Source of the DNA: Micromonospora purpureochromogenes | GTDB lineage: Bacteria > Actinomycetota > Actinomycetes > Mycobacteriales > Micromonosporaceae | Assembly (NCBI RefSeq): GCF_900091515.1 | Contig: NZ_LT607410.1 | Span: 4,154,001 to 4,218,000 of the forward strand | Direction of reading: 5' to 3' | DNA: 64,000 bases | Shown here: positions 1-64,000 of the stretch, one piece after another | Numbering within the stretch: the first letter of the stretch is position 1 | Layout: each line of letters begins with the position of its first letter | Translations under genes and position numbers: made by a program | The notes under the pieces: model-generated | The model's input: only the letters and a program-made list of their open reading frames with translations | The model's database searches: none | What the model was told of the DNA's origin: nothing

Positions 1-483
1 CTCCTCGGGGGTGGAGGCCTCGTTGACCCAGCCCACGCTCAGCCCGAGCAGCCGGTAGACCGGCGCCATCCACTCGGCGTCGCGGCGGGCCAGGTAGTCG
101 TTGACGGTGAGCACGTGCACCGGCCCGTTGCCCAGCCGGACGTGCCCGTACGCGGCGATGGTGGCGGTGAGCGTCTTGCCCTCACCGGTGGCCATCTCGG
201 CGACCTTGCCCGACAGCAGCGCCATCGCTCCGAGCAGCTGCACGTCGTACGGCCGCTGGTCCAGCCCGCGGCGGGCGGCCTCGCGGCCGATCGCGCAGAT
301 CTCGGCGTACTCGGTGGCGGTGCCGGCGGCCTCGGTCAGCTCGGCGTCGTCGAGGGCGGACAGCTCGTCCTCGCGCGCGGCGATCTGCGGCAGCAACTTC
401 TCCAGCGGGGCCAGGTCGACCGTCGTCCCCGGGCGCTGGAGGAACCGCCGGAACCTGCTCTTCAACCGTTGCGACACACCCAT
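1..483 (-). CDS. secA2: Accessory Sec translocase SecA2, N-terminal part (runs off the left edge)
   Basis: Only the first 161 codons are present. The product is the ATPase of the accessory Sec export route, which drives a subset of proteins through SecYEG. The visible part holds the Q-motif region and the Walker A motif (MATGEGKT, about residues 98-105), followed by the conserved [17 protein letters not shown] segment of SecA motor domains. The N-terminus is basic ([16 protein letters not shown]), as in SecA2 rather than housekeeping SecA1. That assignment to SecA2 is from memory of the family. The ATG at 481-483 is the only plausible start. The gene lies 110 bp downstream of the ABC exporter on the same strand. 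Confidence 0.85.
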
Positions 484-593
484 GAGCGGCAACGGTACGC
501 GAACCGGCCGGGCCGGCGCTGCCCGGCTCGTCCGGGGCGTCCCGGGTGTCCCCGTCCCGGCACGTCCGGGCAGGTCAGGGGCGGCGGGTCGGG

Positions 594-2342
594 TCAGCTC
601 ACCAGCAGCTGGTGGGCGGCCAGCTCGCGGTAGAGCGGACTGGTGACGGTCAATTCGTCGTGGGTGCCGACCGCGACCACCCGGCCGCCGTCGAGCACCA
701 CGATCTGGTCGGCGTCGACGACGGTGGCGAGCCGGTGCGCGACGATCAGCAGGGTGCGCCGCACCGCCACCGCGTCGATGGCCCGGCGCAGCGCCGCCTC
801 GTTGCGCGCGTCGAGGTTGCTGGTCGGCTCGTCCAGCAGCAGCACCGGCGGGCCGGCGAGCAGCGCCCGGGCGATCGCCAGGCGCTGGCGCTCGCCGCCG
901 GAGAGCAGCACCCCGCCCTCCCCCACCTGCACGTCCAACCCGGCGTCGGTGCGCTCGGCGAGGTGGCCGAGGTTGACCTCGTCGAGGACGGCGAGCAGCG
1001 CGGCGTCGGTCGCGTCCGGGGCGCCGATCAGCAGGTTCTGCCGCAGCGTGCCGGCCAGCACCGGGGCCTCCTGCTCGACGTAGCCGAGCCGGGCCCGCAG
1101 AGCGTCGCGGGGCAGCCGGCGCACGTCGACCCCGTCGAGCCGCAGCGACCCGGAGTCGAGCTCGTAGAAGCGCTCCACGAGCGCGAGCAGGGTCGACTTG
1201 CCGGCCCCGGAGGGGCCGACCAGGGCGGTGCGGCTGCCGGCCGGCACGGTGAAGCTCACCTCGTGCAGCACCGGGGCACCGTCCGGGTAGCCGAACCCCA
1301 CCCGGTCGAACTCGATCGCCGCCGGCCGGCCGGCGGGCGGGGTCGCCGCCTGGTCCGCGCCGTCCCCGGCGTCCTCCGCGGGTACGGCCAGCACCTCCTC
1401 GATCCGCTGCAACGCGCCCAGCCCGGTCTGCAACTGGGTGTACGCGTGCACCGCCTGGCCCAGCGGCAGGACCAGGAAGAACAGGAACATCACGAAGGCC
1501 ACCAGGTCGCCCACGGTGATCGCCCCGGCCGCCACCCGGGCCCCGCCCACGCCGAGGACCAGCAGGAACGCGCCCTGGATGGTGACCGTGCTGACCGGGC
1601 CGACCACCGCCTGCACCCGGGCCACCCGCAGCCCCGCCGCGTACGCCTGGGCGGCGCTGGAGCCGACGGCCTCGGCCTCGCGGTGCTCGGCCCGGGCGGC
1701 GCGGATGGTCCGGGCGGCGGAGATGGCCCGCTCGACGGCGGAGGTCATCTCCCCGACGCGCTCCTGGGCGGCGCGGGACAGCCCGCGCACCCGGCGGGCC
1801 ACGGTGAGCGCGAAACCGACGCCGGCGGCCAACCCCAGCAGGGTCACCCCGAACAGCACCGGGTCGAGCAGCGCCATCGCGCCGGCCGCCCCGACCACCA
1901 TCACCGCGCCGGTGACCGTCTCGAAGAGCCCGGAGGTGACCACGGCCCGCAGCAGGGTGGTGTCCGAGCCCACCCGGGAGAGCAGGTCGCCGGTGCGGCG
2001 CCGGTCGTACTCGACGATGGGCAGCCGCAGCAGGTGCCCGGCGAGCCGGCGCCGGGTGCCCAGCACGACGCCCTCGGCGGTGCGTTGCAGTAGGAAGTCG
2101 CGCAGGCCGCCGAGGGCGGCGCCGGCCACCACCAGGGCCACCAGCGCCGCGACGAGGCCGGCGACCGGGCGGGCCGCCGCCATCCGGTCGAGCACCTGGC
2201 GGGTGAGCAGCGGCTGCGCCAGCGCGGCGCCCGCGCCGGCCAACGACAACGCGCCCACCACGGCGAGGGTGCCGCGGTGGGCGCGCAGGTACGGCAGCAG
2301 GGCGGCCAGGCCGGCGGGTCGGCGGGCGGCGACGGTGGTCAT
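594..2342 (-). CDS. ABC exporter, fused transmembrane and ATPase domains
   Basis: A 582-residue half-transporter that would work as a homodimer or heterodimer to export a lipid, drug or peptide; the substrate cannot be read from sequence. The first 310 residues form a six-helix ABC transmembrane domain. The ATPase follows, with Walker [10 protein letters not shown] (about residue 376), signature LSGGERQR (about 480), Walker [13 protein letters not shown] (about 500) and the H-loop VAHRL (about 536). All catalytic motifs are intact, so it should be active. No partner half-transporter is adjacent, which favours a homodimer. It lies upstream of secA2 in the same direction. Confidence 0.9.
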
Positions 2343-2397
2343 GGGCCCGACCGTAGCCGCCCGCGCCCAGCCGGGTGCCGGGTGCCGGGTGCCCGAC

Positions 2398-3492
2398 TCA
2401 GCCGGTCAGCACCACCTGGAGTTCCTGCCGGCGACGCTCGGCCAGGTCGGTCAGCAGGGCGGGCGCCTCCTCCATCGGCACCACCGCCGAGACGAGGTGC
2501 TTGCGGATCACGTCGCCGTACTGCCGCAGCAGCTCGATCGTCTCGGCGGAGAGCCGTTCCCGGTCCCAGGTCGGCGTCAGGCCGCGCGGCACCCGCCCGA
2601 TCTGGGCGCAGCGCAGCGACAGCCCGTTGTGGTGGAACTCCTCGCCGAGCCGGACGGCGTCCGCGCCGTCCTGGTAGAAGGCCAGGTCGATCACGGTGCC
2701 CTGCGGACGCAGCAGGCGCAGCGCCAGGTGCAGCGCCCAGGCCTGGCCGCGACACTGGAACACCACGTCGGCGCCCCGGTCCCCGGCGGCGTGGTTCCAC
2801 CGGGTCTTGAGCACCACCGCCGGGTCGTCGGCCTCCGGGTCGAGCGTCTCCAGGCCGAGCGCCTCGGCGACCTGGCGGCGCTGTGGCGTCGGGTCCAGCA
2901 CCACCACGGAGGCGGCGCCGTGCCGCTTGGCGAAGAGGGCGGTGAGCAGGGCGACGACGCCGCTGCCGACCACCGCGACCCGCCGGCCGCGCACCCCGTC
3001 GCCGAGCGAGCGCACGTCGGTGCCGCACAGGTCGGCGGCGGCGTGCAGCAGGCCGTTGGCGCAGATCGGGCCCATGTGCGCGACGTAGATGCCGAGCAGC
3101 GGATCGAGGTCGTCGGGGAGCGGGACGAACCGCTCGGCGACCGGGTCGGCGACGTAGCCGGTGCGGTGGCCGTAGGTCATGGCGCCCACCGTGCCGACGG
3201 CGACGGCCGGGGTGCGGCTCTCCACCACCCGGCCGACCTGCATGTAGCCGAGCCGGTTGACCGGGTACGGGGTGCTCGCCGCACCGGGCTGGAACAGACA
3301 GAGGTCAGGGTTCCAGGTGACGTTGAGGTACGGGTTGGTGCCCTTGACGAAGCTCAGTTCGGTGCCGGCGGAGATGCCGCTGTAGAGGGTCTCCACCCGG
3401 AAGGTGCCCTCGCGTAGCTCCGCGGCGTCCTGTTCGGCCAGTTCGACCGCGCCGGGGCCGCTGACCACCACGACCTTGTCACGCATCGACAC
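2398..3492 (-). CDS. Zinc-free MDR-family dehydrogenase
   Basis: A 364-residue medium-chain dehydrogenase/reductase with an N-terminal GroES-like domain and a C-terminal Rossmann domain (VAVVGSGVVALL, about residue 170). The usual catalytic-zinc cysteine is absent: the corresponding stretch reads YSGISAGTEL. The substrate is therefore unclear. It starts at GTG 3492 (ATG 3486 is also possible), overlapping the end of the Gfo/Idh/MocA gene by 8-14 bp, so the two are translationally coupled. Pairing with a Gfo/Idh/MocA enzyme suggests oxidation or epimerisation of a sugar or polyol. That is inference from context. Confidence 0.8.
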   Translation of the reverse strand: MSMRDKVVVVSGPGAVELAEQDAAELREGTFRVETLYSGISAGTELSFVKGTNPYLNVTWNPDLCLFQPGAASTPYPVNRLGYMQVGRVVESRTPAVAVGTVGAMTYGHRTGYVADPVAERFVPLPDDLDPLLGIYVAHMGPICANGLLHAAADLCGTDVRSLGDGVRGRRVAVVGSGVVALLTALFAKRHGAASVVVLDPTPQRRQVAEALGLETLDPEADDPAVVLKTRWNHAAGDRGADVVFQCRGQAWALHLALRLLRPQGTVIDLAFYQDGADAVRLGEEFHHNGLSLRCAQIGRVPRGLTPTWDRERLSAETIELLRQYGDVIRKHLVSAVVPMEEAPALLTDLAERRRQELQVVLTG

Positions 3493-4492
3493 TCACCGCC
3501 GTGGTGGCCAGCGGCCGGGACGCCGGGCCGGTCGGCAGGGTCACGGCGCGCCCGGTACGGGCCGACTCGGCGACCGCGAGGGCCAGCCGCTGGGTCCGCA
3601 TCGCCTCGGCGTACGGCACCCGGACGTCGTCGCCGACGCCGGTCACCGCGTCGATGAAGGCCCGGTCGACGGCGATCCGGGCACCGTCCGGGTCGGATTC
3701 GATCCGGCGTTCCCCGTCGGCGTCGCGGATCACCAGGCCGTCCTCGGCCAGCGACAGCGCCAGGCCGTCGGCGAGGATCTCCAGCCCCGCCCGGTGCTTC
3801 CAGGTCAGCACGCAGGCCGCGGCGAGGGTGCCCACCGCCCCGTTGGCGAAGCGCAGCGCGGCCGCGGTCACCGAGTCGATGTCGGCGCCCTCGACCGGCG
3901 GCGGGTTGCCGTCGCCGTACGCGGTCACCTCGACCACCTCGCCGACCAGCGACCGCACCAGGTCCAGCACGTGCGCGGCCTGCTCGACGACCGGGCCGCC
4001 GGAGCGGTCCCGCACGGCCCACCAGGCCACCGGGGGGACCTTGTCCAGCCAGGAACCGTTGACCATCCGCACCGGGGTGTCGGCCAGCAGCTCGCGGGCC
4101 TGCTCCACCACGTGCAGGTAGCGCCAGTGGTGCCCGACGGCGGTGAGCAGCTGCTTCTCCTGCACCAGGGCGGCGATCCGTTCGGCGGTGTCCAGGTCGA
4201 CCGCGACGGGCTTCTCCACGAACATCGGGACGCCGGCGGCGATGATTTCCTCCTCCACCGGCCCGTGCGCGAACGGCGGCACGCAGACGTACACCGCGTC
4301 CGGTCCGGCGGCGAGCAGTTCGTCCACGTCGACGAAGCTCCGGCCGCCGTACGCGCCGGCCAGCTCCGCGGCCGCGTCCCGGGACACGTCGTGCACCCCG
4401 AGCAGCTCCACGTCCTCGAAACCGCTCAACACGCGGGCGTGGCGTTGTGCCACCCCACCGGCCCCTACCAGTCCCACCCGGCACCTGCGCAT
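3479..4492 (-). CDS. Gfo/Idh/MocA-family oxidoreductase
   Basis: An NAD(P)-dependent sugar or inositol dehydrogenase-like enzyme of 337 residues. The start MRRCRVGLVGAGGVAQRH places the Rossmann GxGGxA motif right at the N-terminus, and VEKPVAVD (about residue 95) is the EKP motif of the family, carrying the conserved lysine. The frame stays open upstream to 4639, but that extension is not conserved-looking. ATG 4492 has a GGTGGA ribosome site just before it, so I chose it. It forms a coupled pair with the downstream MDR dehydrogenase. Two inverted repeats upstream (4511-4576) may be operators. Confidence 0.85.
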   Translation of the reverse strand: MRRCRVGLVGAGGVAQRHARVLSGFEDVELLGVHDVSRDAAAELAGAYGGRSFVDVDELLAAGPDAVYVCVPPFAHGPVEEEIIAAGVPMFVEKPVAVDLDTAERIAALVQEKQLLTAVGHHWRYLHVVEQARELLADTPVRMVNGSWLDKVPPVAWWAVRDRSGGPVVEQAAHVLDLVRSLVGEVVEVTAYGDGNPPPVEGADIDSVTAAALRFANGAVGTLAAACVLTWKHRAGLEILADGLALSLAEDGLVIRDADGERRIESDPDGARIAVDRAFIDAVTGVGDDVRVPYAEAMRTQRLALAVAESARTGRAVTLPTGPASRPLATTAVSVDA

Positions 4493-4510
4493 TCCACCGA
4501 CCCTCTCGAC

Positions 4511-4576
4511 GCTGTTCTCCGACTCGCGGGAACAGCACTCCCCGCACCGCCCGAACGCGAAACCCCGGGCGTTCGG
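4511..4576. promoter_or_regulatory. Two inverted repeats in a divergent promoter region
   Basis: GCTGTTC (4511-4517) is matched by GAACAGC (4530-4536) with 12 bp between, and CCGAACGC (4551-4558) by GCGTTCGG (4569-4576) with 10 bp between. Both lie 20-85 bp upstream of the Gfo/Idh/MocA start and within the intergenic region shared with gpgS. This layout suits a dimeric regulator such as a LacI or GntR protein. No matching regulator gene is adjacent, so the role is inferred. Confidence 0.35.
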
Positions 4577-4711
4577 CAACGAACCGTTCATCTGCCGGGA
4601 ACCGGCTGGTGCACGGTCCGTGATCAAGCTGTTAAGCATGATCCGGTTAGCGCGCGGCCGGAGATGGGAAAACCAACTCCGCGTTTTCCGCCACGATCTG
4701 GGGGTGTGCCA

Positions 4712-5725
4712 GTGCGGGATACAGATTCGATCGTCTCACCAGTGGTGGAGGCATGGGCGACTTACCGGACGACTTCGGCCGACGACTGGCCGACGCGGCG
4801 GCTGATGCGGGCCAAGGGTGACACCCGGGTCAGTGTGGTGCTGCCCGCGCGCAACGAGGAGGTCACCGTCGGCGCGATCGTGTCGACGATCCGCGAACAC
4901 CTGATGGACCGGGTCGCCCTGGTCGACGAGCTGATCGTGGTGGACTCCCGGTCCACCGACCGGACCGCGCAGGTGGCCCGGGCCGCGGGCGCGGAGGTGG
5001 TCAGCCAGGACGCGATGACCCGGGGGCTGCCCCGACTGACCGGCAAGGGCGACGCGCTCTGGGCCGGCCTGGCCGCCGCCGAGGGCGACGTGGTCGCCTT
5101 CATCGACGCCGACCTGCGCGAGTTCCGTCCGCACTTCGTGACCGGACTGATCGGACCGTTGCTGACCGATCCGTCGGTGGACTTCGTGAAGGGCTTCTAC
5201 CACCGGCCGCTGGTCGGCGCCAGCAGCGTGGAGGCCGACGGTGGCGGGCGGGTGACGGAGCTGATGGCCCGCCCCCTGCTCAACCTCTTCTGGCCGGAGC
5301 TGGCCGGTTTCGTGCAGCCCCTCGCCGGCGAGTACGCCGGACGCCGGGAGGTGCTGGAGCAGGTGCCGTTCGTCTCCGGCTACGGGGTCGAGACGGCGAT
5401 GCTGATCGACCTGCTGGAGCTGGTCGGCCTCGACGCCCTCGCCCAGGTCGATCTCGGCGAGCGCAAGCACCGCCACCAGGACACCGCGGCGCTGGGCCGG
5501 ATGTCCGCGCAGATCATGCACACCGCCTGGTCACGGTTGCAGCGCCGCGGCTGGGCCAGCCCCGGCACCATGCCAGCCACCATGCTGACCCAGTTCCGCC
5601 GGGGCGGCTCGGAGGCGCTGCCCAACCTGGACCGGGAGATCGTGGTCAGCGACGTCTCGGTGGCCGAGCGCCCGCCGCTGGCCGAGCTGCGGCACCGGGT
5701 GCCGCGCCGGCGGGTGGCGGCGTGA
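4712..5725 (+). CDS. gpgS: Glucosyl-3-phosphoglycerate synthase
   Basis: Transfers glucose from a nucleotide sugar to 3-phosphoglycerate, giving glucosyl-3-phosphoglycerate, the precursor of glucosylglycerate and, in mycobacteria, of methylglucose lipopolysaccharides. About 337 residues, GT-A fold: VVLPARNEEVTVG near the N-terminus, VDSRSTDRT, TGKGDALW, and the metal-binding DAD (FIDADLREF). The family-typical PLAGEYAGRRE and FVSGYGVETAML segments follow. GTG 4712 is chosen because a GGGGG stretch sits 7 bp upstream; GTG 4706 is an alternative. No phosphatase (GpgP) is adjacent. The next gene is a GT4 transferase in the same direction. Confidence 0.88.
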   Translation: MRDTDSIVSPVVEAWATYRTTSADDWPTRRLMRAKGDTRVSVVLPARNEEVTVGAIVSTIREHLMDRVALVDELIVVDSRSTDRTAQVARAAGAEVVSQDAMTRGLPRLTGKGDALWAGLAAAEGDVVAFIDADLREFRPHFVTGLIGPLLTDPSVDFVKGFYHRPLVGASSVEADGGGRVTELMARPLLNLFWPELAGFVQPLAGEYAGRREVLEQVPFVSGYGVETAMLIDLLELVGLDALAQVDLGERKHRHQDTAALGRMSAQIMHTAWSRLQRRGWASPGTMPATMLTQFRRGGSEALPNLDREIVVSDVSVAERPPLAELRHRVPRRRVAA

Positions 5726-5828
5726 GCGGCGGGTCGCCGCGACGGGTACCCGACGGCCGGCACGAGCCGGCCGGGGGCGGAGAGCGGAGGGCCGACCGGC
5801 TCGCCGCCGAGGGAAGGACCACAGCGCG

Positions 5829-6986
5829 ATGAGCCTCACCGTCCTGATGAACGCCGGCCCGTGGTTGTCGGTGCCGCCTCCCGGCTACGGCGGGATCGAG
5901 AACGTCATCGCCACCCTGGTGCCGGAGCTGCGGCGCCTGGGCGTACGGGTGGTGCTGGCCTCGGTGGAGAGCAGCACCCTGCCGGTGGACGAGAAGTTCT
6001 CGGTCTTTCCCGACGGGCAGTTCCACGCCCTGCAACGCCCCTACAACCAGGTGTGCGGCGTCTCCCAGGCCCACCTCAACGGGGTGATCCGGCAGCTGCA
6101 CCACCGCGACGACATCGACCTGGTGCACGACCACGTGGAGGCGGTCGGGTTGGCCACCCTGGCCGCGATGGGGCCGGACGGCCCGCCCGTGCTGCACACC
6201 CTGCACTGGGACCTGGCCAAGCACCCCGAGCTCTACGGCAACCTGGACGCCGGTGACCGGGTCCGGGTCAACGGCGTCTCCGCCTCCCAGCTGGCCCGCG
6301 CTCCCCGGGCGCTGCGGGAGCACTCGGTGGGGCACGTGCACCTGTCCACCCCGCTGGCCGTGGGCGCGGACCGCGCGCCGCGCCCGGAGAAGGGCGACTA
6401 CGCGATCATCCTGGGGCGGATCAACCCGGGCAAGGGGCAGGACGTGGGCGCCCGGCTGGCCCAGCGGGTCGGGGTGCCGCTGGTGCTCGCCGGGCCGGTC
6501 GGGCCGTACCACCGGCCGGAGGACCTGGCCGCCGCCGGGGACGAGGCCCGGCAGAACCCCGACGTGCGCTTCTTCTACGACGAGGTGGCCCCGCACGTCG
6601 ACGGCGAGCTGGTCCGCTGGGTCGGCACGGTGGCCGGTCAGGAGCGCGACGACCTGCTGGCCGGGGCGAAGGCCTCGCTGTTTCCGCTGCGCTGGGAGGA
6701 ACCGGGCGGCACGGCCGTGGTGGAGTCCCTCGCGCTGGGCACCCCGGTCGTGGCGACCGCCCGCGGCTGCCTGCCCGAGCTGATCGAGCACGGACGCACC
6801 GGCCTGCTCACCACCGACGAGGACGAGCTCGGCGACCTGCTGCTGGCGGCCAGCCTGCTCGACGCGGACGAGTGCCGGCGGGAGGCCGCGACCCGGTTCA
6901 CCCCGGCGCTGATGGCGCAGCGCTACGTCGAGCTGTACGAGCGGGTCCGCCAGGGCGCCCGGGCCCGGCAGTTGCAGGTCGCCTGA
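5829..6986 (+). CDS. GT4 family glycosyltransferase
   Basis: A 385-residue retaining GT-B transferase. The N-terminal domain has the acceptor-side loop PPPGYGGIENVI. The C-terminal donor domain carries ILGRINPGKGQD and the nucleotide-sugar motif WEEPGGTAVVESLALGTPVV (E-x7-E). It lies 103 bp after gpgS with AGGGAAGGA upstream of the ATG, and both genes end at a shared strong terminator. Co-location suggests it might extend glucosylglycerate or a related acceptor. The acceptor cannot be deduced from sequence. Confidence 0.82.
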   Translation: MSLTVLMNAGPWLSVPPPGYGGIENVIATLVPELRRLGVRVVLASVESSTLPVDEKFSVFPDGQFHALQRPYNQVCGVSQAHLNGVIRQLHHRDDIDLVHDHVEAVGLATLAAMGPDGPPVLHTLHWDLAKHPELYGNLDAGDRVRVNGVSASQLARAPRALREHSVGHVHLSTPLAVGADRAPRPEKGDYAIILGRINPGKGQDVGARLAQRVGVPLVLAGPVGPYHRPEDLAAAGDEARQNPDVRFFYDEVAPHVDGELVRWVGTVAGQERDDLLAGAKASLFPLRWEEPGGTAVVESLALGTPVVATARGCLPELIEHGRTGLLTTDEDELGDLLLAASLLDADECRREAATRFTPALMAQRYVELYERVRQGARARQLQVA

Positions 6987-7005
6987 GGCGTACCCCCTGC
7001 TCTCA

Positions 7006-7039
7006 CGGGCCCGGACCGGCGCGGTCCGGGCCCGTTTGT
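7006..7039 (+). terminator. Rho-independent terminator after gpgS-GT4
   Basis: A perfect 12-bp stem (7006-7017 with 7023-7034) with a 5-base GGCGC loop is followed by TTTGT. It is placed 20 bp after the GT4 stop codon and before the DUF4383 gene, ending the gpgS-GT4 transcript. Confidence 0.8.
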
Positions 7040-7085
7040 CTCACCGGGAGGCGGGAACGCCACGCCGCGACGGAGGGAGCGCGCG

Positions 7086-7550
7086 ATGGCCGGTCCGATG
7101 GCCCACTCCCGGGCCCGGCGCAACCCGGCGGACGGCCGCGCGCCGGTACGCCGGGCCGCCGCCACGGTCGGCACCGTGTTCCTCCTGATCGGGGCCCTGG
7201 GGTTCGTGCCCGGGGTGACCAGCGACTACGCCGACCTGCGGCTGGCCGGGCATCAGTCCGGTGCCCTGCTGCTCGGGTTGTTCCAGGTGTCGGTGCTGCA
7301 CAACCTGCTGCACCTGGCCTTCGGCGTGGCCGGGCTGGCCCTGTCGCGCACCGTCGGGCTCGCGCGCGCCTATCTGGTCGGCGGCGGGGCGGTCTACCTG
7401 GTGCTGTGGCTCTACGGGCTGGCCGTCGACCATCGCAGCGCGGCGAACGTCATCCCGGTCAACCCCGCCGACGACGTCCTGCACCTCGCGCTCGGCGTGG
7501 GAATGCTGGCGCTCGGCGTGCTCGCCCGCCGTGACGGGGATCGCCACTGA
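7086..7550 (+). CDS. DUF4383 membrane protein
   Basis: A 154-residue protein with four predicted membrane helices. The pattern matches DUF4383, including LLGLFQVSVLHNLLHLAFG and a later NPADDVLHLALG repeat of the HxxxH-type segment. Function is unknown in the family. The start is supported by GGAGGGAGC 5 bp before the ATG. It follows the terminator at 7006-7039 and lies 92 bp before the STAS-HATPase gene, with a separate promoter in between. Confidence 0.8.
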   Translation: MAGPMAHSRARRNPADGRAPVRRAAATVGTVFLLIGALGFVPGVTSDYADLRLAGHQSGALLLGLFQVSVLHNLLHLAFGVAGLALSRTVGLARAYLVGGGAVYLVLWLYGLAVDHRSAANVIPVNPADDVLHLALGVGMLALGVLARRDGDRH

Positions 7551-7576
7551 CCCGGCCACCGTATCCGGTCGGTCCG

Positions 7577-7602
7577 GTTTCACCCGGAGAACCCCCGGGT
7601 AC
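7577..7602 (+). promoter_or_regulatory. Sigma-B/F-type promoter (GTTT-N16-GGGTAC)
   Basis: GTTT at 7577-7580 and GGGTAC at 7597-7602 are separated by 16 bp. This matches the actinobacterial general-stress consensus GNNT-N14-16-GGGTAC/T. The predicted start lies about 7609, some 30 bp before the ATG of the STAS-HATPase gene. A sigma factor of this family is encoded 3 kb away (10647-11798), so feedback control is plausible. Confidence 0.6.
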
Positions 7603-7641
7603 CTGGCTGGATCTGGGCATGCGAGCGGAATCGAGGGGCCG

Positions 7642-8370
7642 ATGGCGAGCCGGATCACCTGCGAGGTGCGCGACGAGTCACCCGTGACCGTCGTCCACCT
7701 GCACGGCGAGCTCGACCTCGGCACGATGCGGTCGGTGCACACCGTGCTGGACCGCTGCCTCTCCGCCCAGCCGGACGCGCTGGTGGTGGACCTGGAGGAC
7801 GTCACCGTCGCCGACCGGCTCGCGCTGTCCGTGTTCGCCGCCACGGCCCGCCAGGCCGACGGGTGGCCGGCCGTGCCGCTGCTGGTCTGCGCTCCCCCGT
7901 CGGAGGCGGCCGCCTGGCTCGCCGCGTCCACCACCTGCCGGGTGGTGCCGGTGCACCGGGACTGCGCCGAGGCGACCCGGCTGGCCGGCCAGGTCGCCAC
8001 GCCGCGGCTGCGGGCCCGGCTGGAGCCGGTGGCGAGCGCCTGCCGGCGCGCCCGGGAGCTGGTCGGCGAGGCCTGCGGCCGGTGGAACGCGCCGGAGCTG
8101 GTCGGCCCGGCCTCGCTGGTGCTCAGCGAGCTGGTCGGCAACGTGGTGCGGCACGCGCACACGCCGATGCAGGTGACGCTGACCCTGCGCCGGCCGTACC
8201 TGCACGTGGCGGTGACCGACGGCAGCCGGACGGCCGCCCACGCGGCGAGTCCCGGGCTGCGCGCCGAGGGCGGCCGCGGCCTGCTGCTGGTTCGGGAGAT
8301 GGCGCAGCGCTGGGGCAGTTCGCCGCTGGTCGACGGCAAGGTGGTCTGGGCACTCGTCCAGGCGAATTGA
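7642..8370 (+). CDS. STAS-HATPase fusion, anti-sigma regulator-like
   Basis: A 242-residue soluble protein joining an anti-anti-sigma (STAS, about 1-105) domain to an RsbW-like kinase domain (about 120-242). The kinase part has the N-box LSELVGNVVRHAH, the G1 box VAVTDGS and the G2 box GRGLLLVREMAQRWG, so it should bind ATP. In the STAS part the usual phospho-acceptor segment (DSSG) is replaced by ADRLALSV, so phosphorylation there looks unlikely. Such proteins act in partner switching to sequester or free a sigma factor. ATG 7642 is preceded by GAGGGG. A sigma-B-type promoter lies just upstream. Confidence 0.8.
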   Translation: MASRITCEVRDESPVTVVHLHGELDLGTMRSVHTVLDRCLSAQPDALVVDLEDVTVADRLALSVFAATARQADGWPAVPLLVCAPPSEAAAWLAASTTCRVVPVHRDCAEATRLAGQVATPRLRARLEPVASACRRARELVGEACGRWNAPELVGPASLVLSELVGNVVRHAHTPMQVTLTLRRPYLHVAVTDGSRTAAHAASPGLRAEGGRGLLLVREMAQRWGSSPLVDGKVVWALVQAN

Positions 8371-8457
8371 CCGAAATTACCGCTCTCGCCTGGTTACATG
8401 GCGGAGGGACGGGTAGTCGCGCTCGTCCTTTCTGTCGTCATGACGGGGTGAGAAGCC

Positions 8458-10461
<2,004 letters not shown>

Positions 10462-10490
10462 CCGGGCGCTCGCCGCGCCGACGGGCACGT

Positions 10491-10523
10491 GGCCGCCATC
10501 ACCGCGATTAGGTGGTGGCGGCC
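10491..10523 (+). terminator. Stem-loop after ctaD
   Basis: A 13-bp stem with one G-U pair (10491-10503 with 10511-10523) and a 7-base loop starts 30 bp after the ctaD stop. No T-run follows, as is common in high-GC actinobacteria. It sits in a convergent region, facing the sigma gene. Confidence 0.5.
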
Positions 10524-10605
10524 GCACCGTGTCGCCCCCGTGGCGCCCTCGCGCCGCGGCCGGCCGATGCGGCGACAACTGTCGCGGGAAGCGGGCAGCC
10601 GCCAA

Positions 10606-10632
10606 CCCCGGCACGAGGGAACCGTGCCGGGG
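10606..10632 (-). terminator. Stem-loop after the sigma-STAS gene
   Basis: A perfect 10-bp stem (CCCCGGCACG at 10606-10615 with CGTGCCGGGG at 10623-10632) and a 7-base loop lie 15 bp beyond the sigma gene stop. It probably ends that transcript, in the convergent region shared with ctaD. Confidence 0.5.
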
Positions 10633-10646
10633 TCGGGCGGCGATGA

Positions 10647-11798
10647 TCAGGCGTCGGCGGTGGCGGGCAGGCCGGCGGCGGTGAGCGACCGGCGTACCGC
10701 GGGCTGGACCCGGGTCAGCCGCAGCGGGACGCCGGTGCGCGCCGCCGCGTCGCGGCCGGCCATCAGGGCGGCGATCCCGCCGGCGTCGACCCCGCCGGCG
10801 CCGTCCAGGTCGACCACCACCTCGCGGGGCTGGCCGGTGACCGCCTCCAGCATCACCCGGCGCAGCTGGTCGGCGCCGTCCCGGTCGATCTCGCCGCCGA
10901 CCTCGACCACCACCCGGTCGCCGGTGCGTTTGAGCGCGATCCGGTTCCGGCCGGTCTCGCACTCGGCGGCGCCGTTCTGCCAGGGCGGCGGCGCGTCGGC
11001 GAGCATCGCCTGGCGCAGCCAGGTCAGCGCCCGGGACAGCAGCCGGGAGACGTGCATCTGGGAGATGCCGAACCGGGCGGCGATCTCCGCCTGGGTCTGG
11101 TTGCCGTAGAACCGCATGGCCAGGATGCGCCGTTCCCGCCAGGGCAGCCGGTGCAGCAGTCCGCTGACCGTCACCCGGTCGTCGACGGACTCCAGCGCGT
11201 TGTCGGACTCGCCGACCAGGTCGCCGAACTCGGCCGAGCTCTCCCCGCCCACCGGCGCGTTCAGCGAGGCCGGGCTGTAGCCGGCGGCCGACTCCAGCGC
11301 GGCGAGGATCTCCTCCTCCGGGGTCTCCAGCCGCTGGGCCAGCTCCGCCACGCTCGGCGCCCGGGACAGCTCGCTGGTCAGCGCCGCGGTGGCCTGCCCG
11401 ACCTCCAGGATCAGGTCGCGCAGCCGGCGGGGTACGTGCACCCCCCAGGTGCGGTCCCGGAAGTGCCGTTTGATCTCGCCGACGATGGTGATCGCCGCGT
11501 AGGCGGTGAACGAACCCCGCTCGGGGTCGTACCGGTCGACGGCGTTGACCAGGCCGAGGCGGGCCACCTGCTCCAGGTCCTCCAGCGGCTCGCCGCGCCC
11601 CCGGTAGCGGCGGGCCAGCCGGCCGGCGAAGGGCAGGGCGAACCGGACGAGGTCGTCCCGGGCCTCCTGCCGACGCTCGGGTGGCAGGCCCGCGATCCGC
11701 GCCGCGTACGCCAGCGCGGCCGCGTCCAGGTCCTCCAGGCCGCGTTCCGTCGGCGGTGGTGTGGTTGTGGTGGTGGTTGTGGTGGTCTGTCCTAACAT
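10647..11798 (-). CDS. SigB/SigF-type sigma factor fused to a STAS domain
   Basis: A 383-residue fusion. Residues about 20-270 form a sigma-70 family factor of the SigB/F/G group: region 2 (RRYRGRGEPLEDLEQVARLG, then FTAYAAITIVGEIKRHFRD), region 3, and region 4 with the HTH TQAEIAARFGISQMHVSRLL. Residues about 285-383 form a STAS domain with VVVDLDGAGGVDAGGIAALM. There the phospho-serine motif DSSG reads DAGG, so the domain cannot be switched by serine phosphorylation. The N-terminus starts with nine threonines from a GTG/GTT repeat. GGGAGG lies 5-6 bp before the ATG. It probably works with an RsbW-like partner such as the one at 7642-8370. Confidence 0.85.
   Translation of the reverse strand: MLGQTTTTTTTTTPPPTERGLEDLDAAALAYAARIAGLPPERRQEARDDLVRFALPFAGRLARRYRGRGEPLEDLEQVARLGLVNAVDRYDPERGSFTAYAAITIVGEIKRHFRDRTWGVHVPRRLRDLILEVGQATAALTSELSRAPSVAELAQRLETPEEEILAALESAAGYSPASLNAPVGGESSAEFGDLVGESDNALESVDDRVTVSGLLHRLPWRERRILAMRFYGNQTQAEIAARFGISQMHVSRLLSRALTWLRQAMLADAPPPWQNGAAECETGRNRIALKRTGDRVVVEVGGEIDRDGADQLRRVMLEAVTGQPREVVVDLDGAGGVDAGGIAALMAGRDAAARTGVPLRLTRVQPAVRRSLTAAGLPATADA
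11755..11786. repeat. GGT/GTT trinucleotide-like repeat encoding poly-Thr
   Basis: Thirty-two bases made only of G and T lie within codons 5-14 of the sigma-STAS gene and encode a threonine run. Length changes in whole triplets would keep the frame. Confidence 0.7.
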
Positions 11799-12078
11799 CC
11801 GCGCCTCCCTCAGGAAGGTCCCCCGCCCGGATGGGAGCCGGTCGTGCGCGTGGTCGGGCCACGCACCGGGCCGGAAGTTGGGTCACGTGCCGCGCCGGTG
11901 TCACCGGACGCGCGAGAGCGACGACAGCACGCTACGCGGCGTGCTCGGTCCGTCGCAGCGAGCGGTGTTCCCGCTCCGTAGGTACTCAATCACGCGACCC
12001 CGGGTTCGCGAGGATGTTTCGGCAGCTCGGTCCGGCGGGTCGACGGGAAACCGCCGGGCGTCCGATTTCCCGCCGGAT

Positions 12079-13518
12079 TCAGGAGACGGCGAGGCCCATC
12101 GGAGCACCGTCCTCCCGCAGCGCGGCGAGGGCCTCGGCCACCCCGAGCGGCGGCGGAACCGGCAGGTCGTACGGCTGGTTGCGGAGCACCTCGGTGGCCC
12201 GGCGGGTGGGCACCGAGGCGACCGGGTAGCCCCGGGCGGCGGTGCGGTCGAGCGCCCGGCGGCGGCGGCCGAACGCGGCCACCGCGAGCCACTGGGGCAG
12301 CCCGGCGAGGGCGGGCGAGCGCATCCCCGGCGACTCGGGCAGCACGTCCACCGAGCTGAACGGCTCGCTGCCGGCCAGCCACAACTCCACCCCGTCGACG
12401 CTGCGCCGGGTGGCGTTCTCGCACCAGTACGGCACCAGCCCCGCCCGCACCACCTGCCACGGGTCGAGCAGCCGGCCGCACTCGACCACCAGCCGGTCGC
12501 CGGTCTTGCCGGCCCGCCGCAGCCAGCGCCGGTACAGGTCGGCGACGGCGGCGCTCAGGGCCGTGGGCTGCGGGACGCGCACCTCGTGCAGCCCGTGGCC
12601 GTGGCGCCCCCCCCAGCGCCGCGCTCCGTCGACGAAGCCGGGTTCCACCCCGTGCTCGGCGTGCTCGCCGGCGGCGGAGACCTCCGGCGGCTCCCAGTGC
12701 CCGCCGTCGCCGCCGGCCGATCGGAGCACCTGGCGCAGCGCGTGCGAGTCGGGGTGGAAGTCCACCGGCTCCAGGCCGCTGCCCGGGCAGCCGAGCTGGA
12801 AGCTGTGCCCCTGCCCCTCGTCGCTGACCGGCCAGGTGCGCGCGTCCCGGACCACCAGCAGCGACGCGGCGGGCTCCAGCCGGTCGGCCAGGAAGCGGGC
12901 GTACGCCTGGGGCAGGGCCTGCCAGCGGGCCACCAGCGACACCGTGGACCCGGCCAGCGCGCCCCGGCTGGCCGGGCAGTGCACCTGCCGCAGGTGCAGC
13001 TCGGGGTTGCCGGCCAGCACCCGGGCGGCGAGCGCCGCGCCGTGGTCCAGGGCCGCGCGCGGCCGGTCCACCGCGCCACGGGTCCAGTGCGCGCTCATCT
13101 CGAAGGCGGCGGGCAGCCACGGTACGCCCAGGGCGACCGCCAGGTGCATCGCCGAGGCGTGCGGGGAGCCCAGCACCACCCCGGGGTACCGGCGGCGGGG
13201 GTACTGGTCGACGATCCACCGGGCGACCCGCTCGGCGTCGACCTCGGCCGTCTGGTCCGGGGTGAGCGCGACCCGACTGGCGGCCCGCGCGGCGGCGGCC
13301 CGGCGGACCGGTTCGGGCGCCGCGGTGAACCGGGACAGCGGCGTCGACTGGCCGAGGTCGCCGCAGTCGTCGCCGCGCAGGGCCCGGGCGGTGGCCGCCA
13401 CCAGCACCCGGGCCGTGCTGCCCACGGCGACGACCCGGTCGCCGGCCATGCCGGCGCCGTCCGCCGTCAGCCCCTTCTGCACCTTGGGCACCGGCCCCAC
13501 CTTGCCTCGTTCGCTCAC
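12079..13518 (-). CDS. Unrecognised protein, 479 residues
   Basis: I do not recognise this family. The frame has strong actinobacterial codon bias throughout. It shows no signal peptide and no membrane helix. A glycine-containing hydrophobic segment (VAVGSTARVLVAATARAL) lies near the N-terminus, and a region GSPHASAMHLAVALGVPW at about residue 115 resembles a nucleophile-elbow turn. There are many scattered His and Cys residues in the middle. GTG 13518 is taken as the start; the open frame continues upstream to 14124 but would run antisense through the CDGSH gene. It is divergent from the CDGSH gene and may share its control region. Confidence 0.65.
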   Translation of the reverse strand: MSERGKVGPVPKVQKGLTADGAGMAGDRVVAVGSTARVLVAATARALRGDDCGDLGQSTPLSRFTAAPEPVRRAAAARAASRVALTPDQTAEVDAERVARWIVDQYPRRRYPGVVLGSPHASAMHLAVALGVPWLPAAFEMSAHWTRGAVDRPRAALDHGAALAARVLAGNPELHLRQVHCPASRGALAGSTVSLVARWQALPQAYARFLADRLEPAASLLVVRDARTWPVSDEGQGHSFQLGCPGSGLEPVDFHPDSHALRQVLRSAGGDGGHWEPPEVSAAGEHAEHGVEPGFVDGARRWGGRHGHGLHEVRVPQPTALSAAVADLYRRWLRRAGKTGDRLVVECGRLLDPWQVVRAGLVPYWCENATRRSVDGVELWLAGSEPFSSVDVLPESPGMRSPALAGLPQWLAVAAFGRRRRALDRTAARGYPVASVPTRRATEVLRNQPYDLPVPPPLGVAEALAALREDGAPMGLAVS

Positions 13519-13557
13519 CACGCGGCCCGGCTTCCCGTCCGGATGGGGTCTAAACGG

Positions 13558-13573
13558 GCATTGGGGGCAATGC
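13558..13573. promoter_or_regulatory. Inverted repeat GCATTG-N4-CAATGC
   Basis: A perfect 6-bp inverted repeat with a GGGG spacer lies 40 bp upstream of the unrecognised gene and about 110 bp before the divergent CDGSH gene. It is a possible operator. It is short enough to arise by chance. Confidence 0.25.
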
Positions 13574-13683
13574 TCGGCTGGGCGGCGGTACGCCGGTCCG
13601 GGGCGCTCGGGTGAGTCGCCGCCCACCGGCGTCCGGCCATGCCAGGGGGTTTCGGCCGGGCCGGCAGGGGCACATCCGGTCCC

Positions 13684-13914
13684 ATGAGCGCCGAGCACCC
13701 CGCCGCCGACGCGGCGGCCACCATCACCCCCTACGAGGACGGACCGCTGCTGGTCCGGGGAGACTTCGCGCTGGTCACCCCGGACGGACGCAGCATCGAC
13801 GCCCGGCGGGGCACGGTGGCGCTGTGCCGGTGCGGCAAGTCGGCGCTGAAGCCGTTCTGCGACGGCACGCACAAGGCGATCAACTTCCGCGCGGGCACCG
13901 ACCGGGAGTGCTGA
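13684..13914 (+). CDS. CDGSH iron-sulfur domain protein
   Basis: A 76-residue protein with the complete CDGSH signature CRCGKSALKPFCDGTH near the C-terminus. Three Cys and one His bind a redox-active 2Fe-2S cluster. It is soluble, with no membrane anchor. The ATG at 13684 is chosen; an in-frame ATG at 13639 is less likely because that segment looks like intergenic sequence. The convergent heme-oxygenase-like gene next door is a pairing I recall from other actinobacteria, which suggests joint electron transfer. That link is inferred. Confidence 0.88.
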   Translation: MSAEHPAADAAATITPYEDGPLLVRGDFALVTPDGRSIDARRGTVALCRCGKSALKPFCDGTHKAINFRAGTDREC

Positions 13915-14002
13915 CCCGCCGCCGGGAGGGCACCGCCCGCTCAACGGTGCAACCGGCGCGGCCTGCCGCCGGGACGGCTGCGCGGCGTGCCGCCGGGACG
14001 GC

Positions 14003-15055
14003 TCAGGCGGCCACGGCGAGCCGGGAGGGTTCGGCGACGGCCCGCAGCGACGAGCCGCCGGCCGCCCAGCTGTCCAGCAGGTGGCCGGCGAAGAGCCGGT
14101 CCACCGCCAGGGCGGCCGCCGCACCGAACAGCACGTCGGCGGCGAGGCCGGGCTCGGTGCGGACCAGCCCGCCGCAGAGATCGTGTGCGGCGATCTGCTC
14201 GTGCACCGCGTCGGCCTCGACGTGCTCGTCGTAGAAGCGGGTGGCCGTGTCGTCCAGCCCGAGGCGGCGCAGGCCGTTGCCGTACCGGCGGTTGGGCAGC
14301 GAGGACGTCATCTCGAAGGCGGCGAGGTGACCGAGCAGCGCGCCGCGCAGCCGCCGGTGCAGGCCGAACAGCGAGATCAGGTTGTTGGTGGCCAGCGTGA
14401 CCGCGGGCACCCGGTCCAGGTACGCCGCGTACCCGGTGTCCAGGTCGAGCCGGCCCAGGGTGCGGCGGAACAGCTCGGCGTGCATCCGGTCCAGCCGGCC
14501 GTTGCCGTACTCGTCCATCTGGATCTCCACGAGCGCGGCCTTGGCCGGACCGGCCAGCCGGGGCAGCCCCCAGCTGTGCGGGTCGGCCTCCCGCAGGTGG
14601 TAGATCGACCGGTGGGCGACGAACTCGCGGAACTGGGCCAGCGTCGCCCGGCGCTGCAGCGCGGCGGCCAGCGACGGGCCGTCGTCGGCGGCCACCAGGT
14701 CGGCCAGCGCGCGCGGCACCCCGCCGGGCAGCACCGCCGGCAGCGGGCCGACCAGCCGGCGCAGCGTCGCCTCGAAGGGCCGCTCGGCGGCCGACCGCAG
14801 CGCCAGCAGCGACGGCTGCCACTCCCAGTCCTCGTCCACCCCCTGCCAGCCCCGGTAGTGCAGCTCGTAGCAGAGGAAGAGGGTGAGCTGGAGGTCCTCG
14901 TCGACCACCGGGTCCGCCGGGTCGAACTCCGCGCCCAGCCCGGCCGGCAGCTCGTGCGGCGGCCGGACCAGCGCCTCGATGACGGCGGTGGAGACCGTGC
15001 CCCGGGGCTGCGGCAGCGGCGCGGGGCCGTAGCGGCGGTCGACGGAGTCGGACAT
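14003..15055 (-). CDS. Iron-containing redox enzyme, heme-oxygenase-like fold
   Basis: A 350-residue protein of the Haem_oxygenas_2 (iron-containing redox enzyme) family. Candidate metal or substrate residues are the ELHYRGW segment, VEIQMDEYGNG (about residue 180) and FYDEHVEADAVHE (about 275), the helical carboxylate and His pattern expected of this fold. The true reaction is unknown. GGGAGGTTCC just upstream supports ATG 15055. Its neighbours are the CDGSH protein (convergent) and the TPP enzyme upstream on the same strand. Confidence 0.8.
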   Translation of the reverse strand: MSDSVDRRYGPAPLPQPRGTVSTAVIEALVRPPHELPAGLGAEFDPADPVVDEDLQLTLFLCYELHYRGWQGVDEDWEWQPSLLALRSAAERPFEATLRRLVGPLPAVLPGGVPRALADLVAADDGPSLAAALQRRATLAQFREFVAHRSIYHLREADPHSWGLPRLAGPAKAALVEIQMDEYGNGRLDRMHAELFRRTLGRLDLDTGYAAYLDRVPAVTLATNNLISLFGLHRRLRGALLGHLAAFEMTSSLPNRRYGNGLRRLGLDDTATRFYDEHVEADAVHEQIAAHDLCGGLVRTEPGLAADVLFGAAAALAVDRLFAGHLLDSWAAGGSSLRAVAEPSRLAVAA

Positions 15056-15106
15056 GGAACCTCCCGGTAACGGCTGGGGGTCTCCTGATGCCCTGCCCCG
15101 GTTGCC

Positions 15107-16867
15107 CTAAACGAGGTCCTCCGCCTCCACGGTCATCCGGGTGGCGAGCATCCGTTCGCGCACCCGGCGGGCGGCGTCTCCGTCGGCGAAGACCCCCCGC
15201 AGGTCGGCCAGCGCCGGCTCCGGCGGGCGCAGCGGCACCTCCGGGTCCACGACCGCCTCCAGCACGCACGGCCGGTCCGCGGCGAGCGCCTCGTCCCAGG
15301 CCGCCCCGACCAGGTCCGGCCGGTCGACCCGAACCCCGTGCAGCCCGAGCAGCCGGGCCCAGCCCGCGTACGGCACGTCCGGGCGGCGGTGGGTGGGGTC
15401 GGTGACCTGCCGGCCGCCGCCCATGCCGGACTGGTCGCGGTTGTTGAGCACCAGCACCACCAACCGCGGATCCGCCCACTCGTGCCAGCGGTGCGCCACG
15501 GTGATCAGCTCGGCGAGGCCGTTGAGCTGCATGGCGCCGTCGCCGAGCAACGCGAGCACCGGCTGGTCGGGATGGGCGAGCTTGGCGGCAAGCGCGTACG
15601 GCAGCGCGCAGCCCATCGAGCCGAGCGTGCCGCAGAGCTGCGCGTTCACCCCGGGCGGTAGCTCCAGGTGGCGGGCGTACCAGTAGATGACCGAGCCCAC
15701 GTCGACGGCCACCGAGCCGCGCCGGGGCAGCCGGTGGGAGAGTTCGTGCAGCACCAGCTGGGGGTTGACCGGCTGGGCTGGCGCCCCGGCCCGGGCGATC
15801 GATTCCTGCCGCCAGCGGTCCACCGAGCCCTCGACGGTGGCGCGCCACTGCCGGTTCGGCTGGTCGTGCACCCGGGTGAGCAGCGCGCGCAGCGTCTCGG
15901 CGGCGTCGCCGACCAGCGGCACGTCCACCGGGTAGCGGGTGCCGATCCGCCGCCCGTCGATGTCGATCTGAACGGTCCGGGTCTGCCCGGCCATCGGGAA
16001 GTAGTCGGTCCACGGGTCGTTCGTGCCGACCAGCAGCAGCGTGTCGGCGCCGCCCATCAGCTGCGCGGCGGCCGTGGTGCCGGCCTCGCCGAGCACCCCG
16101 GTGTGGAACGGCAGCCGCTCGTCGAGCACCGGCTTGCCCAGCAGCGAGGTGGCCACCCCGGCGCCGAGCCGGTCGGCCAGGGCCACGACCTCGTCCTCCG
16201 CGCCCCGGGCGCCCTGACCGACCAGGATCGCCACCCGCTGCCCGACGGTGAGCAGCGACGCGGCGGCGTCCAGGTCCGCGTCGTGCGGCAGCACCCGGGC
16301 CAGCGGCTCTCCCGGCGTCGCGGTCAGCACCCCGGCCGCCTGCGGCTGGAGATCGGGTACGGCGGTCTCCTGCAGCTCCCGGGGCAGCACCACGCAGGTG
16401 GGGCTGCGGGTGGCCGCGGCGGTCCGGAACGCCTGGTCCAGCAGGACCACCACCTGCCCCGGGGCGCGGCCGTACCGGACGAACTGGTTGCACACGTCGC
16501 CGAAGAGCCGGCTCAGCCCGATCTCCTCGTGCGCGCCGCCCAGCGGACCGGTGACGTCCTCCCCGACGATCGCCACCACCGGCTTGCTGTCCAGCTTGGC
16601 GTCGTACAGGCCGTTGAGCAGGTGCACCGCGCTGGGGCCCTGGGTGGCCAGGCAGACGCCGATCCCACCGGTGAACTTGGCATGCCCGGTGGCCATGAAC
16701 GAGGCGGTTTCCTCGTGGCGGGCCGGCACGAACTCCGGGTCACCCCCGGCGGCGTCCAGCGCCTCGACCAGCGGGGCGATGGCCTCGCCCGGGTAGCCGA
16801 AGGCGCGCGGCACCCGCCAGGCCCGCAGCCGGTCCACCACCAGGTCCGCGACCGTCCGGTCAGCCAT
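15107..16867 (-). CDS. Thiamine-diphosphate-dependent enzyme, pyruvate oxidase-like
   Basis: A 586-residue enzyme of the acetolactate synthase/pyruvate oxidase superfamily. The N-terminal Pyr domain has GYPGEAI and the catalytic glutamate in RHEETASFMATGHAK (about residue 52). The central domain is next. The C-terminal PP domain has the TPP motif starting at GDGAMQLNG and ending in NN about 30 residues later. The likely substrate is pyruvate or another 2-oxoacid; sequence does not settle it. Its start overlaps the end of the upstream Vms1/Rv2629-like gene by 8 bp, indicating coupled translation. Confidence 0.85.
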   Translation of the reverse strand: MADRTVADLVVDRLRAWRVPRAFGYPGEAIAPLVEALDAAGGDPEFVPARHEETASFMATGHAKFTGGIGVCLATQGPSAVHLLNGLYDAKLDSKPVVAIVGEDVTGPLGGAHEEIGLSRLFGDVCNQFVRYGRAPGQVVVLLDQAFRTAAATRSPTCVVLPRELQETAVPDLQPQAAGVLTATPGEPLARVLPHDADLDAAASLLTVGQRVAILVGQGARGAEDEVVALADRLGAGVATSLLGKPVLDERLPFHTGVLGEAGTTAAAQLMGGADTLLLVGTNDPWTDYFPMAGQTRTVQIDIDGRRIGTRYPVDVPLVGDAAETLRALLTRVHDQPNRQWRATVEGSVDRWRQESIARAGAPAQPVNPQLVLHELSHRLPRRGSVAVDVGSVIYWYARHLELPPGVNAQLCGTLGSMGCALPYALAAKLAHPDQPVLALLGDGAMQLNGLAELITVAHRWHEWADPRLVVLVLNNRDQSGMGGGRQVTDPTHRRPDVPYAGWARLLGLHGVRVDRPDLVGAAWDEALAADRPCVLEAVVDPEVPLRPPEPALADLRGVFADGDAARRVRERMLATRMTVEAEDLV

Positions 16868-17978
16868 TGCCGCGCCCGGGGGTGCCGGCGTCCACGTAGC
16901 GCAGCACCGCGCCGATGCCGTCGGTCAGGTCGGGTGCCTCGTCCCGGCCGAGGACGGCCAGCTCGGCGTCGGTGCCGACCAGGGCGCGGACCAGGGCCGC
17001 GTCCGCGCGGACCTGCTGCGGGTCGCGCACCGCGGCGAGGTGCCCCGGCTCCATGGCGATGTCGGTCGGCTCCGGACCGATCCAGAGCTGACCGGTCGCC
17101 GACGGGTCGTCGACGATGAGCATGGTGTCGACCTGGTTGCGCTGCAGGGCGGCCACCACGGCCTCCAGCCCGGCACCCACGTCCTCCTGCATGCCGAAGC
17201 GGTCGAGGGCGGCGTTGATGTGCTGCTCGGCGACCTCGGCGATGGCCTGCACGGTGATGTCGTCCATCAGCTGCGGGTCGGCACCGCCGGCGCGCGCGCC
17301 CGCGTCGGTACGCACCATCACGTCCTGCCAGCGTTCCGGCAGCTGCGCGGCGATCATGCCGGTGGCCCGGACGTCCCCGGCCACCACCACCACCTCGGCG
17401 CCGACCTGCTCGGCCAGCTGGACGGTGGCCGCGACGGCGTCGCCGGCGTTGTGGTGCCAGGCCTCCACGGAGGAGCGCTGGTAGCGCGACTGCGACCAGC
17501 CGCCCGGCTGGACCCGGCGCAACTGGCCGCTCTCCCGGCCGGCGACCTGGGCCCGGCGGGGCACCCCACCGGCGCTGATCGCGATCGCCTCGGCGCCGGT
17601 CCGGTCGGCCAGCACCCGGACCCACGCGATCTGCTCGCCCCGCTGGGCGACCAGCGGCATGGTGTGCGGCAGGGCGGACCAGACGGCCAGGTTCTTGAAC
17701 GGTGGCGCGCTGAGGTACTCGGTGAGCACCACCCGCCCACCGGCGGCGAAGATCGCCACGCCGTAGTCCCCGGGCATCGGATCGTGTCCGCGCACCACCT
17801 GCCCGATCGCCTCGACGGTCACCGCGTCGGCCCCCTGCTCCAGCAGGCGCCCCTTGAGGTCCCGCCAGCGGAGGTCCACCTGGGGGTGGGCGTCGTGGGT
17901 GTCCCTGGAGGCGTCCAGGTAGACCGAGCACCACGGCCCGGGACGGTCGTAGAGCGGGCGCAGGAAGGACAGCTGCAT
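16860..17978 (-). CDS. Vms1/baeRF2-family protein, Rv2629-like
   Basis: A 372-residue protein resembling the bacterial archaeo-eukaryotic release factor family 2, which includes mycobacterial Rv2629. Supporting segments are the N-terminal SFLRPLYDRPGPWCSVYLD, the central RRVQPGGWSQSRYQRSSVEAW, and the C-terminal LIVDDPSATGQLWIGPEP. The family is linked to ribosome rescue or hibernation, but this is inferred. ATG 17978 has AAGGGG 9 bp upstream. The frame extends upstream to 18071, but that extension lacks family-like sequence. Confidence 0.8.
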   Translation of the reverse strand: MQLSFLRPLYDRPGPWCSVYLDASRDTHDAHPQVDLRWRDLKGRLLEQGADAVTVEAIGQVVRGHDPMPGDYGVAIFAAGGRVVLTEYLSAPPFKNLAVWSALPHTMPLVAQRGEQIAWVRVLADRTGAEAIAISAGGVPRRAQVAGRESGQLRRVQPGGWSQSRYQRSSVEAWHHNAGDAVAATVQLAEQVGAEVVVVAGDVRATGMIAAQLPERWQDVMVRTDAGARAGGADPQLMDDITVQAIAEVAEQHINAALDRFGMQEDVGAGLEAVVAALQRNQVDTMLIVDDPSATGQLWIGPEPTDIAMEPGHLAAVRDPQQVRADAALVRALVGTDAELAVLGRDEAPDLTDGIGAVLRYVDAGTPGRGNG

Positions 17979-18101
17979 GCTCGAGACCCCTTTCCAGCTC
18001 GGCCGCACGCTTACCCGCGCCGCCGGGGATGTCACCTCGCCGGCACGACCGCGTGACCGGGGTTCATTCACGTCGTTCGACCGGGGGGACCGCTACCATC
18101 A

Positions 18102-18677
18102 GTGCACGTATCCGGACTCTCGGTGGTGGCCATGGACAGCGATCTCCGGCTCCGCGTCGTGCATCCGACGCAGCGGATCCTCACCGGGCGGGTCGTCCGG
18201 TTGCTGGAGGGATATCCCCGCGAGGTGCGGGTCGGCCAGCCGGTGCTGGTCGCGGTGCTGACCGCGGCGAGCGTGGTGGGGCTGCTGATGCTGCTGGTGC
18301 GCAGCCTGCTCGCCACCGGTGGCGGGGGCGGCGGCTCGCGGCGCGGCTGGAAAGACCTCAAGAAGGGCCCGGAGTTCCTGGTCACCCCGCTGCGGGTGCG
18401 CGACGCCGCAGGCCTGCTCTACGAGGTGGAGCTGCACGGCCACCTGCCGCAGAGCGCGCTGCACCCGGCCGACCACGTGCAGCTGACCCTGCGCCGGCAG
18501 CCCGACCCGGACCTGCCGCCCCGGGTGGAGCGGATCGTCAACGTCACCACCGGGCAGCTGCTCACCCCGCGCACCGCGACCGTCTGGTCGCACCTGGGGC
18601 CGCCGTTGCTGCTCCAGGCGCTGCTCGGCGCGCTGCTGCTCGCCGGCGTGGCGGCCTGCTCGGTGGTCACCGGCTGA
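18102..18677 (+). CDS. Small membrane protein of unknown function
   Basis: About 191 residues with two hydrophobic segments: VLVAVLTAASVVGLLMLLV near residue 50, and a C-terminal LLLQALLGALLLAGVAAC. A glycine-rich linker and a soluble middle domain (VTPLRVRDAAGLLYEVELHGHL) lie between. I do not recognise the family. The GTG at 18102 follows TACCAT by only a few bases, so a leaderless start is possible; ATG 18132 is the alternative. Confidence 0.6.
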   Translation: MHVSGLSVVAMDSDLRLRVVHPTQRILTGRVVRLLEGYPREVRVGQPVLVAVLTAASVVGLLMLLVRSLLATGGGGGGSRRGWKDLKKGPEFLVTPLRVRDAAGLLYEVELHGHLPQSALHPADHVQLTLRRQPDPDLPPRVERIVNVTTGQLLTPRTATVWSHLGPPLLLQALLGALLLAGVAACSVVTG

Positions 18678-18716
18678 GGAGTTTCCCCGCCCGCCGCACC
18701 GGGCACCGGGGATGCC

Positions 18717-19586
18717 ATGTTTGCCGGATTCGCCCTGGAACAGATCGACGTCGGCCCCGTCCGGCTGCGGGTACGGCACGGCGGGTCCGGTCCGCCGGTG
18801 GTGCTGCTGCACGGGCACCCGCGTACCCACGCCACCTGGCACCGGGTGGCGCCGCTGCTCGCCGAGCGGTTCACCGTGATCTGCCCGGACCTGCGCGGCT
18901 ACGGTGGCTCGTCGAAGCCGCCGGCCGGTCCCGACCACGCCGGGTACGCGAAGCGGGCGATGGCGGCCGACGTGGTCGGCCTGCTGGACGCCCTCGGCCA
19001 CGACCGGGCGGCGGTCGTCGGCCACGACCGGGGCTGCTACGTGGCGATGCGTACGGCGCTGGACCACCCGGGCCGGGTGAGCCGGCTCGGCGTCCTCGAC
19101 GGGGTGCCGATCGGCGAGGCGCTGGCCCGGTGCGACGCCCGCTTCGCCGCCCGGTGATGGCACTGGTTCTTCCTGGCCCAGTCGGACAAGCCGGCCGAGC
19201 GGGTGATCAACGCCGACCCCGACGCCTGGTACGGCGGCTCCCCTGACGAGATGGGTGCGGAGGCGTACGCCGACTACCACCGGGCCATCCACGACCCGGC
19301 GACGGTGCACGCGATGTGCGAGGACTACCGGGCCGGCCTCGGGCCGGACCGGGCGGCCGACGAGGCCGACCGGGCCGCCGGGCGGCGGATCGGCTGCCCG
19401 GTGCTGTTCTGCTTCTCCACCCGCGACGACCTGGCGGAGCTGTACGGCGAACCGGCCGCGATCTGGCGCGAGTGGGCCCCGGACCTGCGGGTGGCGGCCG
19501 TCGACTCCGGGCACCACCTGGCCGAGGAGGCGCCGGAGCAGCTCGCCGCCGTGCTGGGGGCGTTCCTGACGGCCGGGGGCGGTTAG
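18717..19586 (+). pseudogene. Haloacetate dehalogenase-like alpha/beta hydrolase, broken by in-frame TGA
   Basis: Read through one stop codon, the 870-bp frame encodes about 289 residues, the normal length of fluoroacetate/haloacetate dehalogenases. Family features are the HGHPRTHATWHRV oxyanion region, nucleophile Asp in VVGHDRGC, and catalytic His in DSGHHLAEEAP. After ARFAAR at residue 146 there is a TGA (19155-19157), immediately followed by TGG-CAC-TGG and the family's WHWFFLAQSDKPAER block in the same frame. The family has an aromatic residue, often Trp or Tyr, at this point. A single TGG-to-TGA change would explain it. No second defect is visible. It could be a recent nonsense mutation or a sequencing error. 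Confidence 0.85.
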
Positions 19587-19921
19587 CCGACCGGGGTGAG
19601 CGGACGGGCCGGCTCGGGGATGGTGCGGAGCATGCCCCGCCGCCGGGCCCAGCGCTCGAAGAACAGCGTGGCGAACGGCGGCACGGCGCTGACCAGGGCG
19701 ACGGCGGTGACCGGCAGGCTCCACCGGTGGGTCCGGGCCATCACCAGCACCAGCAGCCCGTAGGCGACGAAGAGTCCGCCGTGGATCGGCCCGAAGATCT
19801 TGACGCCGATCTCGTTGGCCGGCGGGCCGTACTTGACGGCCATGCCGACCAGCAGGGCCAGCCAGGAGCACGCCTCGGCGATCGCCGCTGCCACGAACAG
19901 CCGGGTCGTCTTCTCACGCAT
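19583..19921 (-). CDS. DUF3817 integral membrane protein
   Basis: A 112-residue protein with three membrane helices and the DUF3817 pattern (AEACSWLALLVGMAVKY, FGPIHGGLFVAYGLL). Function is unknown. Its 3' end overlaps the dehalogenase stop by 4 bp in convergent orientation. The ATG is preceded by TAACAT and a near-perfect palindrome, pointing to a leaderless, repressible transcript. Confidence 0.85.
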   Translation of the reverse strand: MREKTTRLFVAAAIAEACSWLALLVGMAVKYGPPANEIGVKIFGPIHGGLFVAYGLLVLVMARTHRWSLPVTAVALVSAVPPFATLFFERWARRRGMLRTIPEPARPLTPVG

Positions 19922-19927
19922 CGCGCC

Positions 19928-19956
19928 ATGTTAACCAGCCGGGTCGCTCGACCCGG
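19928..19956 (-). promoter_or_regulatory. Leaderless promoter with CCGGGTCG-CT-CGACCCGG operator
   Basis: Read on the minus strand, TAACAT (complement of 19928-19933) ends 6 bp before the DUF3817 ATG. Just upstream, 19939-19956 is an 18-bp palindrome with two 8-bp arms, covering the -18 to -35 region. A protein bound there would block the promoter. Confidence 0.45.
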
Positions 19957-20085
19957 GGCGGAACGGCAGCGCAGGGACGGGGATCACGCAGGCCGCGAAT
20001 GGGTAGGTAAGAGTCCTTCGGGTCTTCCCCGCCCGCGCCGGAACGTGCGAGGTTGGGGGAACCAAGGGTGACAGGGTGGTGACCA

Positions 20086-21564
20086 ATGGGCGAAGACGTC
20101 GGCGCGCGGACCTTCAGCCGAGAGGACCGGGCCCGCTACCGCGAGAAGGTACGCCGCTGCCTGGACGTCTTCGCCGAGATGTTGCGCGAGTCGCGGTTCG
20201 ACGTGGAGCGGCCGATGACCGGGCTGGAGATCGAGCTGAACCTGGTCGACGAGGAGTCGATGCCGGCGATGCGCAACGCCGACGTGCTGGCCGCCGTCGC
20301 CGACCCCAGCTTCCAGACCGAGCTGGGGCAGTTCAACGTCGAGATCAACGTGGCGCCCCGCCGGCTCGCCGGCACCGGCACCGCCGAGTTCGAGGAGCAC
20401 GTCCGGGCCAGCCTGAACGCGGCGGAGCAGAAGGCGCGCACGGTCGGCGCGCACATGGTGATGATCGGCATCCTGCCCACCCTGCGCCCGGAGCACCTCA
20501 CCGCCGCGACGCTGTCGCAGAACCCGCGCTACGAGCTGCTCAACGAGCAGATCTTCGCCGCCCGGGGCGAGGACCTGCGGATCTCGATCAACGGGGTGGA
20601 GCGGTTGGCGACCACCGCGGACACCATCACCCCGGAGGCGGCCTGCACCAGCACCCAGTTCCACCTCCAGGTCAGCCCGGCACAGTTCGCCGACTACTGG
20701 AACGCCGCCCAGGCGGTCGCCGGCATCCAGGTGGCGCTCGGCGCGAACTCGCCGCTGTTCTTCGGCCGGGAGCTGTGGCGGGAGACCCGCATCCCGCTCT
20801 TCCAGCAGGCCACCGACACCCGCTCCGAGGAGATCAAGGCCCAGGGGGTACGCCCCCGCGTCTGGTTCGGTGAACGCTGGATCACCAGCGTGTTCGACCT
20901 GTTCGAGGAGAACGTCCGCTACTTCCCCGCGCTGCTGCCGGTCTGCGACCCGGAGGACCCGGCCGAGGCGCTGGCCGCCGGCGGGGTGCCGAAGCTGGCC
21001 GAGCTGCGGCTGCACAACGGCACCGTCTACCGGTGGAACCGGCCGGTCTACGACGTGCTCAAGGGCCGCCCGCACCTGCGGGTGGAGAACCGGGTGCTGC
21101 CGGCCGGGCCGACGGTGCTGGACACGGTCGCCAACGGCGCGTTCTACTTCGGGCTGGTCCGGGCCCTGGCGGAGTCCGACCGTCCGCTGTGGTCGCAGAT
21201 GTCGTTCAGCGCCGCGGAGGAGAACTTCACCAACTGCGCCCGGCACGGCATCGACGCGCAGGTCTACTGGCCCGGCCTGGGCTACCTGCCGGTGACCGAG
21301 CTGGTGCTGCGGCGGCTGCTGCCGCTGGCGTACCACGGGCTGGACCGGTGGGGGCTGGAGCCGGCCGAGCGCGACCGGCTGCTCAGCATCATCGAGCAGC
21401 GCTGCCTGACCGGGCGCAACGGGGCGACCTGGCAGGTGGAGACCCTGCACCGGCTGGAGTCCGCCGACCACCTGGACCGGCCGGCGGCGCTGTGCGAGGT
21501 GGTGCGCCACTACGTGGACCTGATGCACAGCAACCGCCCGGTGCACGAGTGGCCGCTGCCCTGA
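20086..21564 (+). CDS. GCS2-family glutamate-cysteine ligase-like enzyme
   Basis: A 492-residue ATP-grasp-like carboxylate-amine ligase of the GCS2 family. N-terminal motifs are GLEIELNLVDE (substrate and metal binding) and GQFNVEINVAPR. Later blocks are STQFHLQV, GANSPLFFGRELW and NGTVYRWNRP. It is annotated as glutamate-cysteine ligase by similarity. Actinobacteria use mycothiol, so a different amino substrate is possible. No strong ribosome site precedes the ATG. Confidence 0.75.
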   Translation: MGEDVGARTFSREDRARYREKVRRCLDVFAEMLRESRFDVERPMTGLEIELNLVDEESMPAMRNADVLAAVADPSFQTELGQFNVEINVAPRRLAGTGTAEFEEHVRASLNAAEQKARTVGAHMVMIGILPTLRPEHLTAATLSQNPRYELLNEQIFAARGEDLRISINGVERLATTADTITPEAACTSTQFHLQVSPAQFADYWNAAQAVAGIQVALGANSPLFFGRELWRETRIPLFQQATDTRSEEIKAQGVRPRVWFGERWITSVFDLFEENVRYFPALLPVCDPEDPAEALAAGGVPKLAELRLHNGTVYRWNRPVYDVLKGRPHLRVENRVLPAGPTVLDTVANGAFYFGLVRALAESDRPLWSQMSFSAAEENFTNCARHGIDAQVYWPGLGYLPVTELVLRRLLPLAYHGLDRWGLEPAERDRLLSIIEQRCLTGRNGATWQVETLHRLESADHLDRPAALCEVVRHYVDLMHSNRPVHEWPLP

Positions 21565-21606
21565 GCGGATCAGCCAGGGTGACGGATCGTCGCGCGGCCC
21601 GCGCCG

Positions 21607-22779
21607 TCAGACCTTGAGCACCACCTTGGTGCAGTCGTCCTGCTTCTTCTGGAAGATCTTGTAGCCCTTGGCGGCGTCCTTCAGCGGCATTCGGTGGCTG
21701 ATGACGAAGCTCGGGTCGATCTCGCCCTTCACGATCCGCTCCAGCAGCGGCCGGGTGTAGCGCTGCACGTGGCACTGCCCGGTCCGCATGATCAGCGAGC
21801 GGTTCATGAACGCGCCCATCGGGAACTTGTCCACGAACCCGCCGTACGCCCCGATCACCGAGACCACTCCCCCGCTGCGGCAGGACAGGATCGCCTCGCG
21901 CAAAGCGAAGGGCCGCTCGGTCTCCAGCCGGCCGGCCTGCTTCACCCGGTCGTAGGCGTACATCGCGGCGTTGCCGTGGTGCCCCTCCAGCCCGACCGCG
22001 TCGATGCAGGCGTCCGGACCCCGGCCGGCGGTGAGCCGGTTCAGCTCGTCCAGCACGTCGAGCTGCTCGTAGTTGATCGTCTCCGCGCCGGCCCGCTCGG
22101 CGGCGAGCCGCAGCCGGTACGGGTACCGGTCGATGACGATGACCCGCTCCGCGCCGAGCAGCCGGGCGCTGGCGGCGGCGAGCAGGCCGACCGGCCCGGC
22201 ACCCCAGACCGCGACCACGTCGCCGGGGGCGATGTCGCACATCTCGGCCCCCATGTAGGCGGTCGGAAAGATGTCGGCGAGCATCAGCGCCTGGTCGTCG
22301 GGCACCTCGTCGGGGATTTTGATCGGGCCGACGTCGGCGAACGGCACCCGGGCGTACTCGGCCTGGCCGCCGGCGTACCCGCCGAGCAGGTGGCTGTAGC
22401 CGAAGATGCCAGCCGGCGAGTGGCCCATGATCTTCTCGGCGATGCCGGCGTTGGGGTTGGAGTTCTCGCAGACCGAGTAGCGGCCCTGCTGGCAGGAGGC
22501 GCAGTTGCCGCAGGCGATGGGGAACGGCACCACCACCCGGTCGCCGACGGCGAGGTTGTCGACCTCCGGGCCGACCTCGACCACCTCGCCCATGAACTCG
22601 TGGCCGAGGATGTCGCCCTTGCGCATGGCCGGGATGTAGCCGTGGTAAAGGTGCAGGTCGGAGCCGCAGATCGCGGTCGAGCTGATCTTCACGATGGCGT
22701 CCCGGGCGTTCATGATGCGCGGATCGGGCACGTCGACGACCTTGACGCTGTCCTTGCCCGTCCAGGTGGTGGCTCTCAT
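21607..22779 (-). CDS. Zinc-dependent alcohol/formaldehyde dehydrogenase
   Basis: A 390-residue zinc MDR enzyme like glutathione-independent formaldehyde dehydrogenases. Catalytic-zinc ligands are in ICGSDLHLYHG and GHEFMGEV. Structural-zinc cysteines are in CGNCASCQQGRYSVC. The cofactor motif is WGAGPVGLL. ATG 22779 is chosen over the longer frame to 22893 because GGAAGGAAA lies about 9 bp upstream. It lies 22 bp downstream of the SRPBCC gene in the same operon. Confidence 0.88.
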   Translation of the reverse strand: MRATTWTGKDSVKVVDVPDPRIMNARDAIVKISSTAICGSDLHLYHGYIPAMRKGDILGHEFMGEVVEVGPEVDNLAVGDRVVVPFPIACGNCASCQQGRYSVCENSNPNAGIAEKIMGHSPAGIFGYSHLLGGYAGGQAEYARVPFADVGPIKIPDEVPDDQALMLADIFPTAYMGAEMCDIAPGDVVAVWGAGPVGLLAAASARLLGAERVIVIDRYPYRLRLAAERAGAETINYEQLDVLDELNRLTAGRGPDACIDAVGLEGHHGNAAMYAYDRVKQAGRLETERPFALREAILSCRSGGVVSVIGAYGGFVDKFPMGAFMNRSLIMRTGQCHVQRYTRPLLERIVKGEIDPSFVISHRMPLKDAAKGYKIFQKKQDDCTKVVLKV

Positions 22780-22801
22780 CGTGTTTCCTTCCCGGTGGCG
22801 T

Positions 22802-23749
22802 TCAGCGGGCGGGCAGCGGCTGGGCGGGACGTTGTTTGAGCTGCTGGTGCAGGGTGATCCCCTGCGGGCTGGCGTCGGAGCGGACCACCTCACCGGTCTC
22901 CAGCACCTGCTTGAACCGGCGCAGGTCGTCGCGGATCTGCTGCTCCGGCTCCTCGCCGAAGAGCTTCGCCACCGCCCGGCCGACCCGCCCGGCGGGCGGG
23001 GCGTACCCCAGCTCCACCCGGACCTCGGTGCCCCGGTCGCCGGGGGCCGGCACGAAGCGGACCCGGCCGGCGTTGGGCACCTGGGCGCCGGGCAGCGACC
23101 GCCAGGCGATCAGCTCGTCCGGGCGGTCCTCGACGATCTCCGCGTCCCAGCCGACCAGCCGGCCGGCGGGGCCCCGTGCGGTCCAGTGCGAGCGGCGCAG
23201 GTCGTCGGCGCGGACGGCCTCCAGGTGGGCCATGAAGCGGGGCAGGTTCTCCAGGTCCCGCCAGAACCGGTACGCCTCCGACGCCGGCCGGTTGACGGTG
23301 ACGCCGACCTCCATGAGGATCAGCCGTTCCCTGGCCCGGCGGGCGCGGACGGCGCGGACGGCGGCGAGCAGGTCGACGACGGCGATGCCGGCGACGACGG
23401 CGGTGGTCACGGCGACCCGTCGACGCCGCTCGCCGCACCGGTCGGCCAGCGCCCGGCCGAGCAGGGTCAGGTCAGCCGCGTCCCCGGCCACCCGGGTCCA
23501 GGCCCAGCCGCCGGGGCGGCGTCCGGTGAGCAGCCCGGCGGCGTGCCCCAGTTCCCGGGCGGCCACCGCCGGGATGACGCCCGCAGCCTGCGGGGAGTCG
23601 TCCACCCCGGTCAGCCGGGCCACCGCGCGCGGGGCGAGCAGGCCGCCCGCGCCGAGGGCGAGACTGACCACGCCCAGCAGCCGGGGCAGCCCGGTGCCCC
23701 GGCCCTTGCCTTCCAAGTCGTCCAGCACCGTCGATTCGGTCCTGTCCAC
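22802..23749 (-). CDS. SRPBCC-domain protein with membrane segments
   Basis: A 315-residue protein. The N-terminal half has hydrophobic stretches (LLGVVSLALGAGGLLAP and VAVTTAVVAGIAVVDLLAAV). The C-terminal half (about 145-290) is an SRPBCC/polyketide-cyclase-like fold, starting EVGVTVNRPASEAYRFWRD and containing LGYAPPAGRVG. It resembles cyclase/dehydrase proteins that sit beside zinc dehydrogenases. The bound ligand is unknown. It is cotranscribed with the dehydrogenase downstream. Confidence 0.8.
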   Translation of the reverse strand: MDRTESTVLDDLEGKGRGTGLPRLLGVVSLALGAGGLLAPRAVARLTGVDDSPQAAGVIPAVAARELGHAAGLLTGRRPGGWAWTRVAGDAADLTLLGRALADRCGERRRRVAVTTAVVAGIAVVDLLAAVRAVRARRARERLILMEVGVTVNRPASEAYRFWRDLENLPRFMAHLEAVRADDLRRSHWTARGPAGRLVGWDAEIVEDRPDELIAWRSLPGAQVPNAGRVRFVPAPGDRGTEVRVELGYAPPAGRVGRAVAKLFGEEPEQQIRDDLRRFKQVLETGEVVRSDASPQGITLHQQLKQRPAQPLPAR

Positions 23750-23976
23750 GTCCGCACCACCGTCGCTCGGCCGTGACCGCCCACGGGGACGGCCCGGCGG
23801 CCGGAAGCCGCCACGCCTGACGCTATGCCCACCAATCGCCCCACGAACCCCGAATCAGCATGAAACCCGGACGCACCCCGGGCGGCGCGAACGAGGAACG
23901 GACCACGGGCGTTGTCCCGCACCGCACGGCCGTCGGCACTGCTCCAGGCCCCGTCGGATGTGGCACGATCTGCCGG

Positions 23977-24411
23977 GTGACCAGCAGATCCGCCGACGCG
24001 CAGCGCCTGAGTGACCTCGCCCGGCTGCGCCGGGTCCGCGACCGGATCGACCGGGAGTACGCGCAGCCGCTGGACGTCGAGGCGCTCGCCCGCGGCGCGA
24101 ACATGTCCGCCGGGCACCTCAGCCGCCAGTTCCGGCAGGCCTACGGCGAGTCGCCGTACTCCTATCTGATGACGCGGCGCATCGAGCGCGCCATGGCGCT
24201 GCTGCGTCGTGGCGACCTCAGCGTCACCGAGGTCTGCTTCGCGGTCGGCTGCTCGTCGCTGGGCACCTTCAGCACCCGCTTCACCGAGCTGGTCGGGATG
24301 CCGCCGAGCACCTATCGGGCCGAGCAGGCTCACGAGACGGCGGAGATGCCGCCGTGCCTCTCGAAACAGGTCACCAGACCGATCAGGAATCGAGAAGCAC
24401 GGGCCACGTAG
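23977..24411 (+). CDS. AraC-family regulator, DNA-binding domain only
   Basis: A 144-residue protein made of the two AraC helix-turn-helix motifs: VEALARGANMSAGHLSRQFRQAYGE-type first HTH and VTEVCFAVGCSSLGTFSTRFTELVG-type second HTH. There is no ligand-binding domain. GTG 23977 is chosen because the upstream frame is low in conserved features. Just downstream are the VOC remnant and a UvrA-like ATPase, a set I recall as common in actinobacteria, so it probably controls both. Confidence 0.85.
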   Translation: MTSRSADAQRLSDLARLRRVRDRIDREYAQPLDVEALARGANMSAGHLSRQFRQAYGESPYSYLMTRRIERAMALLRRGDLSVTEVCFAVGCSSLGTFSTRFTELVGMPPSTYRAEQAHETAEMPPCLSKQVTRPIRNREARAT

Positions 24412-24418
24412 CCGCAAC

Positions 24419-24424
24419 TAGCGT
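24419..24424 (+). promoter_or_regulatory. TAGCGT leaderless -10 box for the VOC remnant
   Basis: TAGCGT ends 7 bp before ATG 24432, the spacing of an actinobacterial leaderless transcript. The same CTAGCGTG-then-ATG arrangement occurs before the intact VOC gene at 55867. Confidence 0.45.
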
Positions 24425-24431
24425 GACCGCC

Positions 24432-24539
24432 ATGAACATCGGCATGCCCAACGCCGTTGTCCCGCACACCGACGCGGACGCCGCCCTGGCCTTGCGCGAT
24501 TCCACCGGCACCCTGATCCGGATCAACGAGCTGCGCTGA
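24432..24539 (+). pseudogene. VOC/glyoxalase gene remnant with in-frame internal deletion
   Basis: A 35-codon frame. Its first ~20 codons (NAVVPHTDADAALA) match the N-terminus of small VOC proteins of the kind VPHTDPEAALAFYRD. Its last 15 (LRDSTGTLIRINELR) match the usual C-terminus (FRDPAGNLIRINELR). The ~100-residue middle is missing, so it cannot form a VOC fold. Start, promoter-like box and stop remain. VOC genes usually lie between this AraC regulator and UvrA-like type. Family matches are from memory. Confidence 0.7.
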
Positions 24540-24746
24540 GCCGTCCGGCCGTCGGCGCGACCGTGCCCGACCACGAGCCGACGCGCGACGGCCGCTGACT
24601 GCTCCGACGCCTCGGCCGGGCGGCGCCCAGGGTGGCCGAGGCCACCGAGGCTCCCCAGGCCGCAGCGGCATGGCTACCGTGGTTCCTGCGCCGAGCGCGA
24701 CGCCGAGGGAGCCCACCAAGCGGCCCGCCACACAGATGGAGACACG

Positions 24747-27137
<2,391 letters not shown>

Positions 27138-27171
27138 CCGCGCCCCTACCCTGGCGGACGCATTCGGTTGA

Positions 27172-27208
27172 CGGCGGCGGGGCCGAGGTGATCTCGGTCC
27201 GGCCGCCG
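27172..27208 (+). terminator. Stem-loop after the UvrA-like gene
   Basis: A 37-bp imperfect hairpin with arms CGGCGGC/GCCGCCG outside, a short mismatch, and CCGAG/CTCGG inside with a 5-base loop. It lies 35 bp after the stop codon. There is no T-run. Confidence 0.45.
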
Positions 27209-27279
27209 GCCGTGCGTCTTGGCCGGGTACACGGTCGATCGGGCAGAGTGCTGGACGATCAGCGACTGAGTCGGTCATC

Positions 27280-27975
27280 GTGCTGAGGGTGGCCAGCCGA
27301 TCATTGAAGACAACGGTCAAGGACGCCGTCATGGAGGGCCCGCCGGGCGAGGCGAGGCTGATCGGGATGCTGAGGTCGCTGCACGGCTTCGACAAGGTGA
27401 TGGTGGTCGCGGCGTTGGGTGACGCTCAAGGCGACGGAGGCATCCCCGCGCTGCGGAATCTGCTCGCCGTACCGCAGCGTTCGGTCGACCTGCGCTGCGC
27501 CGCGCTGCTCGCCCTCGCCAAGCGTGCGGGCGCTGAGGCATCCGATGTGCTGGCCGCGCATTTGACGGGTGTTCCCGCTGCGGTCGCGGACTACGCCATC
27601 ATCGGGCTGGCTTGTGTGGGCGATGACCGCGCCTGGTCTGAGGTATACACGAAGCTGCGACGGCAACTCGACCGACCGCCACCGGCAGTCCAACCTCGCG
27701 AGATCACGCCGGGTCTCAAGCAGTTCCAGGCTCTCCTGACCATCGCCTACCTGGCCCGTCACCTGAACGGCTCGCCCGCCGAGCGGATCCCACGACTGGT
27801 CGCCACCCTGCGGTCGCGGTTCGACCGCCTCCACCAGGTCGAGCAGGACTGGCTCAGCGAACACTGGCCCGCCATCGCCCCGGGTGGACCTCCCCCGGAC
27901 CAGCTCACCCGGCCCCACCAGGCAGCATTCCGGACCCTGGTATACGCCACCCAGCTGTTCGGTCCGGTCCACTGA
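27280..27975 (+). CDS. HEAT-like repeat protein of unknown function
   Basis: About 231 residues, alpha-helical, with HEAT-type pairs (IPALRNLLAVPQRSVDLRCAALLALAKRAG and then VADYAIIGLACVGDDRAWSEVYTKL, given here as short stretches). No catalytic motif is visible. GTG 27280 is the longest start; ATG 27331 with AAGGAC 6 bp upstream is the better one by ribosome site. It lies just before the DrrA-like operon. Confidence 0.65.
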   Translation: MLRVASRSLKTTVKDAVMEGPPGEARLIGMLRSLHGFDKVMVVAALGDAQGDGGIPALRNLLAVPQRSVDLRCAALLALAKRAGAEASDVLAAHLTGVPAAVADYAIIGLACVGDDRAWSEVYTKLRRQLDRPPPAVQPREITPGLKQFQALLTIAYLARHLNGSPAERIPRLVATLRSRFDRLHQVEQDWLSEHWPAIAPGGPPPDQLTRPHQAAFRTLVYATQLFGPVH

Positions 27976-28034
27976 CCGCACCGGTCCGCGCCAGCGGTTC
28001 TCACGGCAGTGCCGGCGGAGCACGGCGTGGGCGG

Positions 28035-28075
28035 GTGTCAGTGGTCGTGTCAGAGGCGTGTCAGGCAGGTGACAG
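28035..28075 (+). promoter_or_regulatory. SARP-type direct-repeat array upstream of the DrrA-like gene
   Basis: Three exact copies of GTGTCAG start at 28035, 28047 and 28058, and a variant GTGACAG starts at 28069. Steps are 12, 11 and 11 bp. Heptamers repeated at 11-bp steps on one face of the helix are the hallmark binding site of SARP/AfsR winged-helix regulators. The ATG at 28098 is 22 bp after the last copy, and no ribosome site is visible, so the transcript may be leaderless. A SARP-type regulator is encoded nearby (30823-33966). Confidence 0.6.
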
Positions 28076-28097
28076 GCCGGCCGCCGATCGTGGTCGC

Positions 28098-29045
28098 ATG
28101 ACAAGTTCAGCGATTGAGGTTTCAGGGCTACGAAAGGCTTTCGGGGACAAGCTCGTACTCGATGGCATCGATCTGGATGTTCGTGCGGGCACCGTCTTCT
28201 CCCTGCTCGGTCCGAACGGGGCGGGTAAGACGACGACGGTGAACGTGCTGACCACGTTGATGAAGGCCGACGGCGGGACGGCACGGGTTGCCGGGCATGA
28301 CATCGCGACCGAGACCAAGGCGGTGCGCGCGGTGGTCGGGGTCACCGGTCAGTTCGCGGCAGTGGATGAGCTGCTGACGGGCCAGGAGAACCTGCAGTTG
28401 ATGGCGGATCTGAAGCGGATGGGCTCCGGCGAGGGCCGGCGGGTTGTCACGGAGTTGCTGGAGCGGTTCGATCTGGTGGAGTCGGCGCAGAAACCGGTGT
28501 CGACCTATTCCGGGGGTATGCGCCGGAAGCTGGATCTGGCGATGACGCTGGTCGGCAAGCCACGGATCATCTTCCTGGACGAGCCGACGACCGGACTGGA
28601 TCCGCGCAGCCGCCGCACGATGTGGGAGATCGTCCGCGAGCTGGTGGCCGACGGCGTCACCATTTTCCTCACCACCCAGTACCTCGAGGAAGCCGATCAG
28701 CTCGCCGACCGGATCGCGGTACTCAACCAGGGCCGCCTGGTTGCCCAGGGCACTCCCGACGACCTCAAACGCCAGGTCCCCGGCAGTCATGTCCGGCTCC
28801 GGTTCACCGACGTCGTCGAACTCGACGCGGCCGCGCGGGTCCTCACCGACGCCACCCGGGACGACGAGGCACTGGCCCTGCGGGTTCCCGGCGACGGTGG
28901 GACGAGGTCGCTGCGGGCCCTGCTGGACAGGCTCGACGAGTACTCGATCAGCGCCGAAGAGCTCTCCGTCCACACACCGGACCTCGATGACGTCTTTCTC
29001 GCCCTGACGGGCCGTACCCACACCACGGAGGTGGTCGCGAAATGA
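28098..29045 (+). CDS. DrrA-type ABC transporter ATPase
   Basis: A 315-residue ATPase of the daunorubicin-resistance class. Walker A is GPNGAGKTTT (about residue 42), signature YSGGMRRKLDLA, Walker B IIFLDEPTTGLDP, then the H-loop in TTQYLEEADQLADR. The C-terminal ~80 residues form the usual DrrA extension. It exports a hydrophobic compound together with the permease whose start overlaps its stop by 4 bp. ATG 28098 is chosen; the frame upstream runs through the GTGTCAG repeats. Confidence 0.9.
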   Translation: MTSSAIEVSGLRKAFGDKLVLDGIDLDVRAGTVFSLLGPNGAGKTTTVNVLTTLMKADGGTARVAGHDIATETKAVRAVVGVTGQFAAVDELLTGQENLQLMADLKRMGSGEGRRVVTELLERFDLVESAQKPVSTYSGGMRRKLDLAMTLVGKPRIIFLDEPTTGLDPRSRRTMWEIVRELVADGVTIFLTTQYLEEADQLADRIAVLNQGRLVAQGTPDDLKRQVPGSHVRLRFTDVVELDAAARVLTDATRDDEALALRVPGDGGTRSLRALLDRLDEYSISAEELSVHTPDLDDVFLALTGRTHTTEVVAK

Positions 29046-29791
29046 GCACCAAGTCCCACTCGATGGTCATGTTGCGTCGCAACTTCAAGCACATCGCCCG
29101 GAATCCCACCTCGGTGTTCAACGCGATCCTGATGCCGATCGTGATCATGCTGATGTTCGTGTACATGTTCGGCGACGCTTTCAACGTCGGTGTCGACTAC
29201 ATCGACTACGCGACGCCGGGACTGATGCTGTTGGCCGTCTGTTACGGGCTGGGAGCCACCGCGACGTCGGTCAACTCCGACATGACGAAGGGCATCATCA
29301 ACCGGTTCAAGGTCATGGACGTCTCCCGTGGTGCGGTGTTGGCCGGTCACGTCGTCGCCAGTCTGCTGACCAATCTGCTCGCCATCGGGGCACTCATCGG
29401 GGTGGCCTTCCTGCTGGGATTCAGCCCGTCGGCGAGCCCCGTCGACTGGCTCGGCGTGGTCGGCATCGTCGTGCTGCTCAGTTTCGCGGCCGGCTGGCTC
29501 ACGGTCGCCCTGGGACTGGCGGCGAAGTCTCCGGAGACGGCGGGTCTGGCCTCCGTGCCGCTGGTCATGCTGCCGTTCTTCAGCAGCGCGATCGTGCCGG
29601 CGGAGAAGATGGGGCCGGGCCTGCGGCAGTTCGCGGAGTACCAGCCCTTCACGCCGATCATCGAAACCATGCGCGGGTTGCTCAACGGCGCACCGTCCTC
29701 CAGCGACGCGATCACCGCCATCGCCTGGTGCGTCGGCATCGCTCTCGTCGGCTACCTGTGGGCGCGTTCCACCTTCGCGAAGCGCGCGTGA
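29042..29791 (+). CDS. DrrB-type ABC-2 permease
   Basis: A 249-residue inner-membrane protein with six predicted helices of the ABC-2 family (FNAILMPIVIMLMFVYMFG near the start; TPGLMLLAVCYGLG; GVAFLLGF). It forms the pore of the exporter. The ATG overlaps the ATPase stop codon by 4 bp (ATGA), so the two are coupled. A long stem-loop follows before the DUF4097 gene. Confidence 0.9.
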   Translation: MSTKSHSMVMLRRNFKHIARNPTSVFNAILMPIVIMLMFVYMFGDAFNVGVDYIDYATPGLMLLAVCYGLGATATSVNSDMTKGIINRFKVMDVSRGAVLAGHVVASLLTNLLAIGALIGVAFLLGFSPSASPVDWLGVVGIVVLLSFAAGWLTVALGLAAKSPETAGLASVPLVMLPFFSSAIVPAEKMGPGLRQFAEYQPFTPIIETMRGLLNGAPSSSDAITAIAWCVGIALVGYLWARSTFAKRA

Positions 29792-29858
29792 CCTCGCGGG
29801 CGATGGCCCTGCGAGGACCCGGATCGGGCTGACCCCGAAGCCGCCAGCGACGAACTGA

Positions 29859-29894
29859 CCCGGCGCGCGCTCGCCGCGACGAGCGCGCGCCGGG
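29859..29894 (+). terminator. 15-bp perfect hairpin between permease and DUF4097 gene
   Basis: Arms 29859-29873 and 29880-29894 pair over all 15 bases with a 6-base loop. It lies 67 bp after the permease stop. There is no T-run. It may terminate or stabilise the transporter mRNA, or attenuate expression of the following gene. Confidence 0.5.
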
Positions 29895-29970
29895 CGTACG
29901 GACCGACGCACAGGCTGGGCGGCTGAGCCGCCCACCAGCAGATCACTTACCAGACAAGAGGAGCGGCATC

Positions 29971-30807
29971 ATGCCTACATTCACCACGCCAGGACCCATC
30001 GTCGCCACCGTTGTTGTCGCCGGTGCTCAGGTACGGGTCACCGCGAGCGACCGGACCGACACCCTGGTGCTGGTCGAACCCATCGACAAGGCGAGCCGGT
30101 CGGACGTCAAGGTGGCCGACAAGACCAAGGTCGACTTCACCGGCGATCAACTGTCGGTCAAGACGACCGCCTCCGGGGACAAGAACGGTTCGGTCGCCAT
30201 CACGATCGACCTGCCCGCCGGCTCCAGCCTGGTCGCGTACCTGGCGCACTCGGATGTGCACGCCGACGGCTCACTGGGAGAGTGCGAGCTGCACATGGCA
30301 GCGGGTCGGGTCCAGCTCGATCGCATCAACGCGCTGCAGGCGAACATCGCGGCCGGTGAGGTCACGATCGGCCACATCGCCGCGCGCGCCACCATCGACG
30401 GCAGCACGTTCACACTGCGGATCAGCGAGGTCGAGGACACCGTCAAGCTCTCGAACTCGGGCGGGCAGATCTGGATCGGCCACGCATCGGCCGACCTCGA
30501 CCTCACCAGTGGCAGCGGCGGTTTCGACATCGACCGCGCCGACGGCAGCGTCACCGCCAGGACAGGCGACGGCGCCATTCGGATCGGCCGGTTGACCCGC
30601 GGTCGGGCAGAGCTGTCGAACCACTCAGGGAACATCGAGGTCGGCATCAGCGAGGGCACCGCTGTCACGGTGGACGCCAACAGCAAGCGCGGGTCGGTGC
30701 GCAACTCCGTACCGCCGCAGGAAAACCCTGGCACGTCCGACGACAAGGTCACGGTCCACGCCCGCACGCGGCACGGCGACATCACCATCCAACGCGTAGC
30801 AAGCTGA
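29971..30807 (+). CDS. DUF4097 beta-strand repeat protein
   Basis: A 278-residue protein with no signal peptide, dominated by short beta repeats (SGGQIWIGHASADLDLTSG, then ITARTGDGAIRIGRL-type repeats), as in DUF4097 proteins. A GAGGAG site precedes the ATG. It follows the DrrAB genes and ends 15 bp before the convergent SARP-type regulator. Its link to transport is only positional. Confidence 0.8.
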   Translation: MPTFTTPGPIVATVVVAGAQVRVTASDRTDTLVLVEPIDKASRSDVKVADKTKVDFTGDQLSVKTTASGDKNGSVAITIDLPAGSSLVAYLAHSDVHADGSLGECELHMAAGRVQLDRINALQANIAAGEVTIGHIAARATIDGSTFTLRISEVEDTVKLSNSGGQIWIGHASADLDLTSGSGGFDIDRADGSVTARTGDGAIRIGRLTRGRAELSNHSGNIEVGISEGTAVTVDANSKRGSVRNSVPPQENPGTSDDKVTVHARTRHGDITIQRVAS

Positions 30808-30822
30808 CGGGGCCTGCCACGT

Positions 30823-33800
30823 TCAGGAGGCGAGCGTGACCGTGACCAACTGAGACCAGCTCGTCTGCGTGCCTTCCCGAGCCGCCTCGGCGAACCGTGT
30901 GTCGCCGAGGCGGCTCCGCGCGGCCTGCTCGATCCGGGCCACATCCGGGTGGGAACGATGCGGCAGTCCGCGCACGCCGGTGCTCGCCGCGAGCAGCCGC
31001 GTGGCCTGCTCGTACTCTTCGCTACGCAGTGCCAGGTCCGCGACCCCGACGAGGACCTGCGCGATCAAGGGTGCGTGCCCCGCCTCGGAGGCCGCCCGGC
31101 AGGCCGCCGCGTGGTGCGTACGGGCCTCGCTGAGATCGTCGGCAAGGTAGCCGAGCAGGTCGTGGGTCACCGCGCGAACGTTTGCCTGCTCCGCGTCGTT
31201 GCCCAGCATGGTTGTCGCGACACCGAGTTGCTGGTACGCCTCCTCGGCGTTGCCGCGCCAGCGGGCGAGTTCCGCCTTCAGCAGGGCCAGCTCGGCCAGG
31301 GCATCCGGCCAGGTGACCCGTTCCGCGCACTGTTGCGCCTCGGCTATCGCAGCCGCGCTGGCGTCCTCATCGCCCAGCAGCCAGTACAGCTGCGCCTGTC
31401 GCGACCGCAGGCGGATGACGTCCTCGATGGCACCGACCTCGGTGACGACCGCGATCGCCTGTTCGTAGTGCGCGCACGCACCGGCGAACTCGCCGCGCGT
31501 GGCGATGCGCTCCGCCAGCTCGCTCAGGGCGATCGAGATCCCATACCTTTCGCCGAGTGCCCGAAACTCGGCGAGCGCCATCTCGAGATACCCATCCGCA
31601 TCCCGCCCGCCCTGGCCGAGCATGATCCGCATCTTGCCGAGGTGGAACCGGGCAAGTGCGCGTACCCAGGGGTCCTCGTCGTCCAGCAATGGTTCCCATG
31701 CGGACAGGAACGCGTCCGGCGCCTGCAACATGCGTTCCAGCGGGACGACCAACCCCAGCAGCGGGTTGCGGGACCGACTGCGCTGGCTGAACCGGTATGC
31801 CTTGTGGATCCACTCCGCGGCGTGGTGTTCGTCGCCCCGCCCGGAGCTCGCGAACAGCACAACGAGCGCATACACGGTGGCCCGGATCTCATCGGTCACC
31901 TCGCCGGGAGTCTTGGTGGCCGCGATGATCAGCTCGAAGCCTTCGGCCTTGTGCCCGCCGAGCCACCAGTACCAGCCGGCGCCCGCCGCGAGCCGCATCG
32001 CCGCGTGCGCCTCGCCGGCCGCGAGCGCACCACGCATCGCCGAACCGATGTTGTCGTGCTCGGCCTCGAGCGTGGCGAGCCATTCCAGCTGCTCGGCGCG
32101 GCGCAGATGCGGCTCCGCGGTCTCGGCGAGTTGGGTGAAGTGGGCGAGATGCGCATGGCGCGCCAGGTCCGATTCCCCCGCCTCGGCGAGACGCTGCTGG
32201 GCGTACTCCTTGATCGTGCCGAGCATCCGGTAGCGCGGTGCGCCCTCGCCCTCGGTGAGCAGCAGCGATTTCTCGGCCAGCGCGGTGAGCAGCTCGAGCA
32301 CCTGGTCCTGTTCGACCGCGTCGCCGGCGCAGACCCGCTCGGCCGCTTCCAGGCTCGCCCCACCCGAGAACACCGAGAGCCGGCGCAGGACCCTCCGTTC
32401 GGCGTCGGTGAGCAACTCCCAGCTCCAGTCGACCACCGCGCGCAGCGTCCGGTGCCGTGGCAACGCGGTACGGCTACCGCCGGTCAGCAGGCGGAACCGG
32501 TCGTCGAGCCGGTGGGCGAGCTGGTCGATGGACATGGTGCGCAACCTGGCCGCGGCCAGTTCGATCGCCAGCGGCATCCCGTCCAGCGCCCGGCAGACGC
32601 GCAGCATCGTCGACAACGTGTGGGCGTCGACCACCAGATCCCTGCGCACCGCGCCCGCCCGGTCCCGCAGCAACCGGACGGCCGGCGCGGACCCGATCTC
32701 GCCGGGGCCGGCGTCCCCCTCCGGCAGGGCCAGTGGCTCGACCAGCCACAGCGCCTCACCGGTGATGCCGAGCGGTTCCCGGCTCGTCGCCATGATCCGC
32801 AGCCGCCGGCACTCCCCGAGCACCCGATGGGCGAACGTCGCCGCCGACCCGATCACGTGCTCGCAGTTGTCCAGAATCAGCAGCGCCTCGCGCTCGCGGA
32901 TCGCGGCGATGAGCCGGTCCGTCGGCTCCACGTTCGGTGCCTCGCCGAGCAGCGCATCCCGCAGGCCGAGCCCGGCGAGCGTCGACTGCGCCACGTCACC
33001 GTCGGCGCCGATGGCGGCGAGCTCCACCAACCAGACCCCGTCCGGCAGGTCGCCGAGCAGCGTGCGCGCGGTTTCCGTGGCCAGCCTGGTCTTCCCCGAT
33101 CCGCCCGGCCCGATCAGGGTGGTGAGCCGATGGTCGGCGACGAGTTCGCGGACCGCGGCGACATCAGCGTCCCTGCCGACGAAGCTGGTCAGCTCGGCAC
33201 GCAGGTTGGTCTTCCGGCTCTCCTCCCGCCGTCCCAACTCGCCCCGCAGCAGCGCGACGTGCAACGCGGACAGCTCCGGTGCGGGGTCGACGCCCAGCGC
33301 GTCGGCCAGGACTTCTCGTGTGCGCTGGTACACGAGCAGCGCCTCGCTGCCGCGACCGGCCGCCACGAGGGCACGCATCAGCGCGGCGACGAGCCGTTCC
33401 CGCACCGGATGCGCGGCCACCAGGTCGGTCAGTTCGGTGACCAGCTCCGCACCGTGGCCGAGGTCGACCTCCGCGTCGAACCGATCCTCCAAGGCCCTCA
33501 GGCGCAGCCCCTCGAGCCGGGTGACCGCCGCGTCGAACGCGGCACTGCCCTGCAGACCGACGTCCTGCATGGCCGCACCGCGCCACAGGGCGAGGGCCTC
33601 GCGCAGCAGTCGTACCCGCCGTGGGTGGTCGTCATCGCGGACGTGGCCGGCGGCGACGAGGCGTTCGAACCGCACGGCGTCGACGGCGTCGGGTTCCACC
33701 GTCAACCGGTAGCCGTCCGGCTGCCCCTCGACCGACCCATCCGGCAGCGCCTTACGCAGCCGGGACACCAGGCGGTGCAGGGCGTTCGTCGCGTCGGCGG

Positions 33801-33966
33801 GCGGATGTTCACCCCAGATCCAGTCGACCAGCGTCGCCTTCGGCACCACCCGACCAGGTTCCAGCGCGAGAGCGATCAACAGCCCGCGCAGCCGCGCGCC
33901 CGGCACGTCGGCGAAGGCCCCGTCGTCCGTGCGAACCTCGAACGACCCGAGCATCCCGATCTGCAC
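30823..33966 (-). CDS. SARP/AfsR-type regulator: wHTH-BTAD-NB-ARC-TPR
   Basis: About 1047 residues. An OmpR-like winged helix (about 1-90; starts VQIGMLGSFEV) leads to a BTAD domain (about 95-240), an NB-ARC-like ATPase with P-loop GPGGSGKTRL (about 287) and LLILDNCEH (about 363), and a long C-terminal TPR-like helical region. Such proteins activate secondary-metabolite or export genes. GTG 33966 is chosen because family proteins begin near the QIGML segment; ATG 34005 gives 13 extra residues. It is convergent with the DUF4097 gene. The GTGTCAG repeats at 28035-28075 are a candidate target. Confidence 0.88.
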   Translation of the reverse strand: MQIGMLGSFEVRTDDGAFADVPGARLRGLLIALALEPGRVVPKATLVDWIWGEHPPADATNALHRLVSRLRKALPDGSVEGQPDGYRLTVEPDAVDAVRFERLVAAGHVRDDDHPRRVRLLREALALWRGAAMQDVGLQGSAAFDAAVTRLEGLRLRALEDRFDAEVDLGHGAELVTELTDLVAAHPVRERLVAALMRALVAAGRGSEALLVYQRTREVLADALGVDPAPELSALHVALLRGELGRREESRKTNLRAELTSFVGRDADVAAVRELVADHRLTTLIGPGGSGKTRLATETARTLLGDLPDGVWLVELAAIGADGDVAQSTLAGLGLRDALLGEAPNVEPTDRLIAAIREREALLILDNCEHVIGSAATFAHRVLGECRRLRIMATSREPLGITGEALWLVEPLALPEGDAGPGEIGSAPAVRLLRDRAGAVRRDLVVDAHTLSTMLRVCRALDGMPLAIELAAARLRTMSIDQLAHRLDDRFRLLTGGSRTALPRHRTLRAVVDWSWELLTDAERRVLRRLSVFSGGASLEAAERVCAGDAVEQDQVLELLTALAEKSLLLTEGEGAPRYRMLGTIKEYAQQRLAEAGESDLARHAHLAHFTQLAETAEPHLRRAEQLEWLATLEAEHDNIGSAMRGALAAGEAHAAMRLAAGAGWYWWLGGHKAEGFELIIAATKTPGEVTDEIRATVYALVVLFASSGRGDEHHAAEWIHKAYRFSQRSRSRNPLLGLVVPLERMLQAPDAFLSAWEPLLDDEDPWVRALARFHLGKMRIMLGQGGRDADGYLEMALAEFRALGERYGISIALSELAERIATRGEFAGACAHYEQAIAVVTEVGAIEDVIRLRSRQAQLYWLLGDEDASAAAIAEAQQCAERVTWPDALAELALLKAELARWRGNAEEAYQQLGVATTMLGNDAEQANVRAVTHDLLGYLADDLSEARTHHAAACRAASEAGHAPLIAQVLVGVADLALRSEEYEQATRLLAASTGVRGLPHRSHPDVARIEQAARSRLGDTRFAEAAREGTQTSWSQLVTVTLAS

Positions 33967-34157
33967 GCAGCAGATCTTGCCACGGGCGATGAGCGGGCAT
34001 CCCATCGCTGACGCCTACACCCCAGCCAGGCATCGCTGTTTGCAGTCCGTGCGGCTGGACCGGGCGGTGGAGCGGCACAACATGCAGCTGTTCACCCTAG
34101 TCGGCGCCGCCTTGGATCACGCCGCCGGGAGTGATGTCTCCACCGGGTGAAGGCCTC

Positions 34158-37100
34158 TCATCCGGTGCCGATTGCGAAGACGTGCTGCTGCCCCAGGGTG
34201 TTGCTGGGCAGCGTCACCGATTTCACCGTCTTGCCGGCCATGAGGGGGAAGGTGCTGGCGAAGACGTACGTCGTGATCGACTGCCGGCCGTGTCGGGCGC
34301 TGTTGCGGTAGGGGATCTGGGCGGCGACCGTGTTGCCGTGACCGACAGAGCCGCTGCCTCCGACAAGGGTCCAGTCGCTGAAGCCGAGCGTGACTTGTTG
34401 TGTGGTGCCGTCGGTGTAGTTGATTTCGGCGAGGCCAGCTGCTCCGTCCATCCACCCGGTGGAGGCCCCAAGGAGTCCGATCTTGGTTGCCCCGGCCACT
34501 GGCGTCACGTTGATCTGTTGGCCGTCCGCGCGGTAGTTGTCGCGGTCGCCGGCAGCGAGGTTCGGCCAGGTGTAGGTCACGCCGTTGTGGGTGACGGTGG
34601 AGCCGGCGCGCAGCCCGGCGGCTGCGAGGGCCTGACGGGAGTAGCTGTAGCTGGCGCCGTCGACATCGGCGCCGCCGGGGTAGGCGTCGTCACTGATGCC
34701 CGCGTTGTCACGGTGGCCCCCGAAGCCGATGTCGAACACGTGTAGCCGGCCCCCCGAGACACTCGTCGGCAGGGTCATCCCGACCACGGCCTTTGCCGGA
34801 TCGACGGTGAAGGACGCCGAGTAGAGATACGTGGTGATGTTTTCCTTGCCGCCGGCGAGGGCCTGGTTGCGGTATGGCATCGTCGCGACGACGGTGTTGT
34901 CGGGCCGGATGCTGCCTTGGCCGCCGGCCAGGGTCCAGTCGCTGAAGGCGAGGGTTACCTGTTGGGTCGATCCGTCGGCGAAGTGAATCGTTGCGGTGCC
35001 GGCGGCGCCGTCGACGTGGCCCTCGGCGCTGCCGAGCACCCCGATCGTGGTGGCCCCGGGCGGGCTGTGCACGGTCAGGCGTTGGCCTTGGGCGATCACG
35101 TTGTCCGACTGGCCGGGTCGAGCGTTGGGCCAGGTGTAGGTGATGCCGTTTGCGGTCAGCCGGCTTCCCGGAACGATGCCGGCGGCGGCGAGCGCCTCAG
35201 CCGAATAGCTTGACGTCCACTGGTCGTAGTTGCTCTGGCCAAGCGAGCTGTCGGTGCTGCTGCCGGCGTTGTCCGCCGCGGCCACGGCGTTCGTGCCGTA
35301 GGAGGGCGGAGCCCCATCTGCTCCTGCCGCCCAGGCCATGTTCGGCGTGGTGGCCAGGACCAGGTCGATCGTCCCCCCTGCGGTCAAAGCCGTCGGCGGC
35401 AGGTAGGCCTTGTCCCAGCTTGAGCCGTTGTACTGCATCGATTGGATGAACGGCACCGACGCCTGCGCGGCGGGCGCGTTGATCGTGAGGGTCGCGCCGT
35501 TGGGCAGCGTCACAACGGTCTGCGGAAACAGCGGGCTGCCCAGGACGAGGTCAGCGGTGCCCGGCACTGCCGGGTACATACCCAGTGCCGCCCAGACGTA
35601 CCACGATGACATCGAACCGAGATCGTCGTTGCCGGGTAGGCCGTCGGGGGTGTTGCGGAAGAGCTCGGTCTGCACCCGACGTACCACCTGCTGCGTCTTG
35701 TGGGGCTGGCCGGTGTACGCGTACAGCCACGGAGCGCCGAAGCTCGCCTCGTTGCCCATCCAGGCCTCGGAGCCGAGGGCGTCATTCAGGGTGACGAAGT
35801 GAGTGTCGAGGTACTGGTTCATCGCCGCGTCACCGCCCTTGGCGGCGGCGAGGCCGTGCACATTGAACGGAACCATGAGGGTGTACCGCCAGGAGTTGCC
35901 CTCGGCCCAGTCGTCGTAGGAGTTGTCGGTGGGGTCGAACCCGGGACGCCACTCACCCGACTGTCGGCGAGGCTGGATGAACCCGCTCGCGGGGTTCAGA
36001 AGGTGTTGCCAGCCTTGCGCCCGTGACGCGAACCGGGCGTGTGTCGCGGTGTCACCGAGCTGACGCGCGAACGAGGCGAGTGCGAAGTCAGCGCTGTGGT
36101 ACTCCAGCGATGTGGCGGTAGTCCCGTTGTGGTTGCAGCAGCCGTATCCGCCGTCGTCGGGCAGGTAGCCGAGGTTGTCGAGATAGACGGTGCCCGGACG
36201 AGCGTTGCCGGGCCGCGCGGACTGCGCGACCATCGCAGCGAGTGCTTTGCCGGTGTCGAAGTCGCGTGCCCCGAAGGCGAACGCCGAGGCGATGGTCGGA
36301 ACCGCGGGGTCGCCCACCATCATGTACGACTCGTCGTTGGCGACCGACCACTTCGGCAGCCGTCCACTCTGCTCGTAGTCGTTGAGCATTGATCGGACCA
36401 GGTCGCTGGCACGGTCGGGCGCGAGCATCGTCATGAGCTGAATCTGGGACCGGTAGACGTCCCACCCCGAGAAGTTGGCGTACTGGTCGTCCTGCCCGGT
36501 CGGCAGGGTGCGGACCTGCCCGTCGAAGCCCCGGTACTGCCGGTTCGCGTCGCTGAACACGTTGGGGTGCAGTAGCGAGTGGTACATCGCGGTGTAGAAA
36601 ATCTTCTGCTCGTCGGCGGTGCCGCCACCGATCTTCACCCGGCCCAGCAGCTGGTTCCAGGCGGTCCGCGCCGCCGTGCGGACCGTGGCGACGTCCCAGC
36701 TGGTCAGGGTGTCGCGGTTTGCCCGTGCGTTGGCGACACTGATGAAGGAGATGCCGACCTTCGCCTGCACGACGGAGCCGGTCGGGAACGTCAGGGCGAT
36801 GCCGCCGTCGCCGGTGACGAAGGGTCGGGGCGCCCACTTCTGACTGCTCGTGAACGCGCGGTCGAAGCTGACGGCGAAGTACATCGTGTAGTCGTTGTCC
36901 TTGGTACAGAACCTCCCGTCGGTCACTGAACCGGTGATCTCCGTCGAGCTCACGACCGTCGCGGTCGCGTTCGACGCGCCGGCACCCGCACTCGCCTTCA
37001 CCAACAAGGAGGCTGCCGGGCCGGATGGGAAGGTGAATCGGCCCAGTGCCGATCGGACGGACGTGGTCAGCTCGGCGCGCACGCTGTTGGCCAGGTTCAC

Positions 37101-37535
37101 CGAGTAGTAGCCCACCGATGCTGACTCGCCAGTGTGCGAGAAGCCGACCGTGGCGTTGTCCTTGTCGCTCGGAAGCGAACCGGTGACGGGCAGGAACGGA
37201 AGGTTGCCGTAGGCGAAACACCCTGCCCCGCTCATCCTGTTCACGCCGAAGCCAGAGATGGCGGTTGCGGCGTGGTCGTAGCCGCCACCAGGCACTCTCG
37301 GCGCCGTGTCCGGCGCCCACTGCAGCATCCCGAATGGCATGCTCGGCCCCGGCGACGTATTGCCCGCGTTGCCCTCCTGCCCCGGCGCGGCCCGGGTCCC
37401 GACCATCGGATTGACCAGCGCCGCCGGATCCGACACCAGGGAAGCCGCGGCGTGAGCTGGCCGAAGAGGCGCGGGCAGGACGATCGCGGCAGCAACCAGG
37501 GCTGCCGCGAGCACACCTGCGCGGAGCTGTCTCAT
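34158..37535 (-). CDS. Secreted GH92 alpha-mannosidase with duplicated C-terminal domains
   Basis: About 1125 residues. A Sec signal peptide (MRQLRAGVLAAALVAAAIVL...AHAA) precedes a GH92 catalytic region (about 35-760) containing VNPMVGTRAAPGQEGNAGN, FGVNRMSGAGC, FSGWDVYRSQ, GNEASFGAPWLY and GNDDLGSMSSWYVW. GH92 enzymes are exo-acting, calcium-dependent alpha-mannosidases. Two ~180-residue beta-sandwich repeats follow, sharing ALAAAG, TYTWPN, TQQVTL and FSDWTL motifs. ATG 37535 has GAGGAGG about 9 bp upstream. The frame open to 38033 is ignored. It is divergent from the next secreted protein. Confidence 0.9.
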   Translation of the reverse strand: MRQLRAGVLAAALVAAAIVLPAPLRPAHAAASLVSDPAALVNPMVGTRAAPGQEGNAGNTSPGPSMPFGMLQWAPDTAPRVPGGGYDHAATAISGFGVNRMSGAGCFAYGNLPFLPVTGSLPSDKDNATVGFSHTGESASVGYYSVNLANSVRAELTTSVRSALGRFTFPSGPAASLLVKASAGAGASNATATVVSSTEITGSVTDGRFCTKDNDYTMYFAVSFDRAFTSSQKWAPRPFVTGDGGIALTFPTGSVVQAKVGISFISVANARANRDTLTSWDVATVRTAARTAWNQLLGRVKIGGGTADEQKIFYTAMYHSLLHPNVFSDANRQYRGFDGQVRTLPTGQDDQYANFSGWDVYRSQIQLMTMLAPDRASDLVRSMLNDYEQSGRLPKWSVANDESYMMVGDPAVPTIASAFAFGARDFDTGKALAAMVAQSARPGNARPGTVYLDNLGYLPDDGGYGCCNHNGTTATSLEYHSADFALASFARQLGDTATHARFASRAQGWQHLLNPASGFIQPRRQSGEWRPGFDPTDNSYDDWAEGNSWRYTLMVPFNVHGLAAAKGGDAAMNQYLDTHFVTLNDALGSEAWMGNEASFGAPWLYAYTGQPHKTQQVVRRVQTELFRNTPDGLPGNDDLGSMSSWYVWAALGMYPAVPGTADLVLGSPLFPQTVVTLPNGATLTINAPAAQASVPFIQSMQYNGSSWDKAYLPPTALTAGGTIDLVLATTPNMAWAAGADGAPPSYGTNAVAAADNAGSSTDSSLGQSNYDQWTSSYSAEALAAAGIVPGSRLTANGITYTWPNARPGQSDNVIAQGQRLTVHSPPGATTIGVLGSAEGHVDGAAGTATIHFADGSTQQVTLAFSDWTLAGGQGSIRPDNTVVATMPYRNQALAGGKENITTYLYSASFTVDPAKAVVGMTLPTSVSGGRLHVFDIGFGGHRDNAGISDDAYPGGADVDGASYSYSRQALAAAGLRAGSTVTHNGVTYTWPNLAAGDRDNYRADGQQINVTPVAGATKIGLLGASTGWMDGAAGLAEINYTDGTTQQVTLGFSDWTLVGGSGSVGHGNTVAAQIPYRNSARHGRQSITTYVFASTFPLMAGKTVKSVTLPSNTLGQQHVFAIGTG

Positions 37536-37856
37536 AGCGCGTACCTCCTCGTCCACGGCTTCCCCGGCGAGCCGCGATCGAGCAGACGGTACCCCCAAGA
37601 TCCCTACCGCGCTGACCCGTTGTCGCCGCCGAATCCGCACCCCCAGGCACAAGGGGACGTCCGTCCCGTGCAGGCCATGGTCGCGGCCGTCGACCACGAA
37701 GCGGCGTGCCCCCGACGCAGCTCGCCCGAGGACGAAAAGCCGTTGGCTTTCGGGGCAGCCGAGTGAGGCCGCCGCTGATAATGTCCCGCCCCACCGGTGA
37801 TCATCGATCCGTAGTTCATCCCCCCATTCCTCTGCTCTCTTTCGAGAGGTCGCTTG
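37536..37856. other. Divergent control region between two secreted-protein genes
   Basis: No gene is seen in these 321 bp. GATAAT at 37777-37782 is a good -10 candidate for the rightward gene, about 75 bp before its ATG. An inverted repeat CGAAA(A)GCC (37733-37741)/GGCTTTCG (37745-37752) lies just upstream of it. The GH92 ribosome site lies near the left end. Confidence 0.5.
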
Positions 37857-40800
37857 ATGCGCGCATCTTCCAGACCGGCCAGGTCGCTGCGGCGGCTCGC
37901 CGGCGGGCTGTCCGTGGCTCTCGCACTCACCCTCGCTCTTGCCCCCACGCCCGCGGCCGCGGTACCGGCCGGTGGAATGTCGGCGACGGCGCTCAACACG
38001 ATGTTCCAGACGTACGGCGATCAGGGCGGCCACTGGACGGGAGGTGACAACACTGCCTCCGTGGCCCTACCCGACGGGCGGGTCGCGTGGCTCTTCTCGG
38101 ACACGTACCTGGGCACGGTCAACGCGGACGGCACCCGTCCGGCCGGCACGCCGATGGTGAACAACACCCTCGTCGTGCAGGAGAACACGAGCCTGGTGTC
38201 CACCCGCCACGGTGGCTCTGCATCGGCACCGTCCGCCCTGGTCATTCCGACCCAGACCGACCAGTACTTCTGGGCGGCGGACGGCATCGTCGAGGGCGGT
38301 GCCCTCAAGGTGCTCTACAACCGCATGCAGCGCGGTGGGAGCGAGGACAACCTCGACTTCATCCTCAAGGGAACCTCACTGGTGACCTTCGCCCTGCCGG
38401 GACTCACAGTCTCATCCGTCGTGGACCTGCCCGTCGGTGACTCGATCGGCTGGGGCTCGGCGATCCTGGAGGACGGCGGATACACCTACATCTACGGCAC
38501 GTCGTCCGGTGATGGCGGCATGCGCTTCGGACACGTCGCCCGCGCACCCGAAGGAGGCTTCGGTGGCGCGTGGCAGTACTGGACGGGCACCGCCTGGTCG
38601 ACCACGGAATCCTCGGCCGCGCGGCTGCTCAGCGGCGTCGGCACGGCCTATGGCGTCTTCCGGTCGGGGGACAAGTACGTCCTGCTCACCCAGGACAACA
38701 ACCTGGTCTTCAACCCGCAGTTCGTGACCTACACCGCCGACTCACCGACTGGTCCGTTCACCGGGCCGACGCCCCTGTTCGACGCGCCCGAGGCCGAACC
38801 GGGCACTCCGAAGATCGTCTACGACGCCCGTGTCCATCCCGAGCTCGCCACCAGCGGCAAGCTGCTGTTCTCGTACAACGTCAACAGCCTCAACAACGCC
38901 GACAACCTCAGCGACGCCCGGCTGTACCGTCCCCGGTTCATCGAGCTCGCCTGGCCTCGGCCGGTCCCCGACCCGGCGACGCTCCCCGGAGTTCCGCAGG
39001 CGGTCACCGCGACCCCGGACGACAAGGGCGACGTCACACTCACGTGGCAGGCGGTCGCCGGCGCCACCGGCTACCGGTTGCACCGGCGGGACGTGACCGC
39101 CGGCCAAACGCACTTCAGCCGGGAGAGCGCGGTCGCCACCGGGACGTCCGCGAAGATCGGCTTCCTGTACTCCGGGCACACCTACGAATTCCGGGTCAGC
39201 GCCGTCAACACGGCAGGCGAGGGCACGCCGTCGACCACGGTGACCGCGGTGCCCCGGATCGCGCCGCCGCCGGCCCCGGCATCCGTTACGGCGGTCGCCG
39301 ACGATGCCGGCAGCATCACCGTCTCGTGGGATCAGGTGCCTGACGCCTGGGGCTACGACCTGCTCGAGCGTGATCTCACCGCGGGTGACAGTGAGTTCAA
39401 CCTCGCCCTCCGACCCGGCGGCACCGACACCCAGGTCCGGCGGGAGAACCTCGAACACGGTCACCTGTACGAGTTCGCCCTGGTCACCAGGAACGGTGGT
39501 GGCGAGTCACCCCGGTCGGCGACCGCCACGGCGACCGCGCGGTACGCGCTCCCGCCCGCGCCGACCGGTCTGACCGCCACTCCCCGCAGCGACGGCAGCG
39601 TTGCCCTCGCGTGGACGGCGCCGGCCCCTCAGCTGTGGTACATGATCTACCAGCGGGACGTGACGGCCGGCGAGGCGGACTTCACGCAGTTGCCCCTCCC
39701 CGTCGACGGCACCGCGATGACCGCCAACTTCCTGGACCACGGGCACACCTACGAGTGGAAGGTCAGCGCCACCAACCGGGGAGGCGAGGGGCCGGCCAGC
39801 GGCGTGGTTCAGGCCACGTCGACGATGGCGCCGCCGGCTGCCCCGACGAACCTCCGGGCAACCGCGGGAGATGGGAAGGCCACCCTCGTCTGGGACGCGC
39901 CGAGCGACAACGTCTTCTACCACGTCTACCAACGCAACGTCACGACCGGGGAGTCGGAGTTCACCGAACTTCCCCTACCGATCACCGAGTGCTGCACCAT
40001 GACGCCGGAGTTCCTCACCAACAACGAGACCTACGAGTTCAAGGTGGCCGCGAGCAACCAGGGTGGCGAGGGCCCGGCGTCCGCCGCCATCCAGGTCACC
40101 CCGCGGGCGCCGACGCCGGCCAAGGTGACCGGCCTGACGGCGACGCCACAGTCCAACGGCTCGATCCGGCTGCAGTGGACCGGGCCGACGGGCAACTACT
40201 GGTATGACGTCTACCGGCGGGACGTCACCGCCGGCGGTAGCTTCACCAAACTTCCGCTGCCGGTGACGACCTGCTGCACCATGACGGACTCGTTCCTGGT
40301 GCACGGCCACATGTACGCCTACAAGGTCGTTGCCAACAACGGCACCGACGGCCCGGCGAGCGACATCGTCCAGGCGACCAGCAACTACTCGCCGCCGCCG
40401 GCCCCGCAGAACCTGCGCGCGCGGGCGGCTGGTGACGGCAGCGTGGATCTGGACTGGGATCCGGTCGGTCCCAACATCGACTATTGGATCTACCAGCGCG
40501 ACGTGACCGCGGGCCAGACGTCCTTTCAGAAGCTGCCGTTCTCGCTGACCGACAGCGCGTTCAGCGCCGGCCTCCTGGCCAACGGCCACCAATACGAGTT
40601 CAAGGTGAGCGCGGCCAACCAGGGCGGGGAAGGAGCCGCGTCGGCCGCCGTACGCGTCACCGCCCTGGGTGGGCTTCCCGCTCCACCCACCAACCTGAGC
40701 GCGGACGTGGGCAACGCCACGGTGCGCCTGACCTGGACGGCGAGCACTACCTCCGGCGTCTCGTACGACGTCTACCAGCGGGACGTGACGGCCGGGCAGT

Positions 40801-42266
40801 CCTGGCAGAAGCTGCCGTACCCGGTGACGACCTGCTGCGCGTTCAACGGCTCGCTGCTGACCAACGGGCACATCTACGAGTGGAAGGTGGTCGCCACCAA
40901 CGTCCACGGTTCCAGCGCCGCCTCGAACGTGGTCAGTGGCCGCCCGATGCCGCCACTGCCGGGCAGCCCCTCGAACCTGGCCCGGACGGTGGGTGACGGA
41001 ACGGTCCGGCTGACCTGGACGGCCAGCCCGAGCCCGAACGTCTCGTACGACATCTACCAGCGGGACGTGACGGCCGGGCAGTCCTGGCGCAAGCTGCCGT
41101 ACGGGGTGGGCTGCTGCACGTTCAACGGGGGCTTGCTGACCAACGGGCACACGTACGAGTGGAAGGTCGCGGCGACCAACATGACGGGGTCGAGCGGATT
41201 CTCGAACACCGTCAGCGGGCGTCCCATGCCGCCCCTGCCATCGGCCCCCTCAAGTCTCACCGCCACCCCGAAGAGCAACGGCGTCACCCTGAAGTGGGCG
41301 GCCAGCACGCCGTCGAACGTCTCCTACTGGATCTACCAGCGGGACGTGACGACGGGGCAGTCCTGGCAGAAGTTGCCACTTGGCGTGAGCTGCTGCACCT
41401 TCAACGGCGGCCTGCTGATCAACGGGCACACGTACGAGTGGAAGGTCCTGGCGTCGAACATCACGGGTTCGAGCGGGTTCTCGAACACGGTGAGCGCCCG
41501 CCCGATGCCCCCGTTGCCGAAGGCACCTGGCGGGCTGTTGGCCTGGGGTGGCGTCAACCGGGTCACGTTCACCTGGGGGGACGGCGGGAACTCGAGGCTC
41601 GACACATTTTTCCAGGTCTATTACCGCAACCTCAGCGATGGGCAGACCAGTTGGTCGAAGTACCGGAGCCCGATCGCCGAAACCACGGTGAACATTTACG
41701 ATTTCCTGCGCGAGCTGAAAGCCTACGAGTTCAAGGTCTCGGCGGTGAACATTTCCGGTGAGGTGTCGTCGAGTTCCACGGTGGAGGCCATCCCCTATCG
41801 GGCGGTGCCGTACAACAGTGGCGTCCGGCGGCGAGGGAATCAGGATAACGGCAGCAACGATTGGGCCGGCCTGTTCGCTCTGGCCCACAGCACTTCATGC
41901 CAAGGGGACTGGTTCCAGACCATCTGCTTCGGTATGACGCCGATCATGTACGTCGGCCAGGTCAATCCGGTGACGGTGGGGGATTTCTTCTTCTACGCGA
42001 GAGGCGGCCCGGAGCGGCTGGAGGAGGAGTTGGTGTGCGAGGTCCGGCAGCGGTTGATCCTGCGGCAGAGGTACGGAGCGGCGATCGCGAACAGCAGGGG
42101 CCCGGACCTCCTCTGGCACGAGCAGATCCACTCGGTTCAGTGGTCGGGGTATGACTATTGGTGGACCTTCGTGTTGGATTACGCGAAAAATCACCAGAGT
42201 TTCGAGGAGAAGGCAAACCTCTACTGGGGTGGCTACGAGGTCTGGCCGGGCGCATCGAGGTGCTGA
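37857..42266 (+). CDS. Secreted beta-propeller / ten FN3 / HExxH protein
   Basis: 1469 residues. A signal peptide (ending in PTPAAA) precedes a DUF4185-like propeller domain (about 40-370; GGDNTASVALPDGRVAWLFSD). Ten fibronectin type III domains follow (about 377-1316), each with a variant of YQRDVTAG and NGHTYEWKV. Repeats 4, 5, 7, 8 and 9 carry adjacent cysteines (TECC, TTCC, TTCC, VGCC, VSCC). The C-terminal ~150 residues have HEQIH at 1421-1425 and FEEKAN at 1449-1454, a zincin-like HExxH...E pattern. GAGAGG lies about 7 bp before ATG 37857. Likely a secreted polymer-degrading or surface protein; the specific role is unknown. Confidence 0.85.
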   Translation: MRASSRPARSLRRLAGGLSVALALTLALAPTPAAAVPAGGMSATALNTMFQTYGDQGGHWTGGDNTASVALPDGRVAWLFSDTYLGTVNADGTRPAGTPMVNNTLVVQENTSLVSTRHGGSASAPSALVIPTQTDQYFWAADGIVEGGALKVLYNRMQRGGSEDNLDFILKGTSLVTFALPGLTVSSVVDLPVGDSIGWGSAILEDGGYTYIYGTSSGDGGMRFGHVARAPEGGFGGAWQYWTGTAWSTTESSAARLLSGVGTAYGVFRSGDKYVLLTQDNNLVFNPQFVTYTADSPTGPFTGPTPLFDAPEAEPGTPKIVYDARVHPELATSGKLLFSYNVNSLNNADNLSDARLYRPRFIELAWPRPVPDPATLPGVPQAVTATPDDKGDVTLTWQAVAGATGYRLHRRDVTAGQTHFSRESAVATGTSAKIGFLYSGHTYEFRVSAVNTAGEGTPSTTVTAVPRIAPPPAPASVTAVADDAGSITVSWDQVPDAWGYDLLERDLTAGDSEFNLALRPGGTDTQVRRENLEHGHLYEFALVTRNGGGESPRSATATATARYALPPAPTGLTATPRSDGSVALAWTAPAPQLWYMIYQRDVTAGEADFTQLPLPVDGTAMTANFLDHGHTYEWKVSATNRGGEGPASGVVQATSTMAPPAAPTNLRATAGDGKATLVWDAPSDNVFYHVYQRNVTTGESEFTELPLPITECCTMTPEFLTNNETYEFKVAASNQGGEGPASAAIQVTPRAPTPAKVTGLTATPQSNGSIRLQWTGPTGNYWYDVYRRDVTAGGSFTKLPLPVTTCCTMTDSFLVHGHMYAYKVVANNGTDGPASDIVQATSNYSPPPAPQNLRARAAGDGSVDLDWDPVGPNIDYWIYQRDVTAGQTSFQKLPFSLTDSAFSAGLLANGHQYEFKVSAANQGGEGAASAAVRVTALGGLPAPPTNLSADVGNATVRLTWTASTTSGVSYDVYQRDVTAGQSWQKLPYPVTTCCAFNGSLLTNGHIYEWKVVATNVHGSSAASNVVSGRPMPPLPGSPSNLARTVGDGTVRLTWTASPSPNVSYDIYQRDVTAGQSWRKLPYGVGCCTFNGGLLTNGHTYEWKVAATNMTGSSGFSNTVSGRPMPPLPSAPSSLTATPKSNGVTLKWAASTPSNVSYWIYQRDVTTGQSWQKLPLGVSCCTFNGGLLINGHTYEWKVLASNITGSSGFSNTVSARPMPPLPKAPGGLLAWGGVNRVTFTWGDGGNSRLDTFFQVYYRNLSDGQTSWSKYRSPIAETTVNIYDFLRELKAYEFKVSAVNISGEVSSSSTVEAIPYRAVPYNSGVRRRGNQDNGSNDWAGLFALAHSTSCQGDWFQTICFGMTPIMYVGQVNPVTVGDFFFYARGGPERLEEELVCEVRQRLILRQRYGAAIANSRGPDLLWHEQIHSVQWSGYDYWWTFVLDYAKNHQSFEEKANLYWGGYEVWPGASRC

Positions 42267-42299
42267 CCCGGCGGCGGCCCTGACCGAGCCCGGCGAGCG

Positions 42300-42336
42300 C
42301 GCGGCCGACGTGACAGGCGATGTCACGTCGGCCGCG
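42300..42336 (+). terminator. 15-bp perfect hairpin after the FN3 gene
   Basis: Arms 42300-42314 and 42322-42336 pair fully with a 7-base loop, 34 bp after the stop codon. No T-run follows. It can act for either strand, since treZ ends downstream in the convergent direction. Confidence 0.6.
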
Positions 42337-42393
42337 TGCGTCTCCGCGTCCGGGAGGCGGCGGTCAGCGGCGGTCGCGGCGGAAGCCGTCCGG

Positions 42394-42436
42394 CCCCCCC
42401 CCCCCCCCCCCCCCCCCCGGGGGGGGGGGGGGGGGG
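42394..42436. repeat. C25-G18 homopolymer tract
   Basis: Twenty-five C residues (42394-42418) are followed directly by eighteen G residues (42419-42436). The two runs can pair as a loop-free hairpin, and either run can form quadruplex or i-motif structure. It lies between convergent genes (the FN3 gene and treZ). It could be real or an assembly or base-calling artefact. Confidence 0.95.
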
Positions 42437-42543
42437 ACCGCCCGCGAACGCGAGGCCGTCGCCCTCGATCCGTCATGCCTGAGCTAAAGCCAGACACGTC
42501 GTCGTCCCCACCGCGGTCCGCGTACGCTCCGAGGTCGCCGACT

Positions 42544-44277
42544 TCAGAGCGCCACGATCGCCGCCGTCTCCGCCGGCAGCTCGATCCCGTCCCGCATCAC
42601 CGTGACCCCGGTACCGGTCGCCAGCAGCACGGTGCGCACCACCCCCGGCAGGTTGATCCGCTGCGCCTTCCCGGCGAGGTTCGCCACCACCAGGTGCTCG
42701 CCCCGGCGCATCAGCAGGAAGCGGTCGCCGTGGCGTACCTCGACCCGGTCCAGCCGGGGGTCGGACAGGTCGGGCCGGCTCTTGCGCAGCGCGATCAGCC
42801 GGCGGTGGAACTCGTACATCTCCCGGTGCTCGGGCTTGTCCAGCTCGGCCCAGTCGAGCCGGGAGCGCAGGAAGGTCTGCGGGTCCTGCGGGTCGGGCAC
42901 GTCGCCCGGGGGCCAGCCGTGCGCGGCGAACTCGCGCCGGCGGCCGGTGGCCACGGCGGTGGCCAGCTCCGGCTCGGGGTGGCTGGTGAAGAACTGCCAG
43001 GGGGTGCTGGCCGCCCACTCCTCGCCCATGAACAGCATCGGGGTGAACGGCGCGGTCATCAGCAGCACCGCGCCGACCCGCAGCAGCGCCGGGGAGAGGC
43101 TGGCGGAGATCCGGTCGCCGGTGGCCCGGTTGCCGATCTGGTCGTGGTTCTGCAGGTACGCCACGAAGCGGTGCCCCGGGGTGCGCTGCCGGTCCACCGG
43201 CCGCCCGTGGCTGCGGTTGCGGAAGCTGGACCAGGTGCCGGCGTGGAAGAACGCGCCGGTCAGCACGTCGGTCAGGCACTCCAGCGAGCCGAAGTCGCCG
43301 TAGTAGCCCTGCCGCTCCCCGGTGAGCAGGGTGTGCAGGGCGTGGTGGGCGTCGTCGTTCCACTGGGCGTGCAGGCCGAAGCCGCCGGCCTCGCGTGGCG
43401 TGATCAACTTCGGGTCGTTGAGGTCGGACTCGGCGATCAGCGACAGCGGCCGGCCCAGGTGGGTCGAGAGCGCCTCCACCTCGGTGGCCACCTGCTCGAG
43501 GAAGTGGTTGGCGCGGGAGTCGGGCATGGCGTGCACGGCGTCCAGCCGCAGCCCGTCGACGTGGTAGTCACGCAGCCACATCAGCACGCTGTCGACGATG
43601 TAGCGGCGCACCCCGTCGGAGTGCGGGCCGTCCAGGTTGACGGTGCGACCCCAGGTGTTGCTCTGCTCGGTGAGGTACGGCGCGAACATCGGCGCGTAGG
43701 CCCCGGAGGGCCCGAAATGGTTGTAGACGACGTCGAGGATCACCCCCAGCCCCTTGGCGTGGGCGGCGTCGACCAGCCGTTTCAGCCCGTCCGGGCCGCC
43801 GTAGGGCTGGTGCGGGGCGTACCAGCAGACCCCGTCGTAGCCCCAGTTGTACTCGCCGTTGAAGGCGTTGACGGGCAGCAGCTCGATCATGTCGACGCCG
43901 AGGTCGACCAGGTGGTCCAGCCGGCCGATCGCCGCGTCGAAGGTGCCCTCGGGGGTGAAGGTGCCCACGTGCAGCTCGTACAGCACGGTGCCCGGTAGCT
44001 GCCGGCCGGTCCAGTCCTGGTCGGTCCAGCGGAAGGCGGTGTGGTCGTAGAGCCGGCTGGGCCCGTGCACGCCGTCGGGCTGCCAGGCCGAGCGGGGGTC
44101 GGGCAGGGCCCGCTCGTCGTCGTCGAGCAGGAACGCGTAGTCCGTGCCCGGCCCGGCGTCGGGGACCTCGAAGCGCCACCAGCCGTCGGGGCCGGCGCGC
44201 ATGTCGTGGTCGGCCACGCCGGGCAGGCGCAGCCGGACCCGAGCGGCCTCGGGAGCCCACACCGTGAACTCGGTCAT
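42544..44277 (-). CDS. treZ: Malto-oligosyltrehalose trehalohydrolase
   Basis: A 577-residue GH13 enzyme that releases trehalose from maltooligosyl-trehalose. An N-terminal beta-sandwich (TEFTVWAPEAARVRLRLPG) is followed by the catalytic barrel, with nucleophile Asp in GLRLDAVHAM, general acid Glu in LIAESDLND and the third Asp in LQNHDQIGNR. The start overlaps the treY stop by 4 bp. It is the last gene of the glgX-treY-treZ operon. Confidence 0.95.
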   Translation of the reverse strand: MTEFTVWAPEAARVRLRLPGVADHDMRAGPDGWWRFEVPDAGPGTDYAFLLDDDERALPDPRSAWQPDGVHGPSRLYDHTAFRWTDQDWTGRQLPGTVLYELHVGTFTPEGTFDAAIGRLDHLVDLGVDMIELLPVNAFNGEYNWGYDGVCWYAPHQPYGGPDGLKRLVDAAHAKGLGVILDVVYNHFGPSGAYAPMFAPYLTEQSNTWGRTVNLDGPHSDGVRRYIVDSVLMWLRDYHVDGLRLDAVHAMPDSRANHFLEQVATEVEALSTHLGRPLSLIAESDLNDPKLITPREAGGFGLHAQWNDDAHHALHTLLTGERQGYYGDFGSLECLTDVLTGAFFHAGTWSSFRNRSHGRPVDRQRTPGHRFVAYLQNHDQIGNRATGDRISASLSPALLRVGAVLLMTAPFTPMLFMGEEWAASTPWQFFTSHPEPELATAVATGRRREFAAHGWPPGDVPDPQDPQTFLRSRLDWAELDKPEHREMYEFHRRLIALRKSRPDLSDPRLDRVEVRHGDRFLLMRRGEHLVVANLAGKAQRINLPGVVRTVLLATGTGVTVMRDGIELPAETAAIVAL

Positions 44278-46610
44278 GCGGCAGCCTCCACGGAGTCGGT
44301 GGGAGCCAGCAGGGCGACGGGATAGGTGCTCAGCAGATCATCCAGGAGCAGCTCAGACCCACTGTAGACCCGACCGGTGAACACGTCCGTAACACTGTTT
44401 CCGGAAATCGAAAGGGTGGTCCCCCGCCAGCCGCCCGAGCGGGCCAGCCCCAACGGAAGACGGGTGACCACCGCGACCGCGCCGCCCCGGTCGAAGGCGA
44501 CCGCGTGCGCACCCGTCGGCCCGTGCGCGACGACCGGCCGGTAGGTCGTGAACAGCTCCGGGTGGTCGCGGCGCAGCCGCAGGGTCCGGGAAACCACCAG
44601 CAGCTTCGCCGCGCCGTCGGCGGCGACCGCCGGCCGCAGGCCGCCGTCGAGCCGGGCCAGCAGGTCCCGGCGTACGGCGAAGTCGACCGGGCGGCGGTTG
44701 TCCGGGTCGACCAGGCTGTTCTCCCACAGCTCGGTGCCCTGGTAGGTGTCCGGCACGCCGGGCATGGCGAGCTGCACCAGCTTCTGCCCGAGGGAGTTGG
44801 ACCAGCCGGCCGGGGTGATCTCGTCGGCGCAGGCGCTGATCTCGGCGCGCAGCTCCGGGTCGTCGTACATCCGGTCGACCAGGGCGTGCAGCTCGCGCTC
44901 GAAGGCGAGGTCGGGGTCGGCCCAGCTGGTGGAGACCGACGCCTCCCGGGCGGCCTTCTCCACGTACGCGTGCAGCCGCTCGCGCTCGACGGGCCAGGCG
45001 CCGACGGCGGTCTGCCAGAGCAGGTGGGCGAAGGCCGGGTCGGCCAGCGGGGCGCGGGACATCCAGTCCTGCACCCGCTCGGCCCAGCGGTCCGGCAGCT
45101 CGGACAGGACGGCGAGCCGGGCCCGGACGTCCTCGCCGCGCTTGGTGTCGTGGGTGGAGAGCGTGGTCATGCCGGCCGGCCAGCGGACCTGCCGGGCGGC
45201 GGCGGCGCGGTGGAACTCCGCCGGCGGCACGCCGAAGTGCGCCGGTGAGCCGCCGACCTCGTTGAGCGCGACGAACCGGCTCCACCGGTAGTAGGCGGTG
45301 TCCTCCACCCCCTTGGCCATCACCGCGCCGGACAGCTGCGGGAACCGCTTCGCCAGCTCGTGCTCCGGGTCGCGCAGGTGCGCGGTGACCGCGTCCAGGG
45401 TGGCGTTCAGGTCGCGTCGGCGGCGGCCCGCCTCCGCGCGGGCCACGGCCAGGTGCCGGGCGCCCGCGGGCGGGTAGCCGCGGTAGACCGAGAAGCAGGC
45501 GGCCAGCTCGGCGAGGGCTTCCCGGGTGGCCAGTGGGTCCAGTTCCGGGGTGAGGGCGGCCAGCCGGGTCAGCTCGGCGGCGAGCAGCCGGGTGGCGGCG
45601 GCCAGCTTGGTGTCGTGGGTCAGGTCCTGCCAGGAGGTGTGCCGGCCGTTCAACCGGGCGTCCAGGGCGGTGAAGTCGCCCTCGGCGCGCGGGTCGACGA
45701 AGAGCCCGCAGACCGCCGCGAGGGCGTCGTAGCCGGTGGTCCCGTCGACGGGCCAGTCGGGCAGCTCCTCGCCGTACTCCAGGATCTTCTCCACCACCAG
45801 CCACGCGTCTGGAGCGGCGGCGCGCAGCCGGGCCAGGTAGCCGGCGGGGTCGCGCAGGCCGTCCGGGTGGTCGACCCGGATGCCGTCCAGCTCCCCGGCC
45901 GCCGCCCACCGCAGCACCTCGGCGTGGGTGGCGTCGAAGACCGTCGGGTCCTCCACCCGCAGCCCGGCCAGGTCCGAGACGGCGAAGAACCGCCGGTACG
46001 TCAGCTCGCTGTCGCCACGCCGCCAGGAGACCAGCTCGTAGTGCTGCCGGTCGTGCACCTCGCGCGGACCGCCCGCGCCGGTGCCGTCGGCGATCGGGAA
46101 GCGGTGCTCGTGGTAGCGCAGTTCCCCGTCGACGACCTTGAGGTCGTCGAGGGCGTCGGGGCTGTCGGCGAGCACCGGCAGCAGCAGCCGGCCCCGGTCC
46201 CAGTCGATGTCGAACCAGTCGGCGTACGCCGAGGACCGGCCCCGGCGCAGCACGTCCCACCAGGCCGGATTGGCCGCCGGCTGGGCCACCCCGGCGTGGT
46301 TGGGCACGATGTCGACGACCAGGCCGAGCCCGGCCGCGCGCAGCGCCCGGACCAGCCGCCGCCGGCCGGCCTCACCGCCGAGTTCCGGGTTGACCGCCCG
46401 GTGGTCGACCACGTCGTAGCCGTGCGCGGAGCCGGGGGTGGCGGTCAGCAGGGGCGCGCTGTAGAGGTGGGTGACGCCGAGGTCGGCGAGGTAGCCGGCC
46501 AGGCCGGCGGTGGCGTCAAGGTCGAAGCCGGGCCGCACCTGGACGCGGTAGGTCGACCCCACCCGCGTCGCCGGTGCCGCCGTCGGGTCGGGTCGAGGGG
46601 TGTCGGGCAT
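44274..46610 (-). CDS. treY: Malto-oligosyltrehalose synthase
   Basis: A 778-residue GH13 enzyme that converts the reducing end of maltodextrin into a trehalose unit. Motifs are GYDVVDHRAVNPELGG, nucleophile Asp in GIRVDHPDGL, Glu in LVVEKILEYGEEL and Asp in TLSTHDTKRGED. ATG 46610 is chosen; the frame open to 46730 would overlap glgX. The gap to glgX is 2 bp and the stop overlaps treZ by 4 bp. Confidence 0.95.
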   Translation of the reverse strand: MPDTPRPDPTAAPATRVGSTYRVQVRPGFDLDATAGLAGYLADLGVTHLYSAPLLTATPGSAHGYDVVDHRAVNPELGGEAGRRRLVRALRAAGLGLVVDIVPNHAGVAQPAANPAWWDVLRRGRSSAYADWFDIDWDRGRLLLPVLADSPDALDDLKVVDGELRYHEHRFPIADGTGAGGPREVHDRQHYELVSWRRGDSELTYRRFFAVSDLAGLRVEDPTVFDATHAEVLRWAAAGELDGIRVDHPDGLRDPAGYLARLRAAAPDAWLVVEKILEYGEELPDWPVDGTTGYDALAAVCGLFVDPRAEGDFTALDARLNGRHTSWQDLTHDTKLAAATRLLAAELTRLAALTPELDPLATREALAELAACFSVYRGYPPAGARHLAVARAEAGRRRRDLNATLDAVTAHLRDPEHELAKRFPQLSGAVMAKGVEDTAYYRWSRFVALNEVGGSPAHFGVPPAEFHRAAAARQVRWPAGMTTLSTHDTKRGEDVRARLAVLSELPDRWAERVQDWMSRAPLADPAFAHLLWQTAVGAWPVERERLHAYVEKAAREASVSTSWADPDLAFERELHALVDRMYDDPELRAEISACADEITPAGWSNSLGQKLVQLAMPGVPDTYQGTELWENSLVDPDNRRPVDFAVRRDLLARLDGGLRPAVAADGAAKLLVVSRTLRLRRDHPELFTTYRPVVAHGPTGAHAVAFDRGGAVAVVTRLPLGLARSGGWRGTTLSISGNSVTDVFTGRVYSGSELLLDDLLSTYPVALLAPTDSVEAAA

Positions 46611-46612
46611 GG

Positions 46613-48730
<2,118 letters not shown>

Positions 48731-49049
48731 GTCGCTCCTTCGGCCCATGATCATGAGCGCACCGGGCAGGCGGGCCACCGGGTGCGCACGCCGCTAATGC
48801 CCCACGTCGCCGCCGGCCAATCCACCCGTTCGGCGGGCACCCCATATCCACCCACCTGATGCCGAGACAGACCTTTGGGTGTCCTCCGTCACGATAGGCC
48901 TTTTCGAGATGCGCGGGACCTCGTCATGCCCTTTGCTTGATGCGGACGCGCCCGCGCGGGCGCCTTCGCTCGGCCCTCGGCCACCCCACCGCCTTCTTTC
49001 CGCCGCCACCGTTGCCGGCGCGACCCTTCGTGCATGGACGGAGATTGAT
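48731..49049. other. Divergent control region of glgX and the GT4 gene
   Basis: No gene is seen in these 319 bp. A 10-bp palindrome CATGATCATG lies at 48746-48755, 16 bp upstream of glgX. No clear -10/-35 pair stands out. Confidence 0.4.
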
Positions 49050-50456
49050 GTGACCACCCCGCGGGTCGGCGAGCAGCCCGTGACCGCACCGGACCGGACC
49101 TGCCGGCCCTCCCCCACCTACCGCCCGCAGATCCCGACGCAGGGCGCCGGCGCCGGGGTGGCCCCGCACACCCGCCGCATCCTGATGCTCTCCTGGGAGT
49201 ACCCGCCGGTGCTGGTCGGTGGCCTGGGCCGGCACGTGCACGCGCTGTCGGTGGCCCTGGCCGCCGCCGGGCACGAGGTCACCGTCGTCACCCGGCACGC
49301 CGAGGGCGCGCCGCTGGAGGAGTACGCCGACGGCGTGCGGATCGTCCGCGCCGCCGAGGACCCGGTGACCTTCCCGCTGGCCACCGGCTCCCTGCTGGCC
49401 TGGACGATGGCCTTCAACCACACCCTGACCCGGGCCGCGCTGCGCGCCACCGAGTCCGGCTCGTACGACGTCATCCACGCCCACGACTGGCTCGTCGCGC
49501 ACACCGCGATGACCCTGCGCGAACACCTGGACGTCCCGCTGGTCAGCACCATCCACGCCACCGAGGCCGGCCGGCACCAGGGCTGGCTGCCGGAGGAGAT
49601 GAACCGCACCATCCACGGCGTCGAGCACTGGCTGGCCAGCGAGTCCGGCCGGGTCATCGTCTGCTCGGGGTACATGCGCGACGAGGTCGGCGTGCTGTTC
49701 GGCGTGCCCACCGGCCGGGTGGACGTGGTGCCCAACGGCGTCGAGCCGCACCGCTGGCGGGTGCCGGTGGCCGCGGTCGCCTCGGCCCGGGCCCGGTTCG
49801 CCGGGGACGGCCCGCTGATCACCTTCGCCGGCCGGCTGGTCTACGAGAAGGGCGTGCAGCACCTGCTCGCCGGGCTGCCCCGGCTGCGCGAGCGGCACCC
49901 CGGGCTGCGCGCGGTGATCGTCGGCGACGGCCCGTACAAGGCCGCGCTGGAGGCCGAGGTGCACCGGCTCGGGCTGGGCGGCGCGGTGAGCATGCCGGGC
50001 TTCCTCGGCGGCACCGACCTGCCGGCCGTCATGGCCGCCTCGGACTGCTTCGCGGTGCCGAGCATCTACGAGCCGTTCGGCATGGTGGCCCTGGAGGGCG
50101 CCGCGGCCGGCGCGCCCCTCGCGGTCGCCCGTACCGGCGGGCTCGCCGAGATCGTGGAGCCGGGCGTCACCGGGATGACCTTCGCCCCGCAGGACCCGGA
50201 CGGGCTCATCGAGGCCGTCGACGCCCTGCTGTCGGACCGCGAGCGGGCCCAACTGCTCGCCCGCCGGGCCCGCGCCATGGTCCAGGAGCAGTACGGCTGG
50301 TCGGCGATCGCGCACCGGACCGCGACCGCGTACGCCACCGCGATCGCCGGGGACGCGGCGTTCACCACCGAGCGCGCCGAGCTGCGGATGACGCTGGGTC
50401 GGGTGTCCGCGCCGACCCCGGAGGGGAACCTGCTGGTCGCCGCCGGCCTGCGCTGA
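49050..50456 (+). CDS. GT4 alpha-glucosyltransferase, Rv3032-like
   Basis: A 468-residue GT-B enzyme. SWEYPPVLVGGLGRHVH, HDWLVAHTAM and STIHATEAGRHQGW strongly resemble mycobacterial Rv3032, an alpha-1,4-glucosyltransferase acting on glycogen and methylglucose lipopolysaccharide. The donor site is GRLVYEKG plus EPFGMVALEGAAAG. GTG 49050 is chosen because GGAG lies 6 bp upstream. The frame open to 48879 adds unconserved residues. It is divergent from glgX, consistent with a role in alpha-glucan metabolism. Family match is from memory. Confidence 0.82.
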   Translation: MTTPRVGEQPVTAPDRTCRPSPTYRPQIPTQGAGAGVAPHTRRILMLSWEYPPVLVGGLGRHVHALSVALAAAGHEVTVVTRHAEGAPLEEYADGVRIVRAAEDPVTFPLATGSLLAWTMAFNHTLTRAALRATESGSYDVIHAHDWLVAHTAMTLREHLDVPLVSTIHATEAGRHQGWLPEEMNRTIHGVEHWLASESGRVIVCSGYMRDEVGVLFGVPTGRVDVVPNGVEPHRWRVPVAAVASARARFAGDGPLITFAGRLVYEKGVQHLLAGLPRLRERHPGLRAVIVGDGPYKAALEAEVHRLGLGGAVSMPGFLGGTDLPAVMAASDCFAVPSIYEPFGMVALEGAAAGAPLAVARTGGLAEIVEPGVTGMTFAPQDPDGLIEAVDALLSDRERAQLLARRARAMVQEQYGWSAIAHRTATAYATAIAGDAAFTTERAELRMTLGRVSAPTPEGNLLVAAGLR

Positions 50457-50519
50457 GCCGTACCCGGACCGGGCCGTCGGCCCTCGTCGTGCCCCGGCCA
50501 CGACGGAACCCGCGCACGG

Positions 50520-50556
50520 CGAAGGCCGCCGACCCGCAGGGGGTCGGCGGCCTTCG
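50520..50556. terminator. 16-bp perfect hairpin between convergent genes
   Basis: Arms 50520-50535 and 50541-50556 pair fully with a 5-base loop. It lies between the GT4 stop (50456) and the gltA stop (50570) and would work in both directions. Confidence 0.7.
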
Positions 50557-50569
50557 TGGTACGGGTGGT

Positions 50570-51853
<1,284 letters not shown>

Positions 51854-52040
51854 TGGTTCCTCGCTTCGCCGGCGAATCTTCGTTGAATTGCCTTCGCTTT
51901 TACCGTAATCACGGTCCCCGAGGTACCGCCCGCCGTGGTTCGGTGGTGAGGTATGCGTCACCCGATTCCCGGCCCGACGGCTGGGAAACCCTGGTGAGCG
52001 CGGGTGACCCCGACGATGACGGACGCCGGGGACGAAGGTT

Positions 52041-54098
52041 CTACGACAGGGTGAGCCGGCGCAGGTCGCCGTCGGCGCCGACCCGGTAGAGGTCGAGCCG
52101 GTTGGTGCCGGCGCGGTACAGGTGGTCGTCGGGGAGCAGGGCGGCGAAGCGGCGTCCCCCCTTGTCGCGGGGCACCACCGGCACGACCGCGCCGACGCGG
52201 CCGTTGACCGCCACCGCGAGCAGCGTGCCGTCGGGCACCTCCCGGGGCACGGTCCCCCAGACCAGCGCCGGCAGCTCGCCGGCGGCCGGGTCGACGTGGT
52301 CGAACGCCGCCCGGTTCGCCACGGTGGCCGTCCCGCCGGTCGGCCGGTCGCCGACCAGGGTGCCGAGCAGCGGGTGCGGCGCCGGGTCCGGCGGCCGGTT
52401 CGGCACCCCGCCGCGCAGGGTCAGCGGCTGGCCCGGCCGGTCGTAGAAGTGCTTCTCGGCGCTCTGCCGCGACCCCTGGCGCACGGAGCGCCCGTCGACC
52501 CGCCAGGGGATCCGGACGTGCGCCTCGTCGGCGATGGTGGGCAGCAGGTCGACGTGCTCCCAGTTGCGGTCGTCGACCCGGCCGGCCCGCTGCCCGGGGG
52601 TCCGGACGAACATCGGCACCCAGGCCACCTCGCCGGCCGCGTGGTCGATCGCGTCCAGCCCCCGCCCCTGCCAGTCGCGGGTGAAGCTCACCCCGTGGTC
52701 GGCGGTGAGCAGGATCAGCGCCTTGTCCCACAGGCCGGCGGCGCGCAGCGTGCGCAGGGTCTCGCCGACCAGCCGGTCGGTGTAGCGCAGCTGGGCCAGG
52801 TGCCGGGCCCGGGCCAGCTCGACCCAGCCGGCGCCGTCGTTGGGCAGGTCCTCGGGGGCGGCGTAGCGCGCCCCGGAGGGTAGGAACGTCCAGGGCGCGT
52901 GGGGCATCAGCAGGTGCAGGAAGTGCAGCGTGGGCCGGGACGACGGGCGCAGGTCGGCCAGGAAGCTGGTGAACCGGGCCGGCTGGTTGTCGTCCAGGCT
53001 GTCGAAGCGGAACCTCGGGTCGGCCGGGACCGGCTCGGCGGCGTCCACGCCGGCCTCGGCGCGGGTCCGCTCCCGGTACGACTCCTCCGGGTCGATCCGG
53101 CTGTCCACCGGCGCGGCGACCTGCCGCAGCAGCTTGCCGCTCTCCCGGACCAGCACGCCGAGCCCCTGCTCCGGGTTGATCGGCTGGTCGCAGCGGCTGG
53201 GCGGGCAGAGCCGGGTGATGCTCTCCTGCGCGCGGACGTCGTACAGGCCGCCGAGGGCGGTGAACAGGTTGTCCGGGTACTGCGAGTAGTGCGGGGCGAG
53301 CGGTTGCGCCGGGTAGCGACCGGTGAGCATCGCCGGCAGCGCGTACGGCGTCCAGCCGCTGACCCCGGTGGCGTTGCGGTACCAGGTCGACCCGGCGGCC
53401 AGCTCGGCGAAGTGCGGGTAGGTCGCGGCGTCGATTCTGCCGTCCGGGCCGAGCAGGGAGACCAGCGGCAGCTCGTCGAGGACGATCATGACCACCGGCG
53501 GGTGCTCCCCCGGCCCAGCCACCCCCGCCGCACCGCCGTGGGCCCGGGGCAGCACGACCGCCGAGGCGGGCGAGGCGAAGAGGAAGAGCGCGACGAAGAC
53601 CGGCGGCCCGATGGCGGCGACCCGCAGCAGCCGCCCCAGCCCGCCCCACCGGCCGTACGCCGCCGCCCCGGCGCCGCCGAGCAGCACGGCCGCGAGCAGC
53701 AGCGGTACGCCCCGCAGCGGCGTGCCGTGCCGGCCCACCTGCACCGCGAGCGCGGCCAGCAGCAGCCCGACGACCGCGAGGTGCGCGCCCCGCCGGACCC
53801 GCCCGCCGGCCAGCCCGGTGGTCAGCCCGAGCAGGGCGACGGCGAGCGTGGGCAGCACCGCGATCAGCGCCACCAGCAGCAGCACGTCGCGCGGGGTGGC
53901 GCGGTGGAACAGGAAGAAGTCGGGGCTGCGCCCGAGCACGTCGAGCAGGGGCTGGGTGACCACCAGGCCGAGCAGGGCCACCACCTCCAGCAGCCGGCCC
54001 AGCTCGGCACGCCACCGGCCGACGGTGGCCGGGGTGGACGCGGGTGGCGGACCGGGGTCACGCCGGTCGGCCGGCGGCGCGAGGACCGGGTCAGCCAC
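52041..54098 (-). CDS. Membrane-anchored sulfatase / phosphoglycerol-transferase-like protein
   Basis: About 685 residues. Several N-terminal membrane helices precede an extracellular sulfatase-fold domain with VVMIVLDELPLVS (metal ligands), GVSGWTPYALPAML (candidate nucleophile region) and LTADHGVSF. Its class includes sulfatases and LTA-synthase-like enzymes; the substrate is unknown. GTG 54098 overlaps the methyltransferase stop by 8 bp, so translation is coupled. Part of a three-gene operon. Confidence 0.8.
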   Translation of the reverse strand: MADPVLAPPADRRDPGPPPASTPATVGRWRAELGRLLEVVALLGLVVTQPLLDVLGRSPDFFLFHRATPRDVLLLVALIAVLPTLAVALLGLTTGLAGGRVRRGAHLAVVGLLLAALAVQVGRHGTPLRGVPLLLAAVLLGGAGAAAYGRWGGLGRLLRVAAIGPPVFVALFLFASPASAVVLPRAHGGAAGVAGPGEHPPVVMIVLDELPLVSLLGPDGRIDAATYPHFAELAAGSTWYRNATGVSGWTPYALPAMLTGRYPAQPLAPHYSQYPDNLFTALGGLYDVRAQESITRLCPPSRCDQPINPEQGLGVLVRESGKLLRQVAAPVDSRIDPEESYRERTRAEAGVDAAEPVPADPRFRFDSLDDNQPARFTSFLADLRPSSRPTLHFLHLLMPHAPWTFLPSGARYAAPEDLPNDGAGWVELARARHLAQLRYTDRLVGETLRTLRAAGLWDKALILLTADHGVSFTRDWQGRGLDAIDHAAGEVAWVPMFVRTPGQRAGRVDDRNWEHVDLLPTIADEAHVRIPWRVDGRSVRQGSRQSAEKHFYDRPGQPLTLRGGVPNRPPDPAPHPLLGTLVGDRPTGGTATVANRAAFDHVDPAAGELPALVWGTVPREVPDGTLLAVAVNGRVGAVVPVVPRDKGGRRFAALLPDDHLYRAGTNRLDLYRVGADGDLRRLTLS

Positions 54099-55503
54099 CC
54101 GCCACCGCCTGGTAGAGCGTGCGGGTGCCGCAGGGCAGTTCCCGCTGCCGCTCGATCCGGCAGCGCGCCGCCAGCAGCCGCTCGAACTCGTCACGCCGGT
54201 AGTCGGGGAAGAGCCCGTCCGGCTTGTTGGCCAGCAGCCGGCGGGCCATCGGGTCCTCGGGGTGGACGAACTCGACCACCAGCCGGCCGCCGGGCCGGGC
54301 GTACGCGACGAGCTGGTCGAGCACCTCGGGCAGCGGCACGTTGCGGCCGATGGCCAGGTGGTGCGCGACGGCCAGGGCGAGCACCACGTCGGCCCGGGCC
54401 CGGTCGCCGAAGCTGGCCCGCTCCACGCCCCGCCAGCCGCCGCCGGGCGAGGGGTCGGCCAGGTCCATCAAAAGCGGCAAGATCCGGTGTTCGCCCTCGG
54501 CGCGCAGCGCCCGGTAGAGGGCGTCCGCCACGGCCGGGTCCTGCTCGACGGCGACCACCTGCGCGGCGTGCCGGGCGGCGATCCGGGCGTACCGGCCGTC
54601 GTTGGCGCCGAGGTCGAGCACCAGCCCGGGCGGGGCGGCGGCCACCGCCGCCTCGACGAAGCGCTCCTTCTCCTCCCGGTCCCGCACCGTGTAGCCACAG
54701 GTGCGCTGGTAGTCGACCCAGTGGCTGCCCTCGTCACGCCGGTCCAGGCGGCGGATCAGCCGGTCGATGCCGCGTACGGTCGCCAGGGCCAGGTCGCGGG
54801 AGTAGCCGGCGGCCTTGAGCTGGGCCCGGACGTCGGTGGTGCTGGCGCGGGCGTTGCGGCCCTGCATCGCGCCGTGCAGGTGCACGTGGGTCGGCACGCC
54901 GGGCAGCAGCCGGCGGGCACCCCGGAACAGCCGGCGCATCTGGTCCGGCTCGATACCGTCGACGCGGGCCCGCAACCAGGGCTGGAAGTCCAGGCCCAGG
55001 TGGGCCTGGAGCAGCAGCGGGTAGAGCAGGGTCTGGCAGAACTGCCGGTAGCCGGCCCACGGCTCGCCCTCGGCGAGCGGCGCGAAGGAGCCCACGTCGA
55101 TGAAGACCGGGCTGGCGCCGCGCCACTGCAGGTTGTAGGCCGAGCCGTCCTTGGTGGTGAAGCCGGCGGACAGCGCCCGGCGCAGGATCTCCAGGTGCAG
55201 CAGCGCCGCATCACGCAGCATCGCGAACGACCACTCGTACGGGTGGGAGACGAACGGGATCCGCTCGTGCCGCAGCACCGCCGTCCAGCCCGGTAACCGG
55301 GTCGCGTCGACCGGCTCGGTGCCGCAGATCTTGCCCTCGGCGAGCAGCTCGGCGAAGAAGGCGCTGCCGGAGAGCGCCCGCCAGTCCCGGGCGCCGTCGG
55401 GGCCGAGCCCGCGCAGCACCTCGTCGCCGGCGTGGAAGACCCGGTTGGCCGGGTCGCGGAAGGAGCCGGGCTCGACCCGGATCCCGGTGTCGGGGACCGT
55501 CAT
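54091..55503 (-). CDS. SAM-dependent methyltransferase, long form
   Basis: A 470-residue protein. The C-terminal half has a class I SAM-binding domain (VLDLGANDGRYARIAARH, about residue 295). The N-terminal ~280 residues are a distinct domain, unidentified here, with SPVFIDVGSFAPL. The target is unknown. It overlaps the sulfatase start. Together they suggest modification of an envelope or secreted product. Confidence 0.8.
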   Translation of the reverse strand: MTVPDTGIRVEPGSFRDPANRVFHAGDEVLRGLGPDGARDWRALSGSAFFAELLAEGKICGTEPVDATRLPGWTAVLRHERIPFVSHPYEWSFAMLRDAALLHLEILRRALSAGFTTKDGSAYNLQWRGASPVFIDVGSFAPLAEGEPWAGYRQFCQTLLYPLLLQAHLGLDFQPWLRARVDGIEPDQMRRLFRGARRLLPGVPTHVHLHGAMQGRNARASTTDVRAQLKAAGYSRDLALATVRGIDRLIRRLDRRDEGSHWVDYQRTCGYTVRDREEKERFVEAAVAAAPPGLVLDLGANDGRYARIAARHAAQVVAVEQDPAVADALYRALRAEGEHRILPLLMDLADPSPGGGWRGVERASFGDRARADVVLALAVAHHLAIGRNVPLPEVLDQLVAYARPGGRLVVEFVHPEDPMARRLLANKPDGLFPDYRRDEFERLLAARCRIERQRELPCGTRTLYQAVAGG

Positions 55504-55519
55504 CGGGGGTGGACCCTGC

Positions 55520-55669
55520 TCAGCCGCGGTCGGTGGGCTGCCGGCGGAACCGGTCGACCAGCCGGCGCCAGTAGAGCTTGGCGGCGACGGCCGCGCCCGC
55601 GACCCCGCCGACCACCGCCTGCACGATCAGGCTGCCGGACCCCGCGTCCAGGTAGGCCAGGTGAATCAC
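55520..55669 (-). CDS. Small conserved membrane protein, 49 residues
   Basis: A 49-residue protein starting IHLAYLDAGSGSLIVQA, with a single hydrophobic segment and a basic tail (KLYWRRLVDRFRR). Proteins of this YLDPGxGSL type often lie beside sulfatase-like genes. GTG 55669 has AAGGGAG upstream. The operon continues 16 bp downstream with the methyltransferase. Function unknown. Confidence 0.65.
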   Translation of the reverse strand: MIHLAYLDAGSGSLIVQAVVGGVAGAAVAAKLYWRRLVDRFRRQPTDRG

Positions 55670-55854
55670 CGACCGCTCCCTTCCCTCGCCCTCGTGTGGG
55701 CCGGCGCTGCGGGCACGCCGAGATGCGGCTTTTCCACCCATAAGGCCGGACTTGTTCCTTGGTCACGGTACGCCGCCGGAGGCGGTCGTGCGGCCCACAC
55801 CGACCACTGCGACGCCAGTCCGTTCCGTTCAAGACCTCGACCCCGCTGCCGGCC

Positions 55855-55860
55855 TAGCGT
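55855..55860 (+). promoter_or_regulatory. TAGCGT leaderless -10 box for the VOC gene
   Basis: TAGCGT ends 6 bp before ATG 55867, the expected spacing for a leaderless transcript. Confidence 0.45.
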
Positions 55861-55866
55861 GTCGCC

Positions 55867-56262
55867 ATGGCACTTCACCTGGATGTGGTCGGCGTGGTGG
55901 TCGCCGACATGGCCCGCAGTCTCGACTTCTACCGGCGGCTGGGACTGGCCGTCCCGCCCGAGGCCGACGCGGAGGACCACGTGGAGGTCACCCTCCCCGG
56001 GGGCCTGCGGCTGGCTTGGGACGCGGCGACGATGGTCCGCACCTTCCACCCGGGGTGGACGCCGCCGACCGGCAGCCCCCGGGTCAGCCTCGCCTTCCGC
56101 TGCGCCGACCCGGCCGAGGTGGACCGCTACTGGGCGGAGCTGACCGGCGCCGGCTTCCACGGCGAGCTGCCGCCCTGGGACGCCTTCTGGGGCCAGCGGT
56201 ACGCGGTGCTGCACGACCCGGACGGCAACGGCGTCGACCTGTACGCCCCGCTGCCCGGCTGA
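55867..56262 (+). CDS. VOC-family (glyoxalase-like) protein
   Basis: A 131-residue protein with two beta-alpha-beta VOC halves: DVVGVVVADMARSLDFYRRLGL at the start, and AVLHDPDGNGVDLYAPL at the end. It would bind a metal or small hydrophobic ligand. It may confer drug or aldehyde tolerance. Probably leaderless. Confidence 0.85.
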   Translation: MALHLDVVGVVVADMARSLDFYRRLGLAVPPEADAEDHVEVTLPGGLRLAWDAATMVRTFHPGWTPPTGSPRVSLAFRCADPAEVDRYWAELTGAGFHGELPPWDAFWGQRYAVLHDPDGNGVDLYAPLPG

Positions 56263-56390
56263 CCGTCCCGGCCGCCGAGCGACCGGTCCCGGCACCGAGC
56301 GAGGCGCGGTTCCTGCCGGGGACCAGTCCCCGAGCGACGGCGCTCGCCGCCACGTCAGCGCCGCGCACGGGCCGGACGACCGCCGGCGGG

Positions 56391-57071
56391 TCAGCTTCTC
56401 AGCAGGGTCGTCGGGGGGACGCCGGCCAGCTCCCGCACATCGCGGGTGAGGTGCGCCTGGTCGGCGTACCCGCCGCGCGCGGCCACCTCGGCCAGCCCGA
56501 CGCCGGCGCGGGCCAACGCGAGGGCGCGGCGCATCCGCAGGATGCGGGCGAGGGTCTTCGGGCCGTACCCGAAGAGGGTCTGGCTGCGCCGGTGCAGAAC
56601 GCGCGGGCCGAGGCCGACCTCGGCGGCGGCCGCGGTGACGGTGGCGCCGCCGGCGAGCAGGGCGGCCACCCGGACGCCGAGCGGGTCGGGACCGCCGGCG
56701 GCGGCCAGCCGGGCGGCGGCGACCGCCTCCAGCGCGGCCCCGGTCGGCCGGTCCCCCAGCCGCTCGGCGACCTCGGCCGCGGCGCGGCCCCAGAGCGCGT
56801 CGAGCGGCACCCGACGGTCCCGCAGCTCGTCGGCGGGGACGCCGAAGACCGCGGGACCGGTGCCCGGCGGCAGCCGCAGCCCCAGCCATCGCTCCCCCGG
56901 CGCCGCGACGCTCAGGTGGGCGGTGCGGTCCGGCCCGGCGACCAGCAGCCCGGACCGGCTGGACCAGAGCAGGTCGAGACAGCCGTCCGGCAGCACCCGG
57001 GTGGCCGCGCCCTCGCTGACGGCGGCCCACAGCACGGCGCCCCGCAGGGCCGCCCGACGTTCCCGGTACAT
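56391..57071 (-). CDS. AraC-family regulator with N-terminal sensor domain
   Basis: A 226-residue regulator. The N-terminal half (about 1-115) resembles the DUF6597 type, with RVLPDGCLDLLW and VAGPDR. The C-terminal HTH (VTAAAAEVGLGPRVLHRR and VAARGGYADQAHLTRDV) is AraC-type. The start is 37 bp from the divergent arginase start, so it may regulate that gene. Confidence 0.85.
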   Translation of the reverse strand: MYRERRAALRGAVLWAAVSEGAATRVLPDGCLDLLWSSRSGLLVAGPDRTAHLSVAAPGERWLGLRLPPGTGPAVFGVPADELRDRRVPLDALWGRAAAEVAERLGDRPTGAALEAVAAARLAAAGGPDPLGVRVAALLAGGATVTAAAAEVGLGPRVLHRRSQTLFGYGPKTLARILRMRRALALARAGVGLAEVAARGGYADQAHLTRDVRELAGVPPTTLLRS

Positions 57072-57096
57072 CGCGCCCAGCCTGCCACGTCGGGGC

Positions 57097-57102
57097 TAAC
57101 CT
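57097..57102 (+). promoter_or_regulatory. TAACCT leaderless -10 box for the arginase-like gene
   Basis: TAACCT ends 6 bp before GTG 57109. The 37-bp gap to the divergent AraC gene means the two promoters must overlap. Confidence 0.5.
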
Positions 57103-57108
57103 GCGCCT

Positions 57109-57960
57109 GTGCGATGGACGGTGCTGGACGCGGCGCTGGACTCCTCCGGCCGGAGCCGGGGTGAGGAGCGCGGCCCGGGCGCGCTGCGGGCCGCCGGCCT
57201 GCTGGCCGCGCTGGACGCCGACGACGGCGGAACGGTCGACGCCCGGATCCACGACGCCACGCGGGACCCGGCGACCGGGCTGATCGGGGCGGAGCAGGTC
57301 CGCCGGGCCAGTCGGGCGATCGCCGCACAGGTGGCGGCGGTCCGCGCCGCCGGGCGGCATCCGCTGGTCGTGGGCGGGGACTGCACCATCCTGCTCGGTG
57401 TCTTCCTCGCCCTGCCGCGCGGCAGCGGGCTGTGGTTCCTGGACGGTCACCCGGACTTCCAGGACGGGATCGGCTCGGCCACCGGGGAGGGCGCGGACAT
57501 GGAGCTGTCCATCCTCACCGGCCACGGCCCGGACCTCTTCGACACCGCGGCGCCGCTGGTGGCGGCGGAGCTGGTCCGGCTGGTCGGCCACCGCCCGCCG
57601 GGCGACGAGGAGGCCCGCCGCGAGGCCGACCGGGTGGACCCGCGGATCCCCCAGCTGCCGGCGGCGGAGCTGCGGCGACGAGGCGCCGGGGCGGTCGGCC
57701 GCGAGCTGGCCGCCGAGGGCGCCGGGCCGGCCTGGCTGCACCTGGACGTCGACGTGCTCGACCCGCGGGTGCTGCCGGCCGTGACGTACCCCGAGCCCGA
57801 CGGGCTGGACTGGGCCGACCTGCTGGCGCTGATCACGCCGCTGGTGCGCTCCGGACGCCTGCTCGGGATGAGCGTCGCGGACCTCGACGCCGACGGGGAC
57901 CCCGACGGGCGGCACGCGCGCCGCCTCGTCGAGGTCCTCGCCGCCGCCCTCAGCCCCTGA
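57109..57960 (+). CDS. Arginase/agmatinase-family protein
   Basis: A 283-residue ureohydrolase-fold protein. DGHPDF and HLDVDVLDP carry the Asp/His metal ligands. The first ligand motif, usually GGDH, is GGDC, so one manganese ligand is Cys rather than His. Substrate unknown. GTG 57109 follows a leaderless -10 box. The 3' end overlaps the convergent GT2 gene by 11 bp. Confidence 0.8.
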   Translation: MRWTVLDAALDSSGRSRGEERGPGALRAAGLLAALDADDGGTVDARIHDATRDPATGLIGAEQVRRASRAIAAQVAAVRAAGRHPLVVGGDCTILLGVFLALPRGSGLWFLDGHPDFQDGIGSATGEGADMELSILTGHGPDLFDTAAPLVAAELVRLVGHRPPGDEEARREADRVDPRIPQLPAAELRRRGAGAVGRELAAEGAGPAWLHLDVDVLDPRVLPAVTYPEPDGLDWADLLALITPLVRSGRLLGMSVADLDADGDPDGRHARRLVEVLAAALSP

Positions 57961-59188
57961 TACCGGGCGCGGGCCGGCGGTGGTGCATGGCCAGGCGCAG
58001 CAGCAGGAAACGCAGGGCGGTCGCTGCCAGGTTGGCCGCCACCAGCACCGCCAGCTCGACCGGCCGCGAGGGCGCGGTGGCCGCGTGCAGGGCCGCGAGG
58101 GATCCGCTGGTCAGCGCCAGGCCGAGGCCGAAGGCGAGCAGCCCCTGCAGATGGTGCCGGCCGGCGTGCCGACGCCCGGTGATGCCGAAGGTGAGCCGCC
58201 GGTTCGCGGCGGTGTTGGCCACCGCCGTCACCAGCAGCGCCAGCAGGTTGGCCCACTGCGCGCCCAGCACCCCCCGGCACGCCACGAAGAGCAGCAGGTA
58301 CGCCAGCGTGCTGGCCACCCCGACGGCGGCGAACCGGGCCAGCTGCCGCGGCAGCCCGACCGGCACCTGGGCCGGCGGGGCGGTCAGCGGCGCCCGGCCG
58401 AACTGCTCGCGCAGCCGCCCGACCGGAAGCGCCCCGGTCAGCAGCGCCCGGCCCAGCCGGCCGATGCCGCGTAGGTCGGCGAGGGCGGTGGCGACGATGT
58501 CCACCCGGCTGTCCGGGTCGTCCACCCAGTCCACCGGCACCTCGTGGACGCGCAGCCCGGCCCGCTGGGCGAGCACCAGCAGCTCGGTGTCGAAGAACCA
58601 GCCGGTGTCCTGCACCAGCGGCAGCAGCTCCCGGGCCACGTCGGCGCGGATCGCCTTGAAGCCGCACTGCGCGTCGGAGAACCGCGCCGCGAGCGCCCCT
58701 CGCAGCAGCAGGTTGTACGCCCGGGAGATCACCTCCCGCTTGGCGCCGCGCACCACCCGGGAGGTGCGCGCCAGCCGGGTGCCGATGGCCAGGTCGGAGT
58801 GGCCGGAGATGAGCGGCGCGACCAGCGGCAGCAGCGCCGCCAGGTCGGTGGAGAGGTCCACGTCCAGGTAGGCCAGCACCGGGGCGTCCGAGGCCGACCA
58901 GGTGGCCCGCAGCGCCCGGCCGCGGCCCTTGGCGGCCAGGTACCGCACCCGCACCTCGGGCAGCTCCGCGGCCAGCGCCTCGGCGACGGCCAGGGTCGCG
59001 TCGACGCTGGCGTTGTCCGCCACGGTGATCCGGAACGGGTACGGGAAGTGCGCCCTCAGGTGCGCGTGCAGCCGCCGTACGCACGGACCCAGGTCGGCCT
59101 CCTCGTTGTGGACCGGGACCACCACGTCCAGCACCGCGGCCCGGGTCTCGACGGCCGGCCGGGAGCCGGCGGCGTACGTCATCCTCAT
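57950..59188 (-). CDS. GT2 polyprenyl-phosphate glycosyltransferase fused to a GtrA domain
   Basis: A 412-residue fusion. Residues about 15-260 form a GT2 domain like dolichyl-phosphate glucose/mannose synthases (VVPVHNEEADLG, ADNASVDAT, metal-binding YLDVDLS). Residues about 285-400 are a GtrA-like domain of four membrane helices (FAAVGVASTLAYLLLF, ANTAANRRLTF). It would make and possibly flip a lipid-linked sugar. Its start overlaps the GT39 stop by 4 bp. Confidence 0.88.
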   Translation of the reverse strand: MRMTYAAGSRPAVETRAAVLDVVVPVHNEEADLGPCVRRLHAHLRAHFPYPFRITVADNASVDATLAVAEALAAELPEVRVRYLAAKGRGRALRATWSASDAPVLAYLDVDLSTDLAALLPLVAPLISGHSDLAIGTRLARTSRVVRGAKREVISRAYNLLLRGALAARFSDAQCGFKAIRADVARELLPLVQDTGWFFDTELLVLAQRAGLRVHEVPVDWVDDPDSRVDIVATALADLRGIGRLGRALLTGALPVGRLREQFGRAPLTAPPAQVPVGLPRQLARFAAVGVASTLAYLLLFVACRGVLGAQWANLLALLVTAVANTAANRRLTFGITGRRHAGRHHLQGLLAFGLGLALTSGSLAALHAATAPSRPVELAVLVAANLAATALRFLLLRLAMHHRRPAPGIRG

Positions 59189-61434
59189 CCCTCCTGCCCG
59201 CTGCTGAGGTCGTGGACGGTGACCCCGTCGACGGTCTGCGATTCGAAGGTCTCGGCGACCCAGGCGGCGATCTCCTGCGCGGCGGAGCTGCCCCCGTTGG
59301 CCCGGAAGCCGCCGCCGCCGACGAACCAGTGGATCCGCCCGTCGGCCACGTACGCCTGGAACTGCGCCAGCGTCGGGGACGGGTCGCTGCCGTTGAAACC
59401 GCCGATCGCCATCACCGGCCGCCCGGTGGCGAGTTGGTAGCCGGAGGCGTTGTTCGAGCCGATGGTGGCCGCCACCCAGGTGTAGTCCTCGGCGTCGCGC
59501 TCCAGCAGCGCCTTCAGCTCGGCGCTCGGCGCGCGGGAGTCGAGCAGCCCGCCCATCGCGCCACCGCCCTGCGCCCGGCCGTCACCGCCGGCGGCCTGGC
59601 CCGGCAGCCCGCCGGGGACGCCGGTGGGCAGGCCGGTGCCGCCGGGCAGGCCCGGGAACTGGCCCGTGCCGCCGTTCTGGCCGATCTGGTTGCCGCCCGG
59701 GGCGCCGGGGAGCTGGCCGCCCGGCAACTGGCCGTTCGGCCCGCCTGGGAAGCCGGGGAACTGTGCGCCGGCCGGCATCCGGGCACCGGGGAAGCCGCCC
59801 CGTCCCGGGCCGAAGCCGCCCTGCACCGCCGGGCCGGCGCTCGGGATCGAGCCGGTGTGCGGGGTAGCCGCGGTCTGCAGGGCGTACCCGGCCGGCCCGG
59901 CGAGCGCGGTGGCCGCGCCGAGCACGAGCACCACCGGCACGACCCGCCGGGGCAGCCGGCCCGCCAGCACCACCAGCACCGCCGCGGCGAGCCCGCCGAC
60001 CAGCACCACCGTGCGCAGCCAGGGGTACCAGTCCGGGCTGCGGCCGAGCAGCCGCCAGGACCAGCAGGCGGTGACGGCGAGGGCCGCCGCCAGCGTCACG
60101 GTGGCGAGCAGGCCGCGTCGGCCCGCCCGCGTCCCGGGCGTCGCCGCGCCGGGAACCGGCTCCGTCGGTACGCCCGGCTCGTGCGCCCCGACCGGTCCGG
60201 GCGTGGCGTCGCGCTCCCGCCAGAGCAGCACGGCGCCGGCGCCGACCACGGCGCCGACCGCCGGGGCGAGGGCGACGGTGTAGTACGCGTGGAAGATGCC
60301 GGACATGAAGCTGAAGATCAGCCCGGTGACCAGCAGCCAGCCGCCCCAGAGCAGCAGGCCGGCGCGGCGCCGGTCGGTGCGCGGCGCCCGGCCGGCCAGC
60401 GCCAGGCCGGCGACCAGCAGGATCAGCGCGGCCGGGAGCAGCCAGGAGATCTGGCCGCCGACCTCGGTGTCGAACATCCGCAGCCAGCCGGTCTGACCGG
60501 AGAACGGGCCACCGCCGCCGGCCCGGCCACCGCCGACGCTGCCCTCCTCGTTGCCGGTGATCCGGCCCAGGCCGTTGTAGCCGAGGGTCAGCTCCAGGAT
60601 GCTGTTGCCCTGCGAGCCGCCGATGTAGGGGCGGGCGCTGGTCGGCACCAGCTCGACGACGGCCACCCACGAGCCGGCGGCGACGACCAGGCCGAGCCCG
60701 GCCAGCAGCAGCTGGCGGATCCGCCGCCCCAGGCCGGTCGGCGCGGCCAGCAGGTAGACCCCGGCGAAGACCGGGACCACCAGGAACGCCTGGAGCATCT
60801 TGGTGAGGAAGCCCAGGCCGACCAGCGCGCCGGCCAGAACGATCCACCGGGTGCCGGCCGTCTCGACCGCCCGCACCGTCGCGTACCCGGCGAGGACCAG
60901 CAGCAGCACGAGCAGGGCGTCGGGATTGTTGAACCGGAACATCAGGGTGGCGACCGGGGTGAGCGCGAGGACCGCGCCGGCGAGCAGGCCGGCCACCGGG
61001 CCGTACCAGCGGCGGACGGTGGCGTACAGCGCGCCGACCGTGGCGACGCCGAGCAGCGCCTGCGGCACCAGGATGGACCAGCTGCTCAGGCCGAAGATGC
61101 GCACCGACAGCGCCATCAACCACAGCGACGCCGGGGTCTTGTCCACCGTGATCGAGTTGGCCGCGTCAGAGGAGCCGTAGAAGAACGCCTTCCAGCTCTC
61201 CGCGCCGGCCTGCGCCGCCGCCGAGTAGAACGAGTTCGCCCAGCCGGAGGCGCCGAGGCCCCACAGGTAGAGCACGCCGGTGGCGAGCAGCAGCACCGCC
61301 AGGGCCGGTCGCGTCCAGCCCGGATCCGGCCGCGGCGGCCGGGGCTCCGCCGCCACGGGTACGGGTTCCGGCGCGGGTGGTGCCGGCGGTGCGGTCACCG
61401 CCGGCGCGGTCAGCAGGCTCTCGGTCTTGTCCAT
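59185..61434 (-). CDS. GT39/ArnT-like membrane glycosyltransferase
   Basis: A 749-residue multi-pass membrane protein of the PMT/ArnT type, with about 12-13 helices, DKTPASLWLMALSVRIFGL and RFNNPDALLVLLLVLA. It would transfer a sugar from a polyprenyl-phosphate donor to an envelope acceptor. A ~90-residue Gly/Pro/Gln-rich segment (GGFGPGRGGFPG-type) lies before the C-terminal extracytoplasmic domain. GCACAG-type repeats lie 45 bp upstream. It probably acts with the GT2-GtrA protein. Confidence 0.88.
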   Translation of the reverse strand: MDKTESLLTAPAVTAPPAPPAPEPVPVAAEPRPPRPDPGWTRPALAVLLLATGVLYLWGLGASGWANSFYSAAAQAGAESWKAFFYGSSDAANSITVDKTPASLWLMALSVRIFGLSSWSILVPQALLGVATVGALYATVRRWYGPVAGLLAGAVLALTPVATLMFRFNNPDALLVLLLVLAGYATVRAVETAGTRWIVLAGALVGLGFLTKMLQAFLVVPVFAGVYLLAAPTGLGRRIRQLLLAGLGLVVAAGSWVAVVELVPTSARPYIGGSQGNSILELTLGYNGLGRITGNEEGSVGGGRAGGGGPFSGQTGWLRMFDTEVGGQISWLLPAALILLVAGLALAGRAPRTDRRRAGLLLWGGWLLVTGLIFSFMSGIFHAYYTVALAPAVGAVVGAGAVLLWRERDATPGPVGAHEPGVPTEPVPGAATPGTRAGRRGLLATVTLAAALAVTACWSWRLLGRSPDWYPWLRTVVLVGGLAAAVLVVLAGRLPRRVVPVVLVLGAATALAGPAGYALQTAATPHTGSIPSAGPAVQGGFGPGRGGFPGARMPAGAQFPGFPGGPNGQLPGGQLPGAPGGNQIGQNGGTGQFPGLPGGTGLPTGVPGGLPGQAAGGDGRAQGGGAMGGLLDSRAPSAELKALLERDAEDYTWVAATIGSNNASGYQLATGRPVMAIGGFNGSDPSPTLAQFQAYVADGRIHWFVGGGGFRANGGSSAAQEIAAWVAETFESQTVDGVTVHDLSSGQEG

Positions 61435-61479
61435 GCCGGCAAGCCTGGCGAGGCCGGTTGGACCGGCACCGTGACCGGG

Positions 61480-61496
61480 CTATGCGTCGGCTGTGC
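61480..61496 (-). promoter_or_regulatory. Tandem GCACAG/GCATAG site upstream of the GT39 gene
   Basis: Read on the minus strand: GCACAG (complement of 61491-61496) and GCATAG (complement of 61480-61485), 11 bp apart start to start. Proximal edge is 45 bp from the GT39 ATG. It overlaps the histidine kinase stop codon. Matches sites at 63740-63769 and 63830-63846. Confidence 0.5.
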
Positions 61497-62982
61497 AAGC
61501 CGGCAGCAGCACCCGGAAGACGGTGTGACCCGGCCGGCTCTCGACCTCGACGGACCCGTGGTGCGCCTCCACCACCGCCGCCACGATCGCCAGGCCGAGG
61601 CCGGTGCTGCCGTGCTCCCGGGACCGGGAGCTGTCGCCGCGGGCGAACCGTTCGAAGACCTCGCCCTGCAACTCGGGTGGGATGCCCGGCCCGTCGTCGG
61701 CGACGCTGATCTGCACGCCGCCGGGGGTGCGGGTCAGCCGGGTGGTCACCGTGGTGCCCGGCGGGGTGTGCACCCGGGCGTTGGCCAGCAGGTTCGCCAC
61801 CACCTGGTGCAGCCGGACGGCGTCGCCCGGCACGTCGAGCACCTCGTCGGGCAGGTCGAGCTGCCAGCGGTGCTCAGGTCCGGCGACGTGCGCGTCGCTG
61901 ACCGCGTCGACGATCAGCGCGGTCAGGTCGACCGGCTCCGCCGCCAGCGGCCGGCCGGAGTCCAGCCGGGCCAGCAGCAGCAGGTCGTCGACGAGGCTGG
62001 TCATCCGGGTGCTGGCCGACTCCACCCGGCGCAGCGCGTGCGCCACGTCCGGCGGCACCCGGTCCCGCCCGCGCCGGGCCACCTCGGCGTAGCCGCGGAT
62101 CGCGGCCAGCGGCGTCCGCAGCTCGTGGCTGGCGTCGGCGACGAACTGGCGTACCCGGGTCTCGCTGGCCTGCCGCGCGGCGAGCGCGGCCGCGACGTGC
62201 CCCAGCATCCGGTTCAGCGCCGCCCCCACCTGCCCGACCTCGGTCCGCGGGTCGGTGTCGCCCTCGGGCACCCGCACCGACAGGGCCACCTCGCCGCGGT
62301 CCAGCGGCAGCTCGGTGACCCGGGCGGCGGTGGCGGCGACCCGGTTCAGCGGGCGCAGCGTGGCCCGCACGATCAGCGCGCCCAGGGCGCCGGCGACCAG
62401 CAGGCCGGCGGCGGCGACGCCCCCCTGGGCGGCGATCATCCACCAGACGGTCTCCTGCACGCCGGCCAGTGGAAGGGCGAAGACCAGCACGTCACCGTCG
62501 GGCGCCTGCCGGGCCACCGCCCGGTAGTCGCCCCGCCCGCCCAGGTCGACGCTGCGCGGCCGCCCGTCGGTCGGGATCCGGGTCAGCGCCGACACGTCGG
62601 CGGCCGGCAGGGCCTCCGTCGGCCCGGAGCTGCTGCGGATCCGCGCGGACGCGACACCACCGTCGACGACCTTCACCGCGATCGAGTCGGGTGGGAAGCC
62701 GGGCGGCGGCTCGGGCGCCCGCTGGTCGTCCGCCCGCTGCCGCTCGGCGAACTGGCGGAACCAGGGCGGGAGCTCCTGCTGCCGGCGGTCGTCGGCGGTG
62801 AGCTGGTTGTCGACCTGGACGATCAGGAAGTGCCGCAGCGCCACCGTGGTCAGGCCGCCGATGGCGATGCTGACCAGGGCGAGCAGCGCCACCACCGCGG
62901 CGACCAGGCGGGTCCGCAGGGACCGCCCGGCCAGCCAGGAGCGCAGTCGGCCGCCGGGGTCACTCCGCGGGCTTGAGGACAT
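61480..62982 (-). CDS. Sensor histidine kinase
   Basis: A 500-residue membrane kinase. TM1 (about 20-45), a periplasmic region (about 45-180), TM2 (about 185-205), HAMP, then HisKA with phospho-His in FVADASHELRTPLAAI (about residue 284), and an HATPase domain with DDGPGIPPE. It overlaps the response-regulator stop by 23 bp. The signal is unknown. Confidence 0.95.
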   Translation of the reverse strand: MSSSPRSDPGGRLRSWLAGRSLRTRLVAAVVALLALVSIAIGGLTTVALRHFLIVQVDNQLTADDRRQQELPPWFRQFAERQRADDQRAPEPPPGFPPDSIAVKVVDGGVASARIRSSSGPTEALPAADVSALTRIPTDGRPRSVDLGGRGDYRAVARQAPDGDVLVFALPLAGVQETVWWMIAAQGGVAAAGLLVAGALGALIVRATLRPLNRVAATAARVTELPLDRGEVALSVRVPEGDTDPRTEVGQVGAALNRMLGHVAAALAARQASETRVRQFVADASHELRTPLAAIRGYAEVARRGRDRVPPDVAHALRRVESASTRMTSLVDDLLLLARLDSGRPLAAEPVDLTALIVDAVSDAHVAGPEHRWQLDLPDEVLDVPGDAVRLHQVVANLLANARVHTPPGTTVTTRLTRTPGGVQISVADDGPGIPPELQGEVFERFARGDSSRSREHGSTGLGLAIVAAVVEAHHGSVEVESRPGHTVFRVLLPACTADA

Positions 62983-63706
62983 ACCCCGCGCCGCGCAGCG
63001 TGTGGATCATCGGCGCCCGACCGGCGTCGATCTTCTTCCGCAGGTACGAGATGTACAGCTCCACGACGTTGGCCTGCCCGCCGAAGTCGTAGTTCCAGAC
63101 CCGGTCCAGGATCTGCGCCTTGCTCAGCACCCGCCGCGGGTTGCGCATCAGGTAGCGCAGCAGCTCGAACTCGGTGGCGGTGAGGGTGATCAGCTCGCCG
63201 CCCCGGCGCACCTCGTGGCTGTCCTCGTCGAGGCTGAGGTCGCCGACGGTGAGCACGGCGTCCTCGCGGGCGGCCACGGCGAAGCCGGAGCGGCGCAGCA
63301 GCGCGCGCAGCCGGGCGATGACCTCCTCCAGGCTGAACGGCTTGGTGACGTAGTCGTCGCCGCCGACGGTCAGCCCGGCGATCCGCTCCTCCACCGCGTC
63401 GCGGGCGGTCAGGAAGAGCACCGGCACGGTCGGGGTCTGCTCGCGCAGCCGGCGCAGCACCTGGAAGCCGTCCAGGTCGGGCAGCATCACGTCGAGGACC
63501 ACGGCGTCCGGCTGGAACTGCCGCGCCGTGCTGAGCGCGGCCATCCCGTTGCCGGCGCTGCGCACCTGCCAGCCCTCGTAGCGCAGGGCCATCGACAACA
63601 GGTCGGTCAGGGTCGGCTCGTCGTCGACCACCAGGACCCGGACCGGCTCGCCGTCGGGTCGACGGAGTTCGATCCGCTGCTGCGCTGCCTGCCCGTCCAT
63701 CACCAT
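62960..63706 (-). CDS. OmpR-family response regulator
   Basis: A 248-residue regulator. Receiver domain: VDDE, phospho-acceptor Asp72 in VLDVMLPDLDG, Thr100 and Lys122 in DYVTKPF. C-terminal OmpR winged helix: LTATEFELLRYLMRNPRRVLS-type, VVELYISYLRKKID and IHTLRGAGYVL. ATG 63706 is chosen (63700 also possible); the frame open to 63982 is not conserved. It is the first gene of the kinase/glycosyltransferase set. Confidence 0.95.
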   Translation of the reverse strand: MVMDGQAAQQRIELRRPDGEPVRVLVVDDEPTLTDLLSMALRYEGWQVRSAGNGMAALSTARQFQPDAVVLDVMLPDLDGFQVLRRLREQTPTVPVLFLTARDAVEERIAGLTVGGDDYVTKPFSLEEVIARLRALLRRSGFAVAAREDAVLTVGDLSLDEDSHEVRRGGELITLTATEFELLRYLMRNPRRVLSKAQILDRVWNYDFGGQANVVELYISYLRKKIDAGRAPMIHTLRGAGYVLKPAE

Positions 63707-63739
63707 GCCCCCATCGTGGGCGCCGCGCCTGGCGCTGCC

Positions 63740-63769
63740 CTGTGCGCATCCTGTGCGCGGGCTGTGCGC
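63740..63769 (-). promoter_or_regulatory. Triple GCGCACAG direct repeat upstream of the response regulator
   Basis: CTGTGCGC occurs at 63740-63747, 63751-63758 and 63762-63769, at exact 11-bp steps. In the direction of the regulator gene it reads GCGCACAG three times. The proximal edge is 33 bp before the ATG. This matches OmpR-family operator architecture and suggests autoregulation. Confidence 0.65.
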
Positions 63770-63829
63770 GGGTCGGCTCGACCGTACCGGGCCGGGCGAC
63801 GCCGGGCGAAACGCAGCGCCGGTCGGCCC

Positions 63830-63846
63830 GCACAGCCCGGGCACAG
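63830..63846 (+). promoter_or_regulatory. Tandem GCACAG site upstream of the divergent gene
   Basis: GCACAG at 63830-63835 and 63841-63846, 11 bp apart, 44 bp before ATG 63891. Same motif, spacing and orientation relative to the gene as the two sites above. Confidence 0.55.
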
Positions 63847-63890
63847 GCCCGACCCACGTCGGGTCCAGGCTCCGGCCGCAGGCTCGGGCC

Positions 63891-64000
63891 ATGGCTGTCG
63901 AGGAGGTCCGCTGGGCGTACCGGGGGCGGACGGCGCGGGTCGCCGTGACCGACCGGGCCGCGCTGCCCCAGGCGCGGCGCACGCTGGTCCGGTCGCTGGC
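63891..64000 (+). CDS. ApbE-like protein, N-terminal part (runs off the right edge)
   Basis: Only 36 codons are present: MAVEEVRWAYRGRTARVAV then TDRAALPQARRTLVRSLA. This resembles the start of FAD:protein FMN transferases (ApbE), where a helix of the VTDPAALxAAR kind is common. The match is weak because of the short length. It is divergent from the response regulator and has its own GCACAG pair, so it is probably in the same regulon. Confidence 0.4.
   Translation, partial: MAVEEVRWAYRGRTARVAVTDRAALPQARRTLVRSL

Follow-up and report, generated by a model that had tools for sequence, protein, structure and literature searches.

We analysed a 64,000-nucleotide stretch of the Micromonospora purpureochromogenes genome (contig NZ_LT607410.1, positions 4,154,001 to 4,218,000), here called the window, which holds a two-component system, a pair of glycosyltransferase genes directly behind its kinase, and a divergent ApbE-like gene. 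The genes and promoter features, in window coordinates, are as follows:

62960..63706, minus strand: OmpR-family response regulator (RR), PhoP-like, 248 aa (Pfam Response_reg and Trans_reg_C)
61480..62982, minus strand: sensor histidine kinase (HK), 500 aa (Pfam HAMP, HisKA and HATPase_c)
59185..61434, minus strand: GT39/YkcB-like membrane glycosyltransferase, 749 aa (Pfam PMT_2 and YkcB_C)
57950..59188, minus strand: GT2-GtrA fusion, a polyprenyl-phosphate glycosyltransferase-like domain with a flippase-like domain, 412 aa (Pfam Glycos_transf_2 and GtrA_DPMS_TM)
63891..64000, plus strand: start of the divergent ApbE-like gene, 274 aa, which runs past the window (L025 6891-7715; Pfam ApbE)
63751..63767, minus strand: RR promoter, core operator pair GCACAGCCCGCGCACAG, conserved as a CACAG pair in the genus
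63740..63745, minus strand: RR promoter, third half-site GCACAG in the same 11-bp register as the core pair; the 22-bp spacing recurs in relatives too
63713..63718, minus strand: RR promoter, −10-like hexamer CACGAT, 32 bp past the core pair and 6 bp before the ATG
61480..61496, minus strand: GT39 promoter, operator pair GCACAGCCGACGCATAG, overlapping the HK stop codon
61469..61474, minus strand: GT39 promoter, degenerate third half-site TCACGG in 11-bp register
61442..61447, minus strand: GT39 promoter, −10-like hexamer CAGGCT, 32 bp past the pair and 7 bp before the ATG
63830..63846, plus strand: ApbE promoter, operator pair GCACAGCCCGGGCACAG
63879..63884, plus strand: ApbE promoter, −10-like hexamer CAGGCT, 32 bp past the pair and 6 bp before the ATG

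RR has a receiver and a winged helix (Trans_reg_C), both above their Pfam cut-offs, which places it in the OmpR/PhoB family. The two ORFs behind HK together carry GT2, GtrA and GT-C/YkcB domains by Pfam, the composition of a YkcB/YkcC-type module. The divergent gene carries an ApbE domain (PF02424, 63.7 bits, cut-off 25.6); compared by eye with a paralogue beside an FMN-binding gene, its GLVKG, NAGGD and HxxDP-like stretches, which we take to be the catalytic and FAD-binding motifs of ApbE, look degenerate. The predicted fold of HK has a mean pLDDT of 86 and a pTM of 0.50, and nearly all of its PDB matches (50 listed of 631) cover the kinase core, giving no clue to the signal.

The hexamer GCGCACAG occurs three times before RR (half-sites 63762-63767, 63751-63756 and 63740-63745, minus strand), and paired copies, or boxes, precede GT39, with one mismatch to GCACAG-N5-GCACAG, and the divergent gene. 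All of these copies lie at the three promoters where the original prediction had placed them, and their proximal edges, given there as 33-45 bp from the start codon, measure 33 bp for RR, 45 bp for GT39 and 44 bp for the divergent gene (ATG at 63891). The HK stop codon (TAG) lies within the GT39 operator, and an alignment of 35 GT39 promoters from the genus gives the consensus tCAcGG at the third half-site. The core operator unit is one 17-bp pair, to which extra half-sites are added in 11-bp register.

Exact GCACAG-N5-GCACAG occurs four times in the 6.67-Mb genome, and three of these copies fall within 107 bp at the RR/ApbE locus; by a rough Poisson estimate, the probability that the 184-bp intergenic span would hold two separate sites by chance is 4 × 10−8. 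The GT39 form, CACAG-N6-CATAG, is found once genome-wide, at GT39 (reversed control, 4). Plain motif scanning was uninformative, and on this point goes against the original prediction, as its counts in the window and the genome merely equalled those of controls: 9 found versus 12.3 expected in the window with up to two mismatches, 24 versus 23 for the reversed control genome-wide with up to one mismatch, and 9 versus 10 genome-wide for exact CACAG-N6-CACAG. Because the strict motif is no commoner across the genome than its controls, the box by itself has no predictive value outside this locus.

Orthologous promoters, a check that the original prediction had named, carry the motif. We found an exact CACAG pair at 11 bp upstream of the orthologous RR in 82/83 loci of the window's genus (RR is present in 94/101 genomes; counted here are the window genome plus 82 of the remaining 93) and in 27/32 loci of other genera of the family (RR in 36/61 genomes, 3 of them in the window's genus; G059 was left out). 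Among the named loci, the best 80 of 581 confirmed, the exact pair precedes RR in 8/8 Micromonosporaceae and 25/72 others. The reversed-pattern control yielded 0 in every group. A relaxed pair precedes RR in 185/195 actinobacterial loci, a set in which some loci are repeated (L033 and L134 seem to come from one genome), and is absent there in 10/195; coding sequence, the other comparison named in advance, gave 0/1161 same-strand chunks of RR and HK. Across the 195 loci, half-site spacings of 11, 22 and 33 bp stand out before RR. Whole loci contain 371 tandem sites, compared to 14 for the reversed pattern, and 312/371 precede RR, GT39, GT2 or ApbE. The clustering of exact matches and their conservation are not due to chance.

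The boxes also accompany the other candidate targets. Within the genus, a box precedes GT39 at 40/40 loci that have GT39 and the divergent gene at 9/9 loci that have ApbE, and the GT gene that follows the kinase is preceded by a box in 31/35 other actinobacterial loci and 8/9 loci from other genera of the family. The GT39 count drops three contig-end loci, one without an HK stop and three with GT39 partly matched, the last of which bear the site; GT39 was scored as absent where tblastn found no match in the retrieved stretch. Its pattern required CACAG first, and three other-genera GT39 loci were therefore scored as lacking the site, two of which (L130 and L146) show the pair in the separate GT-gene count.

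Where the genus lacks GT39, the site is absent in 30/36 loci though the kinase is kept, and present in 6/36. Among independent pairs of relatives on the tree, GT39 and its site change together in 11-13 of 17 and in opposite directions in 0 (76 loci, median p 0.00024); for ApbE and its site, the figures are 6-7 of 7 and 0 (median p 0.016). Since a gene and its promoter can go in one deletion, joint loss carries less weight than these figures suggest. The GT39 site stays 44-45 bp from GT39 both where the kinase has a longer C-terminus (L176, L184 and L189) and where it ends earlier (L116 and L153). A box points away from RR in 5/27 other-genera loci where ApbE is absent, and ApbE is a predicted target only in some lineages. 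An FMN-binding/ferric-reductase-like operon, considered as an ApbE co-target, was rejected: it sits at C1:3.00 Mb, has its own ApbE-like gene and shows no box in 3.2 kb.

These observations bear on whether the GT39 copy is mere coding sequence for the kinase C-terminus and the other copies are chance GC-rich repeats. The GT39 copy does encode the final residues and stop codon of HK, and the genome-wide counts do match controls. Nevertheless, this explanation is hardly credible, because the site holds its distance to GT39 whatever the length of the kinase C-terminus and is missing from most loci that retain the kinase without GT39, while the conservation at the RR promoter falls outside the RR gene, where the counts given above for genus, phylum-wide and coding sequence refute chance.

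A NANNNT hexamer lies exactly 32 bp after the pair in all 131 pair-bearing promoters of the genus (RR 82/82, GT39 40/40 and ApbE 9/9; only loci with a pair were counted, 82 of 83 for RR). The same offset is occupied in 30/30 RR and 8/8 GT promoters from other genera of the family, and in 45/65 RR and 25/31 GT promoters from other actinobacteria; other offsets average 0.3 to 1.7. It is unoccupied in 20/65 distant RR promoters, and offset 54 is frequent too in distant GT promoters (20/31). In the window, the start codon lies 6-7 bp beyond the hexamer. Outside the genus, 14 of the 15 further distances from pair to start codon that do not exceed 70 bp equal 11k or 11k+1 (24 sites with a called ORF, 15 within 70 bp and 9 farther, with start codons called mechanically).

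OmpR/PhoB-family regulators that activate usually bind just upstream of the −35 element. The RR, GT39 and ApbE promoters share one layout, which is probably leaderless and activator-type. The extra half-sites of the RR promoter extend toward its −10-like element (63740-63745 in the window; a half-site ending 22-23 bp before the ATG in many relatives), so that full occupancy could block the polymerase, and the regulator might repress these promoters, or its own alone, by binding there. We consider repression unlikely, because the sole arrangement common to all three promoters is a pair that ends 32 bp upstream of the hexamer, just upstream of the −35 place. The original prediction that the regulator controls itself, the GT39/GT2-GtrA genes and the ApbE-like gene gains support from the site-gene association, the tree pairs and the fixed hexamer distance. 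Comparing sequences establishes where the sites lie, that they keep register and are conserved, and that they accompany these genes.

A PhoP-like regulator would explain the motif, and the best PDB match of RR is M. tuberculosis PhoP (283 bits). According to passages of PMC4832192, PhoP occupies TCACAGC-N4-TCACAGC as a strictly spaced tandem dimer that extends to trimers and tetramers, and its residue N212 forms a hydrogen bond with the second C of TCACAGC. RR and its promoters resemble this system, as those passages present it, in their OmpR/PhoB family, CACAG-core direct repeats with the 11-bp period of PhoP-like recognition, strict spacing and arrays of more than two half-sites. Where PhoP sites begin with T, 51% of the RR promoters have G at that position in half-site 1 and 51% have A in half-site 2. 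RR keeps five of the six base-contacting residues of PhoP (N212, V213, E215, Y217 and Y220), but S216 is Leu, and its predicted targets, unlike those of PhoP, are the local glycosylation genes. Its recognition helix, NVVELYISYLRKK, is the same in 147/195 loci, and Asn212 is kept in 187/195.

A second PhoP-like regulator of the same genome, L275 (C1:1706716), is closer to M. tuberculosis PhoP than RR is (330 versus 283 bits) and has Ser at position 216, as in PhoP, within a helix (NIVESYISYLRRK) similar to that of RR. On these matches, RR is a paralogue of PhoP and not its orthologue. The boxes could then be bound mainly by L275, or by both regulators, with RR just one of the targets. However, the 3.7 kb around L275 contain no relaxed box pair, and the box precedes the RR relatives' own gene in nearly all of the 195 loci and, at most of the loci inspected, the GT gene behind the kinase, as expected under autoregulation, which makes a leading role for L275 quite improbable.

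Relatives of RR that carry Ser at position 212 have CATAG in 11/18 paired half-sites, compared to 14/380 for Asn, mostly within one clade. This covariation is suggestive and post hoc, as the comparison (7 Ser loci and 1 His locus) was made after the helix variants had been seen, and it fails in one Ser212 genome (L033 and L134), where the box still reads CACAG.

The best reading, to which we assign a probability of about 85%, is that this PhoP-like two-component system regulates its own expression and activates an envelope glycosylation module of the YkcB/YkcC type through the boxes, which would be operators of the adjacent RR. HK would phosphorylate RR, which would bind NCACAG-N5-NCACAG as a head-to-tail dimer, with more subunits at extra half-sites. 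The bound pair would end 32 bp upstream of the −10-like hexamer, at 44-45 bp from the start codon, and activated transcription would probably begin at or beside the start codon. RR would thereby activate its own gene and HK, the GT39 and GT2-GtrA genes, whose products may make a lipid-linked sugar, flip it and transfer it outside the membrane, and, in some lineages, the divergent ApbE-like gene.

Comparable arrangements are known. In B. subtilis, YclJ and YrkP control ykcBC, and YclJ also controls yngABC; there too a two-component system governs a GT2 (YkcC) and GT-C (YkcB) pair, with the GtrA-type YngA under YclJ, in a proposed transmembrane glycosylation module (passages of PMC7961091, PMC5836110 and PMC10128005). 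Unlike in this Firmicute, GT2 and GtrA form a single fused protein in Micromonospora, and the glycosyltransferase genes immediately follow that of the kinase. C. difficile HexRK likewise controls a neighbouring envelope glycolipid operon, HexSDF, but the HexSDF enzymes are described as MGDG synthase-like, a deacetylase and an MprF-like flippase (passages of PMC10128005). Streptomyces CutRS is also a conserved actinobacterial two-component system, responding to extracytoplasmic (secretion) stress; we rejected it as the identity of the present system on motif, as passages of PMC12802291 and PMC10433416 give CutR a TAWATAAA motif and htrA-type targets. In the open-licence literature, judged by listings and passages, we found no description of this two-component system, and the matches listed there included no PhoP-polymerase structure paper. 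This type of mechanism is known; what appears to be new is the regulon assigned here and the layout.

We lean toward a broader picture of a phylum-wide PhoP-like system with a small local regulon and a rigid layout (pair, 32 bp, NANNNT, 6-7 bp, start), kept over itself and the glycosylation module from Micromonospora to Streptomyces. Lineages would add or drop exported or redox genes (ApbE, protease-like and Rieske-like) via the same box and 11-bp phase; the Micromonospora operator would double as the kinase stop, and the residue-212 change in Microbacteriaceae would accompany a shift from CACAG to CATAG. This would supply a widespread actinobacterial two-component system with an operator, a regulon and a promoter layout that can be tested and tie it to an extracellular glycosylation module, and the succession of box, 32 bp, −10-like hexamer and start codon would permit predicting further Micromonospora and Streptomyces targets. 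A PhoP paralogue with one contact residue changed, and relatives with another, also offers a small natural case of binding-site retention versus shift within a family.

Away from the locus, six further exact CACAG pairs in the window's genome occur at the background rate, one of them within another conserved element. In six complete relatives, the recurrent off-locus matches are CACAGTGCCCCCACAG, which recurs letter for letter near a small ORF, and some that resemble DnaA boxes; the other sites were judged by letters alone.

The response regulator (RR) under study is encoded with its sensor kinase and neighbors as follows.

62960-63706: RR, an OmpR-type regulator
61480-62982: sensor kinase with HAMP, HisKA and HATPase_c domains
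59185-61434: GT39, with PMT_2 and YkcB_C domains
57950-59188: GT2-GtrA fusion, the gene next after GT39
starting at 63891 (6891-7715 of L025, the locus reaching beyond the window): divergent ApbE-like gene, 274 aa, with an ApbE match above cut-off

The original prediction placed tandem operators at three promoters here, and on re-examination its motif positions were exact. Read toward each gene, the box is GCACAG-N5-GCACAG-N5-GCACAG before the RR, GCACAG-N5-GCATAG before GT39 and GCACAG-N5-GCACAG before the ApbE-like gene, at 33, 45 and 44 bp from the respective start codons. Plain counts alone would lead to the motif's dismissal: 9 copies with up to two mismatches in the window (12.3 expected), 24 with up to one mismatch in the genome (23 for the reversed control) and 9 exact CACAG-N6-CACAG pairs in the genome (control, 10). 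The notable feature is placement. Exact GCACAG-N5-GCACAG occurs only 4 times in the 6.67 Mb genome, with 3 of the 4 inside 107 bp at this locus, and the GT39 copy is the genome's sole CACAG-N6-CATAG.

We compared 195 loci that encode an RR relative, made up of the window locus, 80 named loci (the best 80 of 581) and 114 from the window's genus or family, and searched 250 bp upstream of the RR. Two exact CACAG half-sites 11 bp apart were present in 82/83 loci of the genus, 27/32 from other genera of the family, 8/8 named Micromonosporaceae and 25/72 other actinobacteria, and the reversed control was found 0 times in each group. The Streptomyces pair is frequently TCTCAG-N5-TCACAG. With a relaxed half-site, C[AT][CT]AG, spacings of 11, 22 and 33 bp were prominent, and the pair preceded the RR in 185/195 loci, compared to 0/1161 same-strand coding chunks of those loci; the motif is thus neither absent from orthologous promoters nor equally frequent in coding sequence. 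Over whole loci and both strands, there were 371 tandem sites and 14 for the reversed pattern, with 205 located before the RR, 64 before GT39, 30 before GT2, 13 before ApbE and 59 elsewhere.

The GT39 box could be a by-product of kinase coding, as its TAG is the kinase stop codon in 39/40 genus loci where GT39 follows the kinase. L153 has CCACAG instead of GCATAG, and its kinase stops at a TGA lying in the spacer; an earlier kinase end leaves the L116 box between the two genes; L176, L184 and L189 have a longer kinase that ends at the box. The distance from box to GT39 stays constant in all five (44-45 bp), and because it holds though the kinase end varies, a coding by-product is ruled out.

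The boxes also follow their genes. The kinase end has a box in 40/40 genus loci where GT39 comes directly after the kinase, and in 6/36 without a GT39 match. A GT gene (GT2 or GT39) after the kinase has the box in 8/9 loci from other genera of the family and 31/35 other actinobacterial loci. Where the divergent ApbE gene is present, an ApbE-ward box occurs in 9/9 genus and 4/4 other-genera loci; where it is absent, an outward box occurs in 1/74 and 5/27. The sole genus exception, L151, retains a C-terminal ApbE remnant and has therefore probably lost the gene recently. On a tree built from RR and kinase DNA, omitting the kinase end, site and gene were concordant in 11-13 of 17 independent differing pairs for GT39 (opposite in 0; median p 0.00024) and in 6-7 of 7 for ApbE (opposite in 0; median p 0.016). 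This joint change is support rather than proof, because a single deletion could remove both gene and promoter. Along the genus tree, GT39 switches between present and absent 20 times, and the tree does not distinguish gain from loss. Remnants of GT39 or GT2 lie directly after the kinase in L170 and L177.

All three window promoters share a NANNNT hexamer exactly 32 bp past the core pair (CACGAT for the RR, CAGGCT for GT39 and for ApbE), 6, 7 and 6 bp from the start codon. Among promoters with a pair, it is found at this offset in 82/82 RR, 40/40 GT39 and 9/9 ApbE promoters of the genus, 30/30 RR and 8/8 GT promoters of the family's other genera, and 45/65 RR and 25/31 GT promoters of other actinobacteria. 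Other offsets average 0.3 to 1.7 hits, yet offset 54 is frequent in other-actinobacteria GT promoters (20/31). As judged from sequence, conservation of this layout is unusually strong. If the hexamer is a -10 element, transcripts would start near the start codon, and the pair, spanning roughly -61 to -45, would sit where activators bind. Regulator binding, transcription starts and activation at these boxes are predictions.

Outside the genus, boxes precede other genes in loci L119, L120, L129, L069, L082, L085, L146, L034, L077, L090 and L101, mostly in 11-bp phase. With mechanically called start codons, the distance to the start is 11k or 11k+1 bp for 14/15 boxes within 70 bp, which fits helical phasing; 9 additional ones lie over 70 bp away. 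By eye, several of the genes encode exported or membrane proteins, including Rieske-like lipoprotein, HtrA-like protease, phosphodiester-glycosidase-like, DUF4956-like and Gly/Gln-rich membrane proteins.

By sequence, M. tuberculosis PhoP is the RR's nearest relative of solved structure. PhoP binds TCACAGC-N4-TCACAGC as a head-to-tail dimer with strict spacing, and longer arrays as trimers and tetramers (PMC4832192). Six of its residues contact bases (N212, V213, E215, S216, Y217, Y220); the window RR keeps five of them and has Leu in place of S216. Asn212, which in PhoP hydrogen-bonds the base that differs between CACAG and CATAG (PMC4832192), is present in 187/195 loci. CATAG makes up 11/18 paired half-sites in the seven Ser212 loci and 14/380 in Asn212 loci. 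This post hoc covariation would tie the RR directly to its box; the Ser212 loci essentially represent a single clade (five are Microbacteriaceae or near relatives), and the Ser212 genome of L033/L134 runs counter to the trend by retaining CACAG. The CATAG-rich boxes of Ser212 Microbacteriaceae and kin (L087, L095, L097, L102, L103) suggest a possible shift in specificity.

A live alternative is that the genome's second PhoP-like regulator, L275 (C1:1706716-1707393), cross-binds the same boxes. It is nearer to PhoP (330 versus 283 bits), so the window RR is rejected as PhoP's orthologue. The 3.7 kb surrounding L275 contained no box pair.

The ykcBC genes of B. subtilis are members of both the YclJ and the YrkP regulon, and a transmembrane glycosylation system made up of YkcC, GtrA-type YngA and YkcB has been proposed (PMC7961091, PMC5836110, PMC10128005). 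By analogy, the GT2-GtrA fusion and GT39/YkcB would combine the same three functions. The two-component system appears to belong to a known type, and a search of open-licence literature found no description of it; CutRS was excluded as its identity, as the motif differs. The kinase's structure model (mean pLDDT 86, pTM 0.50) predicts a mixed alpha/beta outer segment, and among the matches listed almost all PDB hits fall on the kinase core.

By eye, the motifs of the divergent ApbE-like protein look degenerate, and it seems to be missing the lysine and NAGGD-type stretches kept in the genome's other ApbE-like protein. The latter's gene adjoins an FMN-binding and ferric-reductase-like gene and has no box in the 3.2 kb examined there. 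Of the genome's six exact CACAG pairs outside this locus, two (L228 and L229; C1:3205627 and 3563894) adjoin, by eye, SARP/BTAD-like regulator genes. At C1:3863608 (L230), CACAGTGCCCCCACAG is identical in 7/7 genus genomes examined (this one and six relatives) and is another conserved, putative promoter element; it lies directly upstream of a small minus-strand ORF beginning MCQHQPTCPS, which we take to be DUF5999-like.
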